Positions 1 through 37,631 of a stretch of 37,631 nucleotides of DNA are shown here, piece after piece. The position numbers were made by a program, and so were the translations under genes. The DNA is from Actinomycetes bacterium (lineage in GTDB: Bacteria; Actinomycetota; Thermoleophilia; Solirubrobacterales; Solirubrobacteraceae). The first letter of the stretch is position 1; the number at the start of each line of letters is the position of its first letter. The notes beneath the pieces were generated by a model. It saw nothing but the letters and a program-made list of their open reading frames with translations. It had not been told where the DNA came from and ran no database searches. Location of the stretch: positions 1 through 37,631 of the forward strand of contig JAJZWB010000020.1 of NCBI GenBank assembly GCA_021846845.1, read 5' to 3'.

Positions 1-108
1 GAGCGAGAGCGTCTCGCCGCCGCCGCGCTTGACGCTGCCCGCGGGCCGCTCTCGTGGGACTCGGCGGCGCGGGCGACGCTGGCGCTGTACGAGCGGATCG
101 GTCGCTGA
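1..108 (+). CDS. C-terminal end of a GT4-type glycosyltransferase (partial)
   Basis: Reading from base 1 in frame 1 gives 35 residues and a TGA at 106-108. The fragment reads ...LSWDSAARATLALYERIGR, which matches the usual end of GT4 (glycosyl transferases group 1) enzymes, where a W-(D/E)-x-x-A-R-x-T-L-x-x-Y helix packs back onto the N-terminal Rossmann domain. The rest of the gene lies upstream of the window. It is followed by a tandem repeat and two strong hairpins, so it is probably the last gene of its operon. The family call rests on one short motif. Confidence 0.6.
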   Translation, partial: ERERLAAAALDAARGPLSWDSAARATLALYERIGR

Positions 109-142
109 CCGCCCGCGGCGGGTGGCCATTCGCTCCCGCCGC

Positions 143-214
143 GCGATCCGGGCCTGCCGGGTGATCCGGGCCTGCCGGGTGATCCGGGCCTGCCGGGTGA
201 TCCGGGCCCGTCAG
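143..214. repeat. 18-bp tandem repeat, about four copies
   Basis: The unit GTGATCCGGGCCTGCCGG is exact at 161-178 and 179-196, with near copies at 143-160 and 197-214. It is non-coding, just after the glycosyltransferase stop codon. There are no spacers, so it is a minisatellite and not a CRISPR array. Confidence 0.85.
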
Positions 215-235
215 GCGACTCCCCCCGCACGCAAG

Positions 236-271
236 TGCGGTCCGGGTCCGCATTCGCGGACCCGGACCGCA
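236..271. terminator. Strong hairpin between convergent genes
   Basis: Bases 236-251 and 256-271 are perfect reverse complements: 16 bp of stem and a 4-base loop (ATTC). There is no T-tract, as often in high-GC actinobacteria. It lies between the end of the plus-strand glycosyltransferase (108) and the end of the minus-strand membrane gene (335), where a bidirectional terminator is expected. Confidence 0.7.
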
Positions 272-289
272 TCGTCGCCCCCGGCTCCC

Positions 290-324
290 CGGCCGGCCGG
301 TCGCCCCGGCTTACCGGCCGGCCG
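290..324. terminator. Second hairpin, 3' side of the minus-strand membrane gene
   Basis: Bases 290-301 pair perfectly with 313-324 (12 bp, 11-base loop). It begins 10 bases beyond the stop of the gene at 335-943, so it is probably that gene's terminator. Confidence 0.55.
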
Positions 325-334
325 TCCCCGGCCG

Positions 335-943
335 CTACGACGCCGTCGGCTGCAGCCTTCCGGCCGCCACCTGGGTCTCGGGCTCGGTCCGCTGCGCGTG
401 TGCGATTCCGAGGCCGACCAGGATCGCCATCACGAGCGCCAGCGCGAAGGACGCGATCGCGCCCCACAGCATGAGCTGGCCCATCTTCCCGAACGCGTAT
501 GCGTTGAGCAGCATTCCCCTCAGGGTCGTGCCCTGGAACGAGGTCTGCTCCAGCGCGGCGAGCTGGGTGGCCTGCGGGCTGCCCGGGGTCGCGGCCCTCG
601 CCGCGGCGCTGATCTTCGAGTACACGCCGTGGTAGGGCATGTCGTAGAGGTGGACGGCCATGAAGTCATTGGCCCACACCTCCGCCTGCTGCCCGGTGAG
701 CAGCTGCTGACCGGCGTACTGAGACACGCTCGGAATCATCGACGGGGTGATCTCGGTTCCCGCCTTCGGGTGCGCGAACGCAGCCTTGGCCGGGAAGTAG
801 ATCTGCTGCTGCGAGAGCTGCGTGCGGACCTGAGAGTTGACGTAGCTGTGCCCCCAGGTCAGCAGCCCGCCGGCCACCAGCAGCACGACGACCACGATCG
901 CGCCGATGCCGCTCGCGATCCAGTCGAAAACCTTTCTTGACAT
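335..943 (-). CDS. Conserved two-helix membrane protein of unknown function
   Basis: This encodes 202 residues. The start at 943 is fixed by GGAGG with a 7-base spacer before ATG; the longer open frame upstream lacks a ribosome site. A short positive N-terminus precedes a hydrophobic segment at about residues 12-30 (IGAIVVVVLLVAGGLL). Then comes a region of about 115 residues, probably outside the membrane, with many Gln and Tyr. A second membrane helix lies at about 150-180 (LMLWGAIASFALALVMAIL), followed by a short hydrophilic tail. No enzyme motif was seen. The layout suggests a cell-envelope protein. It is transcribed alone, with direct repeats upstream and hairpins downstream. No function can be assigned. 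Confidence 0.75.
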   Translation of the reverse strand: MSRKVFDWIASGIGAIVVVVLLVAGGLLTWGHSYVNSQVRTQLSQQQIYFPAKAAFAHPKAGTEITPSMIPSVSQYAGQQLLTGQQAEVWANDFMAVHLYDMPYHGVYSKISAAARAATPGSPQATQLAALEQTSFQGTTLRGMLLNAYAFGKMGQLMLWGAIASFALALVMAILVGLGIAHAQRTEPETQVAAGRLQPTAS

Positions 944-956
944 TGCGGATCCTCCA

Positions 957-982
957 GAACTGCATTGCTCTGAACTGCTTTG
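957..982 (-). promoter_or_regulatory. Direct repeats upstream of the membrane gene
   Basis: GAACTGCATTG (957-967) and GAACTGCTTTG (972-982) repeat with a 15-base period, in an unusually AT-rich patch starting 14 bases before the ATG at 943. On the coding (minus) strand they read as two AGCAGTTC-like boxes. They may be a regulator site or part of the promoter; no clear -10 box was found. Confidence 0.3.
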
Positions 983-1189
983 TGCTGTGATCGTCGCTCC
1001 GCCGCGTGATGCCGGCATCCGGACTTTTCCGCCGCCGAATGACCGCGGATCACGGACATGGGCACGGCCTCCGCGGCCGCTCGCCGCGATCTGCGGGTTT
1101 CCCCTGTTGAGTGGTGCCCGCTCCGGGTTCAACCTGGGCGATGAGCCGCCCCCGGCATCGATGCGTGAGTGAGCGACCTGGAGGACCTG

Positions 1190-1438
1190 ATGAACCCGAC
1201 CGACGCGATGCGCTCTGCGGAGGCCGTGCGGCGGGTGCGCGCGCGGTCGCGACGGCGGCCGGCCCCTCCCCCGTCGCACGCGCCCGCATCGCGCTCTGCG
1301 CCGGAGGGCCGCGCTCGCCCGGCTGCGCTGTTCACGGAGACCACGCGGGAGAGCGCGCGGCTGCGGCGGAAGCTGGCCGCGGTACGCGCCGAGAGCGCGC
1401 GGCTGCGCCGCGCCCGCGACGCGCGGCGTCTCACCTGA
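1190..1438 (+). CDS. Small basic coiled-coil protein, hypothetical
   Basis: An ATG at 1190 has GGAGG five bases upstream. It opens an 82-residue frame that ends at 1438. The product is very rich in Arg and Ala. Its C-terminal part (about residues 52-80, ESARLRRKLAAVRAESARLRR) has a heptad-like pattern that would form a helix or short coiled coil. The middle is a Pro/Ser/Arg-rich linker. I recognise no family. The good ribosome site supports it, but Arg-rich frames arise easily by chance in GC-rich DNA. Confidence 0.4.
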   Translation: MNPTDAMRSAEAVRRVRARSRRRPAPPPSHAPASRSAPEGRARPAALFTETTRESARLRRKLAAVRAESARLRRARDARRLT

Positions 1439-1554
1439 TGCGGATGCGCCGGCGGAGGCTGACCAGCCGCCGGTGCTCGTGCACGCCCGCGACCAGCTGA
1501 TGGAGACCGGGTCGCGGAGCCCGCCGGCCGGCGTTCGGGCACCTGTGCCGGTGG

Positions 1555-2202
1555 TCAGTCGACGAGGCCGCGCTGGCGGGCGTACTCGACGAGCTCGGCG
1601 CGGCTGGTGATCCCGAGCTTCTGCTGGACGTGCGCCCGGTGGGACTCGACCGTCCGGACGCTGAGCGACAGCGCCGCCGCGATCTCCGGGTTGGTGTGGC
1701 CCAGCGCGATCATCGACAGCACCTCAAGCTCTCGCGGCGAGAGGTGGTCCGGCGGTGCCGGGCTGTGGTCGGGGGCGTCGCCCGAGAGCGCCCTGCGAAG
1801 CTGCGGCGCGACGTGAGGCTGCGTCCGGGCGGCGAGCAGCAGCGCCTCGATCAGCTCCCGGTCTGCGGCGTCCTTGAGCACGTAGCCGAGCGCGCCGGCC
1901 TGGAGCGCCGCGCGTGCGAAGGCGGGCTCGCGGTGCATCGTCAGAACGACGATCTGCGTGTCCGGCGCCGTGGCGCGCAGCTCCCTGATCGCGTCCAGCC
2001 CGGACTCGCCGCCGAGGTTCAGGTCGAGCACCAGCACCTGCGGCCTGGTCCGCAGCACGGTCTCGACGGTGCCGCGCAGATCTCCAGCCTCGCCGAGCAC
2101 GGCGAAGCGCCCGTCGGACTCGAGCACGATACGCAGCCCGGAGCGGACGACCGCGTGGTCGTCTGCAAGCACGAGCGTGATCGTCTCGGCACCCTCGCTC
2201 AT
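1555..2202 (-). CDS. NarL/LuxR-family response regulator
   Basis: This is a 215-residue DNA-binding response regulator. The receiver domain spans about residues 8-125, with the acidic pair D14-D15, the phosphoacceptor D60 in VLVLDLNLG, and a conserved K in YVLKDAAD. A linker leads to a LuxR-type helix-turn-helix at about 150-212 (LSPRELEVLSMIALGHTN, then SVRTVESHRAHVQQKLG). Its start ATG at 2202 overlaps the stop of the upstream kinase gene by four bases (ATGA), so the two are translationally coupled. It is most likely phosphorylated by that kinase. The target genes are not visible from the sequence. Confidence 0.95.
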   Translation of the reverse strand: MSEGAETITLVLADDHAVVRSGLRIVLESDGRFAVLGEAGDLRGTVETVLRTRPQVLVLDLNLGGESGLDAIRELRATAPDTQIVVLTMHREPAFARAALQAGALGYVLKDAADRELIEALLLAARTQPHVAPQLRRALSGDAPDHSPAPPDHLSPRELEVLSMIALGHTNPEIAAALSLSVRTVESHRAHVQQKLGITSRAELVEYARQRGLVD

Positions 2203-3974
2203 CGTGCCGCTCCGTCGCTGCGGGCGCGCCGTGCTCCATCCGCCGGCGGCGCCGGGGGCGACGCGCTGAGGATCGCCGGCCGGTCGGCCGCGCCCTCGCC
2301 GTCCCGCGCGCTGCGGCGCGCGGGCAGGGTCGCGCGCAGCGTGGTCCCCTCGCCCGGGCTGGAGGTGACCGACAGCTCGCCGCCGAGCAGCTCGACCCGC
2401 TCCTGCATCCCCACCAGCCCGAAGCCGCTGGAGGTGGCGCTCGGGTCAAAGCCGGTCCCGTCATCGGACACGGTGACCGTGACGATCTCGGGCGCCTCGG
2501 TGACGGTCACCGTGGCGTGCTCGGCCTGGGCGTGCTTGCCGGCGTTGGTGAGCGCCTCCTGCACGATCCGGTAGACGCTCGTCTCCAGCTCCGAGGTCAG
2601 CCGGCGCGGCGCCCCGCCCTGCCGGCCGTCGAGCTCCAGGTGCAGGTCCACGTCCAGGCCGGTCGTCCGCGCGCGGTCGACCAGCGCCACGAGCGCCGGC
2701 TCGAGGCCGAGCTGGTCAAGTGCCGCCGGGCGCAGCTCGGTGATCAGAGCCCGCAGGGTCGTGATGTCCAGCTCCAGCTGCTCGAGCGCTCCCTCGATCG
2801 CCGTGCGCATCGAGTCGGCGTCGCCGCGGCGGCGCCCGGCCGACAGCTGGAGCCGCAGGCTCGCCAGCGCCTGAAGCGTCTCGTCGTGCAGCTCCCGCGC
2901 CCATCGGGAACGCTCGGCCTCGGCCGCCGCGATCCGCTGTCGCCGGCGCTCGTCGGCCACCGAGCGGGCCGTCGCGACCGCGGTCGCGGCGCTGGCGGCG
3001 AACGAGACCAGCAGCCGCTCGTCCTCGGCGCTGAACCGCCCCGTGTCCCGCCGGTCGATGGCGACCAGCACCCCGTAGCGCTGGCCGCGGAAGATCAGCG
3101 GCACCACGAGTCCGTCGTGCACGGCGAGGCCGAGGCTGCCGAGCCCGTGGTGCTGGAACCGCTCGCGCTGCTCAGGGTCGGCGAGCCGCCTGGTCCTGCC
3201 GTCGCGCAGCGCGGCGCTGGCGACCGTCGCCGCCAGCGGGACGCGCCGGCCGAGCAGGCCGGCCGGCAGCTCCCCGGCGCCGGCCGCGAACCGCAGGTGG
3301 TCGCCCTCGAGCAGCTCGATCACCAGCAGCCGCGCGGAGACCAGCGCCCGCCCGCGCTTGGCGACCAGGTCCAGGATCGCGCCCAGGTCGGTCTCGCCTC
3401 CGAGCGCCCTGGCGATCTGGATGGTCGCGTCCAGCGAGCGCACCGTCCGCTCCAGCTGGGCGCGCTCGCTCTCGGCGCCGCTGAAGCGCCGAGCGTGGTC
3501 GATCGCGATGCTCGCGAACTCGGCCAGCAGGACGACCGCCTCCTGGTCGGTGTCCGAGAACTCGTCGGCGTCGCGCTTCTCGGCCAGGTAGAGGTTCCCG
3601 TAAGGCTGCCCGTCGATGAGGATCGGCACGCCGAGGAACGAGCGCATCGCGGGGTGCCCGGGCGGGAAGCCGAAGCTGGCCGGGTGCGCGCTGACGTCGG
3701 CGACCCGCAGCGCGACGGGGTTGCGGATCAGCTCGCCGAGCACGCCGCGGCCGGTCGGCGGCGGGCCGATTGCGAGCCGCTCCTCCTCGCTGAGCCCGGC
3801 GATCACGAACCGCTCCAGCCTGGTCCGCTCCGGGTCGAGAACGCCGAGCGCGACATAGCGCGCGCGGGTCAGGCGCTGCGCCGCGGCGACCAGGCGCTCG
3901 AGCACCTGCTCGAGGTCGAGCTCCTCAAGCACCTCGCGGGCGATGGTGACGATCTCCCGGGCTGCCTCGTCCAT
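2199..3974 (-). CDS. GAF-GAF sensor histidine kinase, DevS/DosS-like
   Basis: This is a 591-residue cytoplasmic kinase without membrane segments. Two GAF domains (about 15-160 and 180-340) precede a HisKA_3 dimerisation helix with the phosphoacceptor H363 in ELHDETLQ. A HATPase_c domain follows (about 460-552), with N477 in EALTNAGKHA and glycine motifs DDGTGFD and GFGLVGMQER. The first GAF contains HPASFGFPPGHPAMRSFLG, which resembles the GAF-A signature of the mycobacterial DevS/DosS haem sensors, so a gas or redox ligand is plausible. It lies between two NarL-type regulators, one coupled downstream (ATGA) and one a single base upstream, so all three are probably one operon. Ligand and haem binding are inference. 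Confidence 0.92.
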   Translation of the reverse strand: MDEAAREIVTIAREVLEELDLEQVLERLVAAAQRLTRARYVALGVLDPERTRLERFVIAGLSEEERLAIGPPPTGRGVLGELIRNPVALRVADVSAHPASFGFPPGHPAMRSFLGVPILIDGQPYGNLYLAEKRDADEFSDTDQEAVVLLAEFASIAIDHARRFSGAESERAQLERTVRSLDATIQIARALGGETDLGAILDLVAKRGRALVSARLLVIELLEGDHLRFAAGAGELPAGLLGRRVPLAATVASAALRDGRTRRLADPEQRERFQHHGLGSLGLAVHDGLVVPLIFRGQRYGVLVAIDRRDTGRFSAEDERLLVSFAASAATAVATARSVADERRRQRIAAAEAERSRWARELHDETLQALASLRLQLSAGRRRGDADSMRTAIEGALEQLELDITTLRALITELRPAALDQLGLEPALVALVDRARTTGLDVDLHLELDGRQGGAPRRLTSELETSVYRIVQEALTNAGKHAQAEHATVTVTEAPEIVTVTVSDDGTGFDPSATSSGFGLVGMQERVELLGGELSVTSSPGEGTTLRATLPARRSARDGEGAADRPAILSASPPAPPADGARRARSDGAAR

Positions 3975-3975
3975 C

Positions 3976-4776
3976 TCAGCGCTCCCCGTCCCCCGGCCCG
4001 TGGTCCAGCAGGCCGTGACGGCGCGCGTAGGAGACCAGCTCGGCGCGGGTCGCCAGGCCGGTGCGACGATGGATCTGCGCTCGGTGGGACTCCACTGTGC
4101 GGACGCTGAGGTGAAGCCGATCCGCGATCGTCGCGTTCGTGTGCCCGAGTGCGACGAGCCTGACGATCTCCAGCTCGCGCTCGTCGAGCCCGTCGGGCGG
4201 CCCCGTCGAGGCGGCGAGCGTGGCTGCGATCCGCGCGCCGAGCCGCGGGTCCAGGTAGCTCTCGCCGGCGCGCGCCGCGCGCACCGCGGCGAGCAGCTCG
4301 GAGTCGGCTCCCTCCTTGAGGACGAAGGCCAGGGCGCCGAGGCGAAGCGCCTCGCGCGCGAGGCGCGGGTCGTCCTCCATCGTCAGCACCACGATCGCGG
4401 TCGACGGCGAGGCCTTGAGCATGCGCGGGATGGCGTCGAGCGACGAGCCGCCGGGCATCGTCAGGTCGAGCACCAGCACGCTCGGCTTGTAGCCCAGCAC
4501 CTTGCGCACCGCCTCGTCGACGTCGCTGGCTTCGGCCACGACGGCAAGGCCGTCCTCTCCCTCCAGCAGCGCCCGCAGGGCGCTGCGCACGATCGTGTGA
4601 TCGTCCGCCAGGACGATCGTCGTATCGGAGCTGTTGCCGCCGGTCGTGATGGCAGTGAAGCTATCGCCTCTCAGTAGTGGGCCGCCGAAAGACTGCGGGG
4701 TTGAACGGATGGTCGCCCCGGGCCAGGCGCTACGGTCGCGCTCGGAGGTGAATCGGATGGAGAGAGGGATCGACAT
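3976..4776 (-). CDS. NarL/LuxR-family response regulator, second of the pair
   Basis: The product is up to 266 residues. The receiver domain begins at TTIVLADDHTIVRS, has the phosphoacceptor Asp in SVLVLDLTMPGG and Lys in FVLKEGAD, and is followed by a LuxR helix-turn-helix (LDERELEIVRLVALGHTN, then SVRTVESHRAQIHRRTG). The start is unsure. The only in-frame ATG (4776) adds about 50 atypical residues and runs 20 bases into the divergent gene at 4757; no GTG or TTG lies nearer the domain, so a rare start codon around 4640-4680 is possible. It ends one base before the kinase ATG. This regulator-kinase-regulator arrangement suggests one kinase feeding two outputs. Confidence 0.9.
   Translation of the reverse strand: MSIPLSIRFTSERDRSAWPGATIRSTPQSFGGPLLRGDSFTAITTGGNSSDTTIVLADDHTIVRSALRALLEGEDGLAVVAEASDVDEAVRKVLGYKPSVLVLDLTMPGGSSLDAIPRMLKASPSTAIVVLTMEDDPRLAREALRLGALAFVLKEGADSELLAAVRAARAGESYLDPRLGARIAATLAASTGPPDGLDERELEIVRLVALGHTNATIADRLHLSVRTVESHRAQIHRRTGLATRAELVSYARRHGLLDHGPGDGER
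4731..4751 (+). promoter_or_regulatory. Promoter -10 box and ribosome site for the small Cys/His protein
   Basis: TACGGT at 4731-4736 fits an actinobacterial -10 box and is identical to the one proposed for cbbL. A near-ideal Shine-Dalgarno GGAGGTGA (4744-4751) follows, five bases before the ATG at 4757. No convincing -35 was found. Confidence 0.45.
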
Positions 4777-4960
4777 GTCGCTGTCGCCGGGCCCAGCCGG
4801 ATGCGGGCATCCGCACTGCGCACGCTGCGGAGAGGTGCTGGGCGTCTACGAGCCGATCGTGATCGAGGGCTCGGAGGCGCGTCGCACGACCTCGCTGCTG
4901 GTCGAGCCGGACCTGATGCAATCGGACCGGCGCCTGCTCCACGACTCCTGCTGCGGCTGA
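4757..4960 (+). CDS. Small Cys/His-rich protein, likely metal-binding
   Basis: This encodes 67 residues, with the start set by GGAGGTGA and a five-base spacer; a second in-frame ATG at 4775 is possible. The N-terminal part has CGHPHCARCGEVLG, the C-terminus HDSCCG. Together they give a CxxxxC-x-x-C plus H/C pattern that could hold one zinc ion. Between them lies a beta-rich stretch (VYEPIVIEG). The family is not one I can name; I infer a zinc-ribbon-like fold. It is divergent from the NarL-type regulator, and the two starts overlap or nearly so, which suggests shared regulation. Confidence 0.7.
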   Translation: MERGIDMSLSPGPAGCGHPHCARCGEVLGVYEPIVIEGSEARRTTSLLVEPDLMQSDRRLLHDSCCG

Positions 4961-5081
4961 GGCAGGGGTTCGCGGCTCGCGAGCCTCCGGCGGCGAGCCG
5001 GACGGCTGCGGGCCCCGCATGGCGGTGTGGCGCGGCCGCTCTCCGCGGTGCCGGCGCGGCGGTGCGTCACAATCGGCCGCC

Positions 5082-6260
5082 GTGAGATCGCTCAGGACCG
5101 TCTTCTGGGTCAGCACCGGGCTGCTGGTCCACACCCACGTCGGCTATCCGCTCGCGCTCGCGGCGATCGAACGCGCGCGCCGCCGCCGCGGCGGGCCGAG
5201 GGCCGGCGGGCCGCAGCCGGGCGGTGCCCCGGCTCAGGTCATGGGGCCGGCGGACGCCTCGCAGCCCCCGGCGGTCTCGGTGATCGTGGCCGCGTACGCC
5301 GAGCAGGAGGTGATCGCTCGGCGCGTCGCCAACCTGAGGGCGCTCGATTATCCCGCCGGCCGCGTCGAGGTGATCGTCGCCTGCGACGGCTCGCCCGACG
5401 CGACCGCGGTCCGCGCCCGCGAGGCCGGCGCCGACCTGGTGCTCGAGCTGCCGCGCGGCGGAAAGGTGCGGGCCCAGGACGCCGGCGTGGCCCGCGCGCG
5501 CCATGACCTGCTCGCCTTCTCGGACGCCAACTCAAGCTGGGAGCCGGGCGCGCTGCGGGCGCTCGTGGCGCCGTTCGCCGATCCCCGGGTCGGGTACGTC
5601 TGCGGCAGCGTGCGGTTCGTCAACGATCGCGGCGACAACCAGGAGGGTCTCTACTGGCGCTACGAGATGTGGCTGCGCTCGCTGGAATCCAGGCTGCGCT
5701 CGGTGACCGCGGGCAACGGCGCGATCTACGCCACCCGCCGCGCCTCCTACATTCACGTCGACCCGATCATGGGCCACGACCTCTCGTTCCCCTTCAACAT
5801 GGTCAAGCGCGGTTGGATGGCGGTCTACGCGCCCGCGGCCCGCGCGCACGAGCGGATGGTGCCGACGATCGAGGGCGAGTTTCGCCGCAAGCGGCGGATG
5901 ATGAGCCACGGCTGGCCGATCGTCCTGCGCGGGGGGATGCTCTCACCGCGCGGATACGACCCGGCGTACGCCGCGATGATCCTCTCGCACCGGCTGCTGC
6001 GCTACGGCTCGCCGTTCCTGCACCTGGCCGCGCTCGGCGCGAGCCTGGCGCTGTTGGGTGAGGGCGCTCCCTACACGGCTGCCGTGGCGGCGCAGGCGGC
6101 GCTTCTGGCGGCGGCGCTCGGGGCGCGGACGGTCCCGGCGCGCCCGCTGCTGGTGGCGCGCTACTACGTGCTCACGACCGCGTCGCTGGCCGCCGGCCTG
6201 TGGGACTGGCTGGCGCGCGGGACCGAGGCCGGCTGGGAGGCGGCCGAGGGGACCCGATGA
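5082..6260 (+). CDS. GT2-family membrane glycosyltransferase
   Basis: This encodes 392 residues from the GTG at 5082, chosen because VRSLRTVFWVSTGLL gives the expected N-terminal membrane helix and because a CACAAT -10-like box ends eight bases before it. The GT-A domain starts at PAVSVIVAAYAEQEVIARR, with the nucleotide-binding Asp in VIVACDGSPD, a DxN motif in LAFSDANSSWE, and a RRKRRMMSHGW motif near the acceptor site. C-terminal helices (about residues 305-380) complete the topology. It resembles processive or polyprenyl-linked enzymes of exopolysaccharide synthesis. It overlaps the next gene by four bases (ATGA), so it heads a three-gene operon. Donor sugar and product are unknown. Confidence 0.9.
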   Translation: MRSLRTVFWVSTGLLVHTHVGYPLALAAIERARRRRGGPRAGGPQPGGAPAQVMGPADASQPPAVSVIVAAYAEQEVIARRVANLRALDYPAGRVEVIVACDGSPDATAVRAREAGADLVLELPRGGKVRAQDAGVARARHDLLAFSDANSSWEPGALRALVAPFADPRVGYVCGSVRFVNDRGDNQEGLYWRYEMWLRSLESRLRSVTAGNGAIYATRRASYIHVDPIMGHDLSFPFNMVKRGWMAVYAPAARAHERMVPTIEGEFRRKRRMMSHGWPIVLRGGMLSPRGYDPAYAAMILSHRLLRYGSPFLHLAALGASLALLGEGAPYTAAVAAQAALLAAALGARTVPARPLLVARYYVLTTASLAAGLWDWLARGTEAGWEAAEGTR

Positions 6261-6904
6261 GCCTGAGAGCGCCCGGTCGCGGATCGCCCCCCGTCGCGCA
6301 GTCCACGATCCGCCGTGCCATGGACCTGTCGATCGCGCTGCCGCTGGCCGCGGCGACCGCCCCGGTGGTCGCGCTTGCGGCGCTCGCGGTGCGCCTGGAG
6401 TCGCGGGGTCCGGCGATCTACCGTCAGGAGCGGATCGGTCGCGATGGGCGCCCGTTCGAGATCTACAAGCTGCGCACGATGGTCGATGGCGCCGAGCGGA
6501 TCGGCGCGGGCCTGGCGGTCTCGGCCGGTGACGCGCGGATCACGCGCGTCGGGGCCGTGCTGCGGCGCTGGTCGCTGGACGAGCTGCCCAACCTCTGGAA
6601 CGTGGTGCGCGGCGAGATGTCGATCGTCGGACCGCGCCCGACGGTTCGCGGCCAGGTCGAGCAGTACACCGACCGCCAGCGCGGGCGTCTGGCGGTCAAG
6701 CCCGGGATCACGGGCTGGGCGCAGGTCAACGGCCGGGCCTCGCTGCCGTGGCCCGAGCGGATCGAGCTGGACCTCTGGTACGTCGAGCACCGGACGCTGC
6801 GGCTTGACCTGCGGATCCTCACGCGGACGGTCGGGCTCGTGATCGGCGGCGGCGGCCTCTACAAGGGGACGACGGGCGGATGGCGACCGCCGAGCGAGAC
6901 GTAG
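6257..6904 (+). CDS. Bacterial sugar transferase (undecaprenyl-phosphate phosphoglycosyltransferase)
   Basis: This 215-residue enzyme is the short, monotopic form of the PF02397 family. It moves a sugar-1-phosphate from a nucleotide sugar to undecaprenyl phosphate, the first step of glycan assembly on the inner membrane. One hydrophobic segment (about 27-47) precedes the catalytic motifs: RIGRDGRPFEIYKLRTM, RRWSLDELPNLWNVVRGEMS with the DE pair, VGPRP, and KPGITGWAQVNGR. The ATG at 6257 overlaps the stop of the preceding glycosyltransferase, so expression is coupled. No N-terminal multi-pass domain like that of WbaP or WcaJ is present. The sugar transferred cannot be told from sequence. Confidence 0.93.
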   Translation: MSLRAPGRGSPPVAQSTIRRAMDLSIALPLAAATAPVVALAALAVRLESRGPAIYRQERIGRDGRPFEIYKLRTMVDGAERIGAGLAVSAGDARITRVGAVLRRWSLDELPNLWNVVRGEMSIVGPRPTVRGQVEQYTDRQRGRLAVKPGITGWAQVNGRASLPWPERIELDLWYVEHRTLRLDLRILTRTVGLVIGGGGLYKGTTGGWRPPSET

Positions 6905-7893
6905 CGGTCCTGCTGACCGGCGTCGGCAAGCGCTACGCGCTGGTCAGCGCGTTCGCGCAGCACGCCGTCACGGTCGCCGCCGACCCCAACCCGCTCGCGC
7001 CCGCCCAGTACGCGGCCCACCACCGCCGCGCCGTGCCGCTGATCGACGACCCCGGATACGTGCCGGCGCTGCGGGCGCTGTGCGAGCGGTTCGGGGTCGG
7101 CGCCGTGGTGCCGTTGACCGACCTCGATCTGGAGGTCCTCGGGCGCGCACGGGAGGAGGGCCTGCTGCCGGCGTTCGTGCCCGATGGCGACATCGCGCGG
7201 GCCACGTTCGACAAGTACGAGACCCACCTGCTGCTGGAGCGCCTCGGGCTGCCGTCGCCGCCGACCGCGCTTCCCGGCGATCCGGTCGAGAGCTACCCGG
7301 TGATGGTCAAGCCGCGGTGGGGGTCCGGCGCCCGCTCGATCCATCTCGCCGCCGATGCTCGTGAGGCGGAGTTCCTGGCGGCCTACATCCGCGAGCCGGC
7401 GATGCTCCAGCGCGCGATGCGCGGCCCGGAGCTGTCGATCGACTGCATCTCGGACCTCGACGGCCGCTGCCTGAACGCGATCCCGCGCACGATGCTCGAG
7501 TCGCGGGGCGGCGAGTCGATCAAGGGCACGGTGGTCGCCGACCCGGACCTGATCGATCTCGGGCGGCGGGTGGTCGAGGCGCTCGGCTGCCGCGGCCCCT
7601 GCACGGTGCAGGTCTTCCGCGACCCCGAGCTCGGGCTGCGGATCACCGACGTCAACACCCGCTTCGGCGGCGCCTGCCCGGCCCATCTGTACGCGGCCCT
7701 CCCCGGCCTCACCTACCCCGAGCTGATCGTGCGGATGGCCCGTGGAGAGCGGATCGAGCCGCACGTCGGCGAGTTCCGCGCCGGGATCACGTTCACGCGC
7801 TACTACTGGCAGCTGGAGCTCGACGAGCGAATGGCCCCGACCGGGCGCGAGGTCGCGCCGCGGGCCCTCGGCGGCGTGCCCGCCGACACATAG
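6880..7893 (+). CDS. ATP-grasp enzyme of the carbamoyl-phosphate-synthase-like type
   Basis: The product is 337 residues. An N-terminal preATP-grasp Rossmann part (VAVLLTGVGKRYALVSAF) is followed by the ATP-grasp fold, with the nucleotide-binding loop YPVMVKPRWGSGARSI (about 140-156) and the metal-binding DVNTRFGGACP (about 253-263). Such enzymes make amide or carbamoyl bonds through acyl-phosphate intermediates. Its start lies 25 bases inside the preceding gene, so it belongs to the same operon as the two sugar-transfer enzymes. It may therefore modify a sugar with an amino acid or carbamoyl group. That role is inference from position; the substrate is not known. Confidence 0.85.
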   Translation: MATAERDVAVLLTGVGKRYALVSAFAQHAVTVAADPNPLAPAQYAAHHRRAVPLIDDPGYVPALRALCERFGVGAVVPLTDLDLEVLGRAREEGLLPAFVPDGDIARATFDKYETHLLLERLGLPSPPTALPGDPVESYPVMVKPRWGSGARSIHLAADAREAEFLAAYIREPAMLQRAMRGPELSIDCISDLDGRCLNAIPRTMLESRGGESIKGTVVADPDLIDLGRRVVEALGCRGPCTVQVFRDPELGLRITDVNTRFGGACPAHLYAALPGLTYPELIVRMARGERIEPHVGEFRAGITFTRYYWQLELDERMAPTGREVAPRALGGVPADT

Positions 7894-7911
7894 AGGCACC
7901 GATCAATATCT

Positions 7912-7948
7912 GTCACGGTACGCTTAGCCGCGTGGCTATAACCGTGAC
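7912..7948. promoter_or_regulatory. Inverted repeat spanning the LysR-type gene start
   Basis: GTCACGGT (7912-7919) and ACCGTGAC (7941-7948) are perfect inverted copies centred on the GTG start codon at 7932. A smaller nested dyad TAGCC/GGCTA lies at 7925-7938. TACGCT (7919-7924) is a likely -10 box seven bases before the GTG. The arrangement would suit autoregulation by the LysR protein, or a hairpin that hides the start in a leaderless transcript. Confidence 0.45.
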
Positions 7949-8885
7949 GCAGTTGACGGCCTTCCTGGCCGTCGTACGTGGCGGCTCCGTGACCGCCGCC
8001 GCCGACGAGCTGATCGTCACCCAGCCGTCGGTCTCCTCCGCGATCTCATCGCTGTCTCGCGAGCTCGGCTGCGAGCTGTTCGAGCGGGCGGGGCGCGGGA
8101 TCGCGCTGACCGAGGCGGGGACGGCGTTCGTTCCATATGCCGCCGATGTGCTGGGGCTGCTGGATCGGGGGCGCCGCGCGGTCGCCGAGGCCGCCGCGGT
8201 GGCGTCACGCAGGCTGCGGATCGCGGCCGTGACGACCGCCGCGGAGTCGTTCGTGCCGCAGCTGATGCGCGACTTCGCGCTCGCCAACCCGGACGTCGAG
8301 CTGACGCTCGACGTCGGCAACCGAGCCCGCGTGCTCGACAGCGTCCTGCGCCACGTCGCCGACGTCGCGATCTCGGGTCGCCCGCCCGGCGACGAGCGGC
8401 TGGTCGCGGAGCCCCTGCGCGCCAACCCGATCGTGTGCATCACCGCGCCCGACGACCCGGCCGTGCGCGGGCCGGCCCGGTCGGCCGCCGAGCTCGGCGA
8501 GCGCGCCTGGCTGCTGCGTGAGCCGGGCTCCGGCACACGCGCGCTCAACGAGCAGTTCCTGGCCCAGCGGGGCCTCTCCCCGCGGGTACTGGAGCTCGGC
8601 TCCAACGGCGCGATCAAGCAGGCTGCGCGCGCCGGGCTGGGGGTCTCGTTGATCTCGCGTGCGGCGGTCGAGGCCGAGTTGGCGAGCGCGCTGCTGGGCG
8701 AGATCGAGCTGCGCGACCCGCCTGAGACGCGGCCCTGGTACCTGCTGCGCTCCTCGGTCGGGCCCGCCCGCCCGGCCGTCTGCGAGCTGGTCGAGTATCT
8801 GCGGGCCGGTTTCGTGACCGCCGAGCGGGAGCGTCAGGGGGTAGTTGCCGTCTCGTCGACGACGCCGTTGTCGGTCGGCGGCTGA
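7932..8885 (+). CDS. LysR-family transcriptional regulator, candidate CbbR
   Basis: This encodes 317 residues. An N-terminal winged helix-turn-helix (about 5-65: LTAFLAVVRGGSVTAAADEL, TQPSVSSAISSL) is followed by a LysR substrate-binding domain (about 90-300). CbbR proteins of this family sense Calvin-cycle metabolites and activate cbb operons. It converges on a phosphoribulokinase gene and overlaps its 3' end by 52 bases; the RuBisCO operon is 7 kb away. The start at GTG 7932 follows a TACGCT box by seven bases, which suggests a leaderless message. The LysR call is firm, the CbbR role rests on neighbourhood. Confidence 0.9.
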   Translation: MAITVTQLTAFLAVVRGGSVTAAADELIVTQPSVSSAISSLSRELGCELFERAGRGIALTEAGTAFVPYAADVLGLLDRGRRAVAEAAAVASRRLRIAAVTTAAESFVPQLMRDFALANPDVELTLDVGNRARVLDSVLRHVADVAISGRPPGDERLVAEPLRANPIVCITAPDDPAVRGPARSAAELGERAWLLREPGSGTRALNEQFLAQRGLSPRVLELGSNGAIKQAARAGLGVSLISRAAVEAELASALLGEIELRDPPETRPWYLLRSSVGPARPAVCELVEYLRAGFVTAERERQGVVAVSSTTPLSVGG

Positions 8886-9799
8886 TCGGCGCGCGCGCCG
8901 CTTGCTCCCAGGGCGACCGCGGCGCGCGCGGTCACCAGCTGGTACAGGACCAGCAGCTGGATGATCGCCAGCGGCTCGGAACGGCGCAGCTCGGTGCCGA
9001 TCGTGAACTCTCCGAGCCGCTCCGTGCGCAGATGGCTGGCGAAGTGCATCCGGTCCCAGATCGCCTCCTCGAACGCCGCGCTGTGCGCCGGGTCGATCGT
9101 CCCCGGGACCCACAGCACCGTCTCGGAGCCGCGCTTGGCGAGCCTGATCCCGTCCCGGTCGGTGTCGACCAGCGGCTCCAGATCGGGATGCGCCAGCCCG
9201 GGCCGCATCAGGAGCTGAGCATCGAGGTGCTCCGGATCGCCGCGGTCGCCGGGCATGAACGAGATCACGATGTCGGCGTGGCGCCGCTGGGGCCGGATGA
9301 ACGTCTCGGCGTCGGCCTCGCGACGGTCGAGCTCGGCCAGCACCTCGTCGGTCGTGTAGCCGCGGCGGGAGCAGTCGCGCTGGACCTTCCAGCGCCGCCG
9401 CAGCTCCTCAGGCGGGTCGAGAAAGATCCGCACGTCGTAGACCGCCCGCATCTCGGCCGTGTGGAACCCGAGCATCCCCTCGACGATCGTGAACTGCGTC
9501 GGCGTGAGGTACTCGGTCGGGCCCAGGCTGCCGTCCTGATGGCGGTAGATAGGCTTGAGGATCGACCGCCCCGCCCGCAGGTGCACCAGATGCTGCTCGA
9601 GGATGTCAAGGTGGTTGCAATCGGGGTGCAGCGGCGTGATGCCCAGCTCGGTCCGCTGGGTGCGTGAGTAGCGGTGGTAGTGGTCGGCGGACACGTGCGT
9701 CACCTGCGACTCGCCCAGGATCCGCAGCAGCCCCCGGGTCAGCGTGGTCTTGCCCGCGGCCGAGTCGCCGGCGATCCCGAGCAGGATCGGCCGCGGCAT
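8834..9799 (-). CDS. prk: Phosphoribulokinase-family protein, copy 1
   Basis: This 321-residue enzyme would phosphorylate ribulose 5-phosphate with ATP to give ribulose 1,5-bisphosphate, the RuBisCO substrate. The P-loop is GDSAAGKTT (residues 11-19). D39 in SADHYHRY lines up with the catalytic Asp57 of spinach enzyme. KPIYRHQDGSLGP and the FTIVEGMLG strand are also present. It looks like the class II (plant/cyanobacterial) type. Compared with copy 2, residue 40 is H instead of D and residue 45 is S instead of D, so substrate use may differ. Its ATG shares one base with the stop of the upstream comB-like gene (TGATG). A uridine-kinase-like activity is a less likely alternative. Confidence 0.88.
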   Translation of the reverse strand: MPRPILLGIAGDSAAGKTTLTRGLLRILGESQVTHVSADHYHRYSRTQRTELGITPLHPDCNHLDILEQHLVHLRAGRSILKPIYRHQDGSLGPTEYLTPTQFTIVEGMLGFHTAEMRAVYDVRIFLDPPEELRRRWKVQRDCSRRGYTTDEVLAELDRREADAETFIRPQRRHADIVISFMPGDRGDPEHLDAQLLMRPGLAHPDLEPLVDTDRDGIRLAKRGSETVLWVPGTIDPAHSAAFEEAIWDRMHFASHLRTERLGEFTIGTELRRSEPLAIIQLLVLYQLVTARAAVALGASGARADQPPTDNGVVDETATTP

Positions 9800-10608
9800 C
9801 AGCCGGCCACCTTAGACCCGTGGCCGGTGCGGGCCGTCCGCCCGGCGCGCCCCGGCCGCGCGCCGCGCGCCGCGCGCCGCCGCCGGATCGACGCGGCGCC
9901 ATGGCCGGCGCGATCCACTACCGCGATGCCCGGCTCGACGGCGACGACCGTCGGCACGACGTCCAGCGTCGACTCGCGCGCGCACAGGGCCACGTCGCCG
10001 GCCAGCCCGGCGGCCGCCAGCGCGGTGCCGCCGCCGCCGGCCTGCAGCGCCCGCAGCGGCGTTCGGAAGGACCGGGCGACGCCCTCGGCGACCAGCGCCG
10101 ATTCGGTCCTCGTGCCGCTCAGCAGCGAGCTCAGCCGCCCGGCCACGTAGACGTCCTCGAGCGCGGTCGCTCCCTCGATCCCGGCGCAGATGATCTGCAC
10201 GTCGCCGGCGCCCTCGGATGCGAGGGCCCGCGTGATCGACGCGAGGTTGAGCAGGCTCGCGAGCAGCACCCGGGGCGCGCGTGCCGCCGCCTCGACCGTC
10301 GCCGGAGCCCCGTTGGTGGTCGCCAGGACGAGCTCCTCGCCGCGCCGCACGGCGGCCTCCGCGGGCGAGTTGCCCTGGTCGAAGCCCTCGGGACGACGGA
10401 GGCTGCGCTCGCCGGCGAGCACCCTGCCGGGAGCCCTGAGGCGCGCGGCGGTCTCGACGCCGTCCGCGCAGAGCACCCGGCGGTAGCCGGCCGAGAGCGC
10501 CTGGGCGACGGTCGAGGTGGCTCGCAGCACGTCGATCACCACCGCGACGTCGGTCTCGCGCGCCTGCGCCCGAGTCAGCGCCACATCGATCAGGCGGGTT
10601 GGATCCAT
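9799..10608 (-). CDS. comB: 2-phosphosulfolactate phosphatase family (ComB-like)
   Basis: This encodes 269 residues from the ATG at 10608; that start is favoured by a promoter just upstream. ComB is a Mg-dependent phosphatase that makes sulfolactate in coenzyme M synthesis. Family motifs are clear: VAVVIDVLRATSTVAQAL near the N-terminus, VLAGERS, FDQGNSPAE, VLATTNGAP and ICAGIEG. About 35 C-terminal residues are Arg/Ala/Gly-rich and probably disordered. ComB homologues are common in bacteria that make no coenzyme M, where the substrate is unsettled. Its stop overlaps the phosphoribulokinase start, so a role in Calvin-cycle sugar-phosphate handling deserves attention. Family call firm, substrate unknown. 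Confidence 0.88.
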   Translation of the reverse strand: MDPTRLIDVALTRAQARETDVAVVIDVLRATSTVAQALSAGYRRVLCADGVETAARLRAPGRVLAGERSLRRPEGFDQGNSPAEAAVRRGEELVLATTNGAPATVEAAARAPRVLLASLLNLASITRALASEGAGDVQIICAGIEGATALEDVYVAGRLSSLLSGTRTESALVAEGVARSFRTPLRALQAGGGGTALAAAGLAGDVALCARESTLDVVPTVVAVEPGIAVVDRAGHGAASIRRRRAARGARPGRAGRTARTGHGSKVAG

Positions 10609-10618
10609 GGGCCGCGGC

Positions 10619-10647
10619 AATGTAGTCGGCATGGGATCGCCGAGCAA
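10619..10647 (-). promoter_or_regulatory. Promoter of the comB-prk operon
   Basis: On the minus strand, TTGCTC (10647-10642) and TACATT (10624-10619) are separated by 17 bp, and the -10 ends ten bases before the ATG at 10608. Transcripts would have almost no leader. An 8-bp palindrome AAGCGCTT (10654-10661) sits just upstream of the -35 and could be an operator. Confidence 0.55.
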
Positions 10648-10679
10648 GAGAGAAAGCGCTTGTTGTCCACGATCTGTGT

Positions 10680-12083
10680 CTATCCGTTCGCCGGCGTCGG
10701 GCTCGCCGTACCGGAGAGGTTAGGGGGCGCGGGGGCCGACGAAGACCGCGCCTCCGCCTCCGCGGGCAGCGGAGGCGTCCGCGGCAGGGTGATCCAGACG
10801 TCCGCGCCGCCGCCCTCGCGGTTGGCCGCGCTCGCCGCGCCGCCGTGGGCGCGCGCGATCGCCTCGACGATCGAGAGCCCGAGCCCGGCTCCGCCGCGTC
10901 CCCTCGCCCGGTCGGCGCGGCGGAATCGCTCGAAGGCGTGCGGCAGGAACGCGGCCGGGAACCCGGCGCCGCGGTCGGCGACGTGCAGCTCCACCAGCCC
11001 GCCGCGCTCGGCGGCCGAGAGCGTCACGGTCCCGCCGCCGTGCACCAGCGCGTTGTCGATCAGGTTGTGGAGCGCCTGATCGAGCTTCGCGCGGTCGGCG
11101 GCCAATGTCGCCTCCCGCGGGCAGTCGACCACCACCTCCCTTCCCAGTGCCGCCGCTGCGGGGGCCATTCGCGCGGCCGCGTCTGCGAGCGCGTCGGCGG
11201 CGTCGATCCGCTCCAGGGAGGGATGCAGCCTGCCGGCCTGCCCGCGGGCGAGAACCAGCAGGTCGTTGGCGAGCTTGATCACGCGGTCGGTCTCCTCGAT
11301 CGCGGATCCGACGGCGCCGCGCCAGTCCTCGATCGCGCCGCCGGCGCGAAGCGCGACCTCCAGCTCGCCCTTGAGCACCGCCAGGGGGCCGCGCAGCTCG
11401 TGACTCGCGTCGGAGACGAACACCCGCTCGCGCTCGATCCCCGCATGGAGGCGGTCGAGCATCTCGTTCAGCGTGATCGCCAGCCGCTGCACCTCGTCGG
11501 CGCTGGTCGGCAGCGGCAGCCGGTCCCCGACGTCGTCGGGCGAGATCGTCGCGGCGCGGCGGCGCATCTCCTCGATCGGCCGCAGCAGCCGCCCGAACAT
11601 CACATATGCGATCGCCGAGGCGAGCAGGAGCATCGTCGGGATTCCGGCCAGCAGCTCCCAGTTGAACGTGATGAAGGCGTCCTGCTGCTGGGCCAGCGAC
11701 ACCCCCACGACCACGATCCGGTGGTCGGCGGCCGGCTGCGCGAACAGGCGCGAATCCTCGCCCCGATCGATCAGGACCGGGCGGAGGGCCGCGCGCCGCA
11801 GCTCGCCGCGGTCCAGCAGCGGCGTCCGCTCGTGGCCCTGGCTGGCGACCAGGATCGTCCCCTTGGGGCTCAGGATCTGCGCGAATCCGTCCTGCGACGG
11901 GCGCGTCGATCTGTGCGACGGGCCGGGCAGGCGGTCGGAGAAGGCGCTCAGAGCCTGCGCACGCGCGCGCAGGCCGTTGTCGATGCTCGTGTTGATGCTG
12001 CTGTGGAACTCCAGGTACAGCAGCGTCCCGAGCACGGCGAACAGGCAGCCCATCGCCAGCGCGGAGATCAGCGTCATCCGCAC
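10680..12083 (-). CDS. Membrane sensor histidine kinase, OmpR-partner type
   Basis: This encodes 467 residues from GTG 12083. A CTG at 12113, overlapping the stop of the regulator gene, would add ten residues (LKRLAQLPIR) that look like the usual N-terminus of such kinases. A membrane helix at about 5-24 and another at about 144-166 enclose an extracytoplasmic sensor region of about 120 residues. HAMP follows, then HisKA with H228 in DASHELRGPLA and HATPase_c with DNALVHGG, DRGAGFP and GRGGAGLGLS. The last 25 residues are Ala/Pro-rich. It pairs with the OmpR-type regulator directly upstream. The signal is unknown. Confidence 0.93.
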   Translation of the reverse strand: MRMTLISALAMGCLFAVLGTLLYLEFHSSINTSIDNGLRARAQALSAFSDRLPGPSHRSTRPSQDGFAQILSPKGTILVASQGHERTPLLDRGELRRAALRPVLIDRGEDSRLFAQPAADHRIVVVGVSLAQQQDAFITFNWELLAGIPTMLLLASAIAYVMFGRLLRPIEEMRRRAATISPDDVGDRLPLPTSADEVQRLAITLNEMLDRLHAGIERERVFVSDASHELRGPLAVLKGELEVALRAGGAIEDWRGAVGSAIEETDRVIKLANDLLVLARGQAGRLHPSLERIDAADALADAAARMAPAAAALGREVVVDCPREATLAADRAKLDQALHNLIDNALVHGGGTVTLSAAERGGLVELHVADRGAGFPAAFLPHAFERFRRADRARGRGGAGLGLSIVEAIARAHGGAASAANREGGGADVWITLPRTPPLPAEAEARSSSAPAPPNLSGTASPTPANG

Positions 12084-12109
12084 GCGGATCGGCAGCTGCG
12101 CAAGGCGCT

Positions 12110-12784
12110 TCAGCGCTCGGCTCGGAGCCGGTATCCGATCCCCCTGACGGTCTGGATCGAGTCGCGCCCGAAGGGGCGGTCGATCTTCTCACGCAGGTAG
12201 CGCACGTAGACCTCGAGCACGTTGGAGCGGTTCTCGTAGTCGTAGCTCCACGCCTGCTCCAGCAGTTCGAAGCGCGACACGACCCGGCCCGGACGGCGCA
12301 TCAGCGCCTCCAGCAGCGCGAACTCCTTCGGCGAGAGCTCGATCGGGACCTCCCCCCGCCATGCCCGGAGCGTCGCGCGATCGAGCCGGAGGTCGCCCAC
12401 CCGGAGCGTCACCGGCCGCTCGATCGCGCCGCGCCGCGCGACCGCGCGGACCCGAGCGACCAGCTCGTCCAGCGAGAAGGGCTTGGCGAGGTAGTCGTCG
12501 GCGCCGGCGTTCAACCCGGCCACCCGGTCCTCCACCGCGTCGCGCGCCGTGAGCATCAACACGCCGGACCAGACGTTACCCTCGCGGAGCCTGCGACAGA
12601 CGGCGAATCCGTCGGCGCCGGGGAGCATCACATCGAGCACGATCACGTCGTATGTGGTTGCCTGTGCGCGGATCACCGCCTCGTCGCCGTGGGTGACCGT
12701 GTCGACCGCCATCCCCTCCAGAGACAGCCCCCGGCGCAGCACCGCGCCCATCTTCACATCGTCATCGACCACCAGGACGCGCAC
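12110..12784 (-). CDS. OmpR/PhoB-family response regulator
   Basis: This encodes 224 residues. The receiver domain (about 1-115) has D7-D8-D9 and the phosphoacceptor D51 in VIVLDVMLPGADG, with K in DDYLAKPFSLDEL. A winged-helix effector domain (about 125-222) shows ELSPKEFALLEALMRRPGRVVS and RSNVLEVYVRYLREKID. The GTG at 12784 is preceded by a GATACT-like box nine bases upstream, which may be the promoter. It is the first gene of a two-gene operon with its kinase, divergent from the GT4 gene at 12886. The regulon is not known. Confidence 0.95.
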   Translation of the reverse strand: MRVLVVDDDVKMGAVLRRGLSLEGMAVDTVTHGDEAVIRAQATTYDVIVLDVMLPGADGFAVCRRLREGNVWSGVLMLTARDAVEDRVAGLNAGADDYLAKPFSLDELVARVRAVARRGAIERPVTLRVGDLRLDRATLRAWRGEVPIELSPKEFALLEALMRRPGRVVSRFELLEQAWSYDYENRSNVLEVYVRYLREKIDRPFGRDSIQTVRGIGYRLRAER

Positions 12785-12885
12785 GACTCATGAAGTATCC
12801 CGACCGCGACCCGCGCCGACGCCCGTTGTGAAGCTCTCGCGTCGTTCTCAGCTCCAGCTCATCTGCGGAGGCTAAAAGAGCGCCC

Positions 12886-14616
12886 GTGCTCGAGCCAAGC
12901 CCAGATCCGCTCGCCTCGGCACGGTCCGCGGCGGCAGAGGACCGCGGACCCGAGTCCGAGAGCGGCAGGCGCCTGCGGATCGCGATCGTCAGCGAGGTCT
13001 CGCTCGGCGCCATCGACGGCGTGGTGACGCGCCTGATGCGCACGCTGGAGGAGCTCGGCCGCGCCGGCGACGAGGTCCTGCTGGTCGCACCGGATGGCGG
13101 CCCCACGCAGTACGCCGGGGTCGAGATCGTCGGGATGCCGGCGGTTCGGCTGCCGCTGTACCCGGACGGTCGCGGCTACCCGCCCAAGCGGGTGTCCCTG
13201 CCGACGCGTCGCCTGGACGAGGTGCTGCGCCGCTTCCGGCCGGACGTCATCCACGCGATCAACCCGGTCCTGCTCGGTCTCAGCGCCGCGGCCGCGGCTC
13301 GCCGCCAGGGCGTACCCCTGGTCGCCTCCTACCACGCTCACCTGCCGGCCTACACGCGCTTCTATCGGATCGGCTTCATGGAGTCGGTCGGCTGGAGCTA
13401 CCTGCGCTCGGTCCACAACCGCGCGCAGCTGAACCTCTGCACCTCGATGGCGACGGGCGAGCAGCTGGTCAGCCACGGCTTCGAGCGGGTGCAGCTGTGG
13501 CCCTACGGCATCGACCTCGAGCGCTTCAACCCCGCGCGCGCCTCGGCGAGCTGGCGCCGCCGGCTCAGCGGCGGGCGCGACGGCCGGCTCGTGATGCTCT
13601 ACGTGGGGCGCCTGGCCAGGGAGAAGCGGGTCGACCGGCTCCTGGAGGCGGTCCGCACCGAGGGCGTGACGCTCGCGATCGTCGGCGACGGCCCCGAGCG
13701 GGCGCAGCTGGAGCGCACCTTTGCCGGCACCCCGACCGAGTTCCTCGGCTTCTTGACCGGCGACGACCTGGGCGCCGTCTACGCCTCCGCCGACCTGTTC
13801 CTGCTGCCGTCCGACACCGAGACCCTCGGGCTGGTGACGCTCGAGGCGCAGGCCTCGGGGCTGCCGGTGATCGCCGCCCAGAGCCCGGCGTCGCGCGAGC
13901 TGGTCGCCGATCGCCAGGCCGGGCTGCTGTTCGACCCGGCCCGCCCGGGGAGCCTCGCCGCCGCCGTGCGCGAGGTGGTGGTCGACCCCGACCGCCGGGC
14001 CGCGTTCGCGGAGCGCGCGCTGCGCGCCAGCCAGGGCCGCACCTGGCGGGCGGCCACCGGCGTGCTGCGCCGCTACTACCTGGAGTGCGTGCTCGCGTCG
14101 CCGCCGCGCGATCCCGGCGCTTCGCGCGGCGAGGCCAGGCCGCAGGGCGCCGGCGCGGAGCAGTCCCCTGTTCAGGACCCGGCGCAGCCTCCCGTCTCGA
14201 CGCCGCTGCGGATCGCGATCGCGGGCACCGTCGCGCTGCTGATCACGGCGTGGCTCATGTCACGGCTGCGCGCGGTGGAGGGCACCGGCGGGCTCTGGCT
14301 GCTCAACCTCGTCCTGTCGGTGCCGATCGCGACCGTCGCCGTCTGCTGCGCAGCCCTCGGCGGAGCGGCGCTGCTGGCCCGGCGGCCGCGGCCTGACGGC
14401 GCTCCGCGGAGGCTTCGGGGGCTGGCGGGGGGGCTCGTGCTGGCGGGGGTCGTGGCGATCGTCCCGCCGCTGGCCGGTCATGCGATCGGCGTCAACGGCT
14501 GGCTGCGGGTCGTCGCGGGCGGCCTGCTGATCCTCTGCTCGGCCGCGAGCCTGCGGAGCCGCAGGCTCGCCGTCGGGGCCATCGGAGACCGGGCCGCTGA
14601 GCGCCTCCACGGCTGA
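12886..14616 (+). CDS. GT4 glycosyltransferase with C-terminal membrane domain
   Basis: This encodes 576 residues from GTG 12886. Residues about 25-400 form a GT-B enzyme of the GT4 family (PimB/mannosyltransferase-like). It has the N-terminal acceptor domain (RIAIVSEVSLGAIDGVVTRL), the donor domain starting at VMLYVGRLAREKRVDRLL, and the E-x7-E region in PSDTETLGLVTLEAQASGLPV. After a Pro/Gly linker, about 140 C-terminal residues contain roughly four hydrophobic helices, which are not part of the usual GT4 length (about 380). The tail probably anchors the enzyme to the membrane. It is followed by a membrane protein of the LPG-synthase type, a common partner of GT4 lipid mannosyltransferases. 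The donor is unknown. Confidence 0.9.
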   Translation: MLEPSPDPLASARSAAAEDRGPESESGRRLRIAIVSEVSLGAIDGVVTRLMRTLEELGRAGDEVLLVAPDGGPTQYAGVEIVGMPAVRLPLYPDGRGYPPKRVSLPTRRLDEVLRRFRPDVIHAINPVLLGLSAAAAARRQGVPLVASYHAHLPAYTRFYRIGFMESVGWSYLRSVHNRAQLNLCTSMATGEQLVSHGFERVQLWPYGIDLERFNPARASASWRRRLSGGRDGRLVMLYVGRLAREKRVDRLLEAVRTEGVTLAIVGDGPERAQLERTFAGTPTEFLGFLTGDDLGAVYASADLFLLPSDTETLGLVTLEAQASGLPVIAAQSPASRELVADRQAGLLFDPARPGSLAAAVREVVVDPDRRAAFAERALRASQGRTWRAATGVLRRYYLECVLASPPRDPGASRGEARPQGAGAEQSPVQDPAQPPVSTPLRIAIAGTVALLITAWLMSRLRAVEGTGGLWLLNLVLSVPIATVAVCCAALGGAALLARRPRPDGAPRRLRGLAGGLVLAGVVAIVPPLAGHAIGVNGWLRVVAGGLLILCSAASLRSRRLAVGAIGDRAAERLHG

Positions 14617-14677
14617 TCCAGAGCCCGCCCGACGGCTCACCCGCCGCCGGGCGATCGCCGCGATCGTCACGGTCGTC

Positions 14678-15622
14678 GTGCTCGGCGCGCTCGTCGTGCT
14701 CGGGCTAGGGAAGCTCCATCCGTCCCAGATCGGGCATGCGCTGGGACATGTGCGGGCGGGCTGGCTGGTCCTCGCGGGCGTGCTGATGGTCACCACCTTC
14801 CTCGCCCGCGGCGAGTCCTGGCACACGGCGCTCCACGTCGCGCTTCCGGGCGCCGAGCTGTCGCGCCCGGTGGTCACTCGCGTGCTGCTGATCGGGATGG
14901 CCGGCTCGACGCTGGCCCCCAGCCGGGCGGGCGAGGCGGCTCGCGCCGCCCTGATCGTGCGCCGCGTCGGCAACGTGCGCGAGAACCTGCCGCGAGTGAT
15001 CGGCAGCCTTCTGTCGCAGACGCTGCTGAACCTGCTGGCGCTGGTGCTGCTGTCCGCGTACGCGATCGCGAACGGGGCGCTCCCCGGCTCGGGCTCCACG
15101 GCGCTCGCGCTTGCGATCGTGGTGCCGAGCGTGGTGGTCGTGGTGCTCGTGGTCCTCCCGCGCGTGCTGGTCGCGCGCGCCGGCGCCCGCCGCTCCGGCC
15201 GTGTCGCGAGCATTCTGGCTGGCTCCCTGCAGGGCGTCCGCACCGGTCTGGCGGTGCTCTCGAGCCCGCGCGCCGCGATCCACTCGGTGAGCTTCCAGCT
15301 CAGCGGCTGGGCCTGCCAGTGCGGCTCCTGCTTCTTCACGCTCTGGGCGATGGGGATGGGAGCGAAGACCGGCCTGGCGGCCGCGGCGGCCGTCCTGGTG
15401 GCGGTCAACATCACCGCGATCGTCCCGCTCACGCCCTCGAACGTGGGCGTCTTCCAGGCGGCCTGCATCGCGGTGCTGGCCCGCTTCGGCGTTCATGCCG
15501 ACGCGGCCTTCGCCTACGGCCTGGTGCTCCAGGGGCTAGAGGTCCTCACCGCGCTCGCGCTCGGCCTTCCCTTCGCGCTGCGAGAGGGACTCTCGATGCG
15601 CCATCTGCCGACGGTCCCCTGA
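14678..15622 (+). CDS. LPG-synthase-type (PF03706/UPF0104-like) integral membrane protein
   Basis: This encodes at least 314 residues with about eight hydrophobic segments. The open frame continues upstream in sensible sequence (RRAIAAIVTVVVLG), so translation may really begin at CTG 14597, overlapping the GT4 stop region; GTG 14678 is the nearest standard start but cuts into the first helix. Signature parts include STLAPSRAGEAARAALIVRR (about 75-95) and VPLTPSNVGVFQAACI near the C-terminus. It lacks the soluble aminoacyl transferase domain of MprF, so it is the stand-alone membrane unit, thought to move or anchor lipids. With the GT4 gene it probably handles a glycolipid. Confidence 0.85.
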   Translation: MLGALVVLGLGKLHPSQIGHALGHVRAGWLVLAGVLMVTTFLARGESWHTALHVALPGAELSRPVVTRVLLIGMAGSTLAPSRAGEAARAALIVRRVGNVRENLPRVIGSLLSQTLLNLLALVLLSAYAIANGALPGSGSTALALAIVVPSVVVVVLVVLPRVLVARAGARRSGRVASILAGSLQGVRTGLAVLSSPRAAIHSVSFQLSGWACQCGSCFFTLWAMGMGAKTGLAAAAAVLVAVNITAIVPLTPSNVGVFQAACIAVLARFGVHADAAFAYGLVLQGLEVLTALALGLPFALREGLSMRHLPTVP

Positions 15623-17203
<1,581 letters not shown>

Positions 17204-17214
17204 GCGGGCGCGCG

Positions 17215-17649
17215 ATGCGGCTGACGCAGGGCACCTTCTCGTTCCTTCCCGAGCTCACCGACGAGCAGATCTCCGCCCAGGTCAGCTACGCGCTGGGCCA
17301 CGGCTGGGCGATCTCGATCGAGTGCACCGACGACCCCGATCCGCGCAACTTCTACTGGGAGATGTGGGGCAGGCCGATGTTCGACCTGGAGGTGGAGCGC
17401 TGCGACGTGGTCCTGCGCGAGGTCCGCGCCTGCCGCGAGGCGCGCCCGGACCATTACGTCAAGCTGGTCGCATACGACGCGAGCCGCGGGCGCCAGACGA
17501 CCGCGCTGAGCTTCATCGTCGGCCGGCCCGCCGATGAAGCCGCCTTCCTCGCCGACCGCGGCGCCGATCGCCGGCCGACGCGCCACCGTCCGCGGCCCGG
17601 GGCCGTCGACGGCATCGGGGGCGCGCCGAGGTCCGCGAGGAGCCCGTGA
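17215..17649 (+). CDS. cbbS: RuBisCO small subunit, red-type, with unusual C-terminus
   Basis: This encodes 144 residues. Residues 1-112 follow red-type small subunits closely: [47 protein letters not shown] and [20 protein letters not shown]. In IC/ID proteins a beta-hairpin with an IRYT-like strand follows and lines the central pore of the hexadecamer. Here residues 113-144 are instead Arg/Pro/Gly-rich ([11 protein letters not shown]) without that pattern, and no other frame restores it. The gene starts 11 bases after cbbL, and its stop overlaps the GTG of the next ORF (GTGA), so the operon is tightly coupled. Confidence 0.95.
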
Positions 17650-17873
17650 GCCTCGCCGGGTACCGTGAAGGGATGGCCGAGCTCTTCGCGCCGCGCCCGC
17701 GAATGTCCTCGTGGATGGCGCATCACGTCTGTCTGACGGACCGCAGCCGGGACGAGCTGCTCGCGGTCGCGCGCGGGATGGTCGAGGCGGCGTCCTGCCG
17801 GCCGGCCGCCGAGGCCGGGCAGGCGCGGCCCCGGGGCCTTGAGTGGATCGACCTGGCGGAGCCCGTCTCGTGA
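17646..17873 (+). CDS. Small unknown ORF between cbbS and prk
   Basis: This frame of 75 residues starts at GTG 17646, inside the cbbS stop (GTGA), and ends in a TGA that shares its last base with the phosphoribulokinase ATG (TGATG). An internal ATG at 17673 would give 66 residues. I recognise no family. It has a short aromatic/Met-rich N-terminus ([15 protein letters not shown]), a predicted helix ([17 protein letters not shown]), a Pro/Ala/Arg linker and an acidic-hydrophobic end ([11 protein letters not shown]). Two Cys and two adjacent His are present. Overlaps on both sides argue that it is translated. A role in RuBisCO assembly, in coupling to the kinase or in regulation is only a guess. 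Confidence 0.65.
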
Positions 17874-18814
17874 TGCCCCGCCCGGTGATCCTCGGCATCG
17901 TGGGCGACTCGGCCAGCGGCAAGACGACCATCAGCCGCGGCCTGGTCCGCGTGCTGGGCGAGGAGAGCATCGCCCACATCTGCACCGACGACTACCACCG
18001 CTACGACCGGGCGCAGCGCGCGGACCTTCAGCTGACCCCGCTGAACCCCGGCTGCAACCACCTTGACATCATCGCCCAGCACCTCCAGCACCTGCGCCGC
18101 GGCGAGCCGATCCTGAAGCCCGTCTACCGACATCAGGACGGCACCTTCGGACCGGCCGAGTATGTCCGCCCGGGGCGCTTCACGATCATCGAGGGTCTGC
18201 TCGGCTACCACCTGCCCGAGATGCGCGAGGTCTACGACGTGCGGATCTTCCTGGACCCGCCGGAGGACGTGCGCCGCCGCTGGAAGGTCCAGCGCGACTG
18301 CTCGCGGCGCGGCTACACGACCGACGACGTGCTCGCGGAGCTTGACCGGCGCGAGGCCGACTCCGAGCAGTTCATCCGCCCTCAGCGGCACTACGCGGAC
18401 ATGACGATCTCGTTCCTTTCGCCCGGCGGCGGTGACGACGGCACGTACCTCGACGCCGAGCTGATCCTCGGGGACGGGCTGCCGCACCCTGACCTGACGC
18501 CGTTCGTCGGCGACCGCCCGGACGGCCTGACCCTGCGCGAGCGCGACGGCGAGCGGGTGCTGAGGATCCCGGGCCGGATCGACCCGGAGCTTGCCTCGGC
18601 GATCGAGGAGGCGATCTGGTCCCGGATGCACTTCGCCACGCACCTGCGCGCGCGGCGCCTGGGCGAGTTCACCGTCGCCACCGATCTGCGCCGTTCGGAG
18701 GCGCTTGCGCTCGTGCAGCTGCTGGTGCTCTACCACCTGGTCACCGCGCGCGCGATGGTCGCGCTCGGCGGCGACCGGGCCCGGGTGGACACGGACGCCG
18801 CCGCCGCCGTCTAG
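17873..18814 (+). CDS. prk: Phosphoribulokinase, copy 2
   Basis: This 313-residue enzyme makes ribulose 1,5-bisphosphate for the RuBisCO encoded just upstream. The P-loop is GDSASGKTT (residues 11-19). ICTDDYHRYDR (36-46) carries D39-D40, where D39 matches spinach Asp57, and C37 matches spinach Cys55; the partner Cys16 is Ser here, so the plant thioredoxin switch is absent. KPVYRHQDGTFGP, FTIIEGLLG and WKVQRDCSRRGYT also agree with class II enzymes. Red-type RuBisCO in proteobacteria usually travels with class I kinases, so the pairing is worth noting. It starts on the last base of the preceding ORF stop. It is the more canonical of the two copies. Confidence 0.93.
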   Translation: MPRPVILGIVGDSASGKTTISRGLVRVLGEESIAHICTDDYHRYDRAQRADLQLTPLNPGCNHLDIIAQHLQHLRRGEPILKPVYRHQDGTFGPAEYVRPGRFTIIEGLLGYHLPEMREVYDVRIFLDPPEDVRRRWKVQRDCSRRGYTTDDVLAELDRREADSEQFIRPQRHYADMTISFLSPGGGDDGTYLDAELILGDGLPHPDLTPFVGDRPDGLTLRERDGERVLRIPGRIDPELASAIEEAIWSRMHFATHLRARRLGEFTVATDLRRSEALALVQLLVLYHLVTARAMVALGGDRARVDTDAAAAV

Positions 18815-18856
18815 TGCGCGCGGCAGCCTGTGGCGGCGCTGATACCCTACGGGGGC

Positions 18857-19993
18857 GTGATCGACTCCGGTGTCGTAACCGCCACCCAGGAGATCGCCCT
18901 CGAGTGGCTGCGCGACGGGCGCCGGATGGCGCAGGCGCTGCTGGTGGAGGTAGAGGGGTCCGCGCCCCTGCCCGACGGCGCCATGATGGTGATCGACGAT
19001 CGCGGCACGATCGAGGGCTCGATCACCGGCGGCTGTGTGGAGGGTGCGGTCGTGACCGAGGCCGAGCAGCTTCTCGCCCAGGGCCCGCTCGCCGGCGTGA
19101 GGGTCCTGCGCTACGGGATCTCCGACGAGCTCGCGGGAACGGTCGGCCTGATGTGCGGCGGGATCGTCCACATCCTCGTCGCCGAGCTTGAGGGCGAGGC
19201 GGCCGAGATCGAGCGCGCCGCCCTCGCCGAGCACGCGGCGGGGCGTCTCACCGCGGTCGCCACGCTGGTCGACGGACCGCAGGCGGGCGCGCGACTGGCG
19301 GTCATCGACGGCGCCGTGCGCGGGTCCTTCGGCGCCGGAGCGCTGCTGGACTCCAACGTCGCGCGCGAGGCGCAGGGACTGCTGGAGGAGGGCAAGACGG
19401 CGGTGCGGCGGTTCGGAGCGGACGGCGCCACGCTCGGCGACGACCTGCGGGTTCACTTCCGCTCCTACGCGCCGCCGCCGCGGATGCTGATCTTCGGCGC
19501 GATCGACTTCTCCGCGGCACTGGCGCCGATCGCGTCCGCGATCGGCTACGACGTGACGATCTGCGATGCGCGCGCGCCGTTCGCCCGCTCGCCCCGCTTC
19601 TCCGCCTCGGCGACGGTCAGGATCGGCTGGCCGCAGGAGCTCATGGACGGCGTGCTCCTCGGGCCGCGTGACGCGGTGCTCGTGTTCACGCATGACTCGA
19701 AGTTCGACGAGCCGGCGCTGATCGCCGCCCTGGGGACCGACGCCGGCTACATCGGGGCGCTGGGCTCTCGCCGGACGACCGCCGACCGCGAGGCGCGCCT
19801 GCGGCGGGCCGGCGTGACCGACGAGCAGCTGGCTCGGATCCACGCTCCGTGCGGGCTGGACATCGGCAGCCGCACCGCGGAGGAGACCGCGGTCTCGGTG
19901 CTGGCCGAGATCATCGCCTCGCGCGCGCGGCGCGGCGGCGAGCCGCTGCGGATGGGGCAGGGCCCGATCCACGGGCGCGACTCCGCCGGTTGA
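18857..19993 (+). CDS. xdhC: XdhC/CoxI-family molybdenum-hydroxylase maturation factor
   Basis: This encodes 378 residues from GTG 18857, eight bases after a TACCCT box (a GTG at 18830 is also in frame). XdhC and CoxI proteins bind molybdenum cofactor and help its sulfuration and insertion into xanthine or CO dehydrogenases. Typical motifs are GSITGGCVEGAVV (about 54-66), LMCGGIVHILV, a Rossmann strand MLIFGAIDFSAAL, GALGSRRTTADREARLRRAGV and APCGLDIGSRTAEETAVSVLAEI. No hydroxylase subunits are in the window. Position after the RuBisCO operon suggests that the partner may be an energy-yielding dehydrogenase such as CO dehydrogenase; that is inference. Its last codons lie in a 63-bp tandem duplication. 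Confidence 0.9.
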   Translation: MIDSGVVTATQEIALEWLRDGRRMAQALLVEVEGSAPLPDGAMMVIDDRGTIEGSITGGCVEGAVVTEAEQLLAQGPLAGVRVLRYGISDELAGTVGLMCGGIVHILVAELEGEAAEIERAALAEHAAGRLTAVATLVDGPQAGARLAVIDGAVRGSFGAGALLDSNVAREAQGLLEEGKTAVRRFGADGATLGDDLRVHFRSYAPPPRMLIFGAIDFSAALAPIASAIGYDVTICDARAPFARSPRFSASATVRIGWPQELMDGVLLGPRDAVLVFTHDSKFDEPALIAALGTDAGYIGALGSRRTTADREARLRRAGVTDEQLARIHAPCGLDIGSRTAEETAVSVLAEIIASRARRGGEPLRMGQGPIHGRDSAG

Positions 19994-20095
19994 CGCGCTC
20001 GACGCGCCCGGCCGTGAGCTCCCGCCCGCGACGACGGGCGCGACTCCGCCGGTTGACGCGCTCGACGCGCCCGGCGGTGATCTCCCGCCCGCGAC
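19971..20095. repeat. 63-bp tandem duplication over the xdhC stop codon
   Basis: Bases 19971-20033 are repeated at 20034-20095 with two internal mismatches. The first copy holds the last residues (GRDSAG) and stop of xdhC; the second is non-coding. The unit is a multiple of three, so an earlier extension of the reading frame is possible. Confidence 0.85.
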
Positions 20096-20101
20096 CCGCC
20101 C

Positions 20102-20126
20102 GCAAGCGTCCCAACGCGGCGCTTGC
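20102..20126 (+). terminator. Hairpin after xdhC
   Basis: GCAAGCG (20102-20108) and CGCTTGC (20120-20126) are perfect inverted repeats with an 11-base loop. A second weaker dyad GGTGGG/CCCACC lies at 20154-20174. No T-tract. The remaining sequence to 20279 shows nothing else coding. Confidence 0.4.
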
Positions 20127-20279
20127 AGGAGGGGCGGGGGACGTTCCCCAGCTGGTGGGTGGCGAACATCCCACCTCGACCACCTCCGCTGCTGGCCGGG
20201 TCGTCTTCCACCCGCCTCCCGCGAGGCCAGGCCTGGTTGGCCAGCCAGCCAGGCGGGGCGCGAGCGCTACAGTTGACAC

Positions 20280-21275
20280 ATGGCCAAATCCCTCAGACCG
20301 CTCTCCGGCAGGGTCGTCGCGGTCACCGGCGCGGCGCGCGGGATCGGTCGTGCCACGGCAGCGCTGCTGGTCGCTCATGGCGCGCGGGTCGCGATCGGGG
20401 ACATCGACGCCGAGCTCGCCCGGCGGACGGCGTCCGAGCTCGGCGCGCTCGGCTTGGAGCTTGACGTCACCGACCGGTCCAGCTTCGAGAGCTTCCTGCG
20501 CGACGTCGAGGCGCGCCTCGGCCCGCTTGACGTGCTCGTCAACAACGCCGGGATCATGCCCGTCGGACCGTTCGTGGCCGAGACCGACTCCACCGCGGGG
20601 CGGATCGTCGACATCAACCTGAATGGCGTCATCCTCGGCTCAAAGCTGGCGCTGGAGCGCTTCCGCGCCCGGGGTCGTGGCCATCTGGTCAACGTCGCGT
20701 CCGTCGCTGGCAAGGGCGGCTTTCCCGGCGGTGCGACCTATTGCGCAACCAAGCACGCCGTCGTCGGGCTCAGCGAGGCGATTCGCGCCGAGATGCGCGG
20801 CACCGGCATCGACGTCAGCATCGTGATGCCCGTTGTCGTGAACACGGAGCTCGGATCCGGACTGCGCCGGAGCCGGATCCGCGTCGTCGAGCCTGAGGAC
20901 GTCGCGCAGGCGATCGTCGAGGCGCTGCAGACCGGGCGCGTCGATGTCTACGTCCCGCGGTCGGTCGGCGCCCTGTTCCGCGTGATGCCGATCACGCCAC
21001 GGCCGCTCGCGGACCGGCTCGTCCACCTGCTCGGCGGCGACCGCGTGCTGGTCGATCCAGACCCGGGAGCGCGCGCCGCCTACTCCCGGCGGGTCGCCCC
21101 CGTGGAGCCGTCCTCGGCAACCGCCGCCTCCGCCTCGGCCGCTCCCGCCTCCGGGTCCGCCTCGGCCGCTCCCGCCTCCGGGTCCGCCTCGGCCGCTCCC
21201 GCCTCCGGGTCCGCCTCGGCAGCTGTCGCTGCGCCTCCCGCCGCCAATCGCCCCGAGCCGATCGCGTCGAGCTGA
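20280..21275 (+). CDS. SDR-family short-chain dehydrogenase with repeat tail
   Basis: This encodes 331 residues. Residues 1-255 are a classical short-chain dehydrogenase: NAD(P) motif TGAARGIG (about 16-23), D in DIDAE (suggesting NAD preference), NNAG, the Ser of NVASVAGKGG and the catalytic YCATK (Y-x-x-x-K). Residues from about 283 are Ala/Ser/Gly/Pro-rich and come from a 27-bp tandem repeat; this tail is not part of the fold. ATG 20280 follows a TACAGT box by six bases, so the message is probably leaderless. The substrate (a lipid or sugar alcohol, among others) cannot be told. Confidence 0.9.
   Translation: MAKSLRPLSGRVVAVTGAARGIGRATAALLVAHGARVAIGDIDAELARRTASELGALGLELDVTDRSSFESFLRDVEARLGPLDVLVNNAGIMPVGPFVAETDSTAGRIVDINLNGVILGSKLALERFRARGRGHLVNVASVAGKGGFPGGATYCATKHAVVGLSEAIRAEMRGTGIDVSIVMPVVVNTELGSGLRRSRIRVVEPEDVAQAIVEALQTGRVDVYVPRSVGALFRVMPITPRPLADRLVHLLGGDRVLVDPDPGARAAYSRRVAPVEPSSATAASASAAPASGSASAAPASGSASAAPASGSASAAVAAPPAANRPEPIASS
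21129..21220 (+). repeat. 27-bp in-frame tandem repeat in the SDR gene
   Basis: Three copies of a 27-bp unit (21129-21155, 21156-21182, 21183-21209) plus a partial fourth encode a nine-residue repeat, SASAAPASG. The copies are identical, which points to recent expansion. Confidence 0.9.
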
Positions 21276-21452
21276 AGTGCGGGGCGCAGACGGGCCGCGC
21301 GGTCGCGGCGCGGTCGCTATCCTCGTCCGCCTGCCGGCGGGCGCTCCGCTGCCGAACTCGCCACCGCGGATCGCTCGGCTCACCCCGGCCGCCTGACCGC
21401 AGACCGGTACCGAAGCGAACGGATCGTCCATGCAACCCACCTTCGCGTCCAG

Positions 21453-22412
21453 ATGAGCCCAGCTGATCTCGACGGCCGCCGCGTGCTCGTGACCGGCGGC
21501 TCCGGATTCATCGGCCGCCACGTCGTGGCTCGGATGGCCGCCGCGGGTGCGGTCGTGCGCGTCGTGGACCTGCAGCCGCATCCGGATCCATCGGTCGACA
21601 TCGTGATCGGCGACATCGCCCAGCCGGAGGTGCTGGACCGGGCCTTCGAAGGCGGCTTCGACTCGGTCGTCCACCTCGCCGCCGTGACCTCCGTGCTGCG
21701 TTCGCTGGAGCATCCCGAGCTGACCTTCCGGACCAACGTCGTGGGCACCAACGCCGTGCTCGCAGCCGCTCGTGCAGCCGGCGCGACCTCGCTCGCGTTC
21801 GCGTCGACCAATGCGGTCACGGGTCCGATGACCGCACCCAGGATCTCCGAGGCCGCGGTTCTGAGGCCGCTGACCCCCTACGGCTCCACCAAGGCGGCCG
21901 GGGAGATGCTGATGTCCGCGTACACCGCCTCGTACGGCCTGCGATGCGCCTGCGTGCGCCTCACCAACGTCTACGGTCCGGGCATGCAGGCCAAGGACAG
22001 CATCATCGCTCGGCTCATGCGCGCGATCAGACTGGGCACCACGTTCGAGATCTACGGCGACGGCAACCAGGTTCGCGACTACGTGCACGTCGAGGACGTG
22101 GTCGAGGCCTTCCGCCTCGGCCTGGTCTCCGAGCAGTGGTCGGGCCCGACGGTCATCGGCTCCGGAAGCTCGCTGTCCGTGCACGAGGTCGTGGATGCGG
22201 TTCGGCGCGTGTCCGGCGCACAGCTGCCGGTTCGCCATGGGCCCGCCAAGCCGGGGGAGATGCCGGCCGTGATCGTCGATCCCTCGCGCGCGCTGGCGTC
22301 CGGCTGGCGACCGCGCTACCCGTCGCTCGACGAAGGCCTGATCGGCGTCTGGGAGGAGTGGCGTGAGGCCGACGTGACCGCGTCGCCCGCTCCGGGGACG
22401 GCGGCTCGATGA
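21453..22412 (+). CDS. NAD-dependent sugar epimerase/dehydratase
   Basis: This 319-residue member of the extended SDR family begins with the NAD motif VTGGSGFIGRHV (about 14-25). STN in LAFASTNAV and YGSTK (Y-x-x-x-K) form the catalytic set, and RLTNVYGPGM and GDGNQVRDYVHVEDVV match UDP-glucose 4-epimerase-like enzymes. It probably makes a nucleotide sugar for the glycosyltransferases around it. The start ATG 21453 has no strong ribosome site. A TATCCT box at about 21318 could be its promoter, leaving a leader of about 125 bases in the 177-base gap after the SDR gene; nothing else is visible in that gap. The exact sugar is unknown. Confidence 0.9.
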   Translation: MSPADLDGRRVLVTGGSGFIGRHVVARMAAAGAVVRVVDLQPHPDPSVDIVIGDIAQPEVLDRAFEGGFDSVVHLAAVTSVLRSLEHPELTFRTNVVGTNAVLAAARAAGATSLAFASTNAVTGPMTAPRISEAAVLRPLTPYGSTKAAGEMLMSAYTASYGLRCACVRLTNVYGPGMQAKDSIIARLMRAIRLGTTFEIYGDGNQVRDYVHVEDVVEAFRLGLVSEQWSGPTVIGSGSSLSVHEVVDAVRRVSGAQLPVRHGPAKPGEMPAVIVDPSRALASGWRPRYPSLDEGLIGVWEEWREADVTASPAPGTAAR

Positions 22413-22452
22413 GCCGCAGGCTCCGCGCGCCGTCCGCGAGGCGGTTCGTCTG

Positions 22453-23265
22453 ATGACCGCCGTCGGGGTCTCCTCCGACGAGGACGCTCGTCTGGCGCCC
22501 GCTGAGCGGGCGGCGGCCGAGACCTTTCTGGAGCACCATCCGGCTGGAGCCGGAGCGCCGCTCGCGATCGTGATACCCGCCTACAACGAGGAGCCCACGG
22601 TGGCCGAGGTGATCGCGTCGATCCCCTCCGAGGCGGCGGGCCTGGCGACCGAGGTGATCGTGGTGGTCGACGGCGCCCGCGACGGGACCGCGCAGGTCGC
22701 GGAGCGTGCCGGGGCGCTCGTCTGCGACGTGCCCGTCAACCGCGGACAGGGCGCGGCCCTCAGGCTCGGCTACTGGCTGGCGCGAGCGCGCGGAGCCGAG
22801 GTGATCGTCACGATCGATGCCGACGGCCAGTACGAGGCCGACGAGATCGGCCGGGTGGTGGCGCCGATCCTGTCCGGTGCGGCCGACTTCGTCTCCGGCT
22901 CCCGGCGTCTCGGGTCCGAGTTGACGACCGACCCGACGCGGCACCTCGGGGTGATCGTCTTCGGGGCGCTGATCTCGCTGCTGGTGCGCCAGCGGATCAC
23001 CGATCCGGCCTGCGGCCTGCGCGCGATGCGCTCCCGCGTGACGGCGGCCGTGACGCTGGAGGAGCCGCAGTACCAGGCGTCCGAGCTGATGATCTCCGCG
23101 GCGCTGAACGGCTTCCGGCTGGCCGAGGTTCCCACGACGATGCGAGACCGTGGCGAGCACGCCACGGGGACCAAGAAGGGCGGCAACCTCGGCTACGGCC
23201 TCCGCTTCGCCCGTGTCGCGGCTCGCACCTGGTGGCGCGACCGCGGGGCGGCGCGCGGCCGGTAG
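22453..23265 (+). CDS. GT2 glycosyltransferase, dolichyl/polyprenyl-phosphate-mannose-synthase-like
   Basis: This encodes 270 residues. The GT-A domain starts at PLAIVIPAYNEEPTVAEVI (about 37-55), with VVDGARDGT, the DxD-type TIDADGQY and a pyrophosphorylase-like VNRGQGAALRLGYW. A QYQASELMISA segment is typical of polyprenyl-phosphate sugar transferases. There are no clear C-terminal membrane helices. Such enzymes load a sugar on a polyprenyl phosphate, and a GtrA flippase-type protein lies 400 bases downstream on the other strand, a known partnership. A decayed second copy of its 3' end is found at 23644-23735. Confidence 0.9.
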   Translation: MTAVGVSSDEDARLAPAERAAAETFLEHHPAGAGAPLAIVIPAYNEEPTVAEVIASIPSEAAGLATEVIVVVDGARDGTAQVAERAGALVCDVPVNRGQGAALRLGYWLARARGAEVIVTIDADGQYEADEIGRVVAPILSGAADFVSGSRRLGSELTTDPTRHLGVIVFGALISLLVRQRITDPACGLRAMRSRVTAAVTLEEPQYQASELMISAALNGFRLAEVPTTMRDRGEHATGTKKGGNLGYGLRFARVAARTWWRDRGAARGR

Positions 23266-23643
23266 CTTCGGCCTGATGTCGCTTACCGGGGTGGTTGAGG
23301 GTCCGGTCTGAGGACTGGGTTCGAGGCGTCCCTCTGCCGATAAAGGTGCTGTGGGACGCCGCATCACCAACCAGCCTCGCCCGGCGGGCGTGCTGCATCC
23401 CGAGTCGCATGTCGTGCTGGACGGCCGCTGCGGGCCCGCCGAGCATCGCCGGCGGCGCTACCGCCACCAGCTCCAGCACCGACCGCCAGAGGCGCTGCGC
23501 CGCGGGAACCCGCTGAGCCTTGGCGGGCTTGACCGCGCGACACCTCGAAGGGGTGGCTCGAACCGCGCCCGACCGGCTTCACGAACCGGTGGCGCCTCGA
23601 CCGGCTCCTGATGCTCATGCAACGCCAGCTCGACGGGCGCGCG
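23266..23643. other. Gene-poor stretch, probably decayed coding DNA
   Basis: No supported gene here. Around 23357 the translation RRITN weakly resembles the RQRITD stretch of the neighbouring GT2 protein, so the whole stretch up to 23735 may be a degraded copy of the 3' part of that gene. The similarity before 23644 is too faint to be sure. Confidence 0.35.
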
Positions 23644-23735
23644 AACGGTGGCTTCGGCTAGGGGCTCCGGTTCGCCCTCGCTGCGGTCCACACCTGGTGG
23701 CGAGACCGCAGCGCCGCTCGCAGTCGCGAGCGTCC
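23644..23735 (+). pseudogene. Fragment of a duplicated GT2 glycosyltransferase gene
   Basis: Read in frame from 23644 the DNA gives NGGFG, a stop (TAG 23659-23661), then GLRFALAAVHTWWRDRSAAR. The intact gene ends GNLGYGLRFARVAARTWWRDRGAARGR. The match covers about 25 residues with one stop and a few changes, and no start or catalytic part remains. It is a relic of a tandem duplication. The antisense strand of this relic now encodes the C-terminus of the GtrA gene. Confidence 0.75.
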
Positions 23736-24173
23736 GGCGAACACCCAGTGCTCGTAGACGAGGAACTTGGCGGCGAAGAAGAGCGCCTGCACCGCGACGT
23801 AGGCGCCGGTCACGAGCAGCACGCGGATCCCGTGGCCCGATGGGATCGAGTCGACCTGGGCGTTCGTCCATCCGGTCAGCGCCGAGGAGGCGACGAGCAC
23901 CAGAACCGAGATCACCACGTACGCGAACACCTCGCGCCAGAAGTTGACCTTGCCGCGGATCTTCCACGCCCAGCGTCGGTTCAGCACCCAGTTGGGGAGC
24001 GCGCCGGCGACGAATGCGGCGATCGAGCACACGGTCGTGTCGATCCCGGCGACGTACATGAGGCCGAAGACCACGATGCTGGTTCCCAGTGCGATCACCG
24101 AGCCGATCGCGTAGCGGGTGATCTTGGCCGCGAGCGCGGACGCGCTCATGCGGCTGTAGAGCTGACGAACCAC
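23658..24173 (-). CDS. GtrA-family membrane protein
   Basis: This encodes 171 residues from GTG 24173, which lies seven bases after a TACGAT box; an ATG at 24149 is the alternative. Four membrane helices are visible: ITRYAIGSVIALGTSIVVFG, TVCSIAAFVAGALPNWVLNR, VFAYVVISVLVLVASSAL and VLLVTGAYVAVQALFFAAKF. The family signature NWVLNRRWAW and the usual end FLVYEHWVF are present. GtrA proteins are thought to flip polyprenyl-phosphate-linked sugars. About 20 residues after WVF are antisense to the GT2 relic, so the original stop was probably lost or replaced. Confidence 0.9.
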   Translation of the reverse strand: MVRQLYSRMSASALAAKITRYAIGSVIALGTSIVVFGLMYVAGIDTTVCSIAAFVAGALPNWVLNRRWAWKIRGKVNFWREVFAYVVISVLVLVASSALTGWTNAQVDSIPSGHGIRVLLVTGAYVAVQALFFAAKFLVYEHWVFAGRSRLRAALRSRHQVWTAARANRSP

Positions 24174-24332
24174 TGAGCAGATCGTAGCGAGTGGCAGCCG
24201 CCACAAGAATGGGCAACTTCGTGCGTGTTTACTCCGAGCTTATCCCTGCGACGGCTGCGGCTGGTTACCGTTGCGTTTCCCACGACCGCCGAGCGGCTCT
24301 GCGCCGCGGACGCCGCTAGGTTCCACGACGCG

Positions 24333-25241
24333 ATGCGCGTGCAGCGTGCCGAGGAGCCGATCTCGCTCGACGACGACCTCGTATTGGCCGGGGACAACCT
24401 GCCGGTGCTCCGCCGGCTGCCGGCCGGCTTCTTCGATGTCGTCTACATGGACCCCCCCTTCAACACCGGCCGCGCTCGCACGCTGCGCGCCACGAGCGCC
24501 ACGGCCGACGACACGGCGACGAGGATCGGCTTCGGAGGACGTCGCTACCGCTCGCGGCTCCTGTCGAGCCTCAGCTACGAGGACGAGTTCGCCGACTACC
24601 TGGGCTTCCTGGAGCCGCGGCTGGCCGAGGTCCGCCGCCTGCTGGCTGTGCACGGGACGCTGTACTTCCACATCGACTACCGCGAGGCGCACTACTGCAA
24701 GCTGCTGCTCGATGAGATCTTCGGCCGCGACGCGTTCCTGAACGAGATCATCTGGGCCTACGACTACGGTGCCAAGCCGCGCCGGCGCTGGCCCGCCAAG
24801 CACGACACGATCCTCGCGTACGTCCGCACCCCGGGGGCCCACCACTTCGACGCGGACGCGGTGGAGCGTGAGCCGTACATGGCCCCCGGGCTGGTTGGGC
24901 CCGAGAAGGCCGCACGGGGCAAGCGCCCGACCGACGTGTGGTTCCACACGATCGTCGCCACCGGCGGCGCCGAGCGAACCGGCTACCCGACGCAGAAGCC
25001 CGCCGGCGTCGTGCGTCGCCTCGTGGCCGCGTCCTCGCGCCCCGGCGGCTGGTGCCTGGACCCGTTCGCCGGCTCGGGCACGCTCGGCGCCGTCTGCGGG
25101 GAGCTTGGCCGCCGATTCGTGCTGATCGACTCCAGTGCAGCGGCGGTCGAGGTGATGCGCGTCCGGCTCGCGGGGGGGCGGGCGGCGGCGCGGCGGGGCC
25201 GGGTCAGCCCGGCGCTCCCCGCACGAGCGGCACGAACCTGA
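24333..25241 (+). CDS. Orphan DNA methyltransferase, beta class (N4/N6)
   Basis: This encodes 302 residues from ATG 24333 (a TAGGTT box lies ten bases upstream). The catalytic motif D40-PPF (VVYMDPPFNTG) precedes the AdoMet motif FAGSG (245-249), the order of the beta class. GYPTQKP (217-223) is also typical of type III Mod-like and CcrM-like enzymes that methylate adenine or cytosine amino groups. A target recognition region lies between (about 120-215). No restriction enzyme gene is nearby, so it may be a regulatory, solitary methyltransferase. It overlaps the convergent pcm gene by 38 bases at the 3' end. The recognition sequence is not known. Confidence 0.9.
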   Translation: MRVQRAEEPISLDDDLVLAGDNLPVLRRLPAGFFDVVYMDPPFNTGRARTLRATSATADDTATRIGFGGRRYRSRLLSSLSYEDEFADYLGFLEPRLAEVRRLLAVHGTLYFHIDYREAHYCKLLLDEIFGRDAFLNEIIWAYDYGAKPRRRWPAKHDTILAYVRTPGAHHFDADAVEREPYMAPGLVGPEKAARGKRPTDVWFHTIVATGGAERTGYPTQKPAGVVRRLVAASSRPGGWCLDPFAGSGTLGAVCGELGRRFVLIDSSAAAVEVMRVRLAGGRAAARRGRVSPALPARAART

Positions 25242-25827
25242 CCGGCTCCAGCCGCCGCACGCGCACGCCCGTGGGCGTGCGGCGGGCCAGCACCAGCCGC
25301 TGAGCGTCCTCGCCGCCCACCGGGGCGACCAGGCGTCCACCCGGCGCCAGCTGGGCGATCAGGGCGGGCGGGATCCGGGCGCCGGTCGCGGCGGCGACGT
25401 TGATCGCGTCGAACGGCGCGTGCCCGGGCAGCCCCTCCCAGCCGTCGCCGACCACGCAGTGGACGTTGCGCAGGCGCAGTCGCCGGAGCCTGGCGGCGGC
25501 GCTCTCGCTCAGGTCCCGGTGGCGCTCGATCGTCCACACCTCTCCGGCCAGCAGTCCCAGCAGCGCGGCGTGCCACCCCGAGCCGGTTCCCACGTCCAAT
25601 ACGCGGTCGCCGGCTGACAGCGCCAGCAGCGAGAGCATCCGCGCGACGACCAGCGGCTGCGAGATCGTCTGGCCGCAGCCGATCGGAAGCGCCACGTTCT
25701 CGTAGGCGCGCGCCCGTTCGCCCGGGGGCACGAACCGCTCGCGGGGAACGGCGGCGATCGCGCGGATGACGCGCTCGTCGCGGACGGCGCGAGCCAGCTC
25801 GCGTGCCAGGCCGAGGGCCGGGTCCAC
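25204..25827 (-). CDS. pcm: Protein-L-isoaspartate O-methyltransferase
   Basis: This 207-residue enzyme methylates isoaspartyl residues in damaged proteins with AdoMet to start their repair. I chose GTG 25827, six bases after a GACAAT box and giving the normal family length; the open frame extends further but in non-homologous sequence. VPRERFVP (about 27-34), ALPIGCGQTISQPLVVARML, the AdoMet loop VLDVGTGSGWHAALL (about 75-89) and the acidic end of the next strand (TIERH) are all present, as is LAPGGRLVAPVG. It is convergent with the DNA methyltransferase gene and divergent from uppP. Confidence 0.93.
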   Translation of the reverse strand: MDPALGLARELARAVRDERVIRAIAAVPRERFVPPGERARAYENVALPIGCGQTISQPLVVARMLSLLALSAGDRVLDVGTGSGWHAALLGLLAGEVWTIERHRDLSESAAARLRRLRLRNVHCVVGDGWEGLPGHAPFDAINVAAATGARIPPALIAQLAPGGRLVAPVGGEDAQRLVLARRTPTGVRVRRLEPVRFVPLVRGAPG

Positions 25828-25993
25828 CACCTGATTGTCGCGCGTGAGCCGAATCGGGGATCGACGCCCGCCGCGGCGCGGAGGCGCCCAGGCGTCGTGC
25901 GACGCACGTCGCGACGCTCGCGCAGCCGCCGGAGTCGCCGCGGCGGCCGCGACCGGCGCGATCCGTCGCCTCGCTTGCGAGTATCCTGCGCCC

Positions 25994-26899
25994 GTGCTGG
26001 CGATCGCCGCGGCGAAGATCTCCACCTTCCAGGCGATCGTCCTGGGCCTGCTGCAGGGCGTCAGCGAGCTGTTCCCGATCTCCAGCCTCGGCCACACGGT
26101 GCTCTTCCCGAGTCTGTTCGGCTGGAGCAACATCGTGGTCTGGCAGTCGCAGACCCAGTCGCCGTGGCTTGCGTTCATCGTGATGCTGCACGTCGGCAGC
26201 GCCGTCGGACTGCTGATCTACTTCTGGCACGACTGGGTGGAGATCATCAGGGCGTTCTTCGCGACGCTCTCCAAGCGCCGTGTCGAGACTCCGACCGAGC
26301 GGCTCGCGTGGCTGATCATCGTCGCGAGCATCCCGGTCGGCATCCTCGGGGTGCTGTTCGAGAAGACGGCGCGGGTGGCCACCGCTACCCCTGAGGTGGC
26401 CGCGATCTTCCTTGTCGTCAACGGGTTCATCCTGCTCGGCGCCGAGCGTCTGCGGCGGCGATCGACCGTCAGGGAGCTGGCGCGTCGCGAGGGCCTGCGT
26501 CCCGGGGGCCGTGGGCGCCGGCTCGACACGCTTGAGTACCGTGAGGCAGCGCTCGTGGGGCTGGGCGAGTCGACCGCTCTGATCGCGGGCATCAGTCGCG
26601 ACGGAGTGGTCATGGCGACCGGCCTCGCTCGCGGTCTGGACAACAGCGACGCCGCCCGCTATGGGTTCCTGCTTGCGACGCCGATCATCCTCGCCGCCGG
26701 GCTCTACAAGATCCCGGACCTGCTCGGGCACAGCGGCAACGGGGTGCGCGGCGCGGCGCTGATCGCCGCCGTCGCGGCCGCGGCCGCGGCCGTGTTCACG
26801 GTGCACTTCCTGACGCGCTACTTCCGGCGCGGGAACCTGGTCCCGTTCGGGCTCTACTGCGTGGTGTTCGGCCTCGCGATGGTCATCTACAACGCCTAG
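25994..26899 (+). CDS. uppP: Undecaprenyl-diphosphatase
   Basis: This 301-residue membrane enzyme removes a phosphate from undecaprenyl pyrophosphate to recycle the lipid carrier for peptidoglycan and polysaccharides; family members give bacitracin resistance. GTG 25994 lies six bases after a TATCCT box. The first conserved motif reads LLQGVSELFPISSLGHT (about 17-33), and the second AGISRDGVVMATGL instead of the usual PGxSRSG. Seven to eight membrane helices follow the normal pattern, and the length is slightly longer than usual. It serves the glycan pathways encoded around it. Confidence 0.93.
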   Translation: MLAIAAAKISTFQAIVLGLLQGVSELFPISSLGHTVLFPSLFGWSNIVVWQSQTQSPWLAFIVMLHVGSAVGLLIYFWHDWVEIIRAFFATLSKRRVETPTERLAWLIIVASIPVGILGVLFEKTARVATATPEVAAIFLVVNGFILLGAERLRRRSTVRELARREGLRPGGRGRRLDTLEYREAALVGLGESTALIAGISRDGVVMATGLARGLDNSDAARYGFLLATPIILAAGLYKIPDLLGHSGNGVRGAALIAAVAAAAAAVFTVHFLTRYFRRGNLVPFGLYCVVFGLAMVIYNA

Positions 26900-26937
26900 C
26901 GGCCGCGCCGTTCGACCGCGGTCGAGCGAGCGGCGCG

Positions 26938-26972
26938 TCCACCGTCTGGCGGTGCCGGACCGCGACGGTGGA
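26938..26972. terminator. Bidirectional terminator between uppP and the PH-like gene
   Basis: TCCACCGTC (26938-26946) pairs with GACGGTGGA (26964-26972). Inside it, GCGGT (26949-26953) pairs with ACCGC (26959-26963) across a two-base bulge, with a 5-base loop. It lies in the 80-base gap between two convergent genes. Confidence 0.7.
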
Positions 26973-26979
26973 GGGCGGG

Positions 26980-27966
26980 CTACCCGCCCTTCCGCTCCAG
27001 CAGCGGCGCGAGGTGCTCGCCGAGCTCCTGCTCGCTGACGCCCGGAAGCTCGAAGCTGGCCCGGCCGTGGTCGGTCTCGACATGCAGCTCCTGAGCGCCG
27101 CGCAGGCCCCGCAGCCCTCGCCGCCGGCGGGGGAGCTCGACGGTCCTGATCTGGTCCCACCGCAGCCGCCCGATCGGCGCTCCGCTGGAGCGTACGAGCA
27201 CGTCCATGCCGGCGGGTGAGAAGCGCAGCTCCAGGTCTCGCTCGCCAGCCCTCACGGCCTCCAGGCCGCCGACGTGGATCGCGGCGACGCGGATCGCGTC
27301 AGGGTGAGGGGGTGGCGACCCGGGGGGTGCGTCGGGGCTTCCGTGAGGCGGTCGGGCCGTGACCGGACGGTGGGGGCCGATGGTGGGCTGGGGGCCGAGC
27401 GTCCGCTGCGGGGCTCCCGGGGCCGGTGGGGCCGCCGGCGCCTGCGAGGCCCCCGGGTCCGGACGCGCGGCTGGAGCTGTGGCCGGGGGCTCATGGGTGC
27501 GCTGGGCGGCCGCGCCCGTGGGGGTGCCCGCGCCCGCGGGGGTGTCCGGGGCGGCCGGGACCGTGGGGGTGCCCGCGCCCGCGGGGGTGCGCGGCAGCGC
27601 GGCCACCGTTGCCGGGGACGACTCCGCTGGGGTGCCCGGCGAGCGCGGCCCGGGGCCGAAGGCGGGTGCGCCGGTCATCTCGTGTGCCAGCTCCACCTCC
27701 GGGTGCCACAGCGCGCTCTCGAGCTCAAGCCCTAGCTCGACGGCAGCCGCCTCGGCCAGCGACAGACGCCAGAGAGCGGCCCCGGCACGAGCCGCGCCCT
27801 CGGAGACCAGCCGCTCGGCCTCCGCCGGAGGGAGCGTCAGGCCGGCGAGCTGAGCCTGCTGCGCGAGCGCGACGTGCAGCCGCCGGTGGACGTGCGCTCG
27901 GCCGACGGCCGCGATCCGCTCGGCGGTCGCCGACGCAGGGCCTGTGACGGAGCGATCCGGGTCCAC
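26980..27966 (-). CDS. Unknown protein: helical N-domain, proline-rich linker, PH-like C-domain
   Basis: This encodes 328 residues from GTG 27966. Residues 1-95 are mostly helical and Ala/Leu-rich (ATAERIAAVGRAHVHRRLHVAL). Residues about 100-225 are a low-complexity Pro/Ala/Gly/Thr linker built partly from DNA repeats. Residues about 235-328 look like a small beta-sandwich: DLELRFSPAGMDVLVRSSG, RLRWDQIRTVELPRRRRG, ELHVETDHGRASFELPG and a final helix EQELGEHLAPLLERKGG. The W-x-x-I-x-x-V strand is usual in bacterial PH-like domains. I know no function; it could be a scaffold. It is monocistronic, convergent to uppP. Confidence 0.7.
   Translation of the reverse strand: MDPDRSVTGPASATAERIAAVGRAHVHRRLHVALAQQAQLAGLTLPPAEAERLVSEGAARAGAALWRLSLAEAAAVELGLELESALWHPEVELAHEMTGAPAFGPGPRSPGTPAESSPATVAALPRTPAGAGTPTVPAAPDTPAGAGTPTGAAAQRTHEPPATAPAARPDPGASQAPAAPPAPGAPQRTLGPQPTIGPHRPVTARPPHGSPDAPPGSPPPHPDAIRVAAIHVGGLEAVRAGERDLELRFSPAGMDVLVRSSGAPIGRLRWDQIRTVELPRRRRGLRGLRGAQELHVETDHGRASFELPGVSEQELGEHLAPLLERKGG
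27518..27589 (-). repeat. 27-bp direct repeats in the proline-rich linker
   Basis: An identical 27-bp segment occurs at 27518-27544 and 27563-27589 (45-bp period). On the coding strand it encodes TPAGAGTPT. The period is a multiple of three, so the frame is kept. Confidence 0.85.
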
Positions 27967-28010
27967 GTCGCGGTCACGATAGCGGTGCCCCGCCCCCGCG
28001 AGCGGAGTGC

Positions 28011-28256
28011 TCAGAGCGACCCGTCGGCACCCTCCCAGAGCGCCAGGAACTCCTCCGCCTCGAGCCCGGCGAGGTCGGCGCGCAGCCGGCGAAGCAGCTG
28101 GGATGCCTGCCTGGCGGGAAGCTCCCAGTAGAGCAGCAGCTCCCCATCGGCGATCGACACGACCTCTATCCGGTCAATCCGCGCCTCATCGGCCAGGAAC
28201 GCCGGCTTCCGGTCGCCCCGGGTCACCGTCAGCTCGAAGGCGCGGTTGGCTCTCAC
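28011..28256 (-). CDS. Small hypothetical protein coupled to the DsbA-like gene
   Basis: This encodes 81 residues from GTG 28256, which overlaps the stop of the upstream DsbA-like gene (GTGA). The product has a beta-rich first half (FELTVTRGDRK, IDRIEVVSIADGELLLYWEL) and a helical second half (QASQLLRRLRADLAGLEAEEFLALWEG). I do not recognise the family. The composition is balanced and acidic, unlike random GC-rich frames, and the overlap supports translation. It is the third gene of an operon that starts with the dihydrolipoyl dehydrogenase gene. Confidence 0.65.
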   Translation of the reverse strand: MRANRAFELTVTRGDRKPAFLADEARIDRIEVVSIADGELLLYWELPARQASQLLRRLRADLAGLEAEEFLALWEGADGSL

Positions 28257-28855
28257 CGCCCCCGGCCGAGCGTCGCGGCCGCGAGTTCGACCGCGTCCGG
28301 ACCCTCGATCACGGTGCCGTCGAGCTTGATCGCGGGCAGCGACCGCACCCCTGCAGCTCGGGCACGCCCGCAGGCGGATTCGAGCGCCTCTGACACCGAG
28401 CGCAGCTTCACCGCCCTGAGGACCGCCCTGGGGTGCATCTCGCTCGCGGCCGCGGCGAGCAGCACGGTCGCCTCGTCGGCCAGGTCGCGCCCCGCTGCGA
28501 ACGTCTGGCGGAACGCGGCCAGTGAGAATGCGACCACGCGCCCGCCGCCCTTGGCGTACGTGGCTGTCAGCATCGCCAGCCGGCTGTCGAGCGGCCAGCT
28601 TGGCGGCACACGGAGTGGCTGCAGCCCTGCTGCGCCAACCGCCTCGGCCAGTTCCTCGGCATCCAGCGGCGGCGGCGAGATACCGAGCCGGGGGCCGTGG
28701 ACCGGCTCCCACTCGGGCACGATCGGCAGGCTCTCGAGGATGCGCTCGGCCGCCAGATAGCAGCCCGGATCGGCGAGGTCGAAGAAGAACACCGGCCGCG
28801 CCGAGGGCGCGTCGCCGGCGACGTGGATCGTGCGCAGGCCCGTGCCCGCCCGCAC
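28253..28855 (-). CDS. DsbA/kappa-GST-like thioredoxin-fold protein
   Basis: This encodes 200 residues from GTG 28855, four bases after the lpd stop. The fold signs are FFFDLADPGCYLAAERIL at the N-terminus, a helical insertion, and a C-terminal GVRSLPAIKLDGTVIEGP with the cis-proline of thioredoxin folds. There is one Cys (in DPGCYL) rather than the CxxC of DsbA, so it is closer to the 2-hydroxychromene-carboxylate isomerase or kappa-GST type and probably not a disulfide oxidant. No signal peptide is seen, so it is cytoplasmic. Its function is not known. Confidence 0.75.
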   Translation of the reverse strand: MRAGTGLRTIHVAGDAPSARPVFFFDLADPGCYLAAERILESLPIVPEWEPVHGPRLGISPPPLDAEELAEAVGAAGLQPLRVPPSWPLDSRLAMLTATYAKGGGRVVAFSLAAFRQTFAAGRDLADEATVLLAAAASEMHPRAVLRAVKLRSVSEALESACGRARAAGVRSLPAIKLDGTVIEGPDAVELAAATLGRGR

Positions 28856-28859
28856 CGCT

Positions 28860-30230
28860 CTACCCGTGGATCAGCCAGCCGTCGGCTGCCCGAGCGGCTT
28901 CCATGACCGCCTCGGACAGCGTCGGGTGCCCATGGACCATGCGCGCGACCTCCGGGTAGCCGCCCTCCAGCGCTCGCGCGTTGACCAGCTCCTGGATCAG
29001 CTCGGTCGCCTTGGCGCCGATCACGTGCCCGCCGAGCAGCTCGCCGTAGCGCCTGGAGCCGACGACCTTGACAAGCCCGGTCCGGTCCCCGTACACGGTC
29101 CCGGCGCCGACCGCGCCGTAGGGAACCTTGCCGACCACCACGTCGTGCCCCTGCTCGCGAGCCTGCGCCTCGGTCAGCCCGAAGCTGGCGACGTTCGGGG
29201 TGCAGAACGTGGCGCGCGGAATGTCGACGTACTCAAGCGGATGGGTCTCCAGCCCGGCGGCGTCCTCGACGGCGATCACGCCCTCGTCGGAGGCCTTGTG
29301 GGCCAGCGCCGGCCCGGGCACGAGGTCCCCGATCGCCCAGACTCCCTCGACGCTCGTCCTGAGCCTGCCGTCGACGGCGATCAGCCCGCGCTCGCCGAGC
29401 GCCACGCCGGCGGCTTGAAGCCCGAGAGCCTCGACGTCCGGACCCCGTCCCGCCGCGATCACCAGCCAGTCGACCTCGCCCGCCTGGTCGCCGTGCCGGA
29501 AGGAGACGCTCGTCGGACCCGCGTCGATGTCCGTCACGAGCGTGGCGGTGTGGATCTCGATCCCCTGACGCTTGAGCCCGCGCTCGGCGAGCTTGGAGAT
29601 GTCGGCGTCCTCGGTCGGCAGCACGCGGTCAAGCGCCTCGAACAGCATCACCCGGACCCCCAGGCGCGCGTACGCGGACGCGATCTCGGCCCCGGAGGCG
29701 CCCGCGCCCACCACCGCCATCGAGCCTGGAAGCTCGTCCAGCGCCCATGCCTCCTCGGTCCCGATCACGCGCCCTCCGAAGGTCGTCCCCGGGATCGGTC
29801 GCTTGACCGATCCGGCCGCCAGAACGACGGCCCCTGCGGTCAGCTCACGTCCGGCTGCGAGCACCCGCCCGGCCCCGGCGAGAGAGCCCTCGCCCTCGAT
29901 CACCTCCACGCCGTTCTTGCGCAGCAGGCCGGCGACGCCACCGGTCAGCGTGGAGATCACCTTCCGGCGCCTCGCGCCGATCGCGGCGTAGTCCACCTTC
30001 GGCTCGGCCACCTCGATCCCGAACTCGCCCGCCTCGCGGATCTCGGCCAGCACGTCGGCCGATCGCAGCACCGCCTTGGCCGGGATGCAGGCGTAGTTGA
30101 GGCATCGGCCGCCGACCTTGTCTCGCTCCACGACGGCCGTCCTCATCCCGAGCTGCGCGGCGCGGATCGCGGCCACGTAGCCGCCCGGGCCGGAGCCGAT
30201 CACGACGCAGTCGAAGCTCTCGGGGGCCAT
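28860..30230 (-). CDS. lpdA: Dihydrolipoyl dehydrogenase
   Basis: This 456-residue flavoprotein (E3) reoxidises dihydrolipoamide of the 2-oxoacid dehydrogenase or glycine cleavage complexes with NAD. It has the FAD motif GSGPGG (12-17), the redox-active disulfide C43-C48 in GGRCLNYACIPAK, the NAD motif VVGAGASGAEIA, the second FAD motif VWAIGDLVPGP, and the catalytic H435-E440 pair in HGHPTLSE. The usual disulfide motif is CLNxGC; here it is CLNYAC. The start is ATG 30230, with a TAGGCT box nine bases upstream. It is first of a three-gene operon. Mycothione reductase-like enzymes are a less likely alternative. Confidence 0.93.
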   Translation of the reverse strand: MAPESFDCVVIGSGPGGYVAAIRAAQLGMRTAVVERDKVGGRCLNYACIPAKAVLRSADVLAEIREAGEFGIEVAEPKVDYAAIGARRRKVISTLTGGVAGLLRKNGVEVIEGEGSLAGAGRVLAAGRELTAGAVVLAAGSVKRPIPGTTFGGRVIGTEEAWALDELPGSMAVVGAGASGAEIASAYARLGVRVMLFEALDRVLPTEDADISKLAERGLKRQGIEIHTATLVTDIDAGPTSVSFRHGDQAGEVDWLVIAAGRGPDVEALGLQAAGVALGERGLIAVDGRLRTSVEGVWAIGDLVPGPALAHKASDEGVIAVEDAAGLETHPLEYVDIPRATFCTPNVASFGLTEAQAREQGHDVVVGKVPYGAVGAGTVYGDRTGLVKVVGSRRYGELLGGHVIGAKATELIQELVNARALEGGYPEVARMVHGHPTLSEAVMEAARAADGWLIHG

Positions 30231-30318
30231 CGAACGCTGAGCCTATCTCGTCCGCGCGCAACGGGGTGGCGACCCGCGGGTGCCGGGGTGGCGGCAATTC
30301 GCCGCCCCGGGTGTCGCG

Positions 30319-31023
30319 TCAGCCGTCGTTGGCCGCGCGCCGCGGCATCTGGATCCGGCTCAGCACCCGCACGAGCTTGAAGAACAGCCAGCCCGCGGCC
30401 ACGATCACGGTCAACGCGACCACGAGCCCGAGCAGGTTGCTCGCCTCGATCAGCAGCAGCGCGAACAGCACCGTGATGATCGCCAACAGCGCCATGAACC
30501 CGAGCACGGCGCCGTACCAGAGCCGCCACAGCCCGTAGGCACAGGCGAGCATCACCGCGGAGAAGATCGAGATGCCCGTCGCGCCCGGGTGCCGGCCGCC
30601 GATCTTGACCCCCGCGGCGAAGGCGATCAGGTTCGACAGCGCGAGTCCGGCCGCGACGATCGTCGCCACCACGATCGCGGCGGGCCGTTCGCCGGGTGCC
30701 AGTGGCACCAGCGCCGCGCGGGCCTCCGCGTCACGCCGCTGCGAGCGGCTCAGCTCCTGGCGCGTGGGCGCGAACCACTGCCCGCGCCGCTCCCCGTCTG
30801 ACCGGATGCGCTCCGGCGGGGTGGGGTGGCGCTCCTGTCCGGCGGGCTGGCTCTGCGGCGCAGGGGCCGGCCGAGGCTCCCCGGCGGGCTGGCTCTGCGG
30901 CGCAGGGGCCGGCCGAGACTGCCCCGCGGGCCGATCCTGCTGCTGGGGAGCGTGCTGCCGCTGCTGGGGACCTTCCGCCCTCGAACGACCGTCGCGCTTG
31001 CGGCTACGCTGCGCCAACGCCAC
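30319..31023 (-). CDS. Membrane protein with repeat-rich cytoplasmic N-terminus
   Basis: This encodes 234 residues from GTG 31023, which overlaps the end of thiE by 20 bases. The first 110 residues are hydrophilic, Gln/Pro/Arg-rich, and contain a 14-residue repeat ([13 protein letters not shown]). Four hydrophobic helices follow: [58 protein letters not shown] and [19 protein letters not shown]. No family function is recognised. The overlap with thiE suggests they share a transcript. A thiamine-related role is only a guess. Confidence 0.75.
30841..30917 (-). repeat. 42-bp period repeat in the membrane protein gene
   Basis: A 35-bp segment is identical at 30841-30875 and 30883-30917. It encodes the Pro/Gln-rich repeat of the N-terminal part and keeps frame. 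Confidence 0.85.
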
Positions 31024-31666
31024 CCCTCAGGGCAGCCCGGGCGCCGTCCTGGAGCGCCTCACGCAGCGCCCGGCCTGCCGACTCCGGGTCCTTCGCCTCG
31101 GTGATCGCTCGCACGACCGCGATTCGCCTCGCCCCGGCCGCCACCACGGCGGCGGCGTTGCCGGTGTCGATCCCGCCGATCGCGAAGAAGGGCATCCGTG
31201 CGCGCGCGGCCGCGTGGCGGACCAGCTTGAGGCCCACCGCGGGACGTCCCGGCTTGGTCGGTGTCGCGTTCACCGGGCCCACCCCGATGTAGTCAACGCG
31301 TGGATCGGCGCTGGCCGCGTCGACCTGCGCCGGGGTGTGGGTCGACAGGCCGAGGAGGCGGTTCGGGCCGATGATCGCCCGCGCCCGTCCGACAGGCAGG
31401 TCGTCCTGCCCCACGTGAACGCCGTCGGCGCCGATCTCGACGGCCAGGTCGGGGCGGTCGTTGACGATCAGCAGGGCGTCGTGCTTCCGGCAGGCCGCGA
31501 GCATCCGGCGTCCGGCGCCGACGATGGCGTCATCGCCGGCGTCCTTGAGGCGAAGCTGGACGATCTGCGCCCCGCCCCGCAGGGCGGCGTGCAGGAGCTG
31601 ATCCTCGACTGCCCCGCACACGAGGTACAGCCGGGCCGCGTCCAGCGCCTGTCGGAGGTCCGCCAC
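31004..31666 (-). CDS. thiE: Thiamine-phosphate synthase
   Basis: This 220-residue TIM-barrel enzyme joins HMP pyrophosphate and thiazole phosphate to thiamine phosphate. LYLVCG opens the first strand. [33 protein letters not shown] (pyrophosphate/Mg site), [26 protein letters not shown] and FFAIGGID follow in the family order. The GTG start 31666 is six bases after a CAGACT box, which suggests a leaderless message outside control of the riboswitch that lies on the other strand. It is divergent from thiO-thiS-thiG. Confidence 0.95.
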
Positions 31667-31699
31667 GCTCAGAGTCTGGCATGCGTGCGGCGCTACGAT

Positions 31700-31789
31700 C
31701 CCTCCTACGGGAGCCCCACCGTTGGGCTGAGAGGGCGGGCCCGCCCGCCGACCGTCACGACCTGACCGGGTAATGCCGGCCCAGGGAGG
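31700..31789 (+). promoter_or_regulatory. TPP riboswitch (thi box)
   Basis: The conserved elements appear in order: CGGGAGC (31708-31714), GGGCTGAGAGG, a G/C-rich P3 hairpin (GGGCGGG/CCCGCC), GACCTGACCGGGTAATGCCGG and CCAGGGA. P1 can form between CCCTCC (31700-31705) and GGGAGG (31784-31789). The latter is also the Shine-Dalgarno of thiO, whose TTG start follows at 31794. Thiamine pyrophosphate binding would thus hide the ribosome site. The promoter is not resolved; TACGAT at 31694 seems too close to the aptamer. Confidence 0.93.
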
Positions 31790-31793
31790 TCAA

Positions 31794-34020
<2,227 letters not shown>

Positions 34021-34148
34021 GCAGGGGCCCGAGCAGCGGCGGCGCGAGGCGTGCGGCGGTGATCGGAGTGGCGGCACGGTGATGCGCCGGACGGAGCGCC
34101 CCCGGCGGGCCGAGCCGCTGGGAGCCGCTGGCAGCGCGGTCTGAGCCG

Positions 34149-34625
34149 GTGGGCGTCGACGGTCTCATCGACGGCTGGGAGGCGGCCTGGTCGAGCCGCG
34201 ATCCGCTCGCTTTCGCGAGCGTGTGCGCGACCGGGATCCAGTACGAGGATCCTCTCTGCGCCCGACCGTTGAACGGCCTCGATGCTCTCGCGGTGCACGC
34301 TCGGCGCCTGTGGGGGGCGTTCCCCGACGCCCGGCTCGAGCGCACCGGGGACCGGCTGAGCGGTGGCGCGTTCGTCGCCGCGCCCTGCAAGCTGCTCGGC
34401 ACCCACCGCGAGCCGCTGGATGGCCTGCCGGCCACCAACCGGTTCATCGTCGTGCACTGCGTCTTCTACTGCGAGCTCCAGCATGAGCTGCTGCGGCGGG
34501 TGCGAGCGTTCTTCGACGTCTACGACGCGGCCGTGCAGCTCGGAGTGCTTCCAGGGCGCGGGACCCTGGGTGAGAAGGCGCTGCTGATGCTGCGCGGCTT
34601 CGGGCTGCGCGGCGGACGTGGCTGA
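34149..34625 (+). CDS. SnoaL-like (NTF2-fold) protein
   Basis: This encodes 158 residues from GTG 34149. The pattern LIDGWEAAWSSRDPLAFASV, YEDPLCARPLNGLDALAVHARRLWGAFPD and an Arg/His-rich beta-sheet (NRFIVVHCVFYCELQHELLRRV) is typical of SnoaL-like cone-shaped folds. That fold hosts cyclases, isomerases, hydrolases and non-enzymatic ligand binders, so no reaction can be assigned. It follows thiG with 128 bases between and precedes argF, which has its own promoter. The Tyr-rich end (FFDVYDAAVQLG) is usual for the group. Confidence 0.75.
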   Translation: MGVDGLIDGWEAAWSSRDPLAFASVCATGIQYEDPLCARPLNGLDALAVHARRLWGAFPDARLERTGDRLSGGAFVAAPCKLLGTHREPLDGLPATNRFIVVHCVFYCELQHELLRRVRAFFDVYDAAVQLGVLPGRGTLGEKALLMLRGFGLRGGRG

Positions 34626-34670
34626 CCGGCCGGCGACGCGTGGGTGCCGTGCGGCCCTAGACTGCTGCGC

Positions 34671-35546
34671 TTGCCGCGCCACTTCCTCACCGGGGCCGAG
34701 CTGTCGGCCGACGAGCTGCGTGACCTGCTGGACCTCGCTGCGGCGCGCAAGGCGCGGCCGCTGGCGTCCAGCGCGCTTGAGCGGCGTTCCGTGGCGCTGA
34801 TCTTCCAGGCGCCGTCGACTCGCACGCGGGTCTCGTTCGAGGCCGGGATCGTGGAGCTCGGGGGCCACCCCATGGTGCTGCGCCCCGACGATCTGCAGCT
34901 CAGCCGCGGCGAGTCGCTGCGCGACACCGCGCACGTCCTGTCGCGCCATGCGGCCGCGATCGGGATCCGGACGGGACCGCACGAGACCGCCGAGGAGCTG
35001 GCCGCTCACGCGACCGTGCCGGTGATCAACATGCTCACCGCGCTTCACCACCCCTGCCAGGCCCTGGCCGATCTGATCACGCTGCGCGAGGAGTTCGGCT
35101 CGCTGGAGGGGCTGAAGGTCGCCTACGTCGGCGACGGCAACAACGTGGCGCGCTCGCTCGGGATCCTCGGAGCGATGGCGGGGATCCAGTTGCGTGTCGC
35201 ATCCCCGGCCGGGTACAGCCTTGAGCAGCTTCAGGGGGTCACGCTGACAGACGACCCGCGCGCGGCGGCCGAGGGCGCGGATGCCCTCTACACCGACGTC
35301 TGGGTCAGCATGAGCGACGACCCCGCCTCCGCCCAGGAGCGCCGGCGCGCGCTCTCCCCCTACCGCCTGGACGAGGCGCTGCTCGAGCTCGCCGCTCCGC
35401 ACGCGATCGCTCTTCACTGCCTGCCCGCCCATCCCGGCGACGAGATCTCGGCCGAGGTTCTCTACGGGGCTCGCCAGCGCATCTGGGAGCAGGCCGAGAA
35501 CCGCCGCCACGCGCAGAAGGCGCTGCTCGAGCTGCTGCTCGCCTGA
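34671..35546 (+). CDS. argF: Ornithine carbamoyltransferase
   Basis: This 291-residue enzyme makes citrulline from ornithine and carbamoyl phosphate for arginine synthesis. The TTG start at 34671 is seven bases after TAGACT, so the mRNA is probably leaderless; the N-terminus (PRHFLTGAELSADEL) then matches the family exactly. The carbamoyl-phosphate motif STRTR is at 49-53, HPCQ at 127-130, the ornithine-side WVSM at 211-214 and HCLPAH at 249-254. It is slightly shorter than the usual 300-330 residues. No other arg genes are nearby, but a palindrome after its stop suggests termination. Confidence 0.95.
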   Translation: MPRHFLTGAELSADELRDLLDLAAARKARPLASSALERRSVALIFQAPSTRTRVSFEAGIVELGGHPMVLRPDDLQLSRGESLRDTAHVLSRHAAAIGIRTGPHETAEELAAHATVPVINMLTALHHPCQALADLITLREEFGSLEGLKVAYVGDGNNVARSLGILGAMAGIQLRVASPAGYSLEQLQGVTLTDDPRAAAEGADALYTDVWVSMSDDPASAQERRRALSPYRLDEALLELAAPHAIALHCLPAHPGDEISAEVLYGARQRIWEQAENRRHAQKALLELLLA

Positions 35547-35562
35547 GCGCCCGGCCGGGCGC
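35547..35562. terminator. 16-bp perfect palindrome after argF
   Basis: GCGCCCGGCCGGGCGC begins directly after the argF stop codon. With a small loop it could form a short terminator stem. No T-tract is present. Confidence 0.4.
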
Positions 35563-35636
35563 GAAGGACCATGGAGTAGCCTCGCGCAAGCGCGTCAAGT
35601 CACGAGCGCACGATCACAAGGAGCACGAACCCCAGC

Positions 35637-36740
35637 ATGCCCGCCGCCAAGACCGCGCGCGCCGCCGAGCCCGCGGCCGCCAAGACCCCTCGTGCCGCCG
35701 ATCCGGCGACCGACACGACCGACGCGGAGAACGGTCGCGCTGCCAAGCCGGCCGAGCTGGCGGTGAGGACCTCCACCCGGGCGGCCGCGGCCGCCGGGAC
35801 CGCCGCCCGAGCCGCGAAGCCCGCTGAGGCCGCCGCGCCGGCCGCGAAGCGCACCTCGGCGGCCAAGCCCGTGAAGCGAGCCCCCGCCGGGACCGCGGCC
35901 CGGGCGAAGCCCGCTGCCGCCGCGAAGCCCGCTGCCGCCGCGAAGCCCGCTGCCGCCGCGAAGTCGGCTGCATCGGCGAAGCCCGCTCGGAAGCCGGCCG
36001 GGACGGCGAAGCGCGCCGCGGCCGCTCGGACGGCGGCCGGAGCCGCGAATGACGATGTCGCCGCGAGGCGGGCCGCGAAGCCCGCTGCGTCGCCCAGGTC
36101 CGCGACCCCGCGGTCGTCCGCCGCAAGGGCAGCCGTTCCGGCGGCGAAGCCCGCTGGCGCCGGAAAGCCCTCCGCTCGGGAGCCGTCCGCCCCGGCCGAC
36201 GGGGCCGCAGCCGGTTCCAGGAGGGCGCGGGGCGGTGCCGGGGCCACCGCGCCCACGCAGGGCGTCGCGTCGCTCGCCGAGCAGCTCGTCAAGGGGGTCG
36301 TGCGACCCAGGGATCTTGTGATGCTGACCCGGGACCGGATCCAAGAGGCGCTCGACGACGCCGCAGCGCGCGGCCGCATGACCCGCAAGGACGCCAACGA
36401 GCTCGTGACGGAACTGGTCCGTCGCGGCCGCATGCACGGCGACGGGCTGCTGGCCGAGGTCGAGACCCTGCTCGAGCGGGGTCGGGCCGAGCTGGGCGTC
36501 GCCGGCCGCCGGGCCAGGGGCTCTGAGCCGGTGGCGCGGATCGTGGCGGGTGCCGAGCGCGCGCGTCGCACCGCGACGGCCGCGCTGCCGATCCCGGGCT
36601 ACGACGATCTCAGGGCGGCCCAGGTCCCTGCGGCGCTTAAGGGTCTGGCGCGTCCGCAGCTGCGCAAGGTGCTCGCGCATGAGCGACGGCATGCCAACCG
36701 CAAGTCCGTCGTGGCCGCGATCGAGAAGGCGCTCCGCTAG
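35637..36740 (+). CDS. Histone-H1-like Lys/Ala-rich protein with helical C-terminal domains
   Basis: This encodes 367 residues. Residues 1-215 are almost only Ala, Lys, Arg, Pro, Ser and Thr, with PAAKTARAAEPAAAK and AAKPAAAAKP repeats, like the tails of histone H1, HupB and other nucleoid proteins. Residues about 220-285 are helical and phasin-like (VASLAEQLVKGVVRPRDLVML, GRMTRKDANELVTELVRRGRM). The last 50 residues carry the motif IPGYDDLRAAQVPAAL, then LRKVLAHERRHANRKSVVAAIEKAL, which recurs in actinobacterial proteins. It may bind DNA or storage granules. AAGGAG lies 13 bases before the ATG, and TAGCCT (about 35576) may be the -10 box. Function is inference. Confidence 0.8.
   Translation: MPAAKTARAAEPAAAKTPRAADPATDTTDAENGRAAKPAELAVRTSTRAAAAAGTAARAAKPAEAAAPAAKRTSAAKPVKRAPAGTAARAKPAAAAKPAAAAKPAAAAKSAASAKPARKPAGTAKRAAAARTAAGAANDDVAARRAAKPAASPRSATPRSSAARAAVPAAKPAGAGKPSAREPSAPADGAAAGSRRARGGAGATAPTQGVASLAEQLVKGVVRPRDLVMLTRDRIQEALDDAAARGRMTRKDANELVTELVRRGRMHGDGLLAEVETLLERGRAELGVAGRRARGSEPVARIVAGAERARRTATAALPIPGYDDLRAAQVPAALKGLARPQLRKVLAHERRHANRKSVVAAIEKALR
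35907..35960 (+). repeat. 18-bp tandem repeat in the Lys/Ala-rich gene
   Basis: Three identical copies of an 18-bp unit (AAGCCCGCTGCCGCCGCG) encode KPAAAA. The exact DNA identity indicates recent expansion by slippage, in frame. Confidence 0.9.
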
Positions 36741-36781
36741 CCGCGCAGGGCCGGCTAGCGGCGGAGTGGAGGCGACGACGC

Positions 36782-37631
36782 GTGGATCCGGCTGAATCGG
36801 TGCGTGAGGAGGGCCCTTCCGAAAGCGGCGGCACGCCGACGACCGCCGCGCCCAGCGGTCGGATCCAGCGCGGCGACGAGCTGGAGCTGAGGATCGAGTC
36901 GCTCGCCTTCGGCGGTGCCGGCGTTGCGCGGATGGATGGCTACGTCGTGTTCGTTTCCGGCGCGGTGCCCGGCGATCGCGTCCGCGCGATCGTGCAACGG
37001 CGCAAGCGAGCCTTCGCGGAGGCGCGGGCGGTCGAGATCATCGCTCCCGGCCCCGATCGGATCGAGCCGCTCGCCGACCATCCCGGGGCGCCGTGGCAGG
37101 TGCTCTCGTACGAGCGCCAGCTCGAGGTCAAGCAGAGCCAGGTGTTCGACGCGCTGCGGCGGATCGGGCATCTGGACGGGTTCGCGCTCGAGCCGATCGT
37201 CCCCGCGGCCGAGCGCTGGCGCTACCGCAACAAGCTTGAGTACTCGTTCGGCCGCGATCCCTCGGGCCGGCTCGTGTGCGGCTTCCACGCGCCCGGGCGC
37301 TGGGACGAGATCGTCGGGATCGACGATTGCCTGCTCGCCTCCGAGCCCGCCAACAGGGCGCGCGAGCGGATCGTCGCCTGGTGTCGCGAGCAGGGCCTGA
37401 GCGTCCACGACCGTCGCTCCGGAGAGGGCATGCTCCGCAACCTCGTCGTGCGGGAGGGTCGTCGCACGGGGGCGCTGCAGGTGCGTCTGGTGACCGCCCC
37501 CGGGGAGCTGGACCGCGACTCGCTCGCGGCGGCCGGAGAGGGCCTCGATGGCCTGCTGTGGACTCGGCATGCAAGCGTGGCCGAGGTCACCCACGGCGGC
37601 GAGACCGAGGTCTTGGCAGGTGCCGATCGGT
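36782..37631 (+). CDS. RumA/TrmA-family RNA (uracil-5)-methyltransferase, 5' part
   Basis: The frame from GTG 36782 (GGAGG nine bases before) stays open to the end of the window, giving 283 residues of a protein normally about 420-450 long. After a short acidic N-terminus, a TRAM domain is seen (about 35-95: RGDELELRIESLAFGGAGVARMDGYVVFV, VPGDRVRA). Then comes the RumA core: WQVLSYERQLEVKQSQV, ALRRIGHLDGF, WRYRNKLEYSFG and the CGFHAPGRWDEIVGIDDC stretch. In RumA a four-Cys iron-sulfur motif (CGGC and partners) precedes this; here the place reads ADHPGAPWQ, so the cluster is missing. The AdoMet and catalytic part lies outside the window. Confidence 0.88.
   Translation, partial: MDPAESVREEGPSESGGTPTTAAPSGRIQRGDELELRIESLAFGGAGVARMDGYVVFVSGAVPGDRVRAIVQRRKRAFAEARAVEIIAPGPDRIEPLADHPGAPWQVLSYERQLEVKQSQVFDALRRIGHLDGFALEPIVPAAERWRYRNKLEYSFGRDPSGRLVCGFHAPGRWDEIVGIDDCLLASEPANRARERIVAWCREQGLSVHDRRSGEGMLRNLVVREGRRTGALQVRLVTAPGELDRDSLAAAGEGLDGLLWTRHASVAEVTHGGETEVLAGADR

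What the first reader, a model, noticed from the sequence alone, without database searches (positions are those of the whole stretch)
8834..10608. ComB-like phosphatase translationally coupled to a phosphoribulokinase
The comB-like stop and prk start share one base and both follow a single promoter (10619-10647). ComB acts in coenzyme M synthesis, which is not expected here. The pairing suggests a Calvin-cycle role, such as removing 2-phosphoglycolate or inhibitory sugar bisphosphates, or balancing the kinase. This would be a new assignment for the family.
Basis: partly seen in the sequence, partly recalled or inferred. Interest (0 to 1): 0.7.

Follow-up and report, generated by a model that had tools for sequence, protein, structure and literature searches.

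The report
ComB-family phosphatase in Calvin-cycle operons
A phosphatase gene filed under coenzyme M synthesis is, in this soil-bacterium lineage, a regular member of the CO2-fixation operon, usually right beside Rubisco, so it probably cleans up a toxic by-product such as 2-phosphoglycolate rather than making coenzyme M.

Summary
The window (a whole contig of a Solirubrobacterales genome) has a ComB-family gene (9799-10608, -) whose stop shares one base with the start of a phosphoribulokinase gene (8834-9799, -). The predicted promoter was not found. Direct comB-prk contact was seen only here. What is conserved is larger: 10 related genomes of the class carry glpX/fba - comB - rbcL - rbcS - cbbX - prk, mostly with cbbR convergent, and named records include Solirubrobacter soli DSM 22325. 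These ComBs separate from the class's other ComBs on the tree, and 11 of 12 replace a nearly invariant Arg (TTNGT-R) with Pro. Other ComBs of the class sit beside ppdK, or beside comA, and a second ComB lineage has joined a tkt/prk/cbbR cluster. Five genomes with this ComB lack ComA. The window's genome has ComA, but it is paired with a histidine phosphatase and lies on another contig. A Calvin-cycle role is therefore well supported and coenzyme M unlikely. 2-Phosphoglycolate is my best substrate guess: it is a 2-hydroxycarboxylate phosphate, the class ComB hydrolyses, and Rubisco's oxygenation product. No activity has been shown. In this genome cbbX survives only as a relic, so the local system may be decaying.

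The parts
9799..10608 (-). comB-like gene (ComB-family phosphatase, 269 aa)
   Evidence: PF04029 4.3e-51; model pLDDT 91.4 matches 2z0j, 2yyv, 1vr0 at Foldseek E 1e-24 to 1e-19
8834..9799 (-). prk1, phosphoribulokinase (321 aa), start overlaps comB stop by one base
   Evidence: NF005655 325.8 bits, cut-off 236; sister of prk in same-genus G210, 73% identity
9797..9801 (-). TGATG stop/start overlap, SD-like AAGGTGG upstream
7932..8885 (+). cbbR-like LysR regulator, convergent with prk1 and overlapping its 3' end by 52 bp
   Evidence: NF045990 CbbR 207 bits, below its strict cut-off, but best of 53 models; cbbR convergent with prk in most related loci
15710..17203 (+). rbcL, form I Rubisco large subunit
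   Evidence: NF003252 750.7 bits, cut-off 438
17215..17649 (+). rbcS, Rubisco small subunit
   Evidence: PF00101 4e-33
17646..17855 (+). cbbX relic: 60-67 residues of the C-terminal part only
   Evidence: 47% identity to cbbX of same-genus G210; no other cbbX match in the genome
17843..18814 (+). prk2, second phosphoribulokinase
   Evidence: NF005655 330.8 bits

Best explanation
The gene encodes a ComB-fold, presumably Mg2+-dependent phosphatase that belongs to the Calvin-Benson-Bassham operon of Solirubrobacterales and works as an accessory of Rubisco. Its most likely reaction is hydrolysis of 2-phosphoglycolate, the product of Rubisco's oxygenase reaction, to glycolate, i.e. the job done by the unrelated HAD phosphatase CbbZ in proteobacterial cbb operons; glycolate would then go to a GlcDE-like oxidase. 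Shown: family, fold (predicted model), conserved operon, distinct ComB type, dissociation from ComA. Inferred: substrate, direction, physiological role.
For: Operon: comB lies between fba/glpX and rbcL, followed by rbcS-cbbX-prk, in L066-L074 and L078, ten genomes of three families, ComB identities 43-64%; named records L146-L149, including Solirubrobacter soli DSM 22325. In the own order all 11 genomes with a strong ComB match (E < 1e-50) also have prk; four others have only divergent ComBs and no prk. Chance estimate about 7e-22, ignoring relatedness. Clade: the 12 operon ComBs are split from all other ComBs of the class by a branch with support 97/93, with only one further row (by its origin the Thermotoga outgroup, inferred) on their side. 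Substitutions: TTNG[A/S/T]P in 11 of 12, against TTNGT[R/K/Q] in 50 of 51 others; family-wide invariant residues are kept. Second recruitment: a different ComB lineage (tkt group 100/100) beside tkt in fba-tkt/rpe/prk/cbbR clusters. ComA is absent from five comB-operon genomes (G124, G226, G232, G266, G296). [quoted passage not shown] No CbbZ-grade PGP over the TIGR01449 cut-off in any of 24 prk genomes. GlcD-like 480 bits with an adjacent second GlcD/E-like hit in the own genome.
Against: No activity data. The association is confined to part of one class; other Thermoleophilia with prk keep comB away from the Calvin genes, and none of the other-phylum loci had rbcL near comB. TIGR01449 is a strict model, so uncharacterised HAD proteins could hydrolyse 2-phosphoglycolate; all but the own genome have HAD matches at E <= 1e-12, and the difference between comB and non-comB genomes is confounded by phylogeny (p 0.002 over all, 0.11 within the order). 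The position of the R-to-P change relative to the ligand was not measured (no coordinates); one operon ComB (L066) keeps Arg. The own genome has ComA.
Confidence: 0.5

Rival explanations
1. The enzyme removes Rubisco-inhibitory phosphates (xylulose 1,5-bisphosphate, 2-carboxyarabinitol phosphates), a CbbY/CA1Pase-like role.
For: It is encoded next to rbcL and close to the activase cbbX in related genomes, and no CbbY is among the operon genes identified.
Against: [quoted passage not shown] these inhibitors are larger and carry phosphate on primary carbons. In the window genome comB persists although cbbX is only a relic.
Confidence: 0.17
2. A general metabolite-repair phosphatase for 2-phospho-hydroxyacids (2-phospholactate, 2-phosphoglycolate and others), placed near enzymes that make such by-products: ppdK in most of the class, rbcL here.
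For: 33 of 76 ComB loci of the class have ppdK within 2.5 kb, with 4-bp overlap in L086 and L108. It is compatible with the best explanation.
Against: The operon ComBs differ from the ppdK-linked ones at otherwise conserved positions, which argues for a changed, narrower role. That PPDK makes such by-products is inference.
Confidence: 0.15
3. Ordinary ComB: 2-phosphosulfolactate phosphatase for sulfolactate or coenzyme M synthesis, next to Calvin genes by accident.
For: Pfam/NCBIfam name; the genome has ComA, PF02679 E 1.4e-87.
Against: ComA lies on another contig, 91 bp before a histidine phosphatase, a pairing also seen in seven of the twelve other ComA loci read. Five comB-operon genomes lack ComA. 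Where comA and a ComB are adjacent (L121, L122), that ComB is a very distant type. No sulfopyruvate decarboxylase match over its cut-off.
Confidence: 0.08
4. In this particular genome the comB-prk1 pair is a decaying remnant of the operon with no important function.
For: cbbX is reduced to a 60-67 residue relic, rbcLS lie in a separate cluster with prk2, and the window ComB has a long branch of 0.84.
Against: All strictly invariant family residues are kept; only A124S and D169E depart among the 95% columns. Both ORFs are intact, with high GC3.
Confidence: 0.1

Closest known systems
ComB, 2-phosphosulfolactate phosphatase (PF04029; PDB 1vr0, C. acetobutylicum)
   Same: Same family and fold (26% identity, TM 0.87 by target length); conserved D26, R29, E67, TTNG and D152
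   Different: Encoded in a cbb operon, not with ComA; Arg after TTNGT replaced by Pro; below the NCBIfam cut-offs for every 2-phosphosulfolactate phosphatase equivalog
CbbZ / Gph phosphoglycolate phosphatase (HAD superfamily)
   Same: Proposed reaction and place in the cbb operon (CbbZ in the Rhodobacter cbbI operon, PMC6278635)
   Different: Unrelated fold and family; would be a non-orthologous replacement
Uncharacterised ComB homologues TTHA1438 (2z0j) and T. maritima 2yyv
   Same: Closest solved structures (36% and about 30% identity)
   Different: Keep Lys or Gln where operon ComBs have Pro; no known Calvin link

Membership tests
PF04029 ComB-family phosphatase | profile match over the curated cut-off | tested here: met
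   173.7 bits, cut-off 26.4
PF04029 ComB-family phosphatase | ComB fold | tested here: met
   AlphaFold model pLDDT 91.4; only ComB-family chains match at E <= 0.001
2-phosphosulfolactate phosphatase (EC 3.1.3.71, true ComB) | match over an equivalog cut-off | tested here: not met
   best 128.1 bits, cut-off 332; TIGR00298 86.9, cut-off 175
2-phosphosulfolactate phosphatase (EC 3.1.3.71, true ComB) | pathway partner ComA present | tested here: inconclusive
   present but unlinked in the own genome; absent in five genomes with the same operon ComB
2-phosphosulfolactate phosphatase (EC 3.1.3.71, true ComB) | hydrolyses phosphosulfolactate | not testable with these tools
   needs an enzyme assay
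Phosphoglycolate phosphatase (EC 3.1.3.18), by function | hydrolyses 2-phosphoglycolate | not testable with these tools
   needs an enzyme assay
CbbZ / HAD phosphoglycolate phosphatase, by homology | HAD profile match | tested here: not met
   Pfam reports only PF04029
Calvin (cbb) operon member | conserved adjacency to rbcL/prk in divergent genomes | tested here: met
   ten related genomes plus named records

The most novel reading that the evidence does not exclude
Operon ComBs are a new, non-HAD class of phosphoglycolate phosphatase that replaced CbbZ in an actinobacterial lineage of Calvin cycles, and the bacterial ComB family at large is a 2-phospho-hydroxyacid clean-up family, of which phosphosulfolactate hydrolysis is one branch.
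Probability: 0.4. Interest if true: 0.72.

Novelty: new variant of a known kind. Interest (0 to 1): 0.58.

Why it matters
PF04029 proteins carry the name of a coenzyme M enzyme, and in Solirubrobacterales operons this name looks wrong. A Calvin-linked ComB would add an unrelated fold to the first photorespiratory step; one survey found 416 CBB-positive genomes with no annotated phosphoglycolate phosphatase (PMC7895386). It gives a cheap, decisive assay and a cultured source organism, S. soli DSM 22325, whose genome has been reported to predict a CBB cycle (PMC6741124).

Tried and rejected
Single-protein scan of genome contigs with the window ComB found nothing; the alignment query did. A HAD hit near the cbb locus of G003 was considered as a cbbZ substitute but lies among what look like aldolase and sugar-kinase genes (judged by eye from the translations), a separate cluster. 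Complementarity of comB with HAD-type PGP scores is suggestive over all genomes (p 0.002) but not within the order (p 0.11), so it is not used as an argument. The promoter was tested and not found. Papers linking phosphosulfolactate phosphatase with Rubisco, PRK, Calvin or phosphoglycolate: nothing relevant. Measuring the distance of residue 102 to the ligand site was not possible (no coordinates). No evidence for prk as the specific partner: the direct contact is not conserved.

Full report
What is there. The window is a complete 37,631-base contig (C55) of a 3.68 Mb Solirubrobacterales genome (the nearest named relatives are Solirubrobacteraceae). On the minus strand, 9799-10608 encodes a 269-aa ComB-family protein (PF04029 4.3e-51) and 8834-9799 a phosphoribulokinase (NF005655 325.8 bits, cut-off 236). 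The junction is TGATG with an SD-like AAGGTGG before it, so coupling is plausible. The single promoter at 10619-10647 is not supported by the scan, and a histidine kinase gene on the same strand ends 71 bp upstream. rbcL and rbcS (15710-17649, +) and a second prk (17843-18814, +) lie in the same window.

Is the neighbourhood more than chance? In 299 genomes of the class, comB (PF04029) was found in 108 by the tool's tally (107 entered by hand; the one left out is a weak partial match) and prk in 36, with co-occurrence in 30 (Fisher p 6e-10, not corrected for relatedness). Reading the loci shows the arrangement glpX/fba - comB - rbcL - rbcS - cbbX - prk, most with a convergent cbbR, in G226, G124, G232, G178, G077, G107, G011, G087, G296 and G106; G266 has comB with fba and glpX at a contig end. 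Pfam and NCBIfam confirm the neighbours as class II FBPase (glpX), class I or II fructose-bisphosphate aldolase, CbbX, transketolase and ribulose-phosphate epimerase. Named examples are L146-L149, one of them the type strain Solirubrobacter soli DSM 22325. Direct comB-prk contact occurs only in the window; the nearest prk1 relative, G210 of the same genus, has no comB match.

The operon ComBs are a distinct type. In a tree of 59 ComBs, a branch with support 97/93 separates the 12 operon ComBs plus one other row (inferred to be the Thermotoga outgroup) from all other ComBs of the class; monophyly of exactly the 12 is only weakly supported (57/29), and the window sits with six others at 97/81. 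At the loop TTNG, 50 of 51 other ComBs have T next and 47 then have R (K or Q in three more), whereas 11 of 12 operon ComBs have [A/S/T]P; an SxRN stretch common in the others is also lost. Residues invariant in the whole family (D26, R29, E67, S81, T97-G100, D152, D205) are kept in the window protein. Pro102 is in the first turn of the helix after the TTNG loop in the model.

The other ComBs of the class have other partners. Thirty-three of 76 class ComB loci have a pyruvate phosphate dikinase gene within 2.5 kb, sometimes overlapping by 4 bp (some of the 76 loci are short or repeat a genome). Two loci (L121, L122) have a very divergent ComB next to ComA, i.e. a likely true comA-comB pair. 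Four rows form a separate 100/100 clade, three of them beside tkt in tkt/fba/rpe/prk/cbbR clusters (also L151 and L152); G211 has one comB of this clade (L094) and another next to ppdK (L095). So comB was probably recruited to Calvin gene clusters at least twice.

Does coenzyme M explain it? But ComA is on another contig, 91 bp upstream of a histidine phosphatase, and the same pairing is seen in seven of twelve other ComA loci read; ComA occurs without ComB in 72 genomes; five genomes with operon ComB have no ComA match. No sulfopyruvate decarboxylase match reaches its cut-off in the own genome. Coenzyme M or sulfolactate is therefore unlikely for this gene, though not excluded for this genome alone.

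Mechanism. [quoted passage not shown] The by-product of Rubisco that belongs to that class is 2-phosphoglycolate, made by the oxygenase reaction. In proteobacterial operons the same task is done by the HAD enzyme CbbZ (PMC6278635). No protein over the TIGR01449 (PGP_bact) cut-off was found in 24 prk genomes of the class, but that model is strict and weaker HAD matches are common, so this is only permissive. A GlcD-like protein (480 bits, below its strict cut-off) with an adjacent second hit is present for the next step. I give 0.5 to 2-phosphoglycolate as the main substrate and about 0.85-0.9 to some Calvin-linked role.

Caveats for this genome. cbbX is reduced to a 60-67 residue relic between rbcS and prk2 and no other cbbX was found (the assembly is about 95% complete); the window ComB is on a long branch. 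The Calvin system here may be in decay or rearranged. Tests are better done with S. soli or the YX3bin26 gene (L146). No paper found in the open-access library connects this family with Rubisco, PRK or phosphoglycolate; GeCoViz shows comB near petRP in cyanobacteria (PMC9252766), which is a different context. Subscription papers, including the ComB structure paper (DiDonato 2006), were not readable here.

Noticed in passing
window 17646-17855 (+): A cbbX (Rubisco activase) relic of 60-67 residues between rbcS and prk2; no other cbbX in the genome, so this Rubisco may lack its activase.
   Followed up: partly
L086, L108, L092, L118, L125 and others: In other families of the class comB sits directly beside pyruvate phosphate dikinase (sometimes 4-bp overlap), and in some loci near the PPDK regulatory protein; function of that pairing unknown.
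   Followed up: partly
L145 8409-9818; L133-L138, L141: ComA (phosphosulfolactate synthase) is followed by a histidine-phosphatase gene, a possible alternative phosphatase for its product.
   Followed up: partly
L121 7399-8933; L122 6628-8171: comA adjacent to a very divergent ComB (STSG motif), likely a true sulfolactate/CoM pair in the same family of bacteria.
   Followed up: partly
L075, L076, L077, L152: A second, independent Calvin-type cluster fba-tkt-comB / cbbR-rpe-prk, with a GTP cyclohydrolase nearby in some.
   Followed up: partly
window 10680-12784 (-): Two-component system (OmpR-type regulator and histidine kinase) ends 71 bp upstream of comB on the same strand; not among the comB neighbours identified in relatives.
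   Followed up: no
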